Program-made: the position numbers and the translations under genes
Notes under the pieces: generated by a model
Told to the model about the DNA's origin: nothing
What the model saw: only the letters and a program-made list of their open reading frames with translations
Database searches by the model: none
In this document: in pieces, positions 1-64,000 of the stretch
Layout: every line of letters begins with the position of its first letter
How positions within the stretch are numbered: the first letter of the stretch is position 1
Assembly (NCBI GenBank): GCA_902546725.1
Contig: CACCLB010000009.1
Span: 1 to 64,000 of the forward strand
Direction: 5' to 3'
DNA: 64,000 nucleotides
Origin: an uncultured Bacteroidota bacterium
GTDB taxonomy: Bacteria > Bacteroidota > Bacteroidia > Flavobacteriales > Flavobacteriaceae

Positions 1-50
1 AAGCCGCAGCCATTCCGTTTTTCTTAGAACTTCTAGAAGCGCTCCAATAG
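1..50 (+). CDS. 3' end of an unidentified gene (partial)
   Basis: One forward frame is open from the window edge for 15 codons, reading AAAIPFFLELLEALQ, and stops at TAG (48-50), three bases before the end of the convergent purC. The hydrophobic, helix-like tail looks like a real C-terminus, and the position fits a gene running into the window. Too little is visible to name a family. It could also be chance reading frame. Confidence 0.3.
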   Translation, partial: AAAIPFFLELLEALQ

Positions 51-52
51 AA

Positions 53-1006
53 TTAAAGACTACTGAAATACCTATCAATATTCGTTTGGATTCGTTTAGG
101 AATATCTTTTAGAGAAGCTTTGGTAAAGCTGTTCCCAGTAATTTTTTCATAAAGTTCAATATACCGTTCGGATATAGAAGTTATTCGCTCCTCATCCATT
201 TCGGGTAATTGTTGCCCATCCAATCCTTGAAAACCTTTACTGATCAACCATTGCCTTACAAATTCTTTTGAAAGTTGCTTTTGTGGAAGCCCCTTTTCTT
301 GTCTTTCAGCATAGCCGTCTTCATAAAAATATCGAGAGGAATCTGGAGTGTGTATTTCGTCGATCAAAACAATTTCACCCTCGGCTGACTTACCGAATTC
401 GTATTTGGTATCGACTAAGATCAATCCTTGTTTTTGGGCGATTTCTGTACCCCGTTGAAACAAAGCGCGGGTGTATTTTTCCAATTGTGTATAATCCGCT
501 TCGCCAACAATTCCTTGACGAATGATTTCTTCTCTTGAAATGTCTTCATCGTGTCCTTCTTCTGCCTTGGTTGCAGGAGTGATGATTGGAGTATTAAATT
601 GATCATTTTCTTTCATTCCCTCGGGCATTGGCACACCACAAAGCATTTTTCCACCCGCCTTATACGTTCTTGCAGCATGTCCTGAAAGATAACCTCTAAT
701 CACCATTTCTACCTTAAAAGGCTCACACAGTTTGCCTACGGCTACGTTTGGATCTGGAGTAGCTTCGAGCCAGTTAGGAACAATGTCAGCTGTTGCTTTC
801 ATCATTTGTGTGGCTATTTGATTTAAAATTTGTCCTTTGTAGGGAATTCCCTTGGGTAACACCACATCAAAAGCCGATAGACGGTCAGTTGCTATCATCA
901 CCAAACGCTTGTTTTGGAGTATGTAAACCTCTCTTACTTTTCCTATGTATTTGGACTCCAAACCCTCCAACTCTAAGTTGGTTTGCATGATCGTTTTACT
1001 ACTCAT
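53..1006 (-). CDS. purC: Phosphoribosylaminoimidazole-succinocarboxamide synthase (SAICAR synthase)
   Basis: Joins CAIR and aspartate with ATP to form SAICAR in cytosolic purine synthesis. The N-terminus carries the GKVREVY strand and an [12 protein letters not shown] segment, both typical of Pur[11 protein letters not shown] lies in the ATP/substrate-binding core and [12 protein letters not shown] matches the second family signature. At about 317 residues it is the longer form usual in Bacteroidota. I place the start at the ATG at 1006, which shares one base with the TGA of phoH (TGATG), so the two are probably translationally coupled; a TTG one codon upstream is less likely. Confidence 0.97.
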
Positions 1007-1959
1007 CAATTGTCGTGTTCTATAGTTTTGTAGGCATCAATTATTTTTTTGACCAAAGGATGACGGATGACATCCTTATCGTCGAGATAGATTATTTCAA
1101 TACCCTTAGTGTTTTTTAAAATCAAGAGTGATTCTTTTAGTCCTGAGATCATTCGTCTTGGAAGGTCAATTTGACCGGGGTCTCCCGTCAGGAGAAACTT
1201 AGCATTTTTACCCATACGTGTTAAAAACATTTTCATTTGGGCATGAGTAGTATTTTGAGCTTCATCCAAAATGACAAATGCATTGTCTAAAGTCCTTCCA
1301 CGCATAAAAGCAAGAGGGGCAATCTGTATGGTACCTTTTTCAATGTATCCCTGGAGTTTTTCACCAGGAATCATATCTCTTAAGGCATCATAAAGAGGCT
1401 GCATATAAGGATCGAGTTTTTCGTTTAAGTCACCGGGAAGGAAGCCTAAATTTTCTCCTGCTTCAACAGCGGGTCGCGTGAGTATAATCCGTTTGACTTG
1501 TTTTTCCTTAAGTGCTTTTACTGCAAGTGCAACACCCGTATAAGTTTTTCCTGTACCCGCTGGACCTACTGCAAAAACCATATCATTTTTGTGCATAGAC
1601 TCCACCAAACGCTTTTGATTATAGGTTTTTGCTTTGATGATTTTTCCTCCTACGCCGTGAAGAATCTGGGTTTCAGTTCCCCCATCGAGCTCCGGATTGT
1701 CTTCAGTACCCACCAAAACAATACGCTCAATAATCTCATCGTTCAGGATATTAAATTTTCCGAAATGAGCGATGAGCATGTTAACACGCTTGCTGAATTC
1801 TGAAAGGATGCTATCTTCACCGTAGGCCTTTAGTGTATTCCCACGAGCTACAATTTTAATTTTTGGGAAGCAAGTTCTTAATTTGGCTATATTCGCGTTT
1901 TGATCCCCAAAAAACTCTTGAGGATTTACTTCTGACAGGTCAATTTTTATATCATTCAA
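1006..1959 (-). CDS. phoH: PhoH-family ATPase (PhoH-like protein)
   Basis: A cytoplasmic P-loop ATPase of the PhoH/YbeZ family, linked in other bacteria to RNA metabolism and ribosome-associated functions; its exact role here is not known. Visible features are an N-terminal KH-like region (residues ~25-95), Walker A GPAGTGKT near residue 135, Walker [10 protein letters not shown] near residue 230, and the conserved [11 protein letters not shown] stretch. Length (317 aa) is normal. It is first in a two-gene unit with purC and is transcribed away from the divergent SAM hydroxide adenosyltransferase, with a shared spacer of about 100 bp. Confidence 0.95.
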
Positions 1960-1981
1960 AGGCTACTCGGTTAAAATGAAT

Positions 1982-1989
1982 TATTTTTG
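1982..1989 (+). promoter_or_regulatory. Bacteroidota -7 promoter element
   Basis: TATTTTTG matches the Bacteroidota -7 consensus TAnnTTTG and lies about 70 bp ahead of the preferred start of the next gene. No clear -33 TTG is seen at the usual spacing. Because transcription would begin near 1996, the site argues against a start at 1987 for the downstream gene. Confidence 0.4.
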
Positions 1990-2058
1990 TTAATGACCGA
2001 TATGGTCGCGTATAAAAATAGAATAATTTTACGTAAATCATTAGAGAAAAATAACTTT

Positions 2059-2889
2059 ATGGTCCTGGTAACTTTAACGACAGATTTTGGACATAAAGAC
2101 TATTCGATATCCGTCATCAAGGCGGCACTACTGGATCAGATACCCGATGTGAAGATTATCGATATCACACATGAAATTAGTCCGTACAATCCTTCTGAAA
2201 CGGCTTATGTACTTAAAAATGCTTACAAAGCATTTCCCAAAGGGAGTATCCATATCGTTGGCGTAGAGTCGGAATATACCCCAGAAAATATTCATTTGGC
2301 CATGCAATTGGAAGGTCACTTTTTTATTGGTGCAGACAATGGTATTTTTTCATTAATAAAAGAGGAAATCAAGCCTGAAAAAGTGGTGGCTATTAACATT
2401 CATAAAACGGTTAATAGCTCTTTCCCAGTGCTAGATGTGTTTGTACAAGTTGCAGCTCATATCGCCAGAAAAGGAACACTGGAGGTCATCGGAAATCCCA
2501 TTGATAAAATTAAAGAACTTACCGATGTAAAGCCCGTTATCAACCAAGACGGCAATCAAATCTTAGGAAGTGTAATCTATGTCGATAATTACGGCAATGT
2601 GATTACCAACATTACTCAAAAGTTGTTTAAAGAAATAGGCAAGTCCCGACCTTTTACTATTAATGCGCGTACGTTAAAGTTTAGGGAAATTCACCATAGT
2701 TACAGTCAAGCCATAGACTTTAGCCAACCCAAAGAAAACCGAGAGGAAGACGGCAAAAAACTGGCTTTGTTCAATGCGGCTGGACATTTGGAATTGGCCG
2801 TTTACAAAAGCAACCCCAATACCGTAGGGAGTGCGAGTTCACTTTTTGGATTGGATTATAGAGATTTAATCAATATTCAATTTGAATAA
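2059..2889 (+). CDS. S-adenosyl-L-methionine hydroxide adenosyltransferase family protein (DUF62)
   Basis: Family members split SAM into adenosine and methionine using hydroxide; they are relatives of fluorinases and chlorinases. The N-terminus reads TLTTDFGHKDYSISVIKA, the family SAM-binding start with the conserved Asp, and the C-terminal domain begins around VIYVDNYGNVITNI. The open frame extends upstream to 1987, but the family motif sits right after the ATG at 2059 and a likely -7 element covers 1982-1989, so I chose 2059. It lacks the chlorinase/fluorinase context and nothing suggests halogenation. It ends just before gldF. Confidence 0.88.
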   Translation: MVLVTLTTDFGHKDYSISVIKAALLDQIPDVKIIDITHEISPYNPSETAYVLKNAYKAFPKGSIHIVGVESEYTPENIHLAMQLEGHFFIGADNGIFSLIKEEIKPEKVVAINIHKTVNSSFPVLDVFVQVAAHIARKGTLEVIGNPIDKIKELTDVKPVINQDGNQILGSVIYVDNYGNVITNITQKLFKEIGKSRPFTINARTLKFREIHHSYSQAIDFSQPKENREEDGKKLALFNAAGHLELAVYKSNPNTVGSASSLFGLDYRDLINIQFE

Positions 2890-2890
2890 T

Positions 2891-3625
2891 ATGTGGACCA
2901 TCGCCAAGAGAGAATTGCGTTTGTATTTTAGTCAGCTTACTGGTTATCTTATCGTTGGTGGTTATCTACTTATCACTGCATTAAGCCTTTGGTTTTTCAA
3001 TTCACCCTATAATTTACTGAATACAGAGCTGGGTGATTTCAATCCGTTCTTTGAATTCAGTCCTGTTTTATTTCTCTTTTTGGTTCCAGCTCTTAGCATG
3101 AGAACCTTTTCGGAGGAATTTGCTCAGGGAACATTTGAATTGCTATTGACCAAACCCTTGCATCATTATCAGATTTTTGGCGGAAAACTCTTAGGGGTTC
3201 TTTTGATTTTATGCATAGCACTGCTCCCTACATTAATGCATGCATTTACACTCAGCGACATATTACAAGGGGGAACTCAATTGGATTGGGGAGTCTTGGC
3301 TTGTTCGTATTCAGCATTGCTTTTACTTGCTTTACTTTTTACAGTAACCAGTATGTGTGCCTCTTTAATTTTTCAAAGTCAGGTAGCTTCTTTTCTACTT
3401 GGAGTAGTTGCTTGTTTTATTCACCTTTACTTTTGGTCGTTTATCGCTGATTTTGCACCTAGTGTTCTTTGGTACAAATGGATCAATAGTTTAGGAGCTT
3501 CAGTGCATTACGGCAATCTTAGTCGAGGGATAATCGCTTTGGAGGATGTGTTTTATTTTTTTGGTATACTGCTCACTTTTTTTCTCACCGGTGTTGAACT
3601 CATTCAAAAAAAGAAGCGTAAATGA
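2891..3625 (+). CDS. gldF: Gliding motility ABC transporter permease GldF
   Basis: Integral membrane permease of the GldAFG ABC transporter, needed in Flavobacterium for gliding. The sequence shows an ABC-2 permease: a short cytoplasmic start (MWTIAKRELRLYF), then about six hydrophobic segments, and the LSMRTFSEEFAQGTFELLLTKP coupling region common in this family (shown here in part: RTFSEE, ELLLTKP). The ATG at 2891 is preferred to an upstream TTG (2882) that overlaps the previous gene. It overlaps gldG by 4 bp (ATGA). The ATPase GldA is not in this window, as in other flavobacteria where gldA is separate. Confidence 0.93.
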   Translation: MWTIAKRELRLYFSQLTGYLIVGGYLLITALSLWFFNSPYNLLNTELGDFNPFFEFSPVLFLFLVPALSMRTFSEEFAQGTFELLLTKPLHHYQIFGGKLLGVLLILCIALLPTLMHAFTLSDILQGGTQLDWGVLACSYSALLLLALLFTVTSMCASLIFQSQVASFLLGVVACFIHLYFWSFIADFAPSVLWYKWINSLGASVHYGNLSRGIIALEDVFYFFGILLTFFLTGVELIQKKKRK

Positions 3626-5274
3626 AGGCATTTAAAAGACCTCTTATCGCACTGGTGCTCAGTCTTATTTTGATGCAAGTCAGTGAACAATTCAGCCTGC
3701 GTTTTGATTTAACTGTAGATAAGCGATACAGTCTTTCTGAAGCAACTCTTACTCAATTAAACAGTCTCGACAAGCCGCTACGTATAGATGTTTTTTTGAC
3801 TGGTGACCTACCCGGGCTTTACAGAGACTTTAGAGGAGAACTGGATGTCTTTCTCAGTCAACTGGAATATGCGACAGACAAATTGATTATTCAATACAAC
3901 GACCCCTTTGATATTGGCTCAAATGAAGCTGTGGTAAGAGAAATGCAACAATACGGTATGAATCCTGAAATTGTGATTGAAAATAAGGACGGTCAACGGA
4001 ATGAAAATCTAGTATTCCCTTGGATGATTGTCAACTATGGAGAGGTTTCCGAAAGGGTTTCACTACTCAGCAAACAACTCGGGGACACAGATCGAGATAA
4101 AATCAGTCGCTCTGTACAACAAATGGAATACCTCATCATGGATGGAATTGGTAAAGTGACTAGGGAAACAAAATCAACCATAGCCGTTTTAACTTCTCAC
4201 CAAACTTCTGAAAACAGGAAACTGGCTGATTTTCTTCAGTCATTGAGACCCTACTACAATCTGGCTTCATTTGACCTCAAAAATCCAGAAATCAGTCCCG
4301 AGCAGAGTCTTACAAACTTGAATCGATTCAAAACTCTTATCATAAGCAATCCTATTGAAGCCTTTACTCAAAGCGAAAAATACATATTAGATCAATACAG
4401 CCTTCAGGGAGGCGGACTTCTTTGGCTGGTAAATGGAGTTGGTATAGATAGAGACAGTCTATTCAACAGTGCAGGAAAAACTTATGGCTTTCCATTAGAG
4501 TTGAATTTGGACGACTATTTTTTTAATCAAGGAATACGTATAAATAAAGCCTTAGTACAAGATCTTTATTGCGCCCCTATTGTTTTGGCAAATGGTTCTG
4601 AAAACAACACCCAATTCATCCCCTACCCTTGGCCTTACTATCCGCTCCCAAAGCCAGAATCCAACTTGATTGGAGAACGCATTGGACCGGTACTCACTCA
4701 ATTTGCCAGTTCAATTGATGCACTAGAAAACAGCATGAATCAATCGGTATTGCTTCAAACCTCAGGATTTACCAAAACGGCAGCTGTACCGGTAGTAATT
4801 TCATTAGATCAAGCCACTGAAAAAATTCAACCCAGTGTATACGATGAACCTTCCAAAATATTAGGAATATTGACCGAAGGGAAACATAAATCACTGTTTG
4901 CAAACCGCATCTTACCCTTTGAAAACACTGAACACTTGAATGAAGGACAGACCAAAAGCATTGTTTTTGGTGATGGGAATCTAGCTGAAAATCAACTTGA
5001 TAAAGGCGCACCACTCCAATTGGGGTACGACAAGTGGACCAGTAATTTTTATGCCAATAAAGAGCTATTAATGCATGCGGTTCATTACCTGAGTGGAAAT
5101 TTAGATGGACTTCTTATTCGTCAAAAAGAATGGAATTTAGCCTATTTAGACGCTCAAAAAATTAAAGCAAAAGGTGTGCTTTGGAAAGTTATGATGTTGC
5201 TTACTCCGCTAGTAGTCGCATTGGGTTTTGGGTGGTTGAATCAAAGAGGAAGAAGTAAACATTTAGGAGCTTAA
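3622..5274 (+). CDS. gldG: Gliding motility-associated ABC transporter component GldG
   Basis: Partner of GldF. The protein has an N-terminal membrane helix (residues ~7-25), a large periplasmic GldG/IFT52-like domain, and a C-terminal helix (LLTPLVVALGFGWL) followed by a short basic tail. The 550-residue length is normal for GldG. The start overlaps the end of gldF by 4 bp, so translation is coupled. The last visible residues (RGRSKHLGA) are cytoplasmic. The precise substrate of the transporter is unknown in the field. Confidence 0.93.
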   Translation: MKAFKRPLIALVLSLILMQVSEQFSLRFDLTVDKRYSLSEATLTQLNSLDKPLRIDVFLTGDLPGLYRDFRGELDVFLSQLEYATDKLIIQYNDPFDIGSNEAVVREMQQYGMNPEIVIENKDGQRNENLVFPWMIVNYGEVSERVSLLSKQLGDTDRDKISRSVQQMEYLIMDGIGKVTRETKSTIAVLTSHQTSENRKLADFLQSLRPYYNLASFDLKNPEISPEQSLTNLNRFKTLIISNPIEAFTQSEKYILDQYSLQGGGLLWLVNGVGIDRDSLFNSAGKTYGFPLELNLDDYFFNQGIRINKALVQDLYCAPIVLANGSENNTQFIPYPWPYYPLPKPESNLIGERIGPVLTQFASSIDALENSMNQSVLLQTSGFTKTAAVPVVISLDQATEKIQPSVYDEPSKILGILTEGKHKSLFANRILPFENTEHLNEGQTKSIVFGDGNLAENQLDKGAPLQLGYDKWTSNFYANKELLMHAVHYLSGNLDGLLIRQKEWNLAYLDAQKIKAKGVLWKVMMLLTPLVVALGFGWLNQRGRSKHLGA

Positions 5275-5313
5275 ATGTTGATAAGTTTGTTTTAACAATC
5301 AAAGCATTTCAAA

Positions 5314-5321
5314 TATATTTG
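5314..5321 (+). promoter_or_regulatory. Possible -7 promoter element for dnaN
   Basis: TATATTTG matches TAnnTTTG about 94 bp ahead of dnaN in the 140 bp gldG-dnaN spacer. A TTTG lies 24 bp upstream of it, somewhat far for a -33 element. Weak support on its own. Confidence 0.3.
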
Positions 5322-5414
5322 AGAATATGTAACACAGTCTAAAACAAGCCTAGTAAACGTTTCAATAAATAAAGGATTTAACCTTTATAAAAACAAATTA
5401 ATACCGTTCAACAG

Positions 5415-6533
5415 ATGAAATTTATAGTTTCCAGTGCCGCACTTCTTAAAGAGCTTCAAATGATAGGAGGAGTTATAAACAGCACCAATACACTTCCCAT
5501 ATTAGACAATTTCTTGTTTGAAGTCAATGGAAGTTCGCTGACACTGTCGGCTTCGGATTTGGAAACTACTTTTTCAACTCGCATAACTGTTGAATCAGAA
5601 AGCAATAGTTCACTGGCACTACCCGCTCGTTTGTTGTTGGATACTTTAAAGACCTTTCCTGAGCAACCTTTGACTTTTGTCAAAACGGATAAAAATACAG
5701 TTGAAATAAGTGCAAACAACGGTAAATACGCAGTTGCCTATGTTCCTGGAGAGGAATTTCCAAAAGCAGCTCAGTTAATCGATTCTAAGACAACTACGGT
5801 ACAATCGAGCTTGCTTTATACAGCAATCAACAGTACGCTGTTTGCTAGTGGTAATGATGATCTAAGACCAGTGATGAGTGGTGTGTTTTTCCAGTTTTCC
5901 GATGTAGGATTGACTTTTGTGGCCACAGATGCACACAAACTTGTAAAATACACTCGCACTGATGCTGTTTCAGAAGTTGCTTCAGAATTCATCATGCCTA
6001 AAAAGCCTCTTCAGTTACTCAAAGGAATACTGCAAGGAGTTTCTGATGAAATCACTATTCAATACAATGAAACCAATGCGCAATTTACATTCGGTGAATC
6101 CTTACTGACTTGCCGATTAATTGATGGAAAGTATCCGAATTACGAGGCTGTAATCCCAAAGGAGAACCCCAATCAGATGCAAGTCGACCGAGTGAATTTC
6201 CTTAACTCCGTTCGAAGAGTGAGTATTTTCTCTAATAAAACAACCCATCAAATTCGTTTAAAGATCGCGGGAGCAGCATTGCAGATTTCCGCCGAAGATT
6301 TTGACTACAGTAACAGTGCAGAAGAGCGTCTAGAATGCGACTATCAAGGTGATGACATCCAAATTGGTTTCAATTCTAGATTCTTAATTGAAATGCTCAA
6401 CAATATAGAGTGCAATGAGGTCAAATTATCCATGTCTTTACCCAATCGTGCTGGCTTATTGACTCCTCTGGACCATACAGTGGAAGGAGAGGATGTTACC
6501 TTGTTGGTAATGCCAGTGATGCTCAATGATTAA
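5415..6533 (+). CDS. dnaN: DNA polymerase III beta subunit (sliding clamp)
   Basis: Ring-shaped processivity clamp that holds DNA polymerase III on DNA. The 372-residue length and the start MKFIVSSAALLKELQMIGGV fit the family, as do the mid-protein LLTCRLIDGKYPNYEAVIP segment and the C-terminal end VMPVMLND. Three repeated clamp domains (about 1-120, 121-245, 246-372) are expected from the family. It is not next to dnaA here. It follows gldFG after 140 bp with its own possible promoter. Confidence 0.98.
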   Translation: MKFIVSSAALLKELQMIGGVINSTNTLPILDNFLFEVNGSSLTLSASDLETTFSTRITVESESNSSLALPARLLLDTLKTFPEQPLTFVKTDKNTVEISANNGKYAVAYVPGEEFPKAAQLIDSKTTTVQSSLLYTAINSTLFASGNDDLRPVMSGVFFQFSDVGLTFVATDAHKLVKYTRTDAVSEVASEFIMPKKPLQLLKGILQGVSDEITIQYNETNAQFTFGESLLTCRLIDGKYPNYEAVIPKENPNQMQVDRVNFLNSVRRVSIFSNKTTHQIRLKIAGAALQISAEDFDYSNSAEERLECDYQGDDIQIGFNSRFLIEMLNNIECNEVKLSMSLPNRAGLLTPLDHTVEGEDVTLLVMPVMLND

Positions 6534-6541
6534 ATAGGCTA

Positions 6542-7792
6542 TTAAACTGCATTAACCGATTCTGAAAGCCTTTTATAAGTTCCGTTTTCCAGTTTTTCAC
6601 GAATACCTGCAAAGGCATCCAATGTGATTTGAACGTCTACTAGGGTATGAGTAGCGGTTGGAATTAAACGGAGTAAGATCAAGCCTTTAGGAATTACAGG
6701 ATAGACTACGATAGAACAAAAGATTCCGTAGTTTTCACGTAGATCTTTGACCAAAGCCATGGCTTCAGGTATACTTCCTTTGAGGTATACTGGAGTAACG
6801 CAACTTTGAGTTGTTCCAATATCAAATCCTTTTTCCTTTAGTCCGTTTTGTAATGCATTGACGTTTTCCCACAATTTCGCTTTAAATTCTGGGCGTGTAC
6901 GCAAGAGGTCCAAACGCTTTAAAGCACCTTTTACCAATTGCATTTGTAGGGACTTGGCAAACATCTGCGAACGCATATTGTACTTTAAGTAGTCGATGAT
7001 TTCTTTGTCTGCAGCTACAAAAGCTCCAGTTGAGGCCATAGACTTAGCAAAAGTTGCAAAATAGACATCTATTTCATCTTGAACGCCTTGTTCGTTTCCA
7101 GCTCCTTTACCGTTTTCTCCCAGGGTTCCAAAACCGTGTGCATCATCCACTAAGAAGCGGAAAATGTATTTCTTTTTAAGTGCAGCGATTTCTCTTAATT
7201 TTCCCTGCTCTCCACGCATACCGAAGACGCCTTCCGAAATAACAAGTATTCCTCCACCTGTCTGTTCTGCAACTTTGGTCGCGCGTTGTAAATTCTTTTC
7301 AAGACTTTCTACATCATTGTGCTTGTAGGTAAAACGTTTGCCTAAATGCAATCGAACACCGTCAACGATACAAGCGTGAGCATCCACATCATAAACGATT
7401 ACGTCATCTTTACCTACTAGGGTATCCACCGTAGAAAGAATTCCTTGATAACCGAAATTGAGTAGATAAGCAGCTTCTTTATCGACGAAGTCTGCAAGCT
7501 CGTTTTCAAGCTGTTCGTGGAGTTCAGTATGACCAGACATCATTCTGGCTCCCATGGGATAGGCAGAGCCATAGTCAGCAGCTGCTTCAGCGTCAACTTT
7601 ACGTATCTCGGGAAGGTTTGCTAACCCTAAATAATCGTTGACACTCCATGTAATTACTTCTTTCCCCTTGAATTTCATTCGGTTGGAAATAGGTCCTTCC
7701 AATTTTGGAAAAACAAAATAACCTTCAGCTTGCGAAGCCCACTTTCCCAACGGCCCTTTATTCTCATGTATTCTTTCAAATAAATCTCTCAT
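6542..7792 (-). CDS. Alpha-oxoamine synthase family PLP enzyme, probable cysteate C-fatty acyltransferase
   Basis: A fold-type I PLP enzyme of the AONS/KBL/serine palmitoyltransferase group. Visible are [11 protein letters not shown], the cofactor Asp in [11 protein letters not shown], and the Schiff-base Lys in [10 protein letters not shown]. Family members condense an acyl-CoA or acyl-ACP with an amino acid. In Flavobacterium johnsoniae and other Bacteroidota a homologue of this type joins cysteate to a fatty acyl thioester in capnine synthesis. The 4-bp ATGA overlap with an upstream cysteine/cysteate synthase-like gene supports that substrate. A serine palmitoyltransferase or 2-amino-3-ketobutyrate ligase role cannot be excluded from sequence alone. 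Confidence 0.8.
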
Positions 7793-8844
7793 TTCTTAGA
7801 AGCTTGATCATTAATGTATTCAATATTCTGATGTGATTCGTTATCAGCATCAAAGAAGCCTTGCTCTGCCATCCAATCCTCACTATAGATCTTACTCATG
7901 TATCGAGATCCATGGTCAGGGAAAATGACTACCACAACACTGTCTTTATCAAAATAGTTTTCTTCTGCAAGTTGATGAACAGCTTGCATGGCAGCACCTG
8001 AGGTATAACCTACAAACATTCCTTCGGAACGGGTAATACTTCTCGCACGGTGTGCACTTTCCTCATCAGTTACTTTTTCAAAATGATCTATAAGATCAAA
8101 ATGAGTAGCTGTAGGAATTAAGTTTTTCCCCAAACCTTCGATACGGTAAGGGTAAATTTCATTGGGGTCCAACTCCTGGGTTTCATGATATTTTTTAAGA
8201 ACAGATCCGTAAGCGTCTACCCCCACTATCTGAATGTCAGGATTTTGTTCTTTTAAATATTTAGCACAACCCGAAATCGTTCCTCCTGTACCGCTACTGG
8301 CAACCAAATGAGTAATTTTTCCTCCAGTTTGTTTCCAAATCTCAGGTCCTGTAGAGCGGTAGTGTGCATCTACATTAAGTTCGTTAAAGTATTGATTGAT
8401 GTAAACCGATTCCTTAATCTCCGCGTGAAGTCTTTTAGCAACTTCGTAATAGGATCTGGGATCGTCTGTAGGAACATTTGCTGGGCAAACATGAACTTGA
8501 GCCCCCATAGAACTCAGCATGTTGATTTTATCTTTTGAAGATTTTGAGCTTACTGCTAGTATGCAATCGTAGCCCTTAATCATTGAAACCATTGCCAAAC
8601 TATATCCAGTATTCCCAGAAGTAGTTTCAATAACAGTGTCCCCAGACTTGAGTATGCCTCGGCGTTCTGCTTCTTCTATAATGTGGATTGCTATTCTATC
8701 CTTATTTGAATGACCTGGATTAAACGCCTCAAACTTAGCGTAAAATTCACCCTTATAGTCCACTACGCTATTATTTAGCTTAATTAGTGGGGTGTTGCCT
8801 ATCAACTCAAGTATGTTTTGATAGGTATTCAACGAATGGTCCAT
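7789..8844 (-). CDS. Cysteine synthase-family PLP enzyme, probable cysteate synthase
   Basis: Fold-type II PLP enzyme with the Schiff-base Lys in [11 protein letters not shown] (where CysK/CysM usually have NP-SVKDR), the substrate loop [12 protein letters not shown], and the PLP phosphate loop [10 protein letters not shown]. It is about 350 residues, longer than CysK, with a divergent C-terminal tail. Its coupling to the acyltransferase just downstream makes cysteate (from phosphoserine or a similar donor plus sulfite) the most likely product, so it would feed sulfonolipid synthesis. An ordinary cysteine synthase or a cystathionine beta-synthase-like role is the alternative. Confidence 0.8.
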
Positions 8845-8885
8845 ATTTTGTTTCTAATAAGGTGTTGCAAATTTAATAAAAAAAA

Positions 8886-11024
8886 TTAGTCTAGCTTCCC
8901 TTCGAGCTGGAGTATAAAAGTATACTGTTTTGTGACATCTTTTAGGGCATCGAAACGACCCGAAGCCCCACTGTGTCCTGCATCCATATTGGTGTCTAAA
9001 AACAAGACATTTGAATCTATTTTAAGGTCTCTTAATTTGGCAACCCATTTTGCTGGCTCCCAATATTGGACCTGAGAATCGTGATATCCCGCAGTAACAA
9101 GCATATTCGGATAGCTTGTTGCCCTAACCTGGTCGTAAGGAGAATAAGACAACATATAGTCGTAATAATCTTTTTCGTTAGGATTTCCCCATTCGTCGTA
9201 TTCTCCAGTGGTTAGAGGGATGCTGTCATCCAACATGGTAGTCACCACATCTACAAAGGGAACAGCGGCTATCACACTGCGGTACAACTCAGCAGCCTCG
9301 TTGACCACTACTCCCATCAACAGCCCACCTGCTGAGCCTCCTATAGCATGCAAATGAGAGGCGCTGGTCATTTTAGAGTCTATTAAAAATTTTGAGGCGT
9401 CGATAAAGTCGTAAAAAGTGTTTTTCTTTTTAAATAATTTTCCGTTTTCATACCATTGTCTGCCTAAATACTCACCCCCTCTTATGTGTGCAATCCCAAA
9501 TGCAAATCCTCTGTCGAGTAAACTCAATCGGCTACTCGAAAAACCAGGATCCATGGTTGCTCCATAAGAACCGTAGGCATACAGATAAAAAGGGGTATCC
9601 TCGCTAAGCTCGGTATCTTTGTGGTGTACTATAGAGATTGGAACTTTTACCCCATCTCTTGCAGTAGCCCAAACCCGTGCCTCTACATAGTTTTCAGGAT
9701 CAAAATTACTGTCCATGACCTCTTGTTGCTTTAACAACTCACGTTCCTGAGTTTCCATATCAAATTCGTACATACTCCTAGGTGTACGCAAGGAGGTATA
9801 TCCAAAGCGAAACTTACTGGTGTCAAAACTTGGATTATACGCCCCGTATAGGCTATAGGTTTCTCCATCGACAGGTAAGAAATAATCTACAGTTCCCTCC
9901 CAATTCTGAATTCGTATAGAGGTCAAACCGTTTTCCCTTTGGGTAACTACAAAATAGTCCTTAAAAATCTCAAAATCTTCAAGCAGTACCTCCTCTCGAT
10001 GAGGAATAATATCTTCCCAGTTTTCAAGACCTGAATTTTCTATGGAGACTTTTGAAATCTTATAGTTTTTGGCATCATTGTGATTGTTTAAAATATAAAA
10101 GCTGTCTTTATATTGGGCAGCGCTGTATTCTAAACCTCTTGTTCTGGGCTGTATCACTTTAAAATCACCCAGAGGATTATTGGCGTCTAAAAATTGCTGC
10201 TCAGAGGTAAGTGTACTGTAAGAGCTAATCATGACATACTCATTGGATTTAGTCTCTCTTACCCCTACTGAAAAGGTTTCATCACTTTCGTGGAAAATCA
10301 ATTTATCCTTGGCATCGGGTTCACCTATATCGTGTCTATAGATCCATTCAGAGCGCAGGGTCTCAAGATTTTTTTTAGTGTAAAAGAAATGTTGGTTGTC
10401 CAACGCCCAAGCTGAGCCTCCGGTGGTGTTTTTGATTTTTGTATCCAAGACCTCACCACTGATTAAATCCTTAACATATAAGGTGTATTTCCGTCTTGAT
10501 TCTGTATCAACTCCGTAGATGACTTTGGCATTGTCTGGGCTGACGTTTAATCCCACTAAACGGAAGTAGTCATGACCCTCCGCCATTTTATTACAGTCAA
10601 AGAGGACTTCCTCTTCGGCGTTTAGAGAATCTTTCTTTCGTGTATAAATAGGATATTGCTTTCCCTTTTCATAACGGGTGATGTACCAATACTCGTTGTA
10701 AAAATAGGGCACTGAATTGTCGTCTTCTTTGATTCTTCCTTTCAATTCCTCAAACAGATCTTCTCGAAACGATTCCGTATCCTGAGTCATTTTTTGATAG
10801 TAATCGTTTTCTCTTTCGAGATAGTCAATCACCTCAGGGTTTTCTCGTTCACGGAGCCAATAGTAAGGATCGATCCGAATATCGTCGTGTTTTTTGAGTT
10901 GAAAAGGTGATTTCTCAGCCATAGGCGGCTGGAGGGTAGTGTCAAAGTTCATAGGTACATCTTTTTTACATGCTGAAATGAATGCTGCAAAAATCAGCAA
11001 TAAGATCAATTTGGACGTGTTCAT
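8886..11024 (-). CDS. S9 family peptidase (prolyl oligopeptidase / oligopeptidase B type), lipoprotein
   Basis: Serine peptidase that trims short peptides, here probably anchored in the outer or periplasmic membrane leaflet: the start MNTSKLILLLIFAAFISACKK is a lipoprotein signal with a lipobox ending in Cys. An N-terminal beta-propeller (about 40-440) precedes an alpha/beta-hydrolase domain with nucleophile Ser in GGSAGG, Asp in YHDSQVQYWEP and His in NMDAGHSGASGR. The 712-residue length is normal. It follows the threonine aldolase with one base between stop and start, so they share a transcript. Confidence 0.95.
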   Translation of the reverse strand: MNTSKLILLLIFAAFISACKKDVPMNFDTTLQPPMAEKSPFQLKKHDDIRIDPYYWLRERENPEVIDYLERENDYYQKMTQDTESFREDLFEELKGRIKEDDNSVPYFYNEYWYITRYEKGKQYPIYTRKKDSLNAEEEVLFDCNKMAEGHDYFRLVGLNVSPDNAKVIYGVDTESRRKYTLYVKDLISGEVLDTKIKNTTGGSAWALDNQHFFYTKKNLETLRSEWIYRHDIGEPDAKDKLIFHESDETFSVGVRETKSNEYVMISSYSTLTSEQQFLDANNPLGDFKVIQPRTRGLEYSAAQYKDSFYILNNHNDAKNYKISKVSIENSGLENWEDIIPHREEVLLEDFEIFKDYFVVTQRENGLTSIRIQNWEGTVDYFLPVDGETYSLYGAYNPSFDTSKFRFGYTSLRTPRSMYEFDMETQERELLKQQEVMDSNFDPENYVEARVWATARDGVKVPISIVHHKDTELSEDTPFYLYAYGSYGATMDPGFSSSRLSLLDRGFAFGIAHIRGGEYLGRQWYENGKLFKKKNTFYDFIDASKFLIDSKMTSASHLHAIGGSAGGLLMGVVVNEAAELYRSVIAAVPFVDVVTTMLDDSIPLTTGEYDEWGNPNEKDYYDYMLSYSPYDQVRATSYPNMLVTAGYHDSQVQYWEPAKWVAKLRDLKIDSNVLFLDTNMDAGHSGASGRFDALKDVTKQYTFILQLEGKLD

Positions 11025-11025
11025 T

Positions 11026-12060
11026 TTAATTCAATTGGGTTAAAGTTGTTAACACATAATCGTGCTGGGCATCGGTGTAATCACGATGAGTCACCATTCG
11101 CAATTTCCCTTTTCCAAGGCTGATAAAAAGAATTCCTTTTTCTCTCATCTTATGTATGAATTCAGTTTCGTTTTGGTCTGGCTTTAAGGAGAAAATTACA
11201 ATATTTGTTTCAACTGGAGCTACCGATTGTACAATCGTTGAGGCCTCTAATGCATCCGAAAGCGCTTTTGCTTTTTTGTGATCTTCTTTTAGGTCCGCCC
11301 GATGATGATGTAAGGCATAAGTAGCCGCAGCTGCCAAATAACCTGCCTGACGCATACCTCCTCCAAATACTTTCCGTATTCTTAAAGCTTCTTCTATAGC
11401 ATCTTTAGAACCTACTAAAACGGAACCTACCGGACATCCCAATCCTTTGCTAAAACAAAGGGAAATGGTGTCAAATACAGCACCGTAGTCTTTAGGACTC
11501 TCATGTGTGACCTCAAGAGCGTTCCACAATCGTGCGCCATCCAGGTGTAAGGCCAATTGATGCTGATCACAAAGGGCTTTTATTTTTTTGATTTCAGCAA
11601 AATCATATACTGCTCCCCCACCCTTATTTGTGGTATTCTCTAGACTTACTAAGGCTGTTTTTGGGCTGTGGTAAAAATCAGGAGCATTGATGGCTTCCTC
11701 AATCAAGTCTGCAGAGATCCTACCTCGATCGCCCTCCAGTAAACGGCAGGAAACTCCGGAGTTAAAACTGACGCCACCCCCTTCGTAGTGGAAGATATGG
11801 GAATATTGATCACAAATGAGTTGTTGTCCCGGTTGAGTGTGGATTTTAATAGCTGTTTGATTCGTCATGGTTCCTGAGGGGAAAAAGAGCGCTACCTCTT
11901 TTCCAAAAAGACTGGCGACTTCTTCTTCTAATGCATTGACCGAAGGATCTTCTTTAAAAACGTCATCACCCACGGCTGCTGAAAACATGGCTTCCAGCAT
12001 GCCTTTTGAGGGCTTGGTAACCGTATCACTGATTAAATTGACTTCCATAGGATTATTCAT
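11026..12060 (-). CDS. ltaE: Low-specificity L-threonine aldolase (GLY1/LtaE family)
   Basis: PLP enzyme that splits threonine into glycine and acetaldehyde. Key stretches are VNLISDTVTKPS at the N-terminus, LHLDGARLWNA around the cofactor Asp, and the Schiff-base Lys in CFSKGLGCPVGS. The open frame runs on to 12174 inside the metalloprotease gene, but family members start immediately before VNLISD, so the ATG at 12060 (8 bp overlap with the upstream stop) or at 12048 is right. It sits between two peptidase genes in the same operon. Confidence 0.93.
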   Translation of the reverse strand: MNNPMEVNLISDTVTKPSKGMLEAMFSAAVGDDVFKEDPSVNALEEEVASLFGKEVALFFPSGTMTNQTAIKIHTQPGQQLICDQYSHIFHYEGGGVSFNSGVSCRLLEGDRGRISADLIEEAINAPDFYHSPKTALVSLENTTNKGGGAVYDFAEIKKIKALCDQHQLALHLDGARLWNALEVTHESPKDYGAVFDTISLCFSKGLGCPVGSVLVGSKDAIEEALRIRKVFGGGMRQAGYLAAAATYALHHHRADLKEDHKKAKALSDALEASTIVQSVAPVETNIVIFSLKPDQNETEFIHKMREKGILFISLGKGKLRMVTHRDYTDAQHDYVLTTLTQLN

Positions 12061-14488
12061 CACAAGAAAACGAACCGATAGGAGAACCGTCGGGTAAGCG
12101 TTTGGACACAGGAGGAACAAAGTCTTCCGGAAAGTCAAAATAATTGTCGATCTCCATACGGTAAACTTCTCCAAATCCTATATCGTCTTGTCCTGCCAAC
12201 CACTGATCTAAACTTACCAATTGCTCATGTACCAATGCTTTGACTATGGCATTGGCATCAGGATGCTGTCCCAAATGCATCATTTGCTTGAGCAAATTGG
12301 CTTTGACAATATCATTTAGTTGTTGTTCATTGGGTACTCGATACCTCATCTTAAACAAGGAAGTAGTCAAGTAGTTTAAAGTTTCTTTTAAACCCAACTG
12401 ATTGGTGTCAAAACCGTATTGGGTAACCAATCGATTGGCGCGTTCCGGATGGAGTAGCATTCCTAACAAAGCGTTACTCAAGCTATTTGCCACTCCTAAA
12501 TAATCAAAGGCTACACCACTTTGGGAAAGAAAGTTTTCCCTCGTTCTCGGGTTGGAAAACGACCTCGGCGGCAATAATGCCCTCAAATGTTCGGGTATTT
12601 TTAAAGCTTCTGGAGCTAAGGTGCTGGAAAATGCTTTAAGCGCATTGCGCTGAGTTGTCGCATCTACTGTGCTGGTAGCGTATGCAATCGGACCTTTGAC
12701 CCCATAGTCGTAATCCACTCCGCCGATCAGTTTTACTACTGCCTCAACTTGATAACGGTGTAAAAGGTACATGGGTACCATACGATCTTCCAAAGTACTG
12801 TAAGCTTCTCCTTCTCTCAGATGATCCAAAGACAAGTGTTCCAAAGCCAAAGCGCGTATTTGCATCAATTTACTCAGCTCTTCATAAGCCGAACTGCCGT
12901 TGTCCCACAAATGAGCCAAAGGATGTGCACCCCCTATGGGTCGCGCATCCCGATCACTGATAAATCGGTGACCATCACGACTGCTTTGTTCGAGTAGCTG
13001 ATTTAGTGCCTCAGTTTCATTTGTTCCCTCTGGAAAGTCACTGTAAGCATAGGCAACACTGACTTTGTCCCAAGAACCAATTCCTGTTTCATAAGCCTCT
13101 GAATAATCAATCTTACCGTTTTTAATGTTGAGATAAGGGTGCGGATAATCCATAACCGAGGACCGCTCCTTGGCACTAGCTGCAAAATTGTGTGCAAAGC
13201 CTAGAGTATGCCCTATTTCATGAGCGGAAAGTTGACGGATTCGCGCGAGTGCTAATTCCAAAGCTTGTTCGCTTTTATCGTTGCCCGCTTCAAAAGGGGC
13301 TTCCGTTAAGCCTAAGGCAATCATAAAGTCTTGACGTATACGAAGACTTCCCAAACTCACATTACCTTTGATGATCTCACCAGTTCTGGGATCTGCCACA
13401 CTGGAGCCGTAACTCCAACCTCGAGTAGAACGGTGAATCCACTGGATGACATTATAGCGAACATCTAAAGGGTCTGCATCGTCAGGTAGCATTTTGACTT
13501 GAAAGGCATCTTTAAAGCCAATGCTTTCAAAGGCTTGGTTCCACCATACGCCTCCCTCCAATAAAGCAGAACGAACGGGTTCGGGAGTTCCGTTGTCTAG
13601 ATAATAAACAATAGGCTCTACGGCTTCAGAAACTGCTGCTGAAGGGTCTTTCTTTTCCAGCCGATGGCGATAGACTAGCTGCTTTTTAGTAGAAGTACTG
13701 ACCGGAGTAGTATAATCGTAATAGGTCATCGCATTGACCCCAGAGCGAGGATCAAAAGCTCGTGGGCTATAATCACGATCCGGAAGGGCAACAAAAGAAT
13801 GATGCTGATGAACCGTAACCGCGTCCGGTGTTGGTGTCACAGATCGTAGCTTACTGCCTGTACTTTCCCCCGCAAAGGTCAGCAGCATATCCATTTCAAT
13901 ATTTTTGGGAAAGGCTTTGGTACGATCGAGATAAACCGCTGAACGACTTTTATCGATTTTATAAGTCCCTTCTTTAAGTTGTTTAAGGCGTATGGAAACC
14001 CCATGAGCATCCTGGAGTAAAAAAGGAGTCAAATCAATTAAATACGCGTCGTCTAAAGTCTCTACTATAGGAAAGCCGAATAAGACAGATTTAGCAAAGG
14101 CCTCTTTAATGGAACGCTGTTCCAAGGGGTTGTCCGAAGTGGAACGATAACGCAGATTGGGCTGGATAAGCAAAAGCTTATCCCCCGCTTTGGAAAAAGA
14201 GACTACACGTTCATTACCCAACTGCCCGCGATCTAGACCGATATCGTTATTGCCTATCCCCTGACTCAGGCTGTTGACATATAAAAATTGCTGCTCATTT
14301 TTGGGTACTTTAAGGTAAATCTTATCGCTAGCTTCGTGATAATAAAAATCAAAAAAGCCCTTGTAGGGACTTGCTTGCTCGGTAATGGAGCCTTTTTGCG
14401 CTGAGTTGTTTTTGCTTTTTTTGGATTGAGCCTGAACGCTAAAAACCATCATCATCAAACCCAATATCAGACTGTAAAACCTATTCAT
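12053..14488 (-). CDS. Secreted zinc-dependent metalloprotease (DUF5117/DUF4953 type)
   Basis: An 811-residue exported protein with a signal peptide ending near VFSVQAQS. The zinc site HEIGHTLGFAHNF (an HExxHxxGxxH pattern) lies near residue 420-430, which places it with the metzincin-like DUF4953 proteases. Upstream of it is the large DUF5117-type domain. Such proteins are common in Bacteroidota periplasm, but natural substrates are unknown. It heads a three-gene operon with threonine aldolase and the S9 peptidase, suggesting peptide or amino acid recycling. Confidence 0.88.
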   Translation of the reverse strand: MNRFYSLILGLMMMVFSVQAQSKKSKNNSAQKGSITEQASPYKGFFDFYYHEASDKIYLKVPKNEQQFLYVNSLSQGIGNNDIGLDRGQLGNERVVSFSKAGDKLLLIQPNLRYRSTSDNPLEQRSIKEAFAKSVLFGFPIVETLDDAYLIDLTPFLLQDAHGVSIRLKQLKEGTYKIDKSRSAVYLDRTKAFPKNIEMDMLLTFAGESTGSKLRSVTPTPDAVTVHQHHSFVALPDRDYSPRAFDPRSGVNAMTYYDYTTPVSTSTKKQLVYRHRLEKKDPSAAVSEAVEPIVYYLDNGTPEPVRSALLEGGVWWNQAFESIGFKDAFQVKMLPDDADPLDVRYNVIQWIHRSTRGWSYGSSVADPRTGEIIKGNVSLGSLRIRQDFMIALGLTEAPFEAGNDKSEQALELALARIRQLSAHEIGHTLGFAHNFAASAKERSSVMDYPHPYLNIKNGKIDYSEAYETGIGSWDKVSVAYAYSDFPEGTNETEALNQLLEQSSRDGHRFISDRDARPIGGAHPLAHLWDNGSSAYEELSKLMQIRALALEHLSLDHLREGEAYSTLEDRMVPMYLLHRYQVEAVVKLIGGVDYDYGVKGPIAYATSTVDATTQRNALKAFSSTLAPEALKIPEHLRALLPPRSFSNPRTRENFLSQSGVAFDYLGVANSLSNALLGMLLHPERANRLVTQYGFDTNQLGLKETLNYLTTSLFKMRYRVPNEQQLNDIVKANLLKQMMHLGQHPDANAIVKALVHEQLVSLDQWLAGQDDIGFGEVYRMEIDNYFDFPEDFVPPVSKRLPDGSPIGSFSCDE

Positions 14489-14801
14489 AATGCCGTGTAT
14501 TAGTTAAGCTAAAACTAGTAAAAACTTTTAAGACCTTTAGGGGGTAGGTGTTTAAACTTATTAACGAGCGTATAGCAAAAGTTAAACCATATTGATAAAC
14601 AAAAAAATATCGGTCATTATAGAGTTTGAGTTCTATTTTTTTATAGATTGATCCATACTGTTGGAAAAGTTATGGGGGGTAACGGCCTAGTATAACCGTC
14701 AGTTACGGGTTAATTTTCGGTTTGGCACAGACTTTAGCAATTTCGAGTGGATTTAGTCGAATCCGCCGAAATTACGGTTATACATTGTTGTGCAACGTTT
14801 T
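14489..14801. other. 313 bp spacer at the left edge of the accessory island
   Basis: No convincing gene. The right two thirds hold a long structured palindrome (14690-14783, listed separately). The left part (14489-14689) is AT-rich, contains the upstream region of the metalloprotease gene, and shows no promoter that matches the consensus well. Confidence 0.6.
14690..14783 (-). repeat. attC-like structured palindrome B
   Basis: A 94 bp element lying just after the stop of the DUF3644 gene. Its ends are a perfect 10 bp inverted repeat (GTATAACCGT at 14690 and ACGGTTATAC at 14774). Within it is a nested hairpin: AATTTCG (14739) with CGAAATT (14767), and GGATT (14749) with AATCC (14760). Read on the gene strand the ends are GTATAAC and GTTATAC, each one base off the integron R-box consensus RYYYAAC / GTTRRRY. 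Size, nesting and position behind an ORF fit an attC recombination site. Chance palindrome or a non-integron element is possible. Confidence 0.5.
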
Positions 14802-15857
14802 TTATTTATATAAACTGTTGTATTCTTCTTCTTTTGCCATTTCCTCAATCAAATAATCAGCCCAATCTTCTGTATAAAGATAAGTGTCGTTCGGTTGGTC
14901 GTAAACACAATATTCAGGCTTAGTCAGTTCAGGATTTTGATTCCCGTTTTCTGGTCTAACTTGATATTTTTTCCAACACCTTGTATGCATGTCCATATTA
15001 AATCTGTCTTTTTCTTTTCCATTCCTAGTGATTTTAGGATTACCTAAAGCTGTTTGGACTTTTTCCACTACTATTCCTGGCTTGAGTAAATCTTTATTCG
15101 TTACTGGCACTTGAACAAATTTGTTTTTAACTAATGCGGCAACTCGATTCACGTTGTTTTTTTGAGTATCATCTAATTTATCATAAGCTACAAATTGAAT
15201 TGGCAAAGTATTTTTTGTTTGGTGGTTAGCAACTTGAATTAAGAAAGCTTTGAAGGCATATTCGCCACTATTAATAATGCCAGTCGTAATTCCACTTCGA
15301 TAAGCTTTTATAAAATCTACGATGGGTTTAGTAGACGGATTTGCAATTATGGCATTATTCAAACTTTTTGATGAGGGATATAGTTGAAGTGCAAACGATA
15401 ATGACTCTCTTAAGCAATATTTAGTTCCAAATTCCTTTTCCATTATTTTGTCATAATTCAAGAGCATTGCTTGGCATTCAGCAAAAATATCGGAATCAAT
15501 CTCTGGGATTGATTTGTGCTCTACCATATTGCGAAGAGGAACGAAAAACTCCAAATTTTTTCTAATCGGATTATTAACATCTGCACCAAAATATTTTGTG
15601 ATACAAGTGCTTAATCCCCAATAACAATAATCTCCATCCTTTTTTACGAATCTGTTATTTTTCTTGTGATATGGTTTCTTTTTTTGTCGAAAGAATATTG
15701 CGTGGAATAAAGCTATCCAAGAAATTACCATTAAAACAATATATCCGCCTGACTTAAATTTGATTGCAGGTTTATTGTACGTTTCCACAGCAAGTAAAGC
15801 AGAGTCTCTTGACTTTTCTAAACACTTCTTTACTGCTTTTGGTAATCCTCTTGACAT
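14802..15857 (-). CDS. DUF3644 domain protein with HEPN-like motif
   Basis: A 351-residue protein whose N-terminal half (SRGLPKAVKKCLEKSRDSAL, then a hydrophobic helix at ~38-56 and the DGDYCYWGLSTCITKYFG region) matches my memory of the DUF3644 family. LRNMVEH (R109-H114) fits the Rx4-6H pattern of HEPN ribonucleases. DUF3644 proteins occur in mobile and defence-like contexts, but no activity is established to my knowledge. The hydrophobic helix is probably part of the helical bundle rather than a membrane anchor. The gene lies alone between two attC-like palindromes and is AT-richer than its neighbours, which suggests acquisition. Confidence 0.75.
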   Translation of the reverse strand: MSRGLPKAVKKCLEKSRDSALLAVETYNKPAIKFKSGGYIVLMVISWIALFHAIFFRQKKKPYHKKNNRFVKKDGDYCYWGLSTCITKYFGADVNNPIRKNLEFFVPLRNMVEHKSIPEIDSDIFAECQAMLLNYDKIMEKEFGTKYCLRESLSFALQLYPSSKSLNNAIIANPSTKPIVDFIKAYRSGITTGIINSGEYAFKAFLIQVANHQTKNTLPIQFVAYDKLDDTQKNNVNRVAALVKNKFVQVPVTNKDLLKPGIVVEKVQTALGNPKITRNGKEKDRFNMDMHTRCWKKYQVRPENGNQNPELTKPEYCVYDQPNDTYLYTEDWADYLIEEMAKEEEYNSLYK

Positions 15858-15885
15858 AGTATTATGCGGTTGGTTTTAAATGTTG

Positions 15886-15935
15886 CACAACGTTTTGGCT
15901 AAATTGCGTTTTAATGCAGTTTAGGTATTGTTGTG
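15886..15935 (-). repeat. attC-like structured palindrome A
   Basis: A 50 bp element between the two island genes. Outer arms are CACAAC (15886) and GTTGTG (15930); inner arms are CTAAATTGC (15899) and GCAGTTTAG (15916), with one mismatch and an 8-base loop. On the gene strand it reads CCACAAC...GTTGTGC, close to the integron R-box pair. It starts about 17 bp after the stop of the upstream gene, as a cassette attC would. It shares the CAACGTTTT motif with palindrome B. Confidence 0.5.
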
Positions 15936-15952
15936 GGGCGATTTTATTTTTT

Positions 15953-16660
15953 TCATTTGTAATAGTAGTACCAATTACTCTCATAATTATTATCAAAGTT
16001 CTCTTTGCTGTCTAGGTATACAGAGAAGAACTCTCTTTTAAAATACCCGAATTTATCATGCCGACTGAGTAAATCAAAATATTTATCCGTCCACTTTTTA
16101 TGTTCCTCCGAGTTCTCGTACTTTTTTACTTGTTCATCTGTGTAGAGGAAAATTGTTGTTCCTGAGAAAGCTCGTGAAATTTCCCAAATGTCTTTATTGT
16201 CTAATTCGGCTTTAAGTTCTTTTACTTTCTTTTCTGGAACACTTTCGTTCGCTTCTATTCGAGCTATGGATTCAAAATCCCCATAAATCACCCAAATATA
16301 TTCAGTTTTATATATTGAAGTTGCTTGCTTCTTGAATAACCCAAATAATCCACTGTCGGGGATTAGTCCTTGTTCTTTTAAGGTCTCTTTGAATTTCTTG
16401 CCAATTGCTTTCTGTTTGCCAGAGTCAAAGTTAAATCCATTGGGACCGTTGAATTGAGCCTTTTCTTTCTGGTGTTCAAAGCATATCTCTAATCTCGGGC
16501 GGTTTCCTTTGTCGATTGTGTCGTAGAAAATATTGATTGTCTTGACACCATATGTTTTGTCAATCCGTTCTGCAAGCGGCTTGAATTCGGGTTGCATTAC
16601 CTTCTTTCCAAGCATAATCTGCTTAGTCTCTTTGTAGTCTTTGTCAGAAGGCATTATCAT
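15953..16660 (-). CDS. Hypothetical protein in the cassette-like island
   Basis: I do not recognise the family. The 235-residue protein is soluble and charged, without signal peptide or membrane helix. It has a Lys-rich middle, a central segment ending FLYTDEQVKKYENSEEHKKW, and an aromatic C-terminus (ESNWYYYYK). Possible starts are the ATG at 16660 or 16654. It is single, AT-rich, on the same strand as the DUF3644 gene, and is followed by an attC-like palindrome, so it looks like a captured gene cassette. Function cannot be given. Confidence 0.7.
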   Translation of the reverse strand: MIMPSDKDYKETKQIMLGKKVMQPEFKPLAERIDKTYGVKTINIFYDTIDKGNRPRLEICFEHQKEKAQFNGPNGFNFDSGKQKAIGKKFKETLKEQGLIPDSGLFGLFKKQATSIYKTEYIWVIYGDFESIARIEANESVPEKKVKELKAELDNKDIWEISRAFSGTTIFLYTDEQVKKYENSEEHKKWTDKYFDLLSRHDKFGYFKREFFSVYLDSKENFDNNYESNWYYYYK

Positions 16661-17131
16661 AATTGGTACTGTAGTCTTTTTTCAAATGGCACACAACTAG
16701 TGAATATGTACACCCTTAGGTGTGTTTATTTCTTTTATATTTTACAGTTTGTTCAACAATACATCCCAAATTAGCATGTATTGTACCACTCTTTTTTTGG
16801 TAATTGGAGTCCAACGGGTTTTTAATAGTTCCTTTCTCCTGAGTTAAAACTTGAAAATAACCCACTGTATTTTTAAAAAAACAACTACCAACATGCCTTT
16901 AATAGGCTGTAAAAGACCAGTTGTATTAATCGAAAAGTTAGACAAGCAAAAATTGACTGGACTTTGCTGTTTGTATAAAATAGAATTAAGCCTAAGGCTT
17001 TTCATTTTTATTGATTTGGGGGTTAAGAATTTCTAATATACTATTTTTAGACTTAAAAACAAACCCAGTATTTTTAGGCTGAATGCAAGGTAGAAGAATA
17101 TTATTCTGCTATTTTTGTTTAAATAAGAAGT
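16661..17131. other. 471 bp spacer at the right edge of the accessory island
   Basis: AT-rich sequence without a convincing gene. It contains a short palindrome ACACC-CTTA-GGTGT (16710-16723), a GTTGTGTG motif on the minus strand near 16690 that resembles the R-box of palindrome A, and the prfB promoter region at its right end. An open frame of 61 codons at 16851 has no recognisable content and was not accepted. Confidence 0.5.
17110..17117 (+). promoter_or_regulatory. -7 promoter element for prfB
   Basis: TATTTTTG matches TAnnTTTG and lies 15 bp before the prfB ATG, giving a very short leader. A -33 TTG at the standard spacing is not evident. Confidence 0.4.
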
Positions 17132-18239
17132 ATGATCAGCAACGAGCAGTATAAAGATTTAATGGAACGCCTGGGTGCCTTAAGGCGGTATCTTTGACAT
17201 TGATGCCAAGCGGATCGAAATCCAAAACCAAGAAGAAAAAACCCTAGCCCCCAACTTTTGGGACGACCCCAAAAAAGCCGAATTGCATATGAAGCAAATG
17301 CGGAGTCTTAAAAAATGGGTCACTGACTACGAATTTATCAAACAAGGGACTGACGATCTTGAAGTTTTAATGGAGTTTGAAAAAAGTGGGGATGCCGATA
17401 CCGAAGAGGTGACCGCGCATTACCAAAGTCTATTGACTCGTCTACAGGATGTGGAATTCCGCAACATGCTTTCTGAAGAAGGTGACGACCTCAGTGCCGT
17501 ACTGCAAATCACAGCTGGTGCTGGAGGGACAGAAAGTTGCGATTGGGCTGCCATGCTGATGCGAATGTATCTGATGTGGGGAGAAAAACAAGGCTTTAAA
17601 ATCAAAGAGCTCAACCATCAAGCTGGAGACGTAGCCGGCATCAAAACCGTTACCCTTGAAATCGAAGGAAACTATGCCTTTGGCTGGCTAAAAGGGGAAA
17701 ACGGGGTTCATCGACTGGTGCGGATTTCACCTTTTGACAGTAATGCCAAGCGACATACTTCCTTTGCTTCCGTCTATGTTTATCCATTGGTTGATGAAAG
17801 TATAGAAATCGACATCAACCCTGCAGATTTTACCTGGGAAACCATGCGTGCCAGCGGTGCTGGTGGGCAAAACGTCAACAAGGTAGAAACGGCTGTTCGG
17901 CTTCGACACCATCCTACAGGCATCATCATTGAAAATTCAGAGACACGTTCCCAACTCGAAAACAAAAATAAAGCCATGCAATTGCTTCGTTCTCAGCTGT
18001 ACGAAATCGAATTGCAGAAAAAAATGGCCGCACGTGACGAAATAGAAGCTTCAAAAAAGAAAATAGAATGGGGATCACAAATCAGAAATTATGTGATGCA
18101 TCCCTATAAATTGGTAAAAGATGTGCGTTCCCAGTACGAAATGACCGATGTAGATGCAGTAATGAACGGACAAATCGATCCTTTTTTAAAGGCGTATTTA
18201 ATGTCTGTAGGACAAGAAGAAACCAAAGAAGAACTCTAA
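17132..18239 (+). CDS. prfB: Peptide chain release factor 2, with programmed +1 frameshift
   Basis: RF2 releases the finished peptide at UGA and UAA codons. A short first frame starts at the ATG at 17132 ([21 protein letters not shown]) and hits TGA at 17195-17197; the rest is read after a +1 shift that skips T17195, giving join(17132..17194, 17196..18239). The site is CTT TGA C with a Shine-Dalgarno-like AAGGCGG just upstream, the classic RF2 self-regulation signal. The downstream part holds the catalytic GGQ in [15 protein letters not shown]. The UGA recognition segment and full length (about 368 aa) are as expected. Confidence 0.97.
17192..17198 (+). promoter_or_regulatory. prfB programmed frameshift site
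   Basis: CTTTGAC with AAGGCGG 5' of it. When RF2 is scarce the ribosome pauses on the in-frame TGA and slips +1 on CTT to continue; when RF2 is plentiful translation stops after 21 codons. Seen directly in the sequence; mechanism is established for bacterial prfB. Confidence 0.95.
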
Positions 18240-18250
18240 TATTTTAAAAA

Positions 18251-18868
18251 ATGAAAACAGTAAAAAACATCATATTCGATCTGGGTGGAGTACTGATCGA
18301 CTGGAATCCAGAATACGTCTATTTGGACGTTTTTGATGGAGATCGAAAAAAAATGCAGTGGTTTTTTGACCAAATATGCACCTTTGATTGGAATGAAAAT
18401 CAAGATGCCGGCTATCCCCTAGCCCAAGCTACGGCGGACAGAATTGAGTTATTCCCCCAATACGAAGAATGGATTAAAATGTTTTACGGGCGCTGGGAGG
18501 AAATGTTGGGTGGACCCATAGAAGAAACTGTAGCCCTCTTAAAAAAACTGGTGGGCCACCCAGATTACAGAGTTGTGGCACTTACAAATTGGAGTGCAGA
18601 AACCTTTCCTGTAGCCTTGCAAAAGTTTGAGTTTTTGCACTGGTTTGAAGGCATCGTGGTTTCGGGTACTGAAAAAACACGCAAACCCTTTGCGGATATT
18701 TATAAAATTACCCTAGATCGCTATCTTTTGGATCCCAAAGCTTCACTTTTTATCGACGATAACAAACGCAATATCGAAGCAGCTCAGGCCTTGGGAATAC
18801 AAACCATTCATTTTGAAAACCCTCAGCAGTTAGCATCGGACATCAGCAGTCTGGGAATTAACATATAA
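18251..18868 (+). CDS. HAD-family hydrolase (YihX-like phosphatase)
   Basis: Haloacid dehalogenase superfamily enzyme of subfamily IA. Motif I is FDLGGVLIDWN (two-Asp pattern with the second Asp replaced as in the YihX group), motif II is the Thr in VVALTNWSAE, motif III is the Lys in GTEKTRKPFADIY and motif IV is FIDDNKRNIEAA. The 205-residue length fits sugar-phosphate phosphatases. It follows prfB by 11 bp and precedes the GNAT gene by 6 bp, so these are likely co-transcribed. Substrate unknown. Confidence 0.9.
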   Translation: MKTVKNIIFDLGGVLIDWNPEYVYLDVFDGDRKKMQWFFDQICTFDWNENQDAGYPLAQATADRIELFPQYEEWIKMFYGRWEEMLGGPIEETVALLKKLVGHPDYRVVALTNWSAETFPVALQKFEFLHWFEGIVVSGTEKTRKPFADIYKITLDRYLLDPKASLFIDDNKRNIEAAQALGIQTIHFENPQQLASDISSLGINI

Positions 18869-18874
18869 AGTTTA

Positions 18875-19402
18875 TTGAAAGCTTTGGCGTTAAGTATCCA
18901 TACCGTTAAACCGGAGGAAGTTGATACACTTTATCAGCTTTCGGTTCAAACCTTTAAAGAGACTTTTGAAGCGCAAAATACGGCTGAGGATATGCAAACC
19001 TATATTGAGGACCAGCTCAATCTAAATCAACTCACTGCCGAACTGCAAAACCAAGATAGTGTCTTTTATTTTGCTCGTTTGGACAAGGAGATCGTAGGCT
19101 ATTTAAAATTAAATTTTAACCAAGCGCAAAAGGAAAGTGTCTTGGAGGGGAAAGCCTTTGAAATAGAACGCTTTTATATTCTAAAATTGCATCAAGGGAA
19201 AGGGCTTGGCAGTCAACTTTTTAAAAAAGCCATTGAAATTGGTAAAGACAAGGGCTATAAGCTGCTTTGGTTAGGGGTTTGGGAGCACAATACTAAGGCG
19301 CTAGAGTTTTATACAAAAAAAGGGCTTACCGCCTTTGATTCTCATCTGTTTCAGTTGGGACAAGATGCACAGACCGATATTTTAATGCAGCTTAAATTTT
19401 AA
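18875..19402 (+). CDS. GNAT family N-acetyltransferase
   Basis: Acetyl-CoA-dependent transferase; the acetyl-CoA loop is visible in LHQGKGLGSQLFKKAIEIG, preceded by the beta strand EIERFYIL and followed by LLWLGVWEHNTKALEFYTKKG, the usual C-terminal half. Length 175 aa is standard. The start is a TTG at 18875, since there is no ATG between the HAD gene and the conserved N-terminal strand. Substrate cannot be told. It may resemble the spermidine or ribosomal-type acetyltransferases. Confidence 0.88.
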   Translation: MKALALSIHTVKPEEVDTLYQLSVQTFKETFEAQNTAEDMQTYIEDQLNLNQLTAELQNQDSVFYFARLDKEIVGYLKLNFNQAQKESVLEGKAFEIERFYILKLHQGKGLGSQLFKKAIEIGKDKGYKLLWLGVWEHNTKALEFYTKKGLTAFDSHLFQLGQDAQTDILMQLKF

Positions 19403-19407
19403 TTTAA

Positions 19408-20934
19408 TTAAAAGGGTGCATAGTCATCGTCGTCCATACCGCCAAACACATCATCAGGCTCTTGCAAGCTGCTGTTTGGGATCTCGGTTTCGTTTGGATT
19501 CATTTTAGACTGAAACTCAAAAAGCGAATCGAAATTATCTAAATCTTCGAACTTTCCTAAATGTCCGATAAACTTTAAGCGAATATTATCCAAACCACCG
19601 TTTCTGTGTTTGGCAACGATAAACTCTGCTTGACCTTGTGAAGGGGAACGTTCGTCGTCATCCCACTCGTCTATATTGTAATATTCGGGTCGGTAGATAA
19701 AGGAAACGATATCGGCATCCTGTTCAATTGCTCCTGATTCACGTAAGTCAGAAAGCATGGGTCTTTTGGTTCCTCCTCGAGTTTCAACAGCTCTGGAAAG
19801 CTGTGAAAGTGCAATAACGGGGATGTCCAATTCTTTGGCCAAGGCTTTTAAGTTTCGGGAGATGGTAGAAATCTCTTGCTCTCTATTTCCTGTTTTATTG
19901 GATGTACCTGCCGTCATCAATTGAAGGTAATCCACCACAATCAATTTGATTCCGTGCTGGGAAGCCAATCGACGGGCTTTGGCTCTTAAGTCAAAAATGG
20001 ATAAAGAAGGCGTATCGTCTATGAATAAGGGGGCTTTTTCTAAGTCGGTAACTTTTACGTTGAGCTGTTGCCATTCGTGATCGGCTAATTTTCCTGTACG
20101 CAATTTTTCAGATGAAAGACCCGTTTCAGAAGAGATCAACCTGGTGATCAACTGAATGGACGACATCTCCAAAGAGAAAAAAGCAACTGGAATTTGTTTG
20201 GTTACAGCAATATTTCGCGCCATAGAAAGGGTCAGTGCGGTTTTACCCATACCGGGACGCGCCGCGATGATGATCAAGTCACTGGGTTGCCATCCGGAGG
20301 TAAGTTTATCCAGTTTTTCAAAGCCGGTACTCACCCCACTTAGTCCGTCTCGTTTGGAAATTTCTTCAATCTTCTTTTTGGCTTCTAACACTAGGTTTTG
20401 TGCCGATTCAGAAGATTTTTTAATGTTGCCTTGAGTGACATCGTATAACTTAGATTCCGCTTCGTCCAATAGGTCAAATACATCCGTGGATTCTTTATAG
20501 GCACTTTCAATAATTTCATTTGAAATTTTAATCAAACTGCGCTGAATAAACTTTTGCAAAATGATACGCGCATGAAATTCGATATGGGCTGAAGAAGCCA
20601 CTCGCTGAGAGAGCTGTACAAGGTAAAACTCCCCTCCTATGCTTTCCAATTTCCCTTTTTTTCTAAGTTCAGATGAAACCGTCAAAAGATCTATGGGTTG
20701 AGAGTCTTGAAAGAGTTGGAAAATGGCCTCGAAAATGGTTTGATGAGCCGCCTTGTAAAAAGCTTCCGGTTGAATTAAATCAATCACCTCATCCACACCC
20801 TTTTTGTCGATAAGCATTGCACCCAAAACAGCCTCCTCAAGCTCCAGTGCTTGTGGGGGTATCTTCCCCTGTTGGAGGTTGATTACCGTAGGATTAGAGG
20901 TTTTTGCAAACTCTCTAGACTGCTTTTTTTCCAT
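19408..20934 (-). CDS. dnaB: Replicative DNA helicase
   Basis: Hexameric helicase that opens the replication fork and loads with DnaG primase. The N-terminal domain (residues ~20-125) begins with PPQALELEEAVLGAMLIDKKG, the RecA-like C-terminal domain has Walker A ARPGMGKTA and Walker B LIVVDYLQLM, and AKHRNGGLDNIRL is near the end. A disordered acidic tail (DDVFGGMDDDDYAPF) follows. No intein is present; length 508 aa is normal. Confidence 0.98.
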   Translation of the reverse strand: MEKKQSREFAKTSNPTVINLQQGKIPPQALELEEAVLGAMLIDKKGVDEVIDLIQPEAFYKAAHQTIFEAIFQLFQDSQPIDLLTVSSELRKKGKLESIGGEFYLVQLSQRVASSAHIEFHARIILQKFIQRSLIKISNEIIESAYKESTDVFDLLDEAESKLYDVTQGNIKKSSESAQNLVLEAKKKIEEISKRDGLSGVSTGFEKLDKLTSGWQPSDLIIIAARPGMGKTALTLSMARNIAVTKQIPVAFFSLEMSSIQLITRLISSETGLSSEKLRTGKLADHEWQQLNVKVTDLEKAPLFIDDTPSLSIFDLRAKARRLASQHGIKLIVVDYLQLMTAGTSNKTGNREQEISTISRNLKALAKELDIPVIALSQLSRAVETRGGTKRPMLSDLRESGAIEQDADIVSFIYRPEYYNIDEWDDDERSPSQGQAEFIVAKHRNGGLDNIRLKFIGHLGKFEDLDNFDSLFEFQSKMNPNETEIPNSSLQEPDDVFGGMDDDDYAPF

Positions 20935-21053
20935 GGTTCTAAATTACACGCTTTAGTGAAATACACAAGTTCTTAAACAGTTAGAATCTCCTCTAAGTAT
21001 AAAGAGAAGTCTGTTTATAAGTACAACAAAAATGTTAACAATCTAAAAAAACA

Positions 21054-22007
21054 TTACCCATCATAATTTCCCATCGCAATGAATTTATCACGGCGTTGTT
21101 CAATTCTTTTTTCAGGTTCAATTTTGTTTAATTTTTTAAAAGTCGAAAGCAACTCTTTACGAACAGTCTTAAACGTTTCCTCCCAATCGTAATGTGCACC
21201 TCCTAAAGGCTCTTTGATGATTTTATCAATCAATTTAAGTTTGAGCATGTCTTTAGACGTTAATTTTAAAGCTTCTGCTGCAGTTTCTTTGTGTTCCCAA
21301 CTCCGCCATAAAATAGATGAACAAGACTCTGGTGAGATCACAGAATACCAGGTGTTTTCCAACATAAAGATTTGATCTCCAACACCGATCCCCAATGCAC
21401 CTCCAGAGGCACCTTCGCCAATAATGACAACAATAATTGGCACAGAAATAGACATCATTTCCAATATATTTCTCGCAATGGCTTCTCCTTGACCTCGCTC
21501 CTCAGCTTCAAGTCCGGGAAAGGCACCTGGAGTATCGATAAAAGTTACAATAGGAATACCAAATTTGTCTGCTGACTTCATCAAACGCAATGCCTTACGA
21601 TAGCCTTCGGGATTTGCCATACCAAAGTTTCGATATTGTCTGGTTTTGGTATTGTATCCCTTTTGAGTACCGATAAACATAAAGGACTGATCTTCAATTT
21701 TTCCAAGACCTCCGATCATGGCTTTGTCGTCCAATACGTTTCGATCGCCGTGAAGTTCTAGAAAAGAATCACCACAAAGTGCATTGATATAATCTAAGGT
21801 AAAAGGTCTAGAGGGATGTCTTGAAAGCTGGACACGTTGCCAAGCAGTAAGGTTTCCATAGATCTCCTTTTTAGTTTCTTTTAATTTTTTTTGAATTTGC
21901 TCACAGGTCTCGGTCACGTCTATATTGCTCTCGTCTCCGATAAGCTTGCATTTGTCGAGCTGATCATTTAATTCCTTAATCGGCAATTCAAATTCTAAAT
22001 ATTCCAT
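21054..22007 (-). CDS. accA: Acetyl-CoA carboxylase carboxyltransferase subunit alpha
   Basis: Transfers carboxyl from biotin to acetyl-CoA to make malonyl-CoA, the first step of fatty acid synthesis; works with AccD. Conserved stretches include [14 protein letters not shown], the [21 protein letters not shown] region and [16 protein letters not shown]. Length 317 aa is normal. The gene stands alone, with spacers of about 120 bp to dnaB and 50 bp to the transporter gene upstream. Confidence 0.97.
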
Positions 22008-22056
22008 AAGTTAAATATTAAAACAAAAGTATAAATTCTTTGGAATTGGTTTCCAA

Positions 22057-22941
22057 CTAACCAATTTGTTTTTTACGTTTGTATATGCCGTTCAACAAAA
22101 TGGCTCCTAGAACAATTACAAAGCCGAGATAAAACCTAAAACTCATCAATTCTTCATCTCCCCATATCGCTAGCGAAAGCAGTATGCCGTAAACGGGTTC
22201 TAAATTGATGATTAGCATAACGGTAAAAGGAGAAAGGTGTTGCATCACCTTGATTGATATATTAAACGCATAGGAAGTACAGACCCAAGCGATCAATATT
22301 ATCCACAACCAGTCCCATTGACGTAATTCAAAAGCTTCCAAAGTATAGTCCCCTGAGAAAATCACAAACCCTATTCCAAAAACAGCCCCTACCAACAATT
22401 CGTAAAATGAAAGGGTAATGGCCTTGCCCTGTTTGACCAGTTGAGTATTCAATATTGTAAAAACAGAAGAAAGGAAAGCGGAAAGTAATGCGATACTGAT
22501 TCCATACAGATGCTCGTACTCCGCCTGAAATATCATCCCTACTCCTACTGCGATAAGTCCTCCAAACAGCAACTCATAACCCAAAATCTTGCGTTTGTTG
22601 ATCAGGGGCTCTATCATGGCTGTAATAAATGCGCCTGTAGCCATCATACTCAAGGTGAGCGAAACGCCTGCAACTTTAATAGCGTGAAAAAAAGTAACCC
22701 AATGCACCCCAATAATGAGTCCGCCTAAAATGACTTTAACCCACAGGCTTCTCTCCAGTCTAAAATAAGTGGGATGGAAAATTGCAAAATAAACAGCAAG
22801 CCCCAAACTGGCAAGTAGCATACGGTAAACAACTAATGGAATGGCATCTAAAGAACAAAGGGCGCCCATAACTGAAGAAAATCCAAAAATAAATACTATC
22901 AAATGATAGTGTATTAGACTTTTGGTTCTAACGTCTTGCAT
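22057..22941 (-). CDS. DMT superfamily transporter (EamA domain)
   Basis: Inner-membrane transporter of the drug/metabolite exporter type, with about ten helices in two EamA repeats (roughly residues 10-140 and 150-290). It ends with a basic tail IYKRKKQIG. The open frame begins at 22971, but MQDVRTKSLIHYH at 22941 is the likelier start; it overlaps the 3' end of lptG by 14 bp, showing operon linkage. Substrate unknown. Confidence 0.88.
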   Translation of the reverse strand: MQDVRTKSLIHYHLIVFIFGFSSVMGALCSLDAIPLVVYRMLLASLGLAVYFAIFHPTYFRLERSLWVKVILGGLIIGVHWVTFFHAIKVAGVSLTLSMMATGAFITAMIEPLINKRKILGYELLFGGLIAVGVGMIFQAEYEHLYGISIALLSAFLSSVFTILNTQLVKQGKAITLSFYELLVGAVFGIGFVIFSGDYTLEAFELRQWDWLWIILIAWVCTSYAFNISIKVMQHLSPFTVMLIINLEPVYGILLSLAIWGDEELMSFRFYLGFVIVLGAILLNGIYKRKKQIG

Positions 22942-24001
22942 GGCGAAGTAAAAAGAAGGCAAGTATTCCAAAAATAGCTAGTGGTAGCCAGGCAGCTAAA
23001 AAGGGAGGAAAGGTTGACTTACTGACCAAAACCCCAAAAATCTTATCGAAGAAGATAAAAAGAAAGCCAAGAGAAATTCCGAAAGCGAGGTTAACTCCCA
23101 TACCCCCTCTACGCTTAAAGGAAGCAACGGCAACCGCAATTAGGGTCAAAATAAATGCCGATACAGGAATACTCCAGCGTTTGTGACGAACCAGCAAGTG
23201 ATTGTTAATCAAATTAGAGCCACGTTCTTTTTCATCCTCAATAAATTGATTCAATTCATCGTAAGTCAAGGTCTCTGCGATGTAGTTTACAGGTGCTAAA
23301 TCATTGATTTCAAAATCAAAAAGAGTGTCTTTTCTTGAGATTTTTTCATAACGTTCGTCATCACCCTCAAAAATACGTTTGCTGTAATTTGACAATCGAA
23401 ATGCGGAATCCCTGTCAATCCAACGGATTCGATCAGCGTGAATTTTAAATTCCATGCGGTTTCCGTCAAAATGCTCTAGGGTAAAATTGGTTGCTCGTTT
23501 ACGGACCGGGTCGTAATTGTTTACGTAAATAAATTCATTATCATTGATCTGCATATAGACCTGATCGGTGTTTCGCGCTTCTTTTTTGACTAAATATTTA
23601 TATCGGAAATCATTAAACCCTAAATTGGATTTGGGCACTATATACATCCCCGCAAAAAAAGCAAAAACAGCGATAAAACTCGCAGCGAGAAGAAAAGGTT
23701 TAAGGTAACGGAAAAAGGAAATCCCTGAGCTTAGTATGGCAATCACTTCAGTGTTGTTAGCCAATTTTGAAGTAAACCAGATCACTGATAAAAATAAAAA
23801 TATAGGAAAGAGCAGGTTGGCAAAATACCAAGTGAAGTCTATATAGTAATCCATGATGCTGGCTAATGGAACTTCTTTCTCCTTAAACTTGTCAATTTTT
23901 TCTGCTACATCGACCATTATTCCTATGGGAATAAAAAGCAATATCATCACCAAAAAAGTTCCGATATAGCGTTTGATAATGTAAAAATCTATCAGCTTCA
24001 T
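22928..24001 (-). CDS. lptG: LptF/LptG family lipopolysaccharide export permease
   Basis: Membrane subunit of the Lpt machine that lifts LPS from the inner membrane towards the outer membrane. The start MKLIDFYIIKRYIGTFLVML-like segment (here MKLIDFYIIKRYIGTFL) and the FANLLFPIFLFLSVIWFTSKLANNTE region (helices 2-3) are typical, a periplasmic beta-jellyroll spans ~110-255, and three C-terminal helices follow. It lies between tgt and the DMT gene with one-base to 14 bp junctions. It could be LptF or LptG; both occur in this family. Confidence 0.92.
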   Translation of the reverse strand: MKLIDFYIIKRYIGTFLVMILLFIPIGIMVDVAEKIDKFKEKEVPLASIMDYYIDFTWYFANLLFPIFLFLSVIWFTSKLANNTEVIAILSSGISFFRYLKPFLLAASFIAVFAFFAGMYIVPKSNLGFNDFRYKYLVKKEARNTDQVYMQINDNEFIYVNNYDPVRKRATNFTLEHFDGNRMEFKIHADRIRWIDRDSAFRLSNYSKRIFEGDDERYEKISRKDTLFDFEINDLAPVNYIAETLTYDELNQFIEDEKERGSNLINNHLLVRHKRWSIPVSAFILTLIAVAVASFKRRGGMGVNLAFGISLGFLFIFFDKIFGVLVSKSTFPPFLAAWLPLAIFGILAFFLLRHARR

Positions 24002-24002
24002 A

Positions 24003-25133
24003 CTACAATCTAGGTTCCATTTGACGTACCATTTTGGCTTTCCAAGTAGAAAATGTTCCCACTAAGATATGTTTTCTAGCCTCACGTACCAACCAAAGAT
24101 AAAAACTGAGGTTGTGTAAAGTTGCTATTTGTTTTCCTAGCATTTCATTGACCGTAAACAGATGTCTAACATAGGCCTTAGTATAATCTAAATCTGCAAA
24201 ACAATAGCCTGCAGGATCGATAGGAGAAAAATCGTTTTCCCACTTTTTGTTCTTGATATTAATCGTTCCCTCAGCTGTAAACAACATACCGTTTCGAGCA
24301 TTACGTGTAGGTAAAACACAGTCGAACATATCGACTCCTAGTGCAATGTTTTCTAAAAGATTGATGGGTGTCCCCACTCCCATCAAATAGCGAGGTTTGT
24401 CTTCAGGTAAGACTGCACAGACCTCGTCAGTCATGGCGTACATTTCATCAGCGGGTTCTCCTACAGAAAGACCTCCTATAGCGTTAGCGGGAGCTTCCAT
24501 AGAAGCGATAAAATGTGCGGATTCTTTTCTTAAGTCTGAATAACCACTTCCCTGTACTATAGGAAATAATGTCTGTTCGTAATCGAAAAGTTGAGGCAAT
24601 GCTTTATCTGCTTCAAAACATCTTTTAAGCCAGCGATGCGTTCGCTCCATCGAACTTTTGGCATAATTGTACTCACACGGATAGGGCGTACACTCATCGA
24701 AAGCCATGATAATATCGGCGCCTATGGCACGTTGTATTTCAACAGCACGCTCAGGCGTAAAAAAGTGATAAGATCCGTCTATATGGGATTTAAACTTGAC
24801 TCCTTCCTCTTTTATTTTTCTATTGGCAGAAAGAGAATAAACCTGATACCCCCCAGAATCTGTGAGTATAGGCTTATCCCAACCCATAAATGCATGCAAT
24901 CCGCCCGCCTGTTGGAGCAACTCAGTTCCAGGACGTAAATACAAATGATAAGTATTCCCTAAAATGATATCGGGATTGATGTCGTTTTTTAATTCGCGTT
25001 GATGAACTCCTTTTACTGTAGCTGAAGTCCCCACTGGCATAAAGATAGGGGTCTCTATTTGGCCGTGGTCTGTGCTTAGGATACCTGCTCTTGCTTTGGA
25101 GTTTTGATCGGTGCTATTGAGTTCAAATTTCAT
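24003..25133 (-). CDS. tgt: tRNA-guanine transglycosylase (queuosine pathway)
   Basis: Exchanges guanine 34 for preQ1 in GUN tRNAs. Catalytic Asp residues are visible in ILTDSGGYQ (general base, ~92) and FDCVLPTRNARNG (nucleophile, ~271). Oddly, the CxCxxC zinc motif that normally precedes Y(T/S)KAYxRHL is replaced here by AGYCFAD at ~308-314, leaving one Cys, while the later zinc His (ATLHNL) remains. Start taken as the ATG at 25133; the 376-residue length is normal. It is first in an operon with lptG and the DMT gene. Confidence 0.95.
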   Translation of the reverse strand: MKFELNSTDQNSKARAGILSTDHGQIETPIFMPVGTSATVKGVHQRELKNDINPDIILGNTYHLYLRPGTELLQQAGGLHAFMGWDKPILTDSGGYQVYSLSANRKIKEEGVKFKSHIDGSYHFFTPERAVEIQRAIGADIIMAFDECTPYPCEYNYAKSSMERTHRWLKRCFEADKALPQLFDYEQTLFPIVQGSGYSDLRKESAHFIASMEAPANAIGGLSVGEPADEMYAMTDEVCAVLPEDKPRYLMGVGTPINLLENIALGVDMFDCVLPTRNARNGMLFTAEGTINIKNKKWENDFSPIDPAGYCFADLDYTKAYVRHLFTVNEMLGKQIATLHNLSFYLWLVREARKHILVGTFSTWKAKMVRQMEPRL

Positions 25134-25206
25134 TGAGGTCAAAGATACTATTCTACAAGAATAATTAAGGCTGTTTTTAATTGTTAATTAAGTTCTAATA
25201 AATCCC

Positions 25207-25238
25207 TTTTGATAAGGTAATTAGAAAGGTTACTTTTA
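25207..25238 (+). promoter_or_regulatory. Promoter for the transketolase genes
   Basis: TTTTG (25207-25211) and TACTTTTA (25231-25238) are separated by 19 bp, a good match to the Bacteroidota -33/-7 promoter (last base of the -7 element off consensus). It ends 16 bp before the transketolase start. Confidence 0.5.
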
Positions 25239-25254
25239 CCGAAAATTTGAATCA

Positions 25255-26100
25255 ATGGCTGATATTAATTCCCTAGAAGAGACAACCCTTCAAATCCGTA
25301 GGGATATTCTACGAATGGTCCACAAGGTAAACTCAGGACATCCGGGCGGATCCTTAGGATGTGCTGAATTTTTTGTAGCGCTTTATTTTGAAATCATGGA
25401 GCACAATACTGCGTTTGATATGGATGGAAAAAATGAAGACTTATTTTTCTTGTCTAACGGACATATTTCTCCCGTTTTTTACAGCACTTTGGCTCGGAGA
25501 GGTTACTTTCCTGTTGAGGAATTAAATAGCTTTAGATTGATCGATTCTCGACTTCAAGGACATCCTACTACACACGAAGGTCTTCCTGGAATTCGTATTT
25601 CCTCTGGTTCTTTAGGGCAAGGCTTATCGGTTGCTATTGGCGCTGCACTTTCTAAAAAATTAAACAAAGATCCCAAAACGGTGTATGCTCTTATGGGAGA
25701 CGGAGAACTTCAAGAAGGCCAGAATTGGGAAGCATTGATGTATGCAGCCGGAAATGGAGTTGATAATTTAATTGCCACTGTTGACTTAAACGGTAAGCAA
25801 ATTGACGGAACTACAGAAGAAGTTCTCAGTTTAGGAGATGTCCGAAAAAAGTTTGAAGCTTTTGGTTGGGACGTTCTTGAACTCGCTGAAGGGAATTCTT
25901 TAGAACATATTATCGCCTCACTTAAAGAAGCGAAAAGTAGGTTAGGGAAGCAAAAACCTGTAGCCATATTGATGCAAACAGAAATGGGTAATGGAGTGAG
26001 TTTTATGATGCATACCCATGCTTGGCACGGAAAGGCACCCAATGACGAACAATTGGCTACTGCCCTATCAGAAAATAAAGAAACAATAGGAGACTACTAA
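25255..26100 (+). CDS. tktA: Transketolase, N-terminal subunit
   Basis: Binds thiamine diphosphate and transfers two-carbon units in the pentose phosphate pathway; works with the next gene as a split enzyme. Seen: SGHPGGSLGCAEF, the ThDP motif GDGELQEGQNWEA (GDG...N) and HAWHGKAPND. The 281-residue length is that of the usual N-terminal half. The two genes are 9 bp apart and share one transcript. Confidence 0.95.
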   Translation: MADINSLEETTLQIRRDILRMVHKVNSGHPGGSLGCAEFFVALYFEIMEHNTAFDMDGKNEDLFFLSNGHISPVFYSTLARRGYFPVEELNSFRLIDSRLQGHPTTHEGLPGIRISSGSLGQGLSVAIGAALSKKLNKDPKTVYALMGDGELQEGQNWEALMYAAGNGVDNLIATVDLNGKQIDGTTEEVLSLGDVRKKFEAFGWDVLELAEGNSLEHIIASLKEAKSRLGKQKPVAILMQTEMGNGVSFMMHTHAWHGKAPNDEQLATALSENKETIGDY

Positions 26101-26109
26101 AACATTAAG

Positions 26110-27063
26110 ATGACAGCTTATATTAATCAAGGAAGTAATGATACCCGTTCGGGTTTTGGAGATGGTTTAACAGAATTGGGTCGAACCCGTCCTGATGTAG
26201 TCGCCCTATGTGCAGACCTTATTGGGTCTTTAAAGATGCAAACATTTATTGATGAGAACACTGATCGTTTCTTTCAGGTCGGTATTGCAGAAGCCAATAT
26301 GATGGGTATTGCAGCAGGATTGACCATAGGGGGTAAAATTCCTTTTACTGGAACCTTTGCTAATTTTTCTACCGGAAGAGTATACGATCAAATCCGACAG
26401 TCGATTGCCTACTCAGGTAAAAATGTAAAAATATGTGCCTCTCATGCTGGAATAACCCTAGGTGAAGACGGTGCAACCCATCAAATCCTAGAAGATATTG
26501 GTTTGATGAAAATGCTTCCTGGGATGACAGTAATAAATCCCTGTGATTACAATCAGACTAAAGCTGCTACCATAGCTATAGCCGACTTTGAAGGACCTGT
26601 TTATTTGCGATTTGGAAGACCCAAAGTTCCGAACTTTACAACCCCAGAACTCGGCTTTGAAATCGGCAAGGGAATTTTGCTTCAAGAAGGTTCCGATGTG
26701 ACTATAGTTGCCACCGGGCATTTGGTTTGGGAGGCTCTAGAAGCTGCTAAAGAACTTGCCGCTGAAGGAGTAAAGGCTGAAGTAATTAATATCCATACCA
26801 TCAAACCTCTGGATACAGAGATAATTCTAAATTCTGTGCAAAAAACAGGCTGTATCGTAACAGCTGAAGAACACAACTACCTCGGCGGTATGGGGGAAAG
26901 TATTGCTGGTATGCTCTCGAGAAACCATCCTACCCCTATAGAATTTGTAGCGACTCAAGATTGTTTTGGGGAGTCTGGAACACCAGCACAACTAATGCAA
27001 AAATACGGATTGAATAAAAGCTCCATAATCCAGAAGTCAAAAGAAGTTATTAAACGAAAATAA
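26110..27063 (+). CDS. tktB: Transketolase, C-terminal subunit
   Basis: Pyrimidine-binding and C-terminal half of the split transketolase. The catalytic Glu region is QVGIAEANMMGIAAGL, followed by the PP-binding and interface segment SHAGITLGEDGATHQ, and the C-terminal domain with VTAEEHNYLGGMGES. The 317-residue length is typical for these split pairs, which are frequent in Bacteroidota and Archaea. A 1-deoxyxylulose-5-phosphate synthase-like role is unlikely because of the matched N-terminal half. Confidence 0.95.
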   Translation: MTAYINQGSNDTRSGFGDGLTELGRTRPDVVALCADLIGSLKMQTFIDENTDRFFQVGIAEANMMGIAAGLTIGGKIPFTGTFANFSTGRVYDQIRQSIAYSGKNVKICASHAGITLGEDGATHQILEDIGLMKMLPGMTVINPCDYNQTKAATIAIADFEGPVYLRFGRPKVPNFTTPELGFEIGKGILLQEGSDVTIVATGHLVWEALEAAKELAAEGVKAEVINIHTIKPLDTEIILNSVQKTGCIVTAEEHNYLGGMGESIAGMLSRNHPTPIEFVATQDCFGESGTPAQLMQKYGLNKSSIIQKSKEVIKRK

Positions 27064-27073
27064 TAGACTTTTT

Positions 27074-27841
27074 TTAGTCGGCGTCTAAATAATCTGGGGT
27101 TCCGTCTTCGTCAGTATCGTCAGGTACCCCATCGCCATCATTATCAAATTCGTCGGCGGAAAGTATGCCGTCACCGTCATGGTCAGTTTGATTGACTCCG
27201 TAAAGATTAATTTTAAATATAAGGGGAGCATAGGCCGGTACAGCACCTGAATTCCTGCTAAAATATCCAAGACCAGAGGGGAAAAATATAGCTCCTTGTC
27301 CATACCCAAAAAAATCGACCGTATTGTCTTCATTAACTTTAAAATCACCTGACTTAAATTTGTGTGCTCCTTCTCTAAAACCGCGTACAACAGAAGTCAA
27401 ATCGAACCACACGGGTGTACTCGATGAGTCAAATACGGTTTTATTCAAAAGCAAGCCCTCGTAAGAAAGATAGGTCGAATCTACTGTCGCTGGGATTATT
27501 CCTGTCCCTTCGCGTGCAATTAAATAATAAAGACTGTGATCGATAAAATTCCCATCTGCTGTTTTTACGCTGATTACTTGCTTACTTACCTGGCTACTTA
27601 AAGGAGTTTTTGAGGCATTTTCATTTTGTAAAGTGTCAAAAACGATACCTCCATTGTAATCAGGATCAGAAAAATCATCATAGTTGTAAAAATGAGAGGA
27701 CAGGAAATCTTCGATGCTCTGATCATCTGCTATTGATTGTTCTTGAACATCGCGTAAGGGTTCAACAGTATCCTCCTTTTGACAGGATAAAAGGAAGCTT
27801 ACAGTAACTAAAGCAAAGACGAAAATATTTTTCAAGATCAT
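27074..27841 (-). CDS. FKBP-type peptidyl-prolyl isomerase lipoprotein with calcium-type C-terminal repeats
   Basis: Starts with a lipoprotein signal ending in SFLLSCQ. The middle (~80-210) resembles an FKBP domain: Y-D/F...V-F-D-S-S-type strand (KTVFDSS), VVRGFREGAHKFKSGD, and YGQGAIFFPSGLGY, the usual substrate-pocket and flap segments. The C-terminus (~215-255) is a run of DHDGDGILSADEFDNDGDGVPDDTDE repeats, shown partly here, typical of thrombospondin type 3 or dockerin-like calcium-binding repeats. A periplasmic folding helper is likely. Confidence 0.82.
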   Translation of the reverse strand: MILKNIFVFALVTVSFLLSCQKEDTVEPLRDVQEQSIADDQSIEDFLSSHFYNYDDFSDPDYNGGIVFDTLQNENASKTPLSSQVSKQVISVKTADGNFIDHSLYYLIAREGTGIIPATVDSTYLSYEGLLLNKTVFDSSSTPVWFDLTSVVRGFREGAHKFKSGDFKVNEDNTVDFFGYGQGAIFFPSGLGYFSRNSGAVPAYAPLIFKINLYGVNQTDHDGDGILSADEFDNDGDGVPDDTDEDGTPDYLDAD

Positions 27842-27908
27842 TTAATTTTGGCGCTGCAAGATACAATTTTCCTTTATTTTTGCTTGTAATCTTAACTAAG
27901 TTTTAAGC

Positions 27909-28289
27909 GTGCGAATTGATCAATACTTATGGTGTGTTCGACTTTTTAAGTCTAGAAATATTGCGACAAATGCGTGTAAAAAAGGACAGGTACTTGTCAA
28001 CGGGCAATCGGTTAAACCCGCTCGTGAGATTTTACCCTTGGATCGCATAAAAGTGCGTAAAGATCAGTCGTGGCGCTATTTAGAAGTGATTGCTCTTCCC
28101 AAAAGCAGAGTGGGCGCAAAACTAGTGGGATTGTATTGCGTTGAAAAAATTGATGCCGATGAGGCCGAACGTAACCAATTGCAACAATTGTCTTTTCAAG
28201 GCAAAAGGGACCAGGGAACTGGGCGTCCAACAAAAAAAGAACGCAGAGATTTGGACAATTTGACCGAGGACGAACAAAGTGAAGATTAA
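27909..28289 (+). CDS. S4-domain RNA-binding protein (Hsp15/HslR type)
   Basis: Small protein (126 aa) with an S4 fold near the start: MRIDQYLWCVRLFKSRNIAT followed by CKKGQVLVNGQSVKPAREI. The C-terminal part is basic and then acidic. In E. coli the homologue binds stalled 50S subunits with nascent chains. The start is GTG at 27909. It lies between the divergent FKBP gene and the phosphoribosyltransferase gene. Confidence 0.9.
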   Translation: MRIDQYLWCVRLFKSRNIATNACKKGQVLVNGQSVKPAREILPLDRIKVRKDQSWRYLEVIALPKSRVGAKLVGLYCVEKIDADEAERNQLQQLSFQGKRDQGTGRPTKKERRDLDNLTEDEQSED

Positions 28290-28311
28290 TTTAATTAAGT
28301 AAATTTAGACC

Positions 28312-28815
28312 ATGACCGTACAGGGAGATAAAATTAAAACAGCTTCTGAACTTCAATCTAGTATTCGAAGAATAGCTTATCAAATCTATGAAAACAATCT
28401 AAATGAGAAAGAGCTTATACTCGTTGGTGTTGCCCCTCGAGGGAGTGATCTCGCGCTAAGTTTCGGCAAGGCATTGGAAGGTTTTAGCGCTCTTAAAATC
28501 AATTATGCTACCCTTACAATCAATAAAGAAAACCCCATAGATGGTGTGAGCTGTGACCTTCAGTTAAATGAACTCGAGAATAAATCTATTGTAATCGTAG
28601 ATGATGTGCTCAATACGGGGAGTACACTTATTTATGCGGTACAATACTTTCTTCAAATTCCAGTAAAACAGATTAAAACTGCGGTAATTGTAAATAGAAA
28701 CCACAAAAAGTTTCCCATCAAAGCTGATTTTAAAGGTATATCACTGTCGACATCGACAAATGAGCATGTCAGTGTAATTTTAGACGGGTCAAAAAGTGGA
28801 ATTTATTTACGCTAA
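28312..28815 (+). CDS. Phosphoribosyltransferase family protein (PyrR-like)
   Basis: Type I phosphoribosyltransferase with the PRPP loop VIVDDVLNTGSTLIYA (residues ~90-105) and the LVGVAPRGSDLA start typical of PyrR-like enzymes. The 167-residue length suits uracil PRT/PyrR. Whether it regulates pyr genes cannot be judged here, and no pyr genes are near. It is followed convergently by the shikimate kinase gene with a few bp overlap (28807-28815). Confidence 0.85.
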   Translation: MTVQGDKIKTASELQSSIRRIAYQIYENNLNEKELILVGVAPRGSDLALSFGKALEGFSALKINYATLTINKENPIDGVSCDLQLNELENKSIVIVDDVLNTGSTLIYAVQYFLQIPVKQIKTAVIVNRNHKKFPIKADFKGISLSTSTNEHVSVILDGSKSGIYLR

Positions 28816-29337
28816 AACACCCTTTATTTCCTCTACCAACCCAGCAATGGTTTTGTCGTCAGTACTGATTTGGTGTTTGGCTTTTTGGTAAAAAGGATTG
28901 CGTTCAAACAAATGCTTTCCTATAAACTCTTTGATTTCGTTTAGATCACTTAAATGAGCGATCATCGGTCGGCTGTCTTTTTCATTAAACAGTCGATGAC
29001 TCAGGGTATTGATATTTGCACTGAGGTAAATACTGGTGGTATTTTGCAGACTAAGGAGGTAGTCCATATTGTCGTAATAGCAGGGAGTCCCTCCTCCTAA
29101 AGAAAGTACTATGGGCTCGGATTTCTCCATCAATTGTTCTAAACACTTTCGTTCAACTGCCCTAAAATACATTTCGCCTTTGGATTTAAAAATTTCAGAA
29201 ATGACTTTGCCTTCCGTGGATTCAATATATTTGTCCAAATCAACAAATTGAATTTCAAGGGCTTTTCCAAGCACAGTGCCGATTGCACTTTTCCCGCTGC
29301 CCATGTATCCGATAAGTATAATTTTAGCTGAATTCAT
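28807..29337 (-). CDS. aroK: Shikimate kinase
   Basis: Phosphorylates shikimate at the 3-hydroxyl in aromatic amino acid synthesis. Walker A is GYMGSGKSAIG at residues ~9-19, the shikimate-binding segment is DLDKYIE, and LSLGGGTPC contains the GGG substrate motif. LID region RPMIAHL is present. Length 176 aa is normal. Confidence 0.96.
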   Translation of the reverse strand: MNSAKIILIGYMGSGKSAIGTVLGKALEIQFVDLDKYIESTEGKVISEIFKSKGEMYFRAVERKCLEQLMEKSEPIVLSLGGGTPCYYDNMDYLLSLQNTTSIYLSANINTLSHRLFNEKDSRPMIAHLSDLNEIKEFIGKHLFERNPFYQKAKHQISTDDKTIAGLVEEIKGVLA

Positions 29338-29398
29338 TATTTTATTTACTAGTTGTAAATTTATAGTAAATCAAGAGGATAAATACATATTTGATAAT

Positions 29399-29406
29399 TA
29401 TATTTG
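29399..29406 (+). promoter_or_regulatory. -7 promoter element of the tRNA cluster
   Basis: TATATTTG matches TAnnTTTG and ends 11 bp before the first tRNA. A -33 TTG at the right spacing is not clear. Confidence 0.4.
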
Positions 29407-29417
29407 CAGCCTCAAAA

Positions 29418-29490
29418 GATTCGGTAGCTCAGTTGGTAGAGCATCTCCCTTTTAAGGAGAGGGTCCTGGGTTCGAGCCCCAGCCGAATCA
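29418..29490 (+). tRNA. trnK: tRNA-Lys (UUU)
   Basis: 73 nt cloverleaf. Acceptor arm GATTCGG pairs with CCGAATC, D arm GCTC...GAGC, anticodon stem TCTCC/GGAGA with loop CTTTTAA giving UUU, T loop TTCGAGC, discriminator A. No CCA encoded (followed by CTT). Confidence 0.97.
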
Positions 29491-29496
29491 CTTTAT

Positions 29497-29569
29497 GACT
29501 TGGTAGCTCAGTTGGTAGAGCATCTCCCTTTTAAGGAGAGGGTCCTGGGTTCGAGCCCCAGCCAAGTCA
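29497..29569 (+). tRNA. trnK: tRNA-Lys (UUU), second copy
   Basis: Body identical to the first copy; the acceptor arm differs at two pairs by compensating changes (GACTTGG with CCAAGTC). Separated by 6 bp. Confidence 0.97.
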
Positions 29570-29576
29570 CTTCTTA

Positions 29577-29660
29577 GCGCACGTGGCGGAATTGGTAGAC
29601 GCGCTAGCTTGAGGGGCTAGTGGGAGTTTTCCCGTGGAAGTTCGAGTCTTCTCGTGCGCA
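29577..29660 (+). tRNA. trnL: tRNA-Leu (GAG)
   Basis: 84 nt with the long variable arm typical of leucine tRNAs. Anticodon stem CTAGC/GCTAG with loop TTGAGGG giving GAG. Acceptor GCGCACG pairs with CGTGCGC. Follows the two tRNA-Lys genes within 7 bp, one transcript likely. Confidence 0.96.
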
Positions 29661-29683
29661 CTTCCCTATTTTAAAAATTTTAC

Positions 29684-29691
29684 TATATTTG
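29684..29691 (+). promoter_or_regulatory. Possible -7 element upstream of the MerR regulator
   Basis: TATATTTG, 27 bp before the regulator ATG at 29719. No good -33 element seen. Confidence 0.35.
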
Positions 29692-29718
29692 TTTAAGCTT
29701 TTAATGAATATAGGATAG

Positions 29719-30642
29719 ATGAAAAGGATAAAAAGCACCTTCAGTATAAAGAATTTAGAGAACCTCTCAGGTATTAAAGCCCATACTTTACGGATATGGG
29801 AGAAACGTTACAATCTTTTAGAGCCCGAACGAACGGATACGAATATTCGCCTTTACAGCTTAGACAGTTTAAAAAGATTGTTGAATGTTACCCTACTCTA
29901 CAACCACGGTTTTAAAATCTCTAAAATCGCCAGCCTTAACGAAGAAGAAATTCCTGAATTGGTGCGAAGTATTGCCCTGAAATCCAATTCTGAACAGGTA
30001 GCAATCAATGCATTTAAGTTGGCTATGATCAACTTTGATTTTGACTTATTTGACACCAACTATAACGAAATTCTTCAGCATCGCGATTTTCAATATGTCT
30101 TTTTGAATGTCTTTATGCCCTTAATGCGTGAACTTGGAATCTTATGGCAAACAGGTGCAATCTCACCTTCTCATGAGCATTTTATCACAAATTTGATCAA
30201 ACAAAAAATACATCTTCAAACAGAAACATTACAACGTAAAAAGCCGCAACGTACGGATCATCCCATCTTTGTCATCTTTTTGCCAGAAAATGAAATTCAC
30301 GAGCTCGGTGTATTGTATTTAAACTATTTGATATTGAACAGTGGCTATAGAACTATCTTTTTAGGTCAATCGCTTCAAACTTCTAGTCTTGAAACACTTT
30401 ATAGCTACAATTCTAAATTTTATTTTGTATCCTACTTAACAGTAGAGCCTAATAAAGAGGAGATTATGCCCTTCTTGACTAACTTCCATCAAAACCTTTT
30501 GGAAGACAGGGACTCTAAACTCCTTTTATTTGGACCACAGCAAATTGAAATCGATACAGATAAACTACCAGGTCAAATAGAATTGTTCCGTTCTGTCGAA
30601 TCTTTTATAGCCAAATACCTCGAAGAAACAGTATTTGTTTAA
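29719..30642 (+). CDS. MerR-family regulator with cobalamin-binding domain (CarH/LitR-like)
   Basis: N-terminal MerR helix-turn-helix (GIKAHTLRIWEKRYNLLEP at ~18-36) followed by a helical cap and a B12-binding Rossmann fold. The cap shows the W-x9-EH pattern (W143, E153-H154) that marks CarH photoreceptors. The B12-ligand motif is ExHxxG (192-197, EIHELG) where CarH has DxHxxG. Such proteins repress carotenoid genes in the dark with adenosylcobalamin, and light releases them. It heads the crt locus, so control of crtB-crtZ is very likely. Whether B12 still binds must be tested. Confidence 0.87.
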   Translation: MKRIKSTFSIKNLENLSGIKAHTLRIWEKRYNLLEPERTDTNIRLYSLDSLKRLLNVTLLYNHGFKISKIASLNEEEIPELVRSIALKSNSEQVAINAFKLAMINFDFDLFDTNYNEILQHRDFQYVFLNVFMPLMRELGILWQTGAISPSHEHFITNLIKQKIHLQTETLQRKKPQRTDHPIFVIFLPENEIHELGVLYLNYLILNSGYRTIFLGQSLQTSSLETLYSYNSKFYFVSYLTVEPNKEEIMPFLTNFHQNLLEDRDSKLLLFGPQQIEIDTDKLPGQIELFRSVESFIAKYLEETVFV

Positions 30643-30707
30643 TATTTTTTTCCGTAATCACTACATTTTTGTAATTTTATTTATCAGTTTAACTATTATA
30701 GATTGCG

Positions 30708-31547
30708 ATGAAAAAGTTATTTGACCGTATCAGTGGTGAGTGCAGTAAGATTGTAACCCAAACCTACAGTACCTCTTTTTCTATGGCTACAAAGATGTTA
30801 CATACATCCATCAGGCCTCATATTTACAACATTTATGGCTTTGTTCGCTTTGCAGATGAAATTGTAGATAGTTTCCATAATTATCCTAAAAAAGAATTGC
30901 TAGACCGATTTGAAGAGGACTTGTATTTGAGTTTAGACCAAAAAATAAGCCTGAACCCCATACTCAATTCGTTTCAGCAAACGGTTAATGAGTTTGAAAT
31001 TGACCGCGAGTTAATCGCTGCTTTTATGAAAAGTATGCGTTGGGATTTAGATAAAAAAATTTATGATACAGAAGAAGATTACAAAGCCTATATCTTCGGC
31101 TCTGCAGATGTGGTAGGTCTAATGTGTTTAAAAGTATTTGTTAAAGGGGATAACGTACAATATAACAAGCTTAGGCCCTCAGCCATGGCTTTGGGATCTG
31201 CTTTTCAAAAAGTGAACTTCCTAAGAGACTTAAAAGATGATTTTCAAGACTTAAACAGAACCTATTTCCCCAGTGTCAACTTCAACCAATTTGACGAGAG
31301 TTCAAAATCATCCATTATAGCAGAAATTGAAAGTGATTTTGAACATGCCCTCACCGGAATATTTAAACTTCCGATGGAGGCTCAATTCGGTGTTTATACC
31401 GCTTATAAATATTACTCCAAACTTCTTAAAAAACTAAAAAATACACCTTCAGTCAACATACAAAACACTAGGATTAGAGTTCCTAACTATCAGAAAATGA
31501 GTGTATTTGCTAGTAGTTATTTAAAATATAGGTTTAACTTACTTTAA
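30708..31547 (+). CDS. crtB: Phytoene synthase (squalene/phytoene synthase family)
   Basis: Joins two geranylgeranyl diphosphates to phytoene, the first carotenoid step. Asp-rich motifs are visible: FADEIVDSFHNYP (first, ~44-56) and FLRDLKDDFQDLNR (second, ~160-175). Length 279 aa is that of flavobacterial CrtB. It lies between the MerR regulator and crtZ. No crtI or crtY is present in the window, although many flavobacteria carry crtI beside crtB. Confidence 0.93.
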   Translation: MKKLFDRISGECSKIVTQTYSTSFSMATKMLHTSIRPHIYNIYGFVRFADEIVDSFHNYPKKELLDRFEEDLYLSLDQKISLNPILNSFQQTVNEFEIDRELIAAFMKSMRWDLDKKIYDTEEDYKAYIFGSADVVGLMCLKVFVKGDNVQYNKLRPSAMALGSAFQKVNFLRDLKDDFQDLNRTYFPSVNFNQFDESSKSSIIAEIESDFEHALTGIFKLPMEAQFGVYTAYKYYSKLLKKLKNTPSVNIQNTRIRVPNYQKMSVFASSYLKYRFNLL

Positions 31548-31559
31548 AACCCTTACTCA

Positions 31560-32003
31560 ATGACCTTTTTGTGGATCCTGACTCTTATTATTACTTTTTG
31601 TGTGATGGAATTTATGGCCTGGTTTTCCCATAAATACATCATGCACGGTTTCCTTTGGTCCTTGCATAAAGACCATCACATCAAAGACCATAAATCGTGG
31701 TTCGAGCGCAATGATTTGTTCTTTATTTTTTACGCCCTTGTGAGTTCTGGTTTTGTCATTCTTTGGGGTGAGGCTAATTTTTGGGCTGGCTTGCCTATTG
31801 CGGCAGGTATATTTATTTACGGGATGACTTACTTTTTAGTTCATGACGTTTTTATTCACCAAAGATTCAAGTTGTTTCGAAAAGCAAACAGCAAATATGC
31901 AAAAGGCATACGCAGGGCACACAAAATTCATCACAAAAACATTCACAAAGAAGATGGTGAATGCTTTGGAATGCTTTGGGTACCCTTAAAGTACTTTAAA
32001 TAG
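31560..32003 (+). CDS. crtZ: Beta-carotene hydroxylase (CrtZ / fatty acid hydroxylase family)
   Basis: Membrane di-iron hydroxylase adding 3-hydroxyls to beta-carotene (zeaxanthin). His clusters are HKYIMH, HKDHH, HDVFIHQRF and HKIHHKNIH, the usual histidine-rich set for this family; two to four hydrophobic segments lie between them. 147 residues is a normal size. It starts 13 bp after crtB and is convergent with surA. Confidence 0.93.
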   Translation: MTFLWILTLIITFCVMEFMAWFSHKYIMHGFLWSLHKDHHIKDHKSWFERNDLFFIFYALVSSGFVILWGEANFWAGLPIAAGIFIYGMTYFLVHDVFIHQRFKLFRKANSKYAKGIRRAHKIHHKNIHKEDGECFGMLWVPLKYFK

Positions 32004-32013
32004 TTCCGTATTA

Positions 32014-33375
32014 TTAGAGCTTTAACCAATTATTGGTAAACTCGCAATTTCTGTTAGATTTGTTTAAATAGATATAGGTGCTTTCTATTTTTTCTTGCAT
32101 CCACTCTTTAATTGCATTCAATTGCTTTTCCTTAAGGGCTAAAGCCTTGATTTTAACATAGTCAGTAGAATAATCAGCTTTATGCTCATCAAAACGATTA
32201 CTGACTTTAAGAATCTTGTATTTTTTCAACCCGGATCGATCTTCTTCCATAAGTGGGGCTGAAATTTCATTGTCCTCAAGATTTCTAATTTGACTATACA
32301 ATACAGGGTCTAGATTAGTCAATTCAAAGCGTGTATCTCCTGTTTGTGGGTTAATCAGTACACCTCCATTAAACCTAGTTTCCTTTTCGCTTGAAAATGC
32401 CAATGCCGCGTCTTTAAACGAAATCTCTTTGTCAACAATGCGTTTGCGTATCGTATCCAATTTCTTTTTTGCCTCTGCAAGCTGTGCAGGTTCTATTTTA
32501 GGCGTCAATAAAATATGACGAACATCCACTTCTTGTCCTCGAATTTTATCTACCATCAATATGTGCCAACCAAAATCGGTTTTAAAGGGCTCAGAAATCT
32601 CACCTTCCTCTAGACTAAATGCTTCATCCCTAAATTCTTTAACCATTTGAGGGCGCTTTCTGTTTAAAGTGTATTTTCCCCCTGTTGCTCGAGATCCAGG
32701 ATCTTGAGAATACAGTATTGCCTTAGAGGCAAAGCTTGAGCCTCGTTCTAAGACATCTTCTCGGAAAGTGCGTAACTGATTGACAATTCGGTCTTTTTCA
32801 GCCTCACTCACCTCGGGTTCAATTACAATCTGTGATATTTCCAACTCTGTACCAAAAGTGGGCAAATCAATTTCAGGTATGGACTCAAAAAACACCCGAA
32901 CCTCCTCAGGAGTAACCTCTACATTTTCAATAATCTGAGACTGCATCATCGAAGAGAGCTTTTGGAGTTTATTGATTTCAAAAATATCTTGACGGAAGGT
33001 CGCTTCGTCTTCCTTGTTGTAAAATTCCAATACCTTTTCTATACTTCCCAACTGCTGGGTAAAATTGTCTATAATTTGATCTACCGTGGAATACACTTCT
33101 TCCACATTTACCTCCAAGCTGTCTTGAATGGCATGATGTGCATAAAGCTTATCTTCCATCAGTTTCCCTAATAATTGACATTTTGAAATTCCCCTAACGT
33201 CAATTCCTTGGGATTCCATTTCTAGTATGGTTTTATCTACATCGGAATCCAATATTACGTAATCGCCAATTACTGCCGAAACTCCATCAATTTTAATTCT
33301 GCTTGCAAGAGCATCTTGAGCTTGGATTCCCGCAGAAGTAACCAGCAAAAAAAATAATACACTAATAGGTTTCAT
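32014..33375 (-). CDS. surA: SurA-type periplasmic peptidyl-prolyl isomerase (parvulin)
   Basis: Chaperone for outer-membrane proteins. The signal peptide ends near TSAGIQAQ. An N-terminal SurA domain is followed by two parvulin domains around 170-280 and 285-400; the first contains GGKYTLNRKRPQMVKEFRDEAF and the second VRHILLTPKIEPAQLAEAKK, both familiar parvulin segments. The open frame reaches 33417, but MKPISVLFFLLV at 33375 is the natural start. It overlaps the upstream lipoprotein gene by 14 bp. Confidence 0.93.
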   Translation of the reverse strand: MKPISVLFFLLVTSAGIQAQDALASRIKIDGVSAVIGDYVILDSDVDKTILEMESQGIDVRGISKCQLLGKLMEDKLYAHHAIQDSLEVNVEEVYSTVDQIIDNFTQQLGSIEKVLEFYNKEDEATFRQDIFEINKLQKLSSMMQSQIIENVEVTPEEVRVFFESIPEIDLPTFGTELEISQIVIEPEVSEAEKDRIVNQLRTFREDVLERGSSFASKAILYSQDPGSRATGGKYTLNRKRPQMVKEFRDEAFSLEEGEISEPFKTDFGWHILMVDKIRGQEVDVRHILLTPKIEPAQLAEAKKKLDTIRKRIVDKEISFKDAALAFSSEKETRFNGGVLINPQTGDTRFELTNLDPVLYSQIRNLEDNEISAPLMEEDRSGLKKYKILKVSNRFDEHKADYSTDYVKIKALALKEKQLNAIKEWMQEKIESTYIYLNKSNRNCEFTNNWLKL

Positions 33376-34225
33376 AGGTCTTTGATTTAATAGCATCTTG
33401 TACAATATCTTTTTCAAACTGCTTGGTAAATTTTAATTTTCTTTGATTTCGAATAATGTTCTTAATTGTTGACTCCAGCATTACTCTTGGAGCTGTTTTT
33501 CCTTTTTCTAGCAACTCATCAATGTAGAACAAATATACTCCCAATGAATCTTCAACTCTAAAGAATTGTGATTTTTTTAAATATTTATCTGGATTTTCTC
33601 TGTCTAAAAAGCTAACCTCTGACATTAGATCTCTTTTGTTTAACCAAATACTATCTGCCAAAAGGTAATTGTAATATTGGAAAGATAGAGAATCTAGAAA
33701 ATAGCGATCCTCCTTGTTAAAACGTTGAAAACTGCGCTGAATTTCATTTTGATCTACATTATCAGGAGGAAGGTGAATAAAACGCGCTTTGTACAGTGGA
33801 GCGTTGAGCTCAAAGACACCTTGGTTGGTCTGTAAAAAAGAATCAATTTCAACTGTCGAAACGATGGTGTCTAAAGAAGTATTGACCACGGATTGGATAT
33901 AGGCATTGGTGTAAAGTTCTACGCGATATTGATCTATGAGTTCCTCCAGATCATCCAGCTCACTATTTGGCAAGTTACGCTTGGTAGTCTGAACAAAAAG
34001 TTGACTTTTTGCCCATGAATCAATATAATTTCTGGTTTTTAAAATACTGTCTGTTTCATCTATAAAATCACCTAATTCTTCCTCAAAATCAGATGAATAA
34101 AGATACACATCACCAACTCTTGCTACAACTCTATCATTTTCAGTAGACCAGTCAGCACAGGAGATAAGCGAACCTAGAATCATAAAAAAGCATGTAATTT
34201 GCACCCCTGAAACGCAGAATGGCAT
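33362..34225 (-). CDS. Lipoprotein of SurA-N/parvulin-associated type
   Basis: Follows a lipoprotein signal (FFMILGSLISC). The body (~290 aa) is mostly helical and begins with VARVGDVYLYSSDF, as many SurA N-terminal domains do, but I see no parvulin domain. Its place directly upstream of surA, overlapping by 14 bp, points to a helper for outer-membrane protein folding. The start is uncertain: 34225 (MPFCVSG) looks better than 34297, because the signal peptide then begins close to the first hydrophobic segment. Confidence 0.75.
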   Translation of the reverse strand: MPFCVSGVQITCFFMILGSLISCADWSTENDRVVARVGDVYLYSSDFEEELGDFIDETDSILKTRNYIDSWAKSQLFVQTTKRNLPNSELDDLEELIDQYRVELYTNAYIQSVVNTSLDTIVSTVEIDSFLQTNQGVFELNAPLYKARFIHLPPDNVDQNEIQRSFQRFNKEDRYFLDSLSFQYYNYLLADSIWLNKRDLMSEVSFLDRENPDKYLKKSQFFRVEDSLGVYLFYIDELLEKGKTAPRVMLESTIKNIIRNQRKLKFTKQFEKDIVQDAIKSKTYETY

Positions 34226-34362
34226 AAATATTGTGTAGATATTAACAAATTTTAGATTTGTTTTTAATAGATGTTGTATGTTATTGATATTTAGCACTTT
34301 AAATTGTTTAAAAAGTTTTAATAACTCGTTAATAATCTGTAAATTGCATTAAAATTTAAACT

Positions 34363-34686
34363 TTGTTTAGAAAGTTATTTTTTTCAGCCTTGATCTCTTT
34401 AAGCTTTACAATTGTAAATGCTAAGCTAAATTCTTCTCCCTTAATCACAATTACTTTTCAACAAACACCCAAAGCGGCTTATCAAGACCAGCAATTGCAT
34501 TTACTAGGTGTTGAGGGTCCAGGTGTGATTGAAGTTTACTCAATAATTGGAAACAAAATTAAGGAAATTAAAGTGCAAGAACTAGATAATTTTAAATCCT
34601 ATTTGGAACTTGATTCAGGAAACATGTATATTATCAGGGTAACTGTATCCAATAAGGTGTATACCTTAAAAATAGTAACTCCCTAG
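34363..34686 (+). CDS. Small secreted protein resembling a type IX secretion sorting domain
   Basis: A signal peptide (MFRKLFFSALISLSFTIVNA) followed by about 85 residues that resemble a T9SS type A C-terminal domain: VIEVYSIIGNKIKEIKV and a terminal YIIRVTVSNKVYTLKIVTP. There is no passenger domain in front, which is unusual. The start is a TTG. It could be a stand-alone anchor or a decayed remnant of a larger gene; upstream sequence gives no passenger ORF. Confidence 0.6.
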   Translation: MFRKLFFSALISLSFTIVNAKLNSSPLITITFQQTPKAAYQDQQLHLLGVEGPGVIEVYSIIGNKIKEIKVQELDNFKSYLELDSGNMYIIRVTVSNKVYTLKIVTP

Positions 34687-34701
34687 GAGATTTATTCCCC
34701 T

Positions 34702-36177
<1,476 letters not shown>

Positions 36178-36238
36178 CTAATCTATAATTAATTGCGTAC
36201 AAATATAACAAATTTTAAGGCTTGTAGGCTAGATTTAT

Positions 36239-38470
36239 TTATAAATCAAATTGAAGTCCAGTATAGATTCCTAAAGGATGACCTGGACGAAATCCTGCGG
36301 GAACTCTTGAAACTAAGTAAACTTCATCCAAGAGGTTTACGATTTGAGCGGTGAGACGCAAATGCTTACTCAAGTGATATTTTGCGGACAAATCCAATAT
36401 AAAATTTGAGGGGACTTGTTCAACTGTACTCTCATTACCGTTTGCTGCTTGAGTATTAAAAACCGCATTAAATCTAGAACTGAGGTTTAACTCGTATTTT
36501 TTATGCTCTAATCTTGCCGTTAGCGTCCATTGATTTTGCGGTATATAAGGCACACGGTCTCCTGTGCTGACCACACCCCAAATGTCTTCATTACTTCCAA
36601 AATTACTTTGGAAAATTGCATTTGTGAGGGTATAGGCAAAAGTGATTGGCAATTGTATAGCTGCGTTTTCTGCTGCCAAATTGTAATTTAATAATAGCTC
36701 TAGGCCGCTTACATGCACACTACCTGCGTTAAATTGGTCTAATGAGCCTGTTCCACCACTAGCCGCTAAATCACTCCCCAACAAATTGGAATAATCGTTA
36801 AAAAAACCGATGAATTCTCCACTCAGTCTTCCTTTGGAAAACCGCGATCCCAATTCGTAGTTTACACTTTCCTCAGCTTGTTCACCTGGAGCATTTCCTG
36901 GGGGCGAAAAGCCTTTGTGGAGTCCGCCAAAAACCGACAGTTGATTGGAAAAAGTATAGTTAAATCCAATACCGGGGATAAAAGCAGTAATTTGATTTTC
37001 TCTAGAACTCAAATCAGAAGAGTTTCTACTGGGATTTGATTTTCCAAAATCCTTACGTTCTAGTTTGATGAATTCCATTCTTATCCCTGGGGTAAGACTC
37101 AGTCCGTTGTATTTAAACTTGTACAATGCATATGTAGCCAAAGCAGCTGCACTTGAAATTCGATTCCCCTTTGCTCCCTTTGCTCCTTCTGAGGTCAACA
37201 ACATATCTGCATTTTGAATTCGATAGCCGTCTTCCCATTGAAAGCGGTCTTCTTCATCGTAATGAAATCGAGCGCCAATTTCTAAGTCGTGAAATATTCC
37301 TGATTTACCGTACCAATGATAATCTAACTTTGTCTGCACTCCCCGTGAAGTATACACGCGATTGTTTGCCTTGACAAATAATGCATCGTCATCTGAATCA
37401 GCCAGTCCTTTAAGAACTGCAAAGTGATTTGGATAGCTAGAGGGCGCAGCTAAAACACTTTCAAGACCCTTTTTCGAATCGTCCACTACTACCCCACTAA
37501 GTTTATACCAATTTCTCGAAAAAGTATTGTCGTATACATTGGTCACAATCTTAAACTGCTCACTCAGGCTGATGCTATGCGTAAGCATAAGCTGAACTTG
37601 TCTAGCGTCCATATTATCCTCTTGAGATGCGGCATAGCGATCAAAGGGGTTGGTGTTAAAATCACGTTCAGAAATACCTAAATAAGTTTCGTTTGAGAGT
37701 TCATCGAATACATGGTATTTGAATTCTAAAGACTGGGGAGTCTTAGAGTCATCTGCCGACTTAAGACGTACCTTAGCCATCAAATCGGTGATGTCAAAAC
37801 CGGTATTTTCTCCAGAATTAAGTTTTTTAAAACCGTCAGAGTTCATGGACAAATACTCAAATAAATAGCTCAAGTTTTGAGTGGACTGCCCTACACTACT
37901 GTGTATCTGACTACTGTTAAAACTGCCATAGGACGTTTGAAATTTTGCTTTTAAACCCTCTTCTGGTGCTGATGAAGAAAGCATATTGATCACCCCTCCC
38001 GTTGTAAATGGGCCGTACTGAACTTGACTGCTTCCTTTTAATATTTCTATGGCTTCCATTCGCAATACGGAAGGAAAATAGTATGCTGCTGGAGAACTGT
38101 AAGGAGCAGGTGCAATCAACACACCATCCTCCATAAGTGTGATCTTAGAGCTTCGCTGAGGAGAGGTTCCCCTTAAGCTAATATTAGGACGCAGACCAAA
38201 TCCATCTTCTTCGTAAAAATTAACTCCTGGAACTGCCTTTAGGGCTCTGTTGATGTCGATATATCCAAAACTTTTAAGTTCTTCGCTGGATAAAAAATAA
38301 GACGCTCCTGTTCTATTCTTAGCGACAAACTTGTTCCCTAATATGGTATTTGCCTTGATGATTACCTCGTCTAATTTTCTAACTGAATCGTTTAATATCT
38401 CATTTTCTTGAGCAGTTGCTACACACCATGTCAACAATAAAAAAGAGATAAATAGGATTCTAAATTGCAT
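36239..38470 (-). CDS. TonB-dependent outer-membrane receptor, probably for iron chelate (FecA/siderophore type)
   Basis: Outer-membrane barrel of 743 residues with signal peptide ending VATAQ, plug domain (SFGYIDINRALKAVPGV... LRGTSPQRS) and a C-terminal barrel ending with aromatic FDL. The plug lacks the carboxypeptidase-like N-terminal extension of SusC proteins, as in FecA-like receptors. A Fur-type inverted repeat pair and a TATATTTG promoter lie just upstream, suggesting iron repression. The precise ligand is not determinable. Confidence 0.9.
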   Translation of the reverse strand: MQFRILFISFLLLTWCVATAQENEILNDSVRKLDEVIIKANTILGNKFVAKNRTGASYFLSSEELKSFGYIDINRALKAVPGVNFYEEDGFGLRPNISLRGTSPQRSSKITLMEDGVLIAPAPYSSPAAYYFPSVLRMEAIEILKGSSQVQYGPFTTGGVINMLSSSAPEEGLKAKFQTSYGSFNSSQIHSSVGQSTQNLSYLFEYLSMNSDGFKKLNSGENTGFDITDLMAKVRLKSADDSKTPQSLEFKYHVFDELSNETYLGISERDFNTNPFDRYAASQEDNMDARQVQLMLTHSISLSEQFKIVTNVYDNTFSRNWYKLSGVVVDDSKKGLESVLAAPSSYPNHFAVLKGLADSDDDALFVKANNRVYTSRGVQTKLDYHWYGKSGIFHDLEIGARFHYDEEDRFQWEDGYRIQNADMLLTSEGAKGAKGNRISSAAALATYALYKFKYNGLSLTPGIRMEFIKLERKDFGKSNPSRNSSDLSSRENQITAFIPGIGFNYTFSNQLSVFGGLHKGFSPPGNAPGEQAEESVNYELGSRFSKGRLSGEFIGFFNDYSNLLGSDLAASGGTGSLDQFNAGSVHVSGLELLLNYNLAAENAAIQLPITFAYTLTNAIFQSNFGSNEDIWGVVSTGDRVPYIPQNQWTLTARLEHKKYELNLSSRFNAVFNTQAANGNESTVEQVPSNFILDLSAKYHLSKHLRLTAQIVNLLDEVYLVSRVPAGFRPGHPLGIYTGLQFDL

Positions 38471-38479
38471 TCTATATTT

Positions 38480-38498
38480 ATTTAGATCAATTATAAAT
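38480..38498 (-). promoter_or_regulatory. Weaker Fur-like box
   Basis: ATTTAGATC-A-ATTATAAAT, a 9-1-9 inverted repeat with 6 of 9 matching positions, just ahead of the TonB receptor start and downstream of its -7 element. Supports a second repressor-binding site. Confidence 0.4.
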
Positions 38499-38504
38499 AG
38501 AGTG

Positions 38505-38512
38505 CAAATATA
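38505..38512 (-). promoter_or_regulatory. -7 promoter element for the TonB receptor
   Basis: TATATTTG on the minus strand, about 35 bp ahead of the receptor ATG and between two Fur-like boxes. Confidence 0.5.
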
Positions 38513-38538
38513 AACTAGAATTGAAAAAAATAAAACTT

Positions 38539-38557
38539 ATTTAGAATAATTTTAAAT
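38539..38557 (-). promoter_or_regulatory. Fur-like box, stronger copy
   Basis: ATTTAGAAT-A-ATTTTAAAT, a 9-1-9 inverted repeat with 8 of 9 positions matching, the symmetry of Fur boxes. It overlaps the last bases of the upstream HMG-CoA lyase-like gene and lies upstream of the receptor promoter. Confidence 0.5.
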
Positions 38558-39409
38558 AAAAATTTTGTGAGAAAAATTATAGACAGATTCAAAGGCAAGA
38601 TTGCTTAAATTGGCGGGCAATAATTGCTGAGTGGTAAAATAAGAAATTAGCTTTTCCATAGGTATATTCCCAATCAGTTCATCATGAGCCATTGGACACC
38701 CACCACGACCTTTAACAGTTCCGTCAAAACGCTTGCACCCTGCCAAATATGCAGCATTTACTTTGGCAAACCATTGGTCGGGAAGGGAATGAAAATGCGC
38801 TCCAAATTCCAATTTTGGGTAAGCTTTTATCAAGGCTGCAAACAACAGATCAATGTCTTCAGTTTTTGCAGAACCTACCGTATCTGAAAGGGAGATTATC
38901 TTGATTCCCAGATCTGCGAGCTCCGCTATCCAGTCTTTAATAATTGAGGTACTCCAGGGGTCACCATAAGGATTTCCAAATCCCATAGAAAGATATACAA
39001 CGAGTTCTTTTTTGTGCCTTAAAGTCAGCTCATTAATATGTTTTAAAACTGTCAAAGACTCTGCAATTGTTTTTCCAGTATTTCGTACTTGAAAATTTTC
39101 AGACACAGAGAAAGGATATCCTAAATAATGAATTTTATCGAATTTAACTGCCTCCTCTGCCCCTCTCAAGTTGGCAACTATTGTCAAAAGTTTGGTTTGA
39201 GTGTCACTAATATCTAAACCTTTGATGACAGCTGCAGTATCTGCCATTTGTGGAATGGCTTTAGGATTGACAAAACTACCACAGTCCAATGTATGGTAGC
39301 CTACCCTTAGGAGCATTTGATAGTAGGCTATTTTCATTGTAGTACCTATAGGGGTCTGATAGCCTTGAATAGCATCTCGCGGACATTCTATTAACTTAAT
39401 GGCTTCCAT
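38552..39409 (-). CDS. mvaB: HMG-CoA lyase family protein
   Basis: TIM-barrel lyase splitting HMG-CoA into acetoacetate and acetyl-CoA (leucine breakdown). Family features: ECPRDAIQG near the start (RD motif), LDCGSFVNPKAIPQMAD, and the catalytic loop GRGGCPMAHDELIGN. 285 aa is normal. The first motif diverges from the usual GPRDGLQN, so the substrate could be a related acyl-CoA. Confidence 0.87.
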   Translation of the reverse strand: MEAIKLIECPRDAIQGYQTPIGTTMKIAYYQMLLRVGYHTLDCGSFVNPKAIPQMADTAAVIKGLDISDTQTKLLTIVANLRGAEEAVKFDKIHYLGYPFSVSENFQVRNTGKTIAESLTVLKHINELTLRHKKELVVYLSMGFGNPYGDPWSTSIIKDWIAELADLGIKIISLSDTVGSAKTEDIDLLFAALIKAYPKLEFGAHFHSLPDQWFAKVNAAYLAGCKRFDGTVKGRGGCPMAHDELIGNIPMEKLISYFTTQQLLPANLSNLAFESVYNFSHKIFI

Positions 39410-39433
39410 GGCGATTTAAATCTGACTCTAAAG

Positions 39434-40048
39434 TTAAGGGTAAAACAACATCAATGCAATCAAGGCTAAAACAATTGCTTGAATTCTATTCCAAAGCTTA
39501 CTGTCTTTAGTGTGTAAAAGTCTTGTTCCTATTTGATCTGCAAAAAAAGTGACACTCGAAAATACCAACAGTGCTTGGACAAAAAAAATCATCCCTAAAA
39601 TGAGAAACTGCCATTGAAATGACCAGCTTTGATGAAATAAAAATCCAGGAAAAAAACTGATAAAAAATAAACTCACTTTCGGATTGCTTAAATTCATTAC
39701 AAAGCCAGTTAAAAAGTGGTTTTCACTTTTAGATTTTGGCGAATATTCTCTCTTCGCAATCCTGCGAAAGCTTGACCAGCTTTTAACAGCGAGAAACAAT
39801 AGATAAGCCCCCCCAAGAAATTCGAGTATACGCTGGCTTTCAGGATATTGATTTAGAAAATTTCCTACTCCTAAAATAACCAATAGTGTATGTACCCACA
39901 AGCCTGAGCAAAGTCCAAGGCTAACCTTAAAACCACTGAGTCGGCCTTTGGTCAAACTCGTACTAAATACATACATAATATCTGGACCTGGAAATAGAGT
40001 CAAGGCAAAGGATGAGAATGTAAATAGCAAGAGTAAATTAGAATCCAA
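39434..40048 (-). CDS. LysE family amino-acid exporter
   Basis: Six-helix exporter of amino acids. LFPGPDIMYVFSTSL carries the family GPD motif in helix 1, and a PKVSLFFISFFPGF segment near residue 130 is typical. 204 aa. Substrate unknown. It lies 24 bp upstream of the HMG-CoA lyase-like gene. Confidence 0.9.
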   Translation of the reverse strand: MDSNLLLLFTFSSFALTLFPGPDIMYVFSTSLTKGRLSGFKVSLGLCSGLWVHTLLVILGVGNFLNQYPESQRILEFLGGAYLLFLAVKSWSSFRRIAKREYSPKSKSENHFLTGFVMNLSNPKVSLFFISFFPGFLFHQSWSFQWQFLILGMIFFVQALLVFSSVTFFADQIGTRLLHTKDSKLWNRIQAIVLALIALMLFYP

Positions 40049-40065
40049 AAGTTATTTTTAATCGG

Positions 40066-40073
40066 TATATTTG
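40066..40073 (+). promoter_or_regulatory. -7 promoter element for the DUF3050 gene
   Basis: TATATTTG. Transcription would start near 40080, so the ATG at 40097 leaves a normal short leader and the one at 40085 almost none. Confidence 0.45.
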
Positions 40074-40096
40074 CGCTCAATATAATGTATTTGATG

Positions 40097-40882
40097 ATGA
40101 TAGAACGAATTGAAAAAGAACTTTATTCTTTAAGAGAAGTACTCCAAAGCCACCCAGTTTATTCCAGTATACACACCGCAACAGACATTCGTCTTTTTAT
40201 GGAACATCATGTTTTTGCGGTTTGGGACTTTATGTCGCTACTCAAACAACTGCAAAGTCAATTGAGTTGCAATGAGGTTCCCTGGGTTCCCTCAGGCCAT
40301 CCGGCAGCATCTCGACTTATAAACGAAATTGTCTGGGGTGAAGAGTCAGACATCAATAGAAAAGGTGTCCCTATGAGCCATTTTGAGATGTATTTAGAAG
40401 CCATGCATTCAATGGGGGCCGATCCAGTTGAAATCAACCGCCTTCTTCAGCAGTTAAAAGAAGGTCATCATATCGATGCTATTTTGGTGAATTCCCCTTT
40501 GCCAAGCCATATTACAAATTTTCTAAAATTTACCTTTGAAGTAGTTCATACAAAAAAGCCACATATAGTTGCTGCAGTTTTTACTTTTGGAAGGGAAGAT
40601 CTCATTCCGGACATGTTTATTGAAATAATTAAAAATCTAAAGCAAACAAATAATTTAGAATTGGCAGATCTAATTTATTATTTTGAACGCCACATTGAAG
40701 TTGATGCAGACGAACACGGACCTTTGGCGCTTGAAATGATTCAACAATTGTGCGGAAAAAATGATGAAAAATGGGCTGAAGCATTGCTATATTCCAAACG
40801 AGCATTAAATTTGCGTATTCAATTCTGGGATGGCATACTCCAGACTATTGAAAACCAAAAGACTCTAACCACAGCTGTGTAA
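40097..40882 (+). CDS. DUF3050 protein (haem oxygenase-like fold)
   Basis: A mostly helical protein whose N-terminal half reads MIERIEKELYSLREVLQSHP and EHHVFAVWDFMSLLKQLQ. DUF3050 belongs to the haem oxygenase-like fold, in which a metal-binding Glu/His set is common: EHH, HFEMYLEAM, and ERHIEVDADEHG are such patches. No function is established here. I chose the third ATG because family members begin with the ERIEKEL-type helix and because of the promoter position. Followed by an M28 peptidase gene after 27 bp. Confidence 0.83.
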   Translation: MIERIEKELYSLREVLQSHPVYSSIHTATDIRLFMEHHVFAVWDFMSLLKQLQSQLSCNEVPWVPSGHPAASRLINEIVWGEESDINRKGVPMSHFEMYLEAMHSMGADPVEINRLLQQLKEGHHIDAILVNSPLPSHITNFLKFTFEVVHTKKPHIVAAVFTFGREDLIPDMFIEIIKNLKQTNNLELADLIYYFERHIEVDADEHGPLALEMIQQLCGKNDEKWAEALLYSKRALNLRIQFWDGILQTIENQKTLTTAV

Positions 40883-40909
40883 ATATTGCTTATTTTTAAA
40901 AAAAACACC

Positions 40910-41887
40910 ATGAAATCATTATTTCTTAATTTGTTATTGTTTCCTGTTTTAGTAGTTGCCCAAAATCAAATGGATGTCACTGATTTTGCGGCCAGTATCA
41001 CTGCTAAAGAGCTCAAAGAAAATCTTTATGTCATTGCCTCTGATTACTTTCAAGGACGAGAAACGGGTTCTTTAGGTCAAAGGCGTGCGGTTGACTTTTT
41101 ACAGAATTTTTACTCTACTCAAGGTATCGAGGAAGCCAAAGGTGCCGACAACTACACCCAACCTATGAAATTAAATATCAAAGGGGTAGAAGTTGAAACA
41201 GAAAACGTTGCAGCCATCATCAAAGGGTCAAAATTTCCTGAAGAATACATAGTGATTTCATCTCATTTAGATCATATAGGAATTAAAAATGGTGAAATCA
41301 ACAACGGAGCTGACGATGACGGCTCGGGAACAGTAGCGCTTTTAGAAATTGCAGAGGCCTTTAAAATGGCTGCTGATGTTGGTCAAGGCCCAAAAAGATC
41401 TCTAATCTTCCTCCATGTTACTGGGGAAGAAAAAGGTTTACTAGGCTCCAGTTATTATGCTAACAATCCTTTATATCCTCTGGCACAAACCATGACCAAC
41501 TTAAATGTGGATATGATAGGCAGAACTGACCCGAAAAGAGAGGATAAAGACCCTAATTATATTTATTTGATCGGTGCAGACCGCTTGAGCCAAGATTTGC
41601 ATGATATCTCAGAAGCAACCAACACCAAATACACCCAGTTTAAGTTGGATTATACTTTTAATGAAGAAAAGGATCCCAATCGTTTTTATTACAGAAGCGA
41701 TCACTACAATTTTGCTAAGAATAACATCCCAGTCATTTTTTATTTTAGTGGAACTCACGAAGATTACCACAAACCGGGAGATACTCCAGATAAAATCATG
41801 TACGATCTACTAGCAAAAAGATCCCAACTTATATTCTATACGGCTTGGGAACTTGCTAATCGAACTGATAAAATTAGACTTAATTAA
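40910..41887 (+). CDS. M28 family zinc aminopeptidase, exported
   Basis: Signal peptide (MKSLFLNLLLFPVLVVAQ) then a protease domain with zinc ligands: SSHLDHIG, NNGADDDGSGTVALLEIAE, TGEEKGLLGSSYYA (Glu catalytic region), VDMIGR and the later SGTHEDYHKPGDTP (His ligand). 326 aa after the chosen ATG at 40910. It leads into the TonB receptor-DUF4249 pair with two bases between stop and start, so a peptide-import role for the operon is possible. Confidence 0.93.
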   Translation: MKSLFLNLLLFPVLVVAQNQMDVTDFAASITAKELKENLYVIASDYFQGRETGSLGQRRAVDFLQNFYSTQGIEEAKGADNYTQPMKLNIKGVEVETENVAAIIKGSKFPEEYIVISSHLDHIGIKNGEINNGADDDGSGTVALLEIAEAFKMAADVGQGPKRSLIFLHVTGEEKGLLGSSYYANNPLYPLAQTMTNLNVDMIGRTDPKREDKDPNYIYLIGADRLSQDLHDISEATNTKYTQFKLDYTFNEEKDPNRFYYRSDHYNFAKNNIPVIFYFSGTHEDYHKPGDTPDKIMYDLLAKRSQLIFYTAWELANRTDKIRLN

Positions 41888-41889
41888 GA

Positions 41890-44259
41890 ATGAAGCAAAT
41901 ACTATACTGCTTCACTTTAATTTTCTTTACTGGCCTTGTTTACTGTCAAAAAAACCATGTGCTTAGTGGTTATATCAGTGATGTTGAGACCAATGAAACC
42001 CTGATTGGTGTCAATGTAATCTTTAGTGATCTCAAATTAGGTACAACAACGAATGAATACGGATTTTACTCCATTAGCCTTCCAGAAGGAACACATGAGT
42101 TATTGGTCAGCTATCTAGGATTTGAAAACTATTTCGACGACATCACCCTAACCCAAGACCTTAGACTAGATCTCAAGCTGAATCCAGAAACAGAGCTTTT
42201 GGATGAAGTCATTGTCAATGAAAATATTGAGAAACTCAACCTCAAAAGCCCCCAAATGAGTGTGAACACTTTGGCTGTTTCGACCATAAAAAAGATGCCC
42301 GCCGTATTGGGTGAAGTCGACATCATCAAATCCATTACCTTACTTCCAGGAGTTACCAATGGCGGTGAAGGCTCATCGGGCTTTAATGTAAGAGGTGGTG
42401 CTGCAGATCAAAACTTAATCCTGCTTGACGAAGCGATTATATTCAATTCTTCTCATCTGTTTGGTTTCTTTTCCGTTTTTAACCCTGATGCCATTAAGGA
42501 CATCAAACTGTACAAAGGAGGTATTCCGTCCAATTATGGTGGCAGGGTATCCTCTGTGCTAAACATCTATCAAAAAGATGGAAATAGTAATGATTTTAGA
42601 GCCCAAGGAGGATTGGGATTAATTTCGAGCAGACTCCTATTGGAAGGTCCTATCGAAAAAGAAAAGGGCTCCTTTTTAGTTGGTGGGAGAAGCAGTTATG
42701 TACACCTTTTTCTTCCCTTAATAGAAAGTGTAAAAGATAACAAAGCTTATTTCTACGACCTCAATACCAAATTGAGCTATAAATTGAACGATAAAAACAA
42801 TCTTTTTCTTTCAGGTTATTTTGGAAGGGATGTATTTGATATCGCTAGTCTTTTCAACAATGCTTTCGGCAATTCTGTGGCCAATTTCAGATGGAATCAC
42901 TTGTTTTCAAACCGTTTGTTTTCCAATCTGTCCCTTATTTATTCTAATTATGACTATGAGCTTAATTTTAGTTTTGCAGATTTTGAATGGAACTCAAGTA
43001 TAGTAAACTTTAATCTGAAGTATGATTTTAAGCATTATTTGACTGAAAAAATAAAACTGGAATACGGTCTGAATAGCATTTATTACAAATTTGACCCTGG
43101 TCTTATAGAGCCGACCACTGAGAATTCTCAAATTCAAACGAATAAACTAACCGATAAATACGCTCTAGAAAGTGCTCTTTATGCTGGGATCAATTACCAA
43201 ATTAGTCCCAAGACCAGTCTGCAAGTAGGAGGCAGATTGAGCAATTTTATACGCTTTGGACAAAAACTCAACAGCTATAAAAACAACAACCCTCTGATTT
43301 ATAATCCTGCACTAAAGTTATATCGTGGTGCTGAACCAATCGGTCAGATTGACTACGCTAGATCAAATGTGCTTAAAGACTTTACCTATTTTGAACCGCG
43401 TATGGCACTAGCCTATCAAAACAAAGACGATCAATCCTTTAAATTGAGTTATAATCGCATGGTTCAATACCTCCATCTTATCTCCAATACCAACTCCCCT
43501 ACTCCCATTGATATTTGGGCGCCAAGCGGAACTTTTATTGATCCCCAACTTCTGGACCAGTTTGCTTTGGGATATTTTAAAACCTTAGGGGCTAACCGTT
43601 ACGATTTAGAATTTGAGGTATTTTATAAGTCCATCCAAAACCGATTGGACTATATCGATGGTGCAGAATTAATTGCCAATAACGCAATCGAACAGGTACT
43701 GCTTACAGGAGAAGCAAAGACTAAAGGAATGGAACTTTTACTCAGAAAAAATGAGGGAAAACTTACCGGCTGGATTGCCTATACCTTATTACGTTCTGAG
43801 CAAAGAACCCCAGGCAGAACACCGATAGAAACAGGAATAAATAATGGAAACTGGTATTTTACACCTTATGATAAAACTCATGATCTTTCAATAACAACCA
43901 ACTATGTGCTGAATAAAAAATGGGATTTAAGCGCAAACTTTTTGTTTCAGACCGGACAACCGATTACCTATCCTGAGGCTCAATTTAAATTCCAAAATTT
44001 CTCCATCCCAAATTTTGAACAAAGAAATAGCAGCAGGCTTCCAAATTATCACCGGCTTGACCTCGCAGCCATTTACACACCAGATCAAAAAGGGAGGCCT
44101 TATACTGGCCAATGGGTCTTTAGTGTATTTAATGCCTATAACAGACAAAATGCTGCTAACATACGTTTTCAGCAAAACATTGAAACTGGACAGAACGAAG
44201 CAATCCGATTGTCAATATTTGGTATCATCCCATCGGTAACTTATAATTTTAAATTTTAA
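41890..44259 (+). CDS. TonB-dependent receptor with carboxypeptidase-like N-terminal domain
   Basis: A 789-residue outer-membrane receptor. After a signal peptide (TGLVYCQ) comes a CarboxypepD regulatory-like domain (~22-105), a plug domain (EGSSGFNVRGGAADQNLILLD) and a long barrel. Type with a DUF4249 lipoprotein partner directly downstream (one-base gap). No TonB box was clearly identified. Ligand unknown; oligopeptide or siderophore both fit. Confidence 0.9.
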   Translation: MKQILYCFTLIFFTGLVYCQKNHVLSGYISDVETNETLIGVNVIFSDLKLGTTTNEYGFYSISLPEGTHELLVSYLGFENYFDDITLTQDLRLDLKLNPETELLDEVIVNENIEKLNLKSPQMSVNTLAVSTIKKMPAVLGEVDIIKSITLLPGVTNGGEGSSGFNVRGGAADQNLILLDEAIIFNSSHLFGFFSVFNPDAIKDIKLYKGGIPSNYGGRVSSVLNIYQKDGNSNDFRAQGGLGLISSRLLLEGPIEKEKGSFLVGGRSSYVHLFLPLIESVKDNKAYFYDLNTKLSYKLNDKNNLFLSGYFGRDVFDIASLFNNAFGNSVANFRWNHLFSNRLFSNLSLIYSNYDYELNFSFADFEWNSSIVNFNLKYDFKHYLTEKIKLEYGLNSIYYKFDPGLIEPTTENSQIQTNKLTDKYALESALYAGINYQISPKTSLQVGGRLSNFIRFGQKLNSYKNNNPLIYNPALKLYRGAEPIGQIDYARSNVLKDFTYFEPRMALAYQNKDDQSFKLSYNRMVQYLHLISNTNSPTPIDIWAPSGTFIDPQLLDQFALGYFKTLGANRYDLEFEVFYKSIQNRLDYIDGAELIANNAIEQVLLTGEAKTKGMELLLRKNEGKLTGWIAYTLLRSEQRTPGRTPIETGINNGNWYFTPYDKTHDLSITTNYVLNKKWDLSANFLFQTGQPITYPEAQFKFQNFSIPNFEQRNSSRLPNYHRLDLAAIYTPDQKGRPYTGQWVFSVFNAYNRQNAANIRFQQNIETGQNEAIRLSIFGIIPSVTYNFKF

Positions 44260-44260
44260 A

Positions 44261-45079
44261 ATGAAGAAAATTTATTTTTATATCGGTTTAGTCCTATTCG
44301 CTTTTACCTCTTGTGAAAAAGTTGTAGATGTTGATTTAAATTATTCCGATGAGAGCTTAGTAATTGAAGGTCATTTGAATTGGATTAAAGAAAATAGTCA
44401 AACAGAACAACTCATCATGTTGTCAAAAACCACTCCTTATTTTGAAAACTTAAGAATTCCTGCAAATGGAGCTCAAGTTCACGTTGTAGACTCTCAAGAA
44501 AATATATATGAGTTTCAAGAGCAAGGAAATACAGGTAATTATTATCCCCTTGATACCGTTCCTTATCAATTGGGTGCTGAATTGACTTTACAGATTGATT
44601 TTGAAAATCAAACCTATAGCGGTAGTGAAGTTTTAAACCCTGTAGCCTCTATCTTTAAAATAGAACAAGACAGTATACCCCTTTTTGGAAACCTAGCTAC
44701 CCAAATAGAAGCTTACAGTATGGATCCAGCGAATGAAGACAACTACAGTTTTTATGAATTTAGTAGTGACCGCTTAGAAGAACCCCAATACAATGTCTAC
44801 AGAGATGATTTTACCAACGGATCTGAGTACTATGGAGTGTTATTAAGTAGTGATTTAGAAAAAGGTGATTTTGTCAGGATACGTCAATACGGGCTGTCAA
44901 AAACTGCTTATCAATTTTGGTATCTTTTAATATTGCAAAACACTCAACAAGGAGGCCCGTTTCAAACCAATCCTGCAAACTTAAACGGAAATATGGTCAA
45001 CCTTAGCAATCCAGAAAACAGTCCATTAGGCTATTTCCATGTCTCGGAGGTTTCGGAAGTCAACTATCAAATAAAATAA
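44261..45079 (+). CDS. DUF4249 lipoprotein
   Basis: Starts with a lipoprotein signal (YIGLVLFAFTSCEK), then a beta-rich domain containing LVIEGHLNW at ~33. DUF4249 proteins are regular partners of TonB receptors of the type just upstream and probably sit on the cell surface as lids or substrate-binding proteins. Length 272 aa. No further function is established. Confidence 0.87.
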   Translation: MKKIYFYIGLVLFAFTSCEKVVDVDLNYSDESLVIEGHLNWIKENSQTEQLIMLSKTTPYFENLRIPANGAQVHVVDSQENIYEFQEQGNTGNYYPLDTVPYQLGAELTLQIDFENQTYSGSEVLNPVASIFKIEQDSIPLFGNLATQIEAYSMDPANEDNYSFYEFSSDRLEEPQYNVYRDDFTNGSEYYGVLLSSDLEKGDFVRIRQYGLSKTAYQFWYLLILQNTQQGGPFQTNPANLNGNMVNLSNPENSPLGYFHVSEVSEVNYQIK

Positions 45080-45080
45080 T

Positions 45081-45671
45081 TTAAAAGGCGTAGGAAACAC
45101 CAAGGCTTACAACAGTTGCTCGGTTATCAATGGTTCCTGCGTTGATATTATTATTCGATAACAATTGCGCCTCATTCTCTGAGATTCCCCTTTCAATTCT
45201 TGCATCTACCCCTAGTTTACCAAGGTGAATTCTTGCACCTAAATGAACCCCTAAGGTAGAGTCGCCTGTTAAAGATTCAATGGAATAATCGTCATTTTCT
45301 TTGCTCAGTTCGTAGCGATAGGTAGGACCTGCAAATGCGCTAAGTATTGGCAATAATTTAAAGCCGACTGAAACAGGAGCTTCAAGCCTTGATTTCCCAA
45401 TTGTTAATTCATCGAAGGAAGTTTCAAATTTTGAAAAATGAATCTCTGGACGGACGTATAACATGGCCAATTTAATTTGCCCGTAAACTCCTATATTAAA
45501 ACCGTTTACAGCATTTTTAGCCTCATCTATACTCGGAAGATCTAAAGAGATATTATCTAAATCAGCTGAAGAATTAAAATTTAATCCTGCCTTAAGTCCG
45601 TATTCAAACCCTTGAGCTTGAAGTGTTGTAAATGCTGTAAAAATTAAAAGTATTGAGATAAGCCTTTTCAT
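45081..45671 (-). CDS. Outer-membrane beta-barrel protein (porin family)
   Basis: Signal peptide ending in TLQAQ and a small barrel (FEYGLKAGLNFNSSA..., ending GVSYAF with a terminal Phe). The 196-residue length and GLKAGLN start are typical of the PorT/OMP_b-brl group. It is convergent with the DUF4249 gene. Confidence 0.88.
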   Translation of the reverse strand: MKRLISILLIFTAFTTLQAQGFEYGLKAGLNFNSSADLDNISLDLPSIDEAKNAVNGFNIGVYGQIKLAMLYVRPEIHFSKFETSFDELTIGKSRLEAPVSVGFKLLPILSAFAGPTYRYELSKENDDYSIESLTGDSTLGVHLGARIHLGKLGVDARIERGISENEAQLLSNNNINAGTIDNRATVVSLGVSYAF

Positions 45672-45766
45672 AGAAATTGATTTTAATTAATGATCGTTTA
45701 ATTTGATATCAATAACAACGCCAAAAGGAGTAATTTATTCTAAAATAGAGCTTGGAAATTTACTAT

Positions 45767-47095
45767 TTAGTTCAAATTCGGGATTACCCAAAGATTCTTT
45801 TCAGTATCAATACTTCCATTCATTTTTTCAACTACAACGCGATCTACAATCGAGATCCCTTTAAGAGCCATGTTTTCAAAGGTGTCAATTCCATTGTTTG
45901 GAAAACCCTTGCGTGTACGATGTATATTAAATTTTGTAGCAATTTTTTGATCAAAGATTTTTTCAACCTGCTCCTTACCTATCATAAAACCAAGCAGGCC
46001 TCCCCATGTAGCTGTAGGATTGTCAGAATCCCAGCCTGCAAGCGCTCCAATTTGGATTGTTTTTTTTAAATCTCCTTCTCCATAGAGTAAGCTTACAATA
46101 CTAGCACCAAAATTGATTCCTGCAGCAAAACAGCCGTTACAGCTTTGATCAAGAGTGGCCCATTTATATCCATCCTCCTGTCGAATTTGATACTTTTCGT
46201 GTAAACCATCGCGCGCTTCTTCCCAGCTAGAACCTTTTGTGTAGTGCTCAAGAACAAAATCATACATTTTAGCAGGGTAAGAGGTGTTTGGAAGGTGTTT
46301 TCTCGCTTCCTTCGACATCCACATTGTTTTATCCTTTAGTGTAATGTGAGAAGTGGTTTTGGAGGCCAAGGCATACATGATGATATTGAACTCTGCAATC
46401 CATGCTGCATTTTCCCTTGCCGTTGTACGGACTGCTAAATTTGCAAGTTTCACAGCAATATCTGGACGCGTAGGAGCAAAAAAGCCAAACAGTTCAGTGG
46501 TTAACTGTGCATCAATCATCTCGTAATGCGGGTTTAACTCAGGGTCGCTCGTCTTTGGAGGTATGACCCCTTCCTGCATAAGTTCAAATGCTCTTTGGTT
46601 AGAAACCTATAAATAATTTTCTTCCCCTTTGTAAATGTGGTCCAGCCATGCCCCTCTGATTTGTTCCCCTGTAAGATCTAAATTTGGACTGCTGTAAAGA
46701 AGTTCCTGATAGATATACTCTATATCTGTATCATCATCTGCACCCCAAACACTGTCTTTTTCTGCGAGTAAGAAGGTAATCGTATCTGAATAATTGTTTG
46801 AACCCCATAGATTAGGATGGTCTGGCTGACCCCAGTCCTCACTAGTGTAAAACCCTGCTCCTTTTCCGTCTACAGGAATTCCAATTTTATCCATCTCAGT
46901 TATCAAGCCTGTCCAATTTGCAATACATTGAGCCATCCAAAATCCTTGGAGTTGATCTTGATAGTCTTCTCTGTCTAAAACAATGGAATCTATATGCTTC
47001 TCCTGACACCCAAAGATTAAGACAAAAACGCCTATGCTTATCAGCAAATTGATACTCGACTTGAAAAGTAAAAAAGGTGAAATGTTATTTTTCAT
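45767..47095 (-). pseudogene. ADP-ribosylglycohydrolase family lipoprotein, interrupted by an in-frame TAG
   Basis: One continuous frame of about 440 residues is broken by TAG at 46607-46609, between ...YKGEENYL and VSNQRAFELM... A Trp codon (TGG) there would restore the gene. Both halves look intact: N-terminal DDDTDIEYIY and C-terminal DSDNPTATWGGLLGFMIG are the metal-binding motifs of ADP-ribosylglycohydrolases. A lipoprotein signal (FVLIFGC) starts the N-terminal half at 47095. Family members remove ADP-ribose from proteins or hydrolyse related compounds. It is either a recent nonsense pseudogene or a sequencing error. Confidence 0.85.
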
Positions 47096-47215
47096 AAATT
47101 GATTTGCATAAAATTGATAAAAATTTTTATCAATGAATAAACAATCAATTCTTTTATTTAAGAAATTAGTTAAAAATACACACAAAAGAATTTATATATT
47201 TTACTAATTAAACAT

Positions 47216-47247
47216 AAAAAAAGGGACTACATTCCTGCAATCCCTTC
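47216..47247 (-). terminator. Rho-independent terminator after tRNA-His
   Basis: On the minus strand AAGGGA and TCCCTT form a stem around a 14-base loop, followed by a T-run. It lies just downstream of tRNA-His. Confidence 0.7.
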
Positions 47248-47256
47248 TCTATATGG

Positions 47257-47331
47257 GGTGGAAGATCGGTCTCGAACCGACGACCTCCTGAACCACAATC
47301 AGGCGCTCTAACCAACTGAGCTACAACCACC
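47257..47331 (-). tRNA. trnH: tRNA-His (GUG)
   Basis: Minus strand, G-1 at 47331 and discriminator C at 47257; CCA follows (47254-47256). Anticodon stem CCTGA/TCAGG with loop TTGTGGT gives GUG. Two acceptor pairs (5-68 and 6-67) read as U-U mismatches, unusual. Confidence 0.95.
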
Positions 47332-47486
47332 GTTTATTAGTGGGCAAATATAATAAGATTTAATTATTTTATCGCTACGCTTAGACCCTCTTAAAGCATT
47401 TAGTTTTATGCTCTTTTTTTAAAATCTTAAGTTCTTGCATTTTAGCATTTTAAAAAACTAATATATTTTTCACTATATTTATAAAT

Positions 47487-47672
47487 ATGAAATTTATAGA
47501 AAAATATTACCCAATACTGTTAGCATTCTTAAGTTTTCTCTATTCCATTTTCCTTTGGTTTAGTGGAGAGCAGCTCGAAGGTATATATGTTGGCCTCTGG
47601 CCAGTAACAATATTAGGATTTGCGATAGCAATCAGACAAAGAAGAAACGACGATTTAAATAATAAGCAATGA
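47487..47672 (+). CDS. Tiny membrane protein, hypothetical
   Basis: 61 residues with two hydrophobic segments (PILLAFLSFLYSIFLWF and YVGLWPVTILGFAIAI) and a basic tail (RQRRNDDLNNKQ). It overlaps the next tiny gene by ATGA. Not assigned to a family. Confidence 0.55.
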   Translation: MKFIEKYYPILLAFLSFLYSIFLWFSGEQLEGIYVGLWPVTILGFAIAIRQRRNDDLNNKQ

Positions 47673-47845
47673 ATAATAAAATAATGTTCATTGTCGGTTG
47701 TATTATTTTCATCATCTATGTCTATTTCTTGTTGAGTATAGTCAGAAAGCAGCATAAAATTCAAAGAAAAGAAAATATCGCTTCCTACGATGCAAACGAC
47801 ATAGACGGAATTGGCAACCAAGGTCGTTTTCCTACAAAAAATTAA
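47669..47845 (+). CDS. Tiny single-helix membrane protein, hypothetical
   Basis: 58 codons starting ATG at 47669, one hydrophobic helix (MFIVGCIIFIIYVYFLLSIV), then a charged tail ending GNQGRFPTKN. The 4-bp overlap with the preceding gene supports coupled translation. It may be the partner of that protein. Function unknown. Confidence 0.5.
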   Translation: MNNKIMFIVGCIIFIIYVYFLLSIVRKQHKIQRKENIASYDANDIDGIGNQGRFPTKN

Positions 47846-47851
47846 ACAGTT

Positions 47852-48832
47852 TTAGTTATCAGCTGGATACACAATGTTGGTTTGTTTTCGAATAGCATCC
47901 ATGAGTATAGCTATGTCCAAACTTTGCTGCCATTTCCACTTGGAAGATTGTGTTTTCCCATTAAGAAAACAGCTATTTGCTTCAATGATTTCGTAGGTGT
48001 AACCTTTTCCATTAATAGGAAGTGACTTGCTATACTCTTTTCCATTGAGAACCAATTTAATTTCCCCTGTTTCGTGCCATCTAGAATTCATATAGATTTC
48101 ACCTAATTCACCACAGATCCTCGCTTGCATATCTTCATCATGAGCAAAACTTGAATACATTATGGCTTGAGCCTTAGGATAAGAGAAGATAAAACCCAGT
48201 TGTTCATCTACTCCTTCTTTGGTCAAAACTGCACTCGCCTTAATCGTTTCAGGAATACCTAAAAAATGGTACCCCAAAAACAAGGGATAAATTCCTATAT
48301 CAAGCAAACTGCCCCCTCCTTTTTCTGGATTAAAAAGTCTAGAGTCTACTCCCCTATTTAATCCATTAAAGCTAAAAGTTGCATTAATGTATCTCAAGTT
48401 TCCAATTTTATTCTCTAAAATCCATTGATGGGTCTGTTCAAAAGCAGGATTAAACCGCGTCCACAGGGCTTCCATCAGAAATACATTTGCCTCAGTAGCT
48501 GCTTGAATAATTTGCTTAACCTGCTTGGCGTTCATACCCATGGGCTTTTCACAAAGCACTCCTTTACCATACTTTATTGCTTCTATAGAAAGTGCTGCAT
48601 GGGATGGATGCAGCGATGCGATATAAACTAAATCTACCTCAGGGTCACGAAATAAGTCCGTATAATTAGAATATGAATTCTTTGCCTTGTATTTGCGAGC
48701 GAATTCGTTTGCTCTTGCAGAATCAGAGGAGGCAACCGCTTGTAGAGAACAATTTGGAATCAAAGCCAAATCTCCTGCAAACTTATTTGCGATATTTCCA
48801 AGGCCAACTATTCCCCATCGTACTGATTTCAT
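47852..48832 (-). CDS. Gfo/Idh/MocA family oxidoreductase
   Basis: NAD(P)-dependent sugar or inositol dehydrogenase type. The N-terminal Rossmann fold reads WGIVGLGNIANKFAGDL, and the EKP motif is in CEKPMGMNAKQ near residue 96. Length 326 aa is typical. Substrate not clear. Follows bshB1 by 11 bp on the same strand. Confidence 0.9.
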   Translation of the reverse strand: MKSVRWGIVGLGNIANKFAGDLALIPNCSLQAVASSDSARANEFARKYKAKNSYSNYTDLFRDPEVDLVYIASLHPSHAALSIEAIKYGKGVLCEKPMGMNAKQVKQIIQAATEANVFLMEALWTRFNPAFEQTHQWILENKIGNLRYINATFSFNGLNRGVDSRLFNPEKGGGSLLDIGIYPLFLGYHFLGIPETIKASAVLTKEGVDEQLGFIFSYPKAQAIMYSSFAHDEDMQARICGELGEIYMNSRWHETGEIKLVLNGKEYSKSLPINGKGYTYEIIEANSCFLNGKTQSSKWKWQQSLDIAILMDAIRKQTNIVYPADN

Positions 48833-48843
48833 TTACTGAATAT

Positions 48844-49569
48844 TTAACGAACTAAATCAAATAAATTAGAGGTTGAAAGTAAACTTTTTGAGGTAAAGCC
48901 CTCTCCTGCTTCGGTTCCTATAAGTCGACCAAAGTTTTTTGCGCGATAGCTTACACTCTCAATAAAATTCTTACTCGAAATAGGAGTTTCAGCTTCTTTA
49001 GATTCTGGATCAAAAAACTGGCTAGTATAGGCTTTTACTGCATTTAATTTGCTCTCTAAATGAGATGAGATATCAACTACTATATGAGGCTCAATATCCA
49101 CCCATTGTATATACTCTAAAACAAGCTTTGGTCTCCAAGGTTTTTGACTCTTTCCGCTGGAATCTTTTGTATTAATTTTTTCAAGACCGCTTAAAAAACA
49201 TGCATCATTGACCAATTTATTTGCTCTGCCATGGTCTATATGGCGGTCATGTTTTGCATTACACAATATAAGTTGAGGACGAAAAGACCGTATTTTTGTG
49301 ATTAAAGCCAACTGATGTGTCTCGTCATTTTTAAAAAACCCATCCCTGAATTCCATATTGATTCTCTGGTCAACCCCTAAGATAGCTGCCGCACTAAGCG
49401 CTTCTTCTTTCCTGCTTTCTACTGTCCCACGCGTTCCTAGTTCTCCTTGTGTCAAATCTATTATTCCTACAGATTTACCTTGACTGATTGAAAGGGATAA
49501 ACTCCCAGCACATCCCAATTCAACATCGTCCGGGTGGGCTCCTATCGCTAAAATATCAACACCTTTCAT
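48844..49569 (-). CDS. bshB1: Bacillithiol biosynthesis deacetylase BshB1
   Basis: Zinc LmbE/PIG-L-type deacetylase that converts GlcNAc-malate to GlcN-malate. The AHPDD motif is IGAHPDDVELGCAG at the start and the second His region is KHDRHIDHGRA. Length 241 aa fits BshB1. It touches the last base of the metB-like gene (49569) and lies in a sulfur/thiol operon. Confidence 0.95.
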   Translation of the reverse strand: MKGVDILAIGAHPDDVELGCAGSLSLSISQGKSVGIIDLTQGELGTRGTVESRKEEALSAAAILGVDQRINMEFRDGFFKNDETHQLALITKIRSFRPQLILCNAKHDRHIDHGRANKLVNDACFLSGLEKINTKDSSGKSQKPWRPKLVLEYIQWVDIEPHIVVDISSHLESKLNAVKAYTSQFFDPESKEAETPISSKNFIESVSYRAKNFGRLIGTEAGEGFTSKSLLSTSNLFDLVR

Positions 49570-50717
49570 CAGCTTATCTTTGAAATGGACTGTGTCAGGT
49601 CTTTAGTTATATCTTCTATGGCCTCTATCCCAACTGAAAACCGAACCATATGTTCAGTGATTCCTTGAGCTTGACGCTCCTCTTCACTCAAGAGAGCATG
49701 TGACGTCAGTCGTGGACTTAAGGCAGTGCTTTCGATTCCTGCTAAACTCATGCTGGGTTTGACTAGTTCCATTCCCAATAAGAATTTCTTGGTATCCATG
49801 CCCATTGCTAAATCAAAGGACAACATTCCTCCAAAACCATTCATTTGTTGTTTGGCAATTTCATGACCTTGATGATCTTCTAGACCAGGATAATACACTT
49901 GGTCAACCCAATCTTGCTCTCTTAAAAATTTGGAAAGGAGTAAAGCGTTGTTGTTTTGTGCTTGAACTCTCACGTATAAAGTCTTGATACTGCGCTCCAA
50001 AAGCCAAACGGTATAGTCGCTTAAACTACCTCCTAAATTTTTAGCAGATTCAAAAATAGTTGCTATAGACAATTCTGAGCCTACAACTACACCCGCGCAG
50101 ATATCGCTGTGTCCGCCCAGATATTTGGTCGCACTGTGAATTACAATATCAATCCCGAATGCAATGGGATTCTGATTCACTGGACTGGCAAAAGTATTGT
50201 CAATCATTGTCCACAGTGACGCGCTTTTAGCAACTTCACTAATGGCTTTTAAATCAATGATTTTAAGCGTGGGATTACTGGGGGTTTCAATATATATTCC
50301 CCTAGTGTTCGAGGTAATTTCAGCCTCGAAATCGCTGGCCTGGATTCCCTTAGCAAAACTGTATTGAATTCCGTATTTAGAAAACTCTTTTTTAATAAAA
50401 TTTCTAGTTCCACCATAAAGGTCATCTTGAAAAATGACATGATCTCCTGATTTTAAATGAGAAAGCAATGCCGTGCTTATGGCAGCCATTCCTGAACTGA
50501 AAATTAACCCGCTTTCGGCACCTTCTAAAGTTGCTACTTTCTCACACAGACCCCTCTGATTGGGTGTGTTAAAATAGCGGGGGTACTGATTGATTTCTAC
50601 ATCGTTGAATGCATAGGAAGTAGATGCGTATAAAGGCGAAATAGCTCCACCATACTGAGTGTCTTTTAGCTCACCAGCATGAACACATTGAGTCCTAAAA
50701 TCCGACGACTTACTCAT
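49569..50717 (-). CDS. Cystathionine gamma-synthase / beta-lyase family PLP enzyme
   Basis: Cys/Met metabolism PLP enzyme. The Schiff-base Lys lies in HSATKYLGGHSDICAG; the TQCVHAGE and SGMAAISTALLS segments are typical. Start ATG at 50717 (a TTG at 50726 is less likely). It overlaps the end of the GPx gene by 8 bp. The exact reaction (gamma-synthase, beta-lyase or gamma-lyase) is not fixed by sequence. Confidence 0.88.
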   Translation of the reverse strand: MSKSSDFRTQCVHAGELKDTQYGGAISPLYASTSYAFNDVEINQYPRYFNTPNQRGLCEKVATLEGAESGLIFSSGMAAISTALLSHLKSGDHVIFQDDLYGGTRNFIKKEFSKYGIQYSFAKGIQASDFEAEITSNTRGIYIETPSNPTLKIIDLKAISEVAKSASLWTMIDNTFASPVNQNPIAFGIDIVIHSATKYLGGHSDICAGVVVGSELSIATIFESAKNLGGSLSDYTVWLLERSIKTLYVRVQAQNNNALLLSKFLREQDWVDQVYYPGLEDHQGHEIAKQQMNGFGGMLSFDLAMGMDTKKFLLGMELVKPSMSLAGIESTALSPRLTSHALLSEEERQAQGITEHMVRFSVGIEAIEDITKDLTQSISKIS

Positions 50718-51264
50718 TGGATTCAATCCAAGAAATTACGCTGGGGTCGTCGGGTTGTGTTCTTGGGGATACCACTCGAGCTAATCTTCCATCAGGGTTG
50801 ATGAGGTATTTTTGAAAATTCCAAGAAACACTGGAGTTAACAACTCCATTTTTAACTTCTTGAGTTAAAAACTCATAAACTGGGTGCATGTCTTTTCCCT
50901 TAACAGAAATCTTACTCATCATCGGAAAAGTTACACCATAATTGCTTTCACAAAAAGCGGCAATTTCTTCATCTGATCCTGGCTCCTGTCTTAAAAAGTT
51001 ATTGGCAGGGAAGCCAACAATGATAAAATCATCATTTCCATACTTGTCATACAATGCTTGAAGCTTTTTGTACTGTGGTGTAAGTCCACATTTTGATGCG
51101 GTATTGACTATCATGATTTTTTTTCCTTTTAAAGAGCTAAAATCAAAATCTACACCTTCAATATTCTTAACGGTGAATTGAAAAATGGTATTGTCGCTTT
51201 TATCTTGTGAAAAAGCTGTAGGTGAAGTCATCATAAACGCTAGAATAATTAAGGTTAATCTCAT
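50710..51264 (-). CDS. Glutathione peroxidase-family thiol peroxidase, exported
   Basis: Peroxide-reducing enzyme with peroxidatic Cys59 in NTASKCGLTPQY, a second Cys in AAFCESNYGVTFP (resolving), and the WNFQKYLI segment. In bacteria without glutathione such proteins usually use thioredoxin. The N-terminus looks like a signal peptide (LAFMMTSPTAFSQ), so it works in the periplasm. The usual active-site Gln is replaced by Asn in FPANNFLRQEPG. Confidence 0.88.
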   Translation of the reverse strand: MRLTLIILAFMMTSPTAFSQDKSDNTIFQFTVKNIEGVDFDFSSLKGKKIMIVNTASKCGLTPQYKKLQALYDKYGNDDFIIVGFPANNFLRQEPGSDEEIAAFCESNYGVTFPMMSKISVKGKDMHPVYEFLTQEVKNGVVNSSVSWNFQKYLINPDGRLARVVSPRTQPDDPSVISWIESNE

Positions 51265-51321
51265 TTGTATTTTTTTTTCAAAGGTCGCTGTTTTTTTTGA
51301 ATTGCAAAAAAAAGAGCTTTA

Positions 51322-51630
51322 TCAAATGATTTCTGCACTCAGACCTTCTTCTAAAAGGGCTGTACAACGGGGTACCAGATCTTCTAAAGAACCGGTTTTA
51401 ACAACACACTTCCCAGTAAAATGAACCAAGTAGGCGCATTGCTCAGCTTGCATATAGGTATGCTCACAAATCTTGATCAAACAACGAATCACATGATCGA
51501 AAGTGTTGACATCATCGTTGTAAAGAACGATCTCGTGCTCTTTATCTTCTTGCACAAGAACTTCTTCAATCCCCTCGGGACTTTCTTCTGGTTTGGTAGA
51601 AACTATTTTATAAATTTCAGGGCACACCAT
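51322..51630 (-). CDS. clpS: ATP-dependent Clp protease adaptor ClpS
   Basis: Delivers N-degron substrates to ClpA/C-P. The core is IVLYNDDVNTFDHVI with the C-terminal EGLSAEII. An upstream extension is not typical of ClpS; I take the ATG at 51630, giving 102 residues, rather than 51678, which would put the start further inside prmA. The overlap of 28 bp with prmA suggests a shared transcript. Confidence 0.92.
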   Translation of the reverse strand: MVCPEIYKIVSTKPEESPEGIEEVLVQEDKEHEIVLYNDDVNTFDHVIRCLIKICEHTYMQAEQCAYLVHFTGKCVVKTGSLEDLVPRCTALLEEGLSAEII

Positions 51631-52436
51631 TGCTCTTTTTCTTTTGTGCTTGTCAAAGTTAAGTTTTCCTTTTGACACGCCTTTTGAAGAATCTCAACAT
51701 CACTTCTGTAAAAGCCTGATAGAAACAAACCCCCTCCCACCTTTAATGCTTGGCCATAGCTTGGTATTTGCTCCAATAATACATTCCTATTGATATTTGC
51801 AAAAATGGAATCATAATAGGGCTGCGTAGATTCTAAATTAGCTGCTTGAGATGAGCGAATATTCTTACACTTATTGGTTTTGGCATTCTCAATTGTATTT
51901 TCAATGCACCAAGGGTCAAAATCAATTGCATCGACAGCTCGAGCGCCTTTTTTTGAAGCTAGAATACCTAAAACTCCGGTACCACAACCCATATCGAGCA
52001 CAATTTTGTCCTTTAAGGTTTCTTCTAAAACAAATTCCATCATCATATGCGTAGTCGGATGATGTCCTGTACCAAAACTCATTTTTGGATTGATGATTAG
52101 CTCGTAGGTCTTCCCTTGATTTTTATGAAAGTCCGCCCGAATCACACAATCACTTCCAACAAAGATGGGTTGAAATTTAGATTCCCATTTTGCATTCCAA
52201 TTTTCAGGAGGAATTTCAGTAACTGTGAACTCAATCTCAACTTTATCGTGATCTAAAAGCGCAATTGAATCCAAGAAATTATCCTCCTTTTGTGTTTTTG
52301 GCAGGTAGGCATTCAATCCTTCATCAGTGCTTAAAAAACTGTCGAAAGGCAGCTGTTGCAATTGAGCGAGTAATATATCTTCCCACGGACTTTTAGGATT
52401 AATAGTAAAGCGATATTCCAGATACGCTTGCGCCAT
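51603..52436 (-). CDS. prmA: Ribosomal protein L11 methyltransferase
   Basis: SAM-dependent methyltransferase that modifies L11. The SAM motif is VLDMGCGTGVLGILASK near residue 145, and the NPKMSFGTGHHPTT substrate region precedes it. 277 aa. Start overlaps the tpiA stop by one base (TAATG), so they are coupled. Confidence 0.95.
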   Translation of the reverse strand: MAQAYLEYRFTINPKSPWEDILLAQLQQLPFDSFLSTDEGLNAYLPKTQKEDNFLDSIALLDHDKVEIEFTVTEIPPENWNAKWESKFQPIFVGSDCVIRADFHKNQGKTYELIINPKMSFGTGHHPTTHMMMEFVLEETLKDKIVLDMGCGTGVLGILASKKGARAVDAIDFDPWCIENTIENAKTNKCKNIRSSQAANLESTQPYYDSIFANINRNVLLEQIPSYGQALKVGGGLFLSGFYRSDVEILQKACQKENLTLTSTKEKEQWCALKFIK

Positions 52437-53185
52437 TAAAAAGCGTTTACAATCACCATAAAGTCATCAGCATTTAAGGAGGCACCTCCTATGAGTCCAC
52501 CATCTACATCAACCATAGAAAAAATCTCTTTTGCATTATTAGGCTTTACGCTTCCTCCATAAAGTATCACAACATTTTCTGCAAGTGCAGCATCGTAGTT
52601 GGCCTCAATTTCTTTTCGGATAAAAGCATGCATTTCTTGGGCTTGTTCTGGGCTTGCAGTTTCTCCTGTACCAATGGCCCATACAGGCTCATAAGCAAGT
52701 ATAATTTGGTTCCAAGCTTCACTAGGAAGTTCAAACAAGGCAGTAAAAAGTTGCTCTTTAACTAAATCAAAGTGGGTGTTCTCTTTTCTTTCACTTAACT
52801 CTTCTCCAAAGCAAAAAATTATTTCCATTCCATCTTCTATGGCAGTAGCTACTTTTGCTTTTAAGGATTCATTTGTTTCTCCGTAAAGAGAACGGCGTTC
52901 AGAGTGACCTAGAATTACCGTTTGAACTCCAATGCCCTTAAGCATAGAAGAAGACACCTCGCCAGTATGGGCACCTGAGGCCGCTGCATTCATGTTCTGA
53001 GCCGCCACCTTTATAGGTTGACCGTTTAGCATGCTAACAGCTTGAGAGAGCTGGGTAAAAGCCGGCGCTACATATACCGAGACATCCTCTCGAATGGAGT
53101 GCTGAGTCAAATTAGTTAATAAAAGTTCAGTTTCGGCAGTGTTGTTATTCATTTTCCAATTGCCCGCTACTATTTGGTTTCTCAT
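52436..53185 (-). CDS. tpiA: Triose-phosphate isomerase
   Basis: Glycolytic enzyme interconverting GAP and DHAP. Lys in AGNWKMNN, catalytic His in ILGHSERR and Glu in AYEPVWAIGTG are visible; phosphate loop LYGGSVKPNN near the end. 249 aa. Starts one base downstream of the permease stop codon. Confidence 0.97.
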   Translation of the reverse strand: MRNQIVAGNWKMNNNTAETELLLTNLTQHSIREDVSVYVAPAFTQLSQAVSMLNGQPIKVAAQNMNAAASGAHTGEVSSSMLKGIGVQTVILGHSERRSLYGETNESLKAKVATAIEDGMEIIFCFGEELSERKENTHFDLVKEQLFTALFELPSEAWNQIILAYEPVWAIGTGETASPEQAQEMHAFIRKEIEANYDAALAENVVILYGGSVKPNNAKEIFSMVDVDGGLIGGASLNADDFMVIVNAF

Positions 53186-53186
53186 T

Positions 53187-54263
53187 TTAAATTGTTTTAA
53201 TTCTTGGATCTAAATATGCGTAAATAAAATCGACCACAATATTAATGATAATAAAGAAGAAGGCAATGGTTAAAACTGATCCCATTACAACAGGGATATC
53301 CAATTGATTTAAAGCCTCAACAATTTCCTTCCCCAAACCTTTCCATCCAAAGATGTACTCCACAAAAATTGCACCAGCCAACAGTGAAGCAAACCAGCCT
53401 GAAATTGCTGTAATCACAGGGTTTAATGCGTTTTTTATAGCGTGTTTTAATAACACCTGATAGCGAGAGAGTCCTTTGGCATATGCAGTACGAATATAGT
53501 CCTCAGACAAGACCTCCAATAAGTTACTTCTCAATAATTGAATGATGACTGCTAATGGTCTTATACCCAACACTATGGAAGGCAGAATTAGATTTTTCCA
53601 TTGCAGTCGATTTTCTTCACCATAGTCATCTAATTCATAGAGGCTTCCTGTCATATTGAGACCTGTAAACTCGTGAAGCACATAACCAAAAAACCAAGAG
53701 AAAAGTATTGCACTAAAAAAAGAGGGGACACTCATGCCCAAAGTACTGACCAACTGCAGAAAACGATCGAGCCAATTGTCCTTGTTTAAGGTAGCGACAA
53801 TGCCAAAAAAAACACCCAGTATCACAGCTATAGTCATAGAAGACAAGGCTAATAAAGCCGTATTGGGAAGTGTTTCTTTGATGATTTCAGCAATTGGTTT
53901 TCCCCTTTTTTGGTAAGAAGTTCTAAAATAAGGCGCTTTAACTACTAAAACCTTATTTTTAGTGTGGGTCAGAATCCATCCTCCATAAAGGTCTTCATCA
54001 TAATATCCGAATACCAAAGGGTCTTTTGAGTGAATTGAAATAGGAAGTAAGTCATTGATATAATAAAAATACTGAGTCGCCATGGGTAAATCAAATCCAA
54101 ATTTAGACTTGATTACTTCCAACTGGGTACTGTCTTCATTTTGATCCATCATCATTTGAGCAGGATCACCAGGAAGCACGGTAAATAGAAAAAAAACGAG
54201 ACTTGCAACTCCCCAAAGGGCTAAAAATGCGGTCCCCAACTTAAGTCCAATATAACGAATCAT
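53187..54263 (-). CDS. ABC transporter permease (DppB/OppB type)
   Basis: Inner-membrane permease for peptide-type ABC importers, six helices, with the EAA-like loop EDYIRTAYAKGLSRYQVLLKHA in part (EDYIRTAYAKGLS, VLLKHAIKNAL) near residue 240. An extracellular domain lies between helices 1 and 2. No partner permease, ATPase or binding protein is nearby, so the rest must lie elsewhere. 358 aa. Starts with a TGATG junction to DUF1599. Confidence 0.9.
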   Translation of the reverse strand: MIRYIGLKLGTAFLALWGVASLVFFLFTVLPGDPAQMMMDQNEDSTQLEVIKSKFGFDLPMATQYFYYINDLLPISIHSKDPLVFGYYDEDLYGGWILTHTKNKVLVVKAPYFRTSYQKRGKPIAEIIKETLPNTALLALSSMTIAVILGVFFGIVATLNKDNWLDRFLQLVSTLGMSVPSFFSAILFSWFFGYVLHEFTGLNMTGSLYELDDYGEENRLQWKNLILPSIVLGIRPLAVIIQLLRSNLLEVLSEDYIRTAYAKGLSRYQVLLKHAIKNALNPVITAISGWFASLLAGAIFVEYIFGWKGLGKEIVEALNQLDIPVVMGSVLTIAFFFIIINIVVDFIYAYLDPRIKTI

Positions 54264-54808
54264 CAGGCTGCTTCAACTTGCAGGTGAATTAGAGCAAATA
54301 CAGCGTAATTGACCATGTCGTGGTAATTTGCATCAATTCCTTCACTGACCAATGTTTTTCCAGAATTTTCTTCAATTTGCTTCACTCGAAGCAGTTTTTG
54401 CAGTATCAAATCTGTTAACGAACTGACACGCATTTCCCTCCAAGCCTCACCGTAATCGTGATTTTTTTTCATCATCAAATCGAAAATGATCTGAAACTGT
54501 TGGTCGTAAAGTTGCAATGCTTGATCTGTATCCAAATCAGGTTGTTCTGCAATGCCTTTTTCAATCTGAATAAGTGCCATGACACTGTAATTTACAATTC
54601 CGATAAATTCAGATTCTTGGCTTTCCGCTACTTTTTGTTCTTTATTGGTTTGCAAGCTTCGAATTCGTTGAGCCTTGATAAAGATTTGATCTGTAAGGGA
54701 AGGGAGTCTTAGGATTCTCCAAGCAGCACCGTAATCTGTCATTTTATTTTTAAACAATGAGCGGCATTGCTCTGTAATTGCTGAATACTGTTTTTTGGTC
54801 ACTTCCAT
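54263..54808 (-). CDS. DUF1599 protein, tandem duplicated domain
   Basis: 181 residues made of two related halves: DYGAAWRILRLPSLTDQIFIKAQRIRSLQ (here listed in two parts: DYGAAWRILRLPS, LTDQIFIKAQRIRS) and DYGEAWREMRVSSLTDLILQKLLRVKQIE (DYGEAWREMRVSS, LTDLILQKLLRVKQ). The fold is probably helical and similar to MazG-type pyrophosphatases, which is inference. It heads the operon with the permease, tpiA, prmA and clpS. No established function. Confidence 0.85.
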   Translation of the reverse strand: MEVTKKQYSAITEQCRSLFKNKMTDYGAAWRILRLPSLTDQIFIKAQRIRSLQTNKEQKVAESQESEFIGIVNYSVMALIQIEKGIAEQPDLDTDQALQLYDQQFQIIFDLMMKKNHDYGEAWREMRVSSLTDLILQKLLRVKQIEENSGKTLVSEGIDANYHDMVNYAVFALIHLQVEAA

Positions 54809-54858
54809 TTCACCTAAATTTGCCTAAATTTCGAGTTTAAATTTAGTTTTAAACTTCT

Positions 54859-55716
54859 ATTTACAAAAAAGTTATCAAAAAGAAAATCACAAAGCAAGCA
54901 ATCAATATCAAAGGAGAACTCATCGACTTAAGTGAGCCTAAAGTAATGGGAATCTTAAATATAAATGAAGATTCTTTTTTCGATGGTGGAAAATACAATA
55001 GTATTGACAAGGCGCTCTTGCAAACGGAAAGAATGCTTACCGATGGTGCTTTTTTCATTGATATAGGAGCTGCAAGTAGTAAGCCTGGAAGCCCACTCAT
55101 TAAGCCCGAAGAGGAACTCAATATATTACTGCCCATACTTCAAGCCTTAATCAACCAGTTTCCAGAGACTTATTTTTCAATTGACACCTACAACAGTAAA
55201 GTAGCTAAGGAAGCCTTGAATATGGGTGCTAGTATGATAAACGACATTTATGCGGGTAGAATCGACTCTGAAATGTTTAAAACCATAGCAGATTTTAGAG
55301 TCCCCTATGTTTTGATGCATATGCAAGGAACCCCCAAAAGCATGCAAGAACAACCTCAGTACAACAACATTACTAAAGAAATTAAGTTTGATTTAATCCG
55401 ACAAATACAAAACGCTACTGCACAAGGAATAAGGGATCTTATTGTGGATCCTGGTTTTGGCTTTGGAAAAACTGTAGCTCATAATTATCAATTGCTAAGA
55501 GAACTCTACAGCCTTACTGACCTTAATTGTCCAATTTTAGTTGGTGTCTCCAGAAAGTCTATGATTCATAAAGTGTTGAACACCAGCCCTGAGATGGCAT
55601 TGAACGGAACTACTGCGCTTCACGCTTGGAGCCTTGAGCGAGGGGCGTCTATTTTAAGAGTTCACGATGTAAAAGAGGCTAAAGAATGTATCGACTTATG
55701 GACTGCGCTTCAATAG
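54859..55716 (+). CDS. folP: Dihydropteroate synthase, without a standard start codon
   Basis: Couples pABA to dihydropterin pyrophosphate in folate synthesis. Typical motifs: VMGILNINEDSFFDGG (usually TPDSF), FIDIGAASSKPGS (the ASSxPG motif), DPGFGFGKT and GVSRKSMI. The first ATG is at 54946 inside the conserved MGILN strand, but homologous sequence (INIKGELIDLSEPKV) lies in frame upstream and the frame is open back to the TAA at 54850-54852. No ATG, GTG or TTG lies there, so ATT (54859) or ATC may be used. Divergent from DUF1599. Confidence 0.88.
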   Translation: MYKKVIKKKITKQAINIKGELIDLSEPKVMGILNINEDSFFDGGKYNSIDKALLQTERMLTDGAFFIDIGAASSKPGSPLIKPEEELNILLPILQALINQFPETYFSIDTYNSKVAKEALNMGASMINDIYAGRIDSEMFKTIADFRVPYVLMHMQGTPKSMQEQPQYNNITKEIKFDLIRQIQNATAQGIRDLIVDPGFGFGKTVAHNYQLLRELYSLTDLNCPILVGVSRKSMIHKVLNTSPEMALNGTTALHAWSLERGASILRVHDVKEAKECIDLWTALQ

Positions 55717-55744
55717 TTTTTTTAATTTTACAAAAAGACCGTCC

Positions 55745-56533
55745 TTGGAGCTGACCGATTTTATAGATTTTTCTTTTATCGATGTTGTAGATATCCTACT
55801 CGTCGCATTGCTCCTCTTTTATCTTTATAAATTACTTAAAGGTACAGTTGCCATCAATATCTTTATTGGAATTGTTATCATCTATCTTATTTGGAGACTG
55901 ACGGATATACTCAATATGGATGTGTTGAGTAATATACTAGGTAAATTTATCAGTGTTGGGTTTTTTGCACTAATTGTCGTTTTCCAACAAGAAATAAGAA
56001 AGTTTCTTCTCCTACTGGGTTCAACCAACTTTGCTACCAGAAGAAATGTACTGCGTTATTTTAGGTTTTTAAACCAAGAGAAAAAAGCAACAAACGTCAA
56101 CTTTGACGTTTTGGTTGACGCTATTGAAGAAATGTCTAAAAATAAAACAGGTGCCATTATTGTTATTCAAAGAAATAACAGTCTTGAGTTTACCTATACG
56201 GATAACAATAGGACAGACATCAAATTGGATCCGTTGGTTCTCCAGAGTATTTTTTTTAAAAACAGTCCCCTACACGACGGAGCAGTAGTTATAAAAAACA
56301 ATAGGATAATCGCTACTCGTGTAGTTTTGCCCCTGTCAGACAAAGCAAAACTCCCTGCTAAATACGGTCTGAGGCATCGAGCTGGACTAGGAATTACCGA
56401 AAAAACAGATGCTTTAGTTTTGGTTATTTCAGAACAAACAGGAAAAGTCGTTTATGTTAAAGACAGTGAATTCTATCCTATGGATTCTTTTGCTGCTTTA
56501 AAAGAAACCCTTTCGCAAGACTTAAGCGAGTAG
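55745..56533 (+). CDS. cdaA: Diadenylate cyclase (c-di-AMP synthase)
   Basis: Makes the second messenger c-di-AMP. Three N-terminal membrane helices (~9-90), a short coiled region, then the DAC domain with catalytic DGA (HDGAVVI) and RHR (GLRHRAGLG) motifs. 262 aa. The start is TTG at 55745 (MELTDFIDF), 28 bp after folP. Partner genes such as cdaR are not beside it. Confidence 0.94.
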   Translation: MELTDFIDFSFIDVVDILLVALLLFYLYKLLKGTVAINIFIGIVIIYLIWRLTDILNMDVLSNILGKFISVGFFALIVVFQQEIRKFLLLLGSTNFATRRNVLRYFRFLNQEKKATNVNFDVLVDAIEEMSKNKTGAIIVIQRNNSLEFTYTDNNRTDIKLDPLVLQSIFFKNSPLHDGAVVIKNNRIIATRVVLPLSDKAKLPAKYGLRHRAGLGITEKTDALVLVISEQTGKVVYVKDSEFYPMDSFAALKETLSQDLSE

Positions 56534-56534
56534 T

Positions 56535-58301
56535 TTACAGCATGAGTTCCTCAGCGAACTGAACCTCATACAGCTTGGCGTAATAGCCATTGGAAACTTT
56601 AAGCAGTTCAACATGTGTCCCCTGCTCTACTATATTGCCTTGGTCCATCACTATGATTCGGTCTGCGTTTTTAACTGTGGCCAGACGATGTGCAATTACA
56701 ATGGAGGTTTTTCCTTCAGTTAGTGTGTCTATTGCTTTTTGAATGACTTCCTCTGTATAACTATCTACAGATGAAGTTGCCTCATCTAAGACTAATATCG
56801 CAGGTTGTGTGATGTAGGCTCTTAGGAAAGCAATTAATTGACGCTGACCAGAAGAAAGCATCACACCACGCTCTTTAACGTTGTAATCGTAACCTCCTGG
56901 AAGAGACTCAATAAAATCATGAACTCCGATTTTTTTAGCAGCTTCAGCAACATCTTCCCTACTGATTTTAGGATCAAAAAGGGTAATATTATTGAATAGA
57001 CTGTCAGCAAATAAAAAGACATCTTGTAAAACAACTGCAACATGCTTTCTAAGGGCATTCAGTTCAAAATCTTTAATTGATATCGAATCAATGGTAATGT
57101 CTCCAGTATCGTACTCATAAAACCTAGAAAGCAAGTTGATAATGGTCGATTTCCCTGCTCCTGTAGCACCTACTATAGCGACTGTTTCTCCTGCCTTGAT
57201 ATCAAGTGAAATTCCGTGTAAAACTTCTTCATCCGGGATGTAGGAAAAATGCAGCTGATCAAAAGATATGGCTCCTTCCAAGGCCACTGGACTTTTAGTT
57301 CCCGTATTCTCAATACTACTCTCGGTTTCAAGAATCTTAAAAATTCGATCCGCAGCTACCATACCCATTTGAAGTGTATTGAACTTATCAGCTATTTGCC
57401 TTAAAGGTCTGAACAGCATTTGAGACATTTGGATAAATAAGAAAATGGTTCCCAGGGAAACTCCCCCTCCAGAAATGACATTTAAACCTCCATACCAAAC
57501 AAGTAAACCTATGGTGACAGAAGACGAAATTTCAGCAACCGGAAAAAAAATGGAGTTAAACCAAACTGTTTTTAGCCAAGCTTTTTTGTGTTTTTCATTG
57601 ATAGCGACAAATTGATCGTATTCAATCTTTTCACGGTGAAAGATTTGAACAATTTTCATCCCACTAAGTCGCTCTTGTACAAATGAATTCAGATTTGCAA
57701 CCTGAAGTCGAACTTCTTCAAAGGCTTTTTTCATCGATTTTTGAAACAATCGTGTGGCGTAGAGTATGATCGGAAGTATGGAAAACACGATCAAGGTTAA
57801 CCTCCAGTCGACATAAATCATAACTCCTATCACTAAAACCATTTTAAGAAGGTCTGCAATAATCATAAAGAGTCCTTGGGAAAAAATACTTGCTATGGTT
57901 TCAATATCGCTTACGGCTCTTGTAACCAATCTTCCGACAGCAGTTTTGTCAAAATAACTCATCTTAAAAAAGATGATTTTGTTGAATAGTTGAACTCGCA
58001 AATCTCTTATGACCTTTTGCCCTAACCAATTGGCATAGAAAACAAATAAAAATTGAAAAATCACTTCTAAAATTAAAGCGCTGAGCATAAAGCCAACAAA
58101 AAGTAACATTCCTTCGTAATTCTTAGGTCTGATGTAATCATCTACCGTAATCTTGAGAAGATAAGGTGTTATTGTTGAGAATATAGAGAGTAAAATTGCA
58201 GCAACTAAAACAAAATAATAGGTTCCCTTAAACGGCTTTACAAAAGCCATCAATTTTGAGAAAAGATTTAAATCAAATATTTTACCGCTGACTTTTGCCA
58301 T
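56535..58301 (-). CDS. ABC transporter ATP-binding/permease protein (MsbA-like exporter)
   Basis: Half-size exporter of 588 aa: six membrane helices (~20-320) and one ATPase domain with Walker A GATGAGKST, signature LSSGQRQ and Walker B ILVLDEATSSVD. Probably exports a lipid or drug; which one cannot be told. Its ATG overlaps the truA 3' end by 20 bp. Confidence 0.93.
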   Translation of the reverse strand: MAKVSGKIFDLNLFSKLMAFVKPFKGTYYFVLVAAILLSIFSTITPYLLKITVDDYIRPKNYEGMLLFVGFMLSALILEVIFQFLFVFYANWLGQKVIRDLRVQLFNKIIFFKMSYFDKTAVGRLVTRAVSDIETIASIFSQGLFMIIADLLKMVLVIGVMIYVDWRLTLIVFSILPIILYATRLFQKSMKKAFEEVRLQVANLNSFVQERLSGMKIVQIFHREKIEYDQFVAINEKHKKAWLKTVWFNSIFFPVAEISSSVTIGLLVWYGGLNVISGGGVSLGTIFLFIQMSQMLFRPLRQIADKFNTLQMGMVAADRIFKILETESSIENTGTKSPVALEGAISFDQLHFSYIPDEEVLHGISLDIKAGETVAIVGATGAGKSTIINLLSRFYEYDTGDITIDSISIKDFELNALRKHVAVVLQDVFLFADSLFNNITLFDPKISREDVAEAAKKIGVHDFIESLPGGYDYNVKERGVMLSSGQRQLIAFLRAYITQPAILVLDEATSSVDSYTEEVIQKAIDTLTEGKTSIVIAHRLATVKNADRIIVMDQGNIVEQGTHVELLKVSNGYYAKLYEVQFAEELML

Positions 58302-59052
58302 GTTCTAAATATATTGAATTTGGATATTCTATATGAGTTAAAAAAAGTCCTTCAGCTGGAACTGAATATCTTGCCAAAGAACGGTTTTTACTTTCAATTA
58401 CAGTGTGCACCTCTTGAATATTTTTTTTGTCCAACCCTATCTCGATCAATGTTCCAACGATGGCGCGAACCATATTTCGCAAAAAGCGATTTGCAGTAAT
58501 GGTAAAGACTAGTCCTGTTTCACTTTTTTCCCAAACTGCTTTGCTGATAGTGCACAAAAAGGTTTTTACATCTGTATGCGCCTTGGAAAAACATTCAAAA
58601 TCTTCATACTCTAAAAGAATTGAAGCTGCTTTATTCATCTGCTCCACATCCAAGGGCTGATAAAGACCGTAACTCATACCCTGAACAAAAGGAGACTTAA
58701 AATTGTTTAAGTGGTATTCATAAGTTCTGCTGAGGGCATCAAAACGGGCGTGAGCTCGAGGTTTTACTTCTCGAATCCGAATCACGGCAATATCATTCGG
58801 TAAAAACTGATTCAGCCTAAAAATCAACTGTTCTAAATCAGTAGTATCCGCATCGAAATGAGCAAACATTTGTTTTGCATGAACTCCAGTATCCGTTCTC
58901 CCTGCAGCAGTCAATGGGGTCTGCTGTTTTAAAAGAAGCGCTAGAGCTTCTTCCATAACCTCCTGTACGCTAAGTGCATTGGGCTGTCGTTGCCATCCGT
59001 GATAAGCCGTACCAGCATATGAAAATTCTAAAAAAAAACGCTTGGAATTCAT
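58282..59052 (-). CDS. truA: tRNA pseudouridine(38-40) synthase
   Basis: Makes pseudouridine in the anticodon arm. Catalytic Asp is in AAGRTDTGVHAK; the start is FFLEFSYAGTAYHGWQRQP and the C-terminal domain has ITANRFLRNMVRAIVGTL. 256 aa. Divergent from the phosphoesterase gene by 110 bp. Confidence 0.95.
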   Translation of the reverse strand: MNSKRFFLEFSYAGTAYHGWQRQPNALSVQEVMEEALALLLKQQTPLTAAGRTDTGVHAKQMFAHFDADTTDLEQLIFRLNQFLPNDIAVIRIREVKPRAHARFDALSRTYEYHLNNFKSPFVQGMSYGLYQPLDVEQMNKAASILLEYEDFECFSKAHTDVKTFLCTISKAVWEKSETGLVFTITANRFLRNMVRAIVGTLIEIGLDKKNIQEVHTVIESKNRSLARYSVPAEGLFLTHIEYPNSIYLEHGKSQR

Positions 59053-59162
59053 TCACAGCAAATATACTTGGAATTATTTGTAGATACAATTCATATATGG
59101 AGGGATTCAGCGAATATAATTTTCAAATCACTTTCCATACTTTTACGGTAGAATTATTCCCT

Positions 59163-59690
59163 GTGAAAAAAATAGTCCTCCTTTCCGATACCCATGGGTA
59201 TATCGATCAAAAAATTAAAGATTATGTAGCCAAAGCTGATGAGGTTTGGCATGCAGGTGATATTGGGAAGGCAAGTGTTTTAGATGAGTTGGCGTCTGTA
59301 AAACCTCTAAGAGCAGTTTACGGTAATATTGACAGTCATAAAATCCGTCAACAAGCTCCTGAAGTACTCAGCTTTAATTGTGAAGGTATTGATGTACTGA
59401 TGACCCATATAGCTGGCTATCCTGGACGCTACAATGCTAGAGCAAAAAATCTTATCACAACTGAAAAACCAGGCCTTTTTATATGCGGTCATTCACATAT
59501 TCTTAAAGTAATGCGGGATAAAAAATACGGTCACTTACACATGAATCCAGGTGCTGTAGGTATTTCAGGATTTCACAAAATAAGAACCCTACTGCGTTTT
59601 GAAATAGATACTGGCCAAATCAAAAATCTAGAGGCTGTTGAATTTGGGCTTCGTGGAGCGCTATCGAATGCGGTCGACGGAGCGAACTAA
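59163..59690 (+). CDS. Metallophosphoesterase (YfcE/MJ0936 type)
   Basis: Small phosphodiesterase with all metal-binding motifs: LLSDTHG, AGDIG, GNID and GHSH. The open frame reaches back to 58974, but the domain begins directly at GTG 59163 (MKKIVLLSDTHG). 175 aa. Substrate unknown. Its 3' end overlaps the convergent DUF4293 gene by 30 bp. Confidence 0.88.
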   Translation: MKKIVLLSDTHGYIDQKIKDYVAKADEVWHAGDIGKASVLDELASVKPLRAVYGNIDSHKIRQQAPEVLSFNCEGIDVLMTHIAGYPGRYNARAKNLITTEKPGLFICGHSHILKVMRDKKYGHLHMNPGAVGISGFHKIRTLLRFEIDTGQIKNLEAVEFGLRGALSNAVDGAN

Positions 59691-60050
59691 AGCCTCATCT
59701 TTACGGATTCCCCTTCTTGCAAGCCAAGTTAAAGCTACCGTAATGCATGATAACAATAGGGCAATTTCTGTAAAATTTATATCATCTGAAAGATCAAAAC
59801 TGGGCAGTAGCAATCCAATTTGAAGCAATTGTTGTAAACTGATTATTAAAACCACCAATGACTGTAATGTGCGCTTTTTAAATAGAAATAAGGACAGCAA
59901 CAGTAAAACTGGAGCGATTAAAAAACCGTAATTTTCTCTGTAGGTTTGACTAATTACTTTATCAAATTCAATATTGATTGAAAGATTGAAAACAAGAACT
60001 CCTACAACAAATGCAATGAGCAAATACAAGGATTGAATACGCTGAATCAT
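59661..60050 (-). CDS. DUF4293 membrane protein
   Basis: Four-helix membrane protein of 129 aa, start MIQRIQSLYLLIAFVVG, common in Bacteroidota. No known function. Convergent overlap with the phosphoesterase gene. Confidence 0.85.
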   Translation of the reverse strand: MIQRIQSLYLLIAFVVGVLVFNLSINIEFDKVISQTYRENYGFLIAPVLLLLSLFLFKKRTLQSLVVLIISLQQLLQIGLLLPSFDLSDDINFTEIALLLSCITVALTWLARRGIRKDEALVRSVDRIR

Positions 60051-60187
60051 CTTTTGATTTTTAACAAAATTAAGTTTTTTTTAAAAGCGGTTATTTTAAA
60101 TTAAAAATTTGTAATATTGTTTTTCTACAATTTTCTACAGCTCTAAGACAAATACTTTCTGATAAAGAGCATCAATCAAATAACTTC

Positions 60188-61729
60188 ATGTACGAAATAG
60201 CTACTCTTAAAACAAAGAAATTACCTGAATTACAGGAAATCGCAAAAAAAATTGGGATTAAAAGAATTGCAGGTCTAAAAAAATTAGATCTCATCTATCA
60301 AATAATCGATTTTATCGCCTCTAGACCCGATGAGGATGTTAAAAGCGAAAAGCCAAAAGAAAAAACTCAAGTTGAAAAAAAGGCTCCGATTAAAGTACTG
60401 CCTGTACAAAAATCTAAACCCAAGCCTCAAAAGGAAAATCAACAACACCAAAAGAACAACAACCCCAATCAAAAAAAACCAGGGCAGCACCAAAACAATA
60501 ACAACCCCAACAAAAACGGTGCTCAAAAAAGAAACGACAACCAAAACAAAAATCGTCAAGACCACAATCACAATAAAGACAATAGAAGTAGATACCGTCA
60601 GCCGGACTTTGAGTTTCATGGAATAGTGGAAACAGAAGGTGTTTTAGAGATGATGTCAGAAGGGTACGGATTTCTCCGTTCTTCAGATTACAATTACCTT
60701 TCCTCTCCTGACGATGTTTATGTATCGCAGTCTCAAATTCGACTTTTTGGACTGAAAACAGGAGATACTGTCCTTGGCTCTGTTCGCCCTCCTAAAGAAG
60801 GAGAAAAATACTTTCCCTTAATTAAAGTGGATAAAATCAACGGACTAGATCCCAAAGTAGTTCGAGATCGAGTTTCATTCGAACACTTAACTCCCCTATT
60901 TCCTCAGGAAAAATTTAATCTTGCGGACAAGCAAAGTACTATTTCCACTCGGATTATGGACCTGTTCTCACCCATTGGTAAGGGACAAAGAGGAATGATT
61001 GTTTCCCAACCCAAAACGGGTAAAACCATGTTGTTGAAAGATATCGCAAATGCAATTGCGGCTAATCATCCAGAAGTTTATCAATTAATACTCCTTATAG
61101 ACGAACGTCCAGAGGAGGTTACAGACATGCAGCGAAATGTGGACGGTGAAGTAGTCGCTTCTACATTTGATGAGCCAGCTGATCGACACGTAAAAGTTGC
61201 CAACATCGTTTTAGAAAAAGCAAAACGTTTGGTAGAATGCGGTCACGATGTAGTCATTCTATTAGACTCCATTACACGTCTTGCCCGAGCTTACAATACA
61301 GTACAGCCTGCCTCTGGTAAAATATTAAGTGGGGGTGTCGATGCGAATGCGCTGCACAAACCCAAACGTTTTTTCGGAGCAGCACGAAATATTGAAAACG
61401 GCGGATCTCTATCCATCATCGCTACAGCTTTAACCGAAACGGGATCTAAAATGGACGAAGTAATCTTTGAAGAATTTAAAGGAACAGGAAATATGGAGCT
61501 TCAGTTGGATCGTCGTATAGCAAACCGTCGTATTTTCCCAGCCATTGATTTGGTTTCTTCTAGTACGAGAAGAGATGATCTATTGTTGGATGAAAATACC
61601 ATCAAGAGAATGTGGATCATGAGAAAGTATTTGGCTGACATGAATCCTGTGGAAGCTATGGAATTCATCAACGATCGATTCCAAAGAACACAAAGCAATG
61701 AAGAGTTCTTAATCTCTATGAATTCATAA
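60188..61729 (+). CDS. rho: Transcription termination factor Rho with Asn/Gln/Lys-rich insertion
   Basis: Hexameric helicase that ends transcription. N-terminal Rho domain ([20 protein letters not shown], ~1-48), then a low-complexity insertion (~50-138) rich in Asn, Gln, Lys and His, an RNA-binding cold-shock-like domain ([17 protein letters not shown]), and the ATPase with Walker [17 protein letters not shown] and [13 protein letters not shown]. 513 aa, longer than E. coli Rho by the insertion. Ends 20 bp before a terminator hairpin. Confidence 0.97.
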
Positions 61730-61749
61730 CGCAGTTATACTGTTCAAAT

Positions 61750-61784
61750 AAAAAAGGCTCCTAATTACTTAGGAGCCTTTTTTT
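61750..61784. terminator. Bidirectional terminator between rho and rpsT
   Basis: AAAAAAGGCTCCTAA and TTAGGAGCCTTTTTTT around a 4-base loop, a perfect stem with A-run and T-run on either side. Convergent genes rho and rpsT flank it. Confidence 0.9.
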
Positions 61785-61805
61785 ATGGGATATTAATCTT
61801 TGAAA

Positions 61806-62057
61806 TTACAAAGAAGCAATGTGGCTTGCTAGCTTTGATTTTAAATTCGCAGCCTTATTTGCATGAATGATATTCTTTTTGGCTAATTTATCAATTGAAG
61901 AAACCACTGAAGGAAACATTTTAGTCGCCTCTTTCTTGCTGGTTAGGTCTCTTAACTTTTTAATCGCGTTTCTAGTGGTCTTGTGCTGAAAGCGATTTAA
62001 TAACCTTTTTTTGTTGTTTGAACGAATGCGTTTTAAAGCAGATTTATGATTTGCCAT
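61806..62057 (-). CDS. rpsT: 30S ribosomal protein S20
   Basis: Small basic ribosomal protein of 83 aa. Typical [18 protein letters not shown] start and [14 protein letters not shown] end. Preceded by tRNA-Glu on the same strand. Confidence 0.97.
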
Positions 62058-62073
62058 AATTAAAATTAATTTG

Positions 62074-62145
62074 TAGCCCGTAGGGGAGTCGAACCCCTCT
62101 TTCCAGGATGAAAACCTGGCGTCCTAACCGATAGACGAACGGGCC
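62074..62145 (-). tRNA. trnE: tRNA-Glu (UUC)
   Basis: 72 nt on the minus strand. Anticodon stem CCAGG/CCTGG with loop TTTTCAT gives UUC; acceptor GGCCCGT pairs with ACGGGCT; discriminator A. Confidence 0.96.
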
Positions 62146-62207
62146 ATATTTTTCGTGCGCAAATGTACACGTAAAAATGTTATTAAACAACCCTTATTAA
62201 AAAACAA

Positions 62208-63686
62208 TTAATAGGCTTTTGCAAAAAGGACTCGTTGCTTCGATGGATTTCCAGAGTAAACGCATTGACCAACTTCTTCTTTAGCATCCAAGGGGATGCA
62301 TCGAATGGTTGCTTTGGTCTGTTTTTTAATGGCTTCTTCGGTTTCAGCTGTTCCATCCCAATGGGCAGACACAAAACCTCCTATTCCTTCAATAATAGTC
62401 TTAAACTCATCAAAATCAGCAACTTCTGTAATGTGGTTTTGTCTAAAATCCAATGCTTTTTGAAACAAATCTACTTGAATCTTATCCAATTGATCGCTTA
62501 TAAAATCGACCAGCTCAGCCTGGGCTACTACAGTCTTATTAAGCGTGTCTCTTCGAGCAACTTCTACTGTACCATTTTCAAGATCCTTAGGCCCGATAGC
62601 AACTCTTAAAGGAACACCTTTTAATTCGTATTCGTTAAACTTAAATCCTGGCTTAAACTTGTCTCTATTGTCGAATTTAACCCTAATACCTTTTTGTTCT
62701 AGTTCTGCTTTCATCCCCTCTACAACTTCAGCGATTTTAGCTTGTTGTTCTTCTCCTTTATATATAGGTACAAAAACAACTTGAATAGGCGCAAGATTGG
62801 GTGGTAAAACTAAGCCATTGTCATCACTATGCGTCATGATCAACGCACCAATAAGACGGGTAGAAACACCCCAAGATGTTGCCCAAACATGCTCTAGACC
62901 TCCCTCAGCGGTAGCGTATTTGACGTCAAAAGCTTTGGCAAAATTTTGCCCCAAAAAGTGAGAAGTACCTGCTTGTAACGCTTTTCCGTCTTGCATTAAT
63001 GCCTCTATACAATAGGTCTCTTCAGCACCTGCAAATCGCTCACTAGCTGTTTTCGTTCCTTGGATCACTGGGATGGCCATATAGTTTTCGACAAAGTCTG
63101 CATAAACTTGATTCATTAGCTTAGTCTCCTCTATAGCCTCGGCTTTGGTTGCATGAGCAGTATGGCCTTCTTGCCATAAAAATTCAGCTGTTCTCAAAAA
63201 TAAACGCGTTCGCATTTCCCATCGAACTACATTTGCCCATTGATTAATTAAAATGGGTAAATCTCTGTAGGATTGAATCCACGACTTATAAGTATTCCAT
63301 ATAACCGCCTCACTTGTCGGACGGACAACCAACTCCTCCTCTAATTTTGCTTTGGGATCAACTTTTAACTTTCCTGGATTATCCTCATCATTTTGCAATC
63401 TGTAATGGGTGACTACTGCACACTCTTTTGCAAAACCTTCAGCATTTTTTTCCTCTGCTTCAAACAAGCTCTTCGGAACAAAGAGTGGGAAATAAGCATT
63501 TTCATGTCCTGTAGCCTTAAACATTTTATCCAACTCCGCTTGCATTTTTTCCCAAATGGCGTAACCGTAAGGTTTTATGATCATACATCCGCGAACAGCT
63601 GAATTTTCAGCTAAATCTGCATTGACAACAATTTCGTTGTACCACTTTGAATAGTCTTTTTCTCTCGAGGTTAATTTAGCACCCAT
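62208..63686 (-). CDS. proS: Prolyl-tRNA synthetase, archaeal/eukaryote-like type
   Basis: Charges tRNA-Pro. The [20 protein letters not shown] start, the class II core [23 protein letters not shown] in part ([17 protein letters not shown]) and the terminal AKAY match the short archaeal/eukaryotic ProRS lineage, not the long bacterial type with an editing insert. 492 aa with start ATG at 63686; the open frame further upstream (to 63764) is not supported. No second copy is visible. Confidence 0.95.
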
Positions 63687-63781
63687 AAATTTTTGGCATA
63701 GATTTTGCCTATATTTGATTATACAAATTCTTTGTGGTGCAAAGCTAAACTTTTTGAACCACATCTCTAAAACGATTGATT

Positions 63782-64000
63782 ATGAATGCACGAACAAACA
63801 TCCAAAAAACTAAAGGTTTATTTATTGCTTTAATAGCTTCCCTAACTTTCGTTGGTTGTGGTAGTTTTCAAGGTGCATCTTATTTTTCGTCTGATGGGAT
63901 CTACACCACCAAGACCCAGGTGAGAACAGAAAGAACAGTTAGACCTCAGCGAACAAACTCAAATAACAGTTCCTATTACTCAGAGTATTTTAAAGATGCA
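63782..64000 (+). CDS. Lipoprotein, start of gene (partial)
   Basis: Begins ATG at 63782 and is open to the window edge. Signal and lipobox: FIALIASLTFVGCGS. The following FQGASYFSSDGIYTTKTQ and the SYYSEYFKDA tail resemble flavobacterial secreted proteins of unknown function. Divergent from proS. Confidence 0.65.
   Translation, partial: MNARTNIQKTKGLFIALIASLTFVGCGSFQGASYFSSDGIYTTKTQVRTERTVRPQRTNSNNSSYYSEYFKDA

Follow-up and report, generated by a model that had tools for sequence, protein, structure and literature searches.

The island at 14489-17131 of the window (the whole 64-kb stretch of DNA analysed) is a real integrase-less integron remnant, and very probably a degenerate chromosomal integron built by an IntI-related integrase that lacked the IntI-specific domain and was later mostly lost. 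At the level of sequence, the island possesses attC sites, an attI-like leader, cassette ends and the remnant of an integrase gene, and it is absent from relatives. Its parts follow one another in a single direction, from the 3' end of the integrase gene through attI and gene2 with its attC to gene1 with its attC. In the proposed history, a patch-less integrase (without the IntI-specific domain, i.e. the patch or I2 helix region) would have joined folded attC sites to attI at G|TT, and the later loss of most of its gene would have left the array frozen. The putative integrases to which the window leads form a lineage that lacks a defining trait of IntI, stands beside attC arrays, and is missed by searches relying on an IntI cut-off.

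Genomic context, genes and attC sites of the island

The island lay between a metalloprotease gene (12053-14488, minus strand; Met-zincin, PF16313) and prfB, filling the gap, in a genome assembly of 1.70 Mb, 42 contigs and 75% completeness. As a first, sequence-only reading of this DNA had described, it contained two minus-strand genes, gene1 (14802-15857, 351 aa) and gene2 (15953-16660, 235 aa), with a lower G+C content (33.0% and 36.2%, respectively) than the two flanking genes (44.1% and 43.6%). Gene order was not conserved at the same locus in the genus, both genes being absent from all 28 loci compared (both neighbours were visible in 27). The gap measured 197-554 bp in 18 of these loci; another had 1.1 kb containing short frames, and the nearest relative (G021) carried there a 259-aa frame without Pfam match. 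Homology of the flanks to G021 stopped near 14640 and 17094, giving an insert of about 2.45 kb. In seven relatives (L043-L045, L047, L051-L053) a frame of 619-622 aa bearing ABC ATPase domains (Pfam scan of L043 only) lay in the same gap; neither the window nor its nearest relatives had it. On the other side, prfB apparently needed a +1 shift (17133-17283) at CTTTGAC, a motif present in 9 of 9 relatives inspected, which we take to be the known RF2 frameshift site.

The product of gene1 belonged to DUF3644 (PF12358, E 1.7e-48), classed among the HEPN families (PMC3710099), and possessed a HEPN-type motif, RNMVEH, at residues 109-114. It also matched the PADLOC profile PDC-S19, a phage-defence candidate, with 455.8 bits, so a role in phage defence may be supposed. 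The product of gene2 fell into no known family, with nothing in Pfam or PADLOC at E 1 and nothing above cut-off in NCBIfam; its AlphaFold model (mean pLDDT of 88) had a weakly KH-like N-terminal half. Eighteen relatives of gene2 (38-89% identity) were found in the genome collection, in several Bacteroidota families.

The attC sites were searched with a covariance model of three stems (outer, middle and inner), built from 28 aligned sites of gene2 loci (among them L064, L067, L078 and L080), none of them from the window. With default filters, the 64-kb window gave no more than two matches (E up to 10), one behind each gene: the attC of the gene1 cassette, last in the array (14677-14793, minus strand, 117 nt; 49.4 bits, E 1.1e-8), and the attC of the gene2 cassette (15885-15936, minus strand, 52 nt; 25.1 bits, E 0.0024 over 64 kb), these E-values being rough by the tool's own account. 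With the filters off, the next-best match in 14000-17500 reached 8.1 bits. The covariance search proposed by the first reading thus scored two sites and bore out its attC-like palindrome behind each gene. The R-box ends needed correction at the first site: R'', L'', L' and R' boxes were present according to the model, but the outer palindrome noted there was the L''/L' arm, and the R boxes lay just outside it, at 14787-14793 and 14677-14683. Folding of 14690-14800 gave a z of -3.1 on the plus strand (the bottom strand of the attC) and -2.0 on the minus strand. By eye, the gene1 attC was similar to an attC at L064:7397-7528, and the gene2 attC to the one behind the 89%-identical relative of gene2 in L064.

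The first cassette (15891-16696, minus strand) comprised gene2 and its attC as far as the G of the R' box, and its start and leader were common, by eye, to the cassette of the same relative in L064; its ends were complementary at only 9 of 13 positions, which was counted against the integron reading. The second cassette (14683-15890, minus strand) contained gene1 and its attC and likewise ended at the G of the R' box. Its two ends paired at 12 of 13 positions, a value reached by no other of the 21,941 GTT/AAC pairs lying 300-1500 nt apart within the window. Elsewhere in Bacteroidota, the covariance model placed attC sites at 8 of the 18 gene2 loci, some of these sites having been used for the model, and found none at the other 10 (counted against). 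A scanner run on the gene strand returned six attC sites in L064, nine in L067, four in L078 and five in L080.

The attI leader and the integrase gene tail

A 112-bp leader at 16689-16800 was 90% identical to that of a second array in this genome (G000:C7), and the shared stretch stopped at the cassette boundary, placing a putative attI at the head of the window array. The attI core (16697-16724, minus strand) contained an imperfect inverted repeat (CACACC/GGTGTa, 5 of 6 positions), with crossover presumed after the G at 16697. G025 and G036 had related leaders at their cassette boundaries; allowing at most three mismatches, the leader occurred in one of the 38 genus genomes, in two copies. 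The second array, itself an integron remnant (L118, G000:C7:42000-50000, positions 1620-5109, minus strand), had nearly the same attI leader and two attC sites (39.1 and 37.1 bits). One of its cassettes carried two genes, of sigma-70 type and for an alpha/beta hydrolase, and the other a serine-hydrolase (beta-lactamase-fold family) gene; each cassette had an attC.

The 3' remnant of a patch-less integrase gene (16716-16892, minus strand) contained 58 codons that could be aligned, all within a single open frame, which closed with TAA (16718-16716) inside the attI leader. In a tblastn search with the integrase tail of G036 (L113), the window matched at 16892-16719 with 57% identity over 58 aa (E 5.8e-16). 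In G036 itself, a similar leader comes after the integrase reading frame, and the same tail matched the G000:C7 leader over 36 residues (E 1.3e-4). The integrase core HMM had no match in the window, where only the tail of a genus integrase was matched (counted against), and full-length integrase frames adjoined attC sites in relatives (e.g. G019 and L122, the latter from Flavobacterium frigoris). As leader and integrase tail precede the cassettes, the window array would be an integron whose integrase gene was cut to its end. Further integrase pieces were observed in the genus at L113/L230 (G036:C83), L231 (G025:C167), L234 (G012:C26) and L237 (G007:C29). Those in G036 and G025 directly preceded an attI and a cassette, and the integrase seems to have decayed in the genus on more than one occasion.

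The first reading had seen no integrase and had proposed a cluster of cassettes without one. Its absence holds for an intact gene, the cluster retaining the 58-codon 3' remnant alone, and a search of the genome (75% complete) found no IntI above the NCBIfam cut-off; together with the two attC sites and the absence of both genes from the 28 same-genus loci, this agrees with a cassette cluster lacking a working integrase. The attI and the integrase gene tail, both of which had been missed, make this reading more specific and point to a degenerate integron, not to loose cassettes.

Patch-less integrases and attC arrays in Bacteroidia

No IntI above the NCBIfam cut-off was found in the 38 genus genomes or in the 14 genomes with gene2 relatives. 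These genomes possessed instead tyrosine recombinases lacking the IntI-specific domain, which the IntI model matched at both ends and not in the middle, and none of them exceeded the TIGR02249 cut-off (38 genus genomes, 14 gene2-relative genomes, and the six proteins tested). The catalytic lysine was separated from the HxxR motif by 64-66 residues in 48 of the 51 patch-less integrases in which both motifs were found, compared with 106 residues in 29 of 30 canonical IntI of the same phylum and 70-72 residues in 5 of 7 Xer proteins. The catalytic residues were present in a 10-row alignment. The open frames of the patch-less integrases spanned 284-649 codons, mostly with an N-terminal extension. 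In L122, L123, L124 and L128, about 100-300 residues precede the SAM-like domain, without Pfam match at E 0.01, and residues 1-75 of L124 were predicted to be alpha/beta.

In the phylogenetic tree, patch-less integrases and IntI were grouped apart from XerC/D and two archaeal XerA with a support of 99/98, and the patch-less integrases alone with 89/93. A tree joining the patch-less integrases and archaeal XerA in one clade was not rejected (p-AU 0.077), and five of the six patch-less integrases tested scored higher with NF040815 than with TIGR02249, both results being counted against the main reading; three of the six were above the NF040815 cut-off. The patch-less integrases thus resemble XerA, XerC and XerD (NF040815) in the absence of I2, a similar core length and the catalytic set, but differ from them in grouping with IntI and in adjoining attC arrays. 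NCBI names the XerA-type family NF040815 'site-specific tyrosine recombinase/integron integrase'; this double name already covers such proteins, so that the idea is not foreign to annotators. The integrase lineage was unreported in the open-access full texts searched (preprints outside scope), and PMC8352920 contained no mention of Bacteroid, Flavobacteri or patch.

Comparative sequence data associate attC sites with the patch-less lineage well beyond the window, with a shared polarity. A list of 150 places, spread over 134 of 295 Bacteroidia genomes, supplied 40 integrases, hand-picked from its upper part with one per genome. The 20 control stretches set against them were taken from these same genomes (15) or from additional integrase-bearing genomes (5). 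An attC (E at most 0.05, within 7 kb or to the contig end) was found at 21 of the 40 integrases and at 2 of the 20 controls (Fisher p = 0.0017). One of these controls (L211) lay on the contig of a counted integrase, apparently within its array, and the genome of the other (L222) possessed several patch-less integrases. Two of the 21 loci (L187 and L188) had identical integrases and leaders. Of 55 attC sites, 54 were directed away from the integrase and one toward it (counted against); the nearest attC was codirectional with the integrase in 16 of the 21 loci and divergent in 5. The first cassette start could be located by complementarity (at least 9 of 13 positions) in 19 of the 21 loci, 18 of them within 252 bp of the integrase frame. 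Among the 19 integrase loci without attC, 12 had less than 1.4 kb of downstream contig, and the 7 that lacked this excuse were counted against. In an earlier set, attC sites were present at 7 of 14 integrase-type loci, two of which overlap, and at none of 7 XerC/D loci; L127, a locus of this set with a similar integrase beside a Y2_Tnp transposase gene, had no attC (counted against).

At the genome level, attC sites at E 1e-4 were detected in 208 of the 295 Bacteroidia genomes, with only 11 candidates scored per genome. They occurred in 139 of 149 genomes with such an integrase (134 from the list and 15 added by eye from a table at E under 1e-60) and in 69 of 146 genomes without (p = 3e-19). 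The 69 genomes with attC but without such an integrase at the level counted were held against the association, and its p-values are generous because the genomes are related.

The association might also arise if the patch-less recombinases were Xer-like bystanders near the arrays and a canonical IntI, acting in trans or since lost, had moved the cassettes. This is unlikely, although the higher NF040815 scores favour it, as does the existence of canonical IntI in the phylum (above cut-off in 105 of 395 genomes of the phylum sample; in the window's own class, G501 alone among the matches listed). Cassette boundaries and attI-like sequence lay directly beside the patch-less integrases, the polarity of the attC sites was constant, the XerC/D loci were devoid of attC, and neither the genus genomes nor the gene2-relative genomes yielded an IntI above cut-off. 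Recombination would have been carried out by the patch-less integrase itself.

The structure of the sites was inspected in 101 attC (28 of the model, 52 of the 55 from integrase loci, 19 of the genus and 2 of the window); these counts are less independent than they look, the sites being related, and the comparison with canonical attC covered 4 sites only. Folding gave a more stable bottom strand in 75 of the 101 sites; the patch-less integrase may use that strand. The L helix was uninterrupted over at least 8 pairs in 54 of the 101, leaving no room there for extrahelical bases. Position 11 of the cassette start was an A in 79 of 80 sites, opposite a T in only 2 of the 80. The unequal spacer, together with a conserved pair of non-Watson-Crick type, may determine the choice of strand in place of extrahelical bases. 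On balance, we favour an integron lineage proper to Bacteroidia, in which an I2-less, IntI-related integrase would recombine folded attC sites that need no extrahelical bases, with the unequal central spacer and the A at position 11 determining the strand.

Relation to known integrons and recombinases

With two attC sites, cassettes in one direction and no intact integrase, the island resembles a CALIN in the sense of IntegronFinder, for which two attC are the present minimum (PMC9024848). It differs from one in having kept its attI leader and a truncated copy of the integrase gene, and in having attC sites of a lineage whose integrase is non-standard. One proposed origin of CALIN is off-target insertion (PMC8618304), by which an integrase encoded elsewhere would have placed the two cassettes at a non-attI (attG-like) site that was never an integron. 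The lack of an intact integrase gene nearby speaks for it, but the repetition of the leader at a second array and, above all, the integrase gene tail preceding the first cassette largely refute it and make it very improbable here. Inverted repeats after genes are common and the Rfam scan of the window returned tRNAs only, yet the reading of the palindromes as terminators or REP-like repeats, with both genes arriving by another route, is refuted by the model matches, the complementary cassette ends, the attI leader and the gene2 relatives with attC in other species.

The degenerate integron of the window and its lineage share with chromosomal integrons carrying IntI an attI-like site, R and L boxes in attC, G|TT boundaries, an array polarity away from the integrase and a position in the tree next to IntI. 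In contrast, the integrase of the lineage lacks the IntI-specific domain and has a frame of variable length that is mostly N-terminally extended, the nearest attC is mostly codirectional with it (16 of 21), and about half of the L stems of the attC sites are uninterrupted. The integration of CTXphi by XerCD offers a parallel, as it also uses a folded stem without extrahelical bases and recombinases devoid of I2 (PMC4792948); unlike the present arrays, CTXphi has neither cassettes nor attI and relies on the Xer enzymes of its host.

The I2 domain is held to enable integron integrases to use folded single strands, and passages of the same source state that its deletion abolishes IntI1 function, that it is found in no other protein and that intermediates are lacking (PMC7790495). 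The IntI-specific domain is likewise listed among the defining characteristics of archaeal IntI (PMC9668308), and an early survey retained only matches with the domain (PMC2426708), so that patch-less integrons would be booked as integrase-less clusters. A widespread I2-less lineage beside attC arrays makes the I2 requirement directly testable. If confirmed, it would represent a second way of recombining cassettes as single strands, or the condition that preceded the gain of I2 by IntI, and would account for the reports of hardly any complete integrons in Bacteroidetes. Since attC sites were found in 208 of the 295 genomes sampled from the class, its cassette pool, which includes defence candidates like gene1, may be greatly underestimated. 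As a separate observation, one stretch beside a patch-less integrase (G1040:C2:2000-60000; L187, L211) carried attC sites on one strand over more than 50 kb, apparently as one large array.
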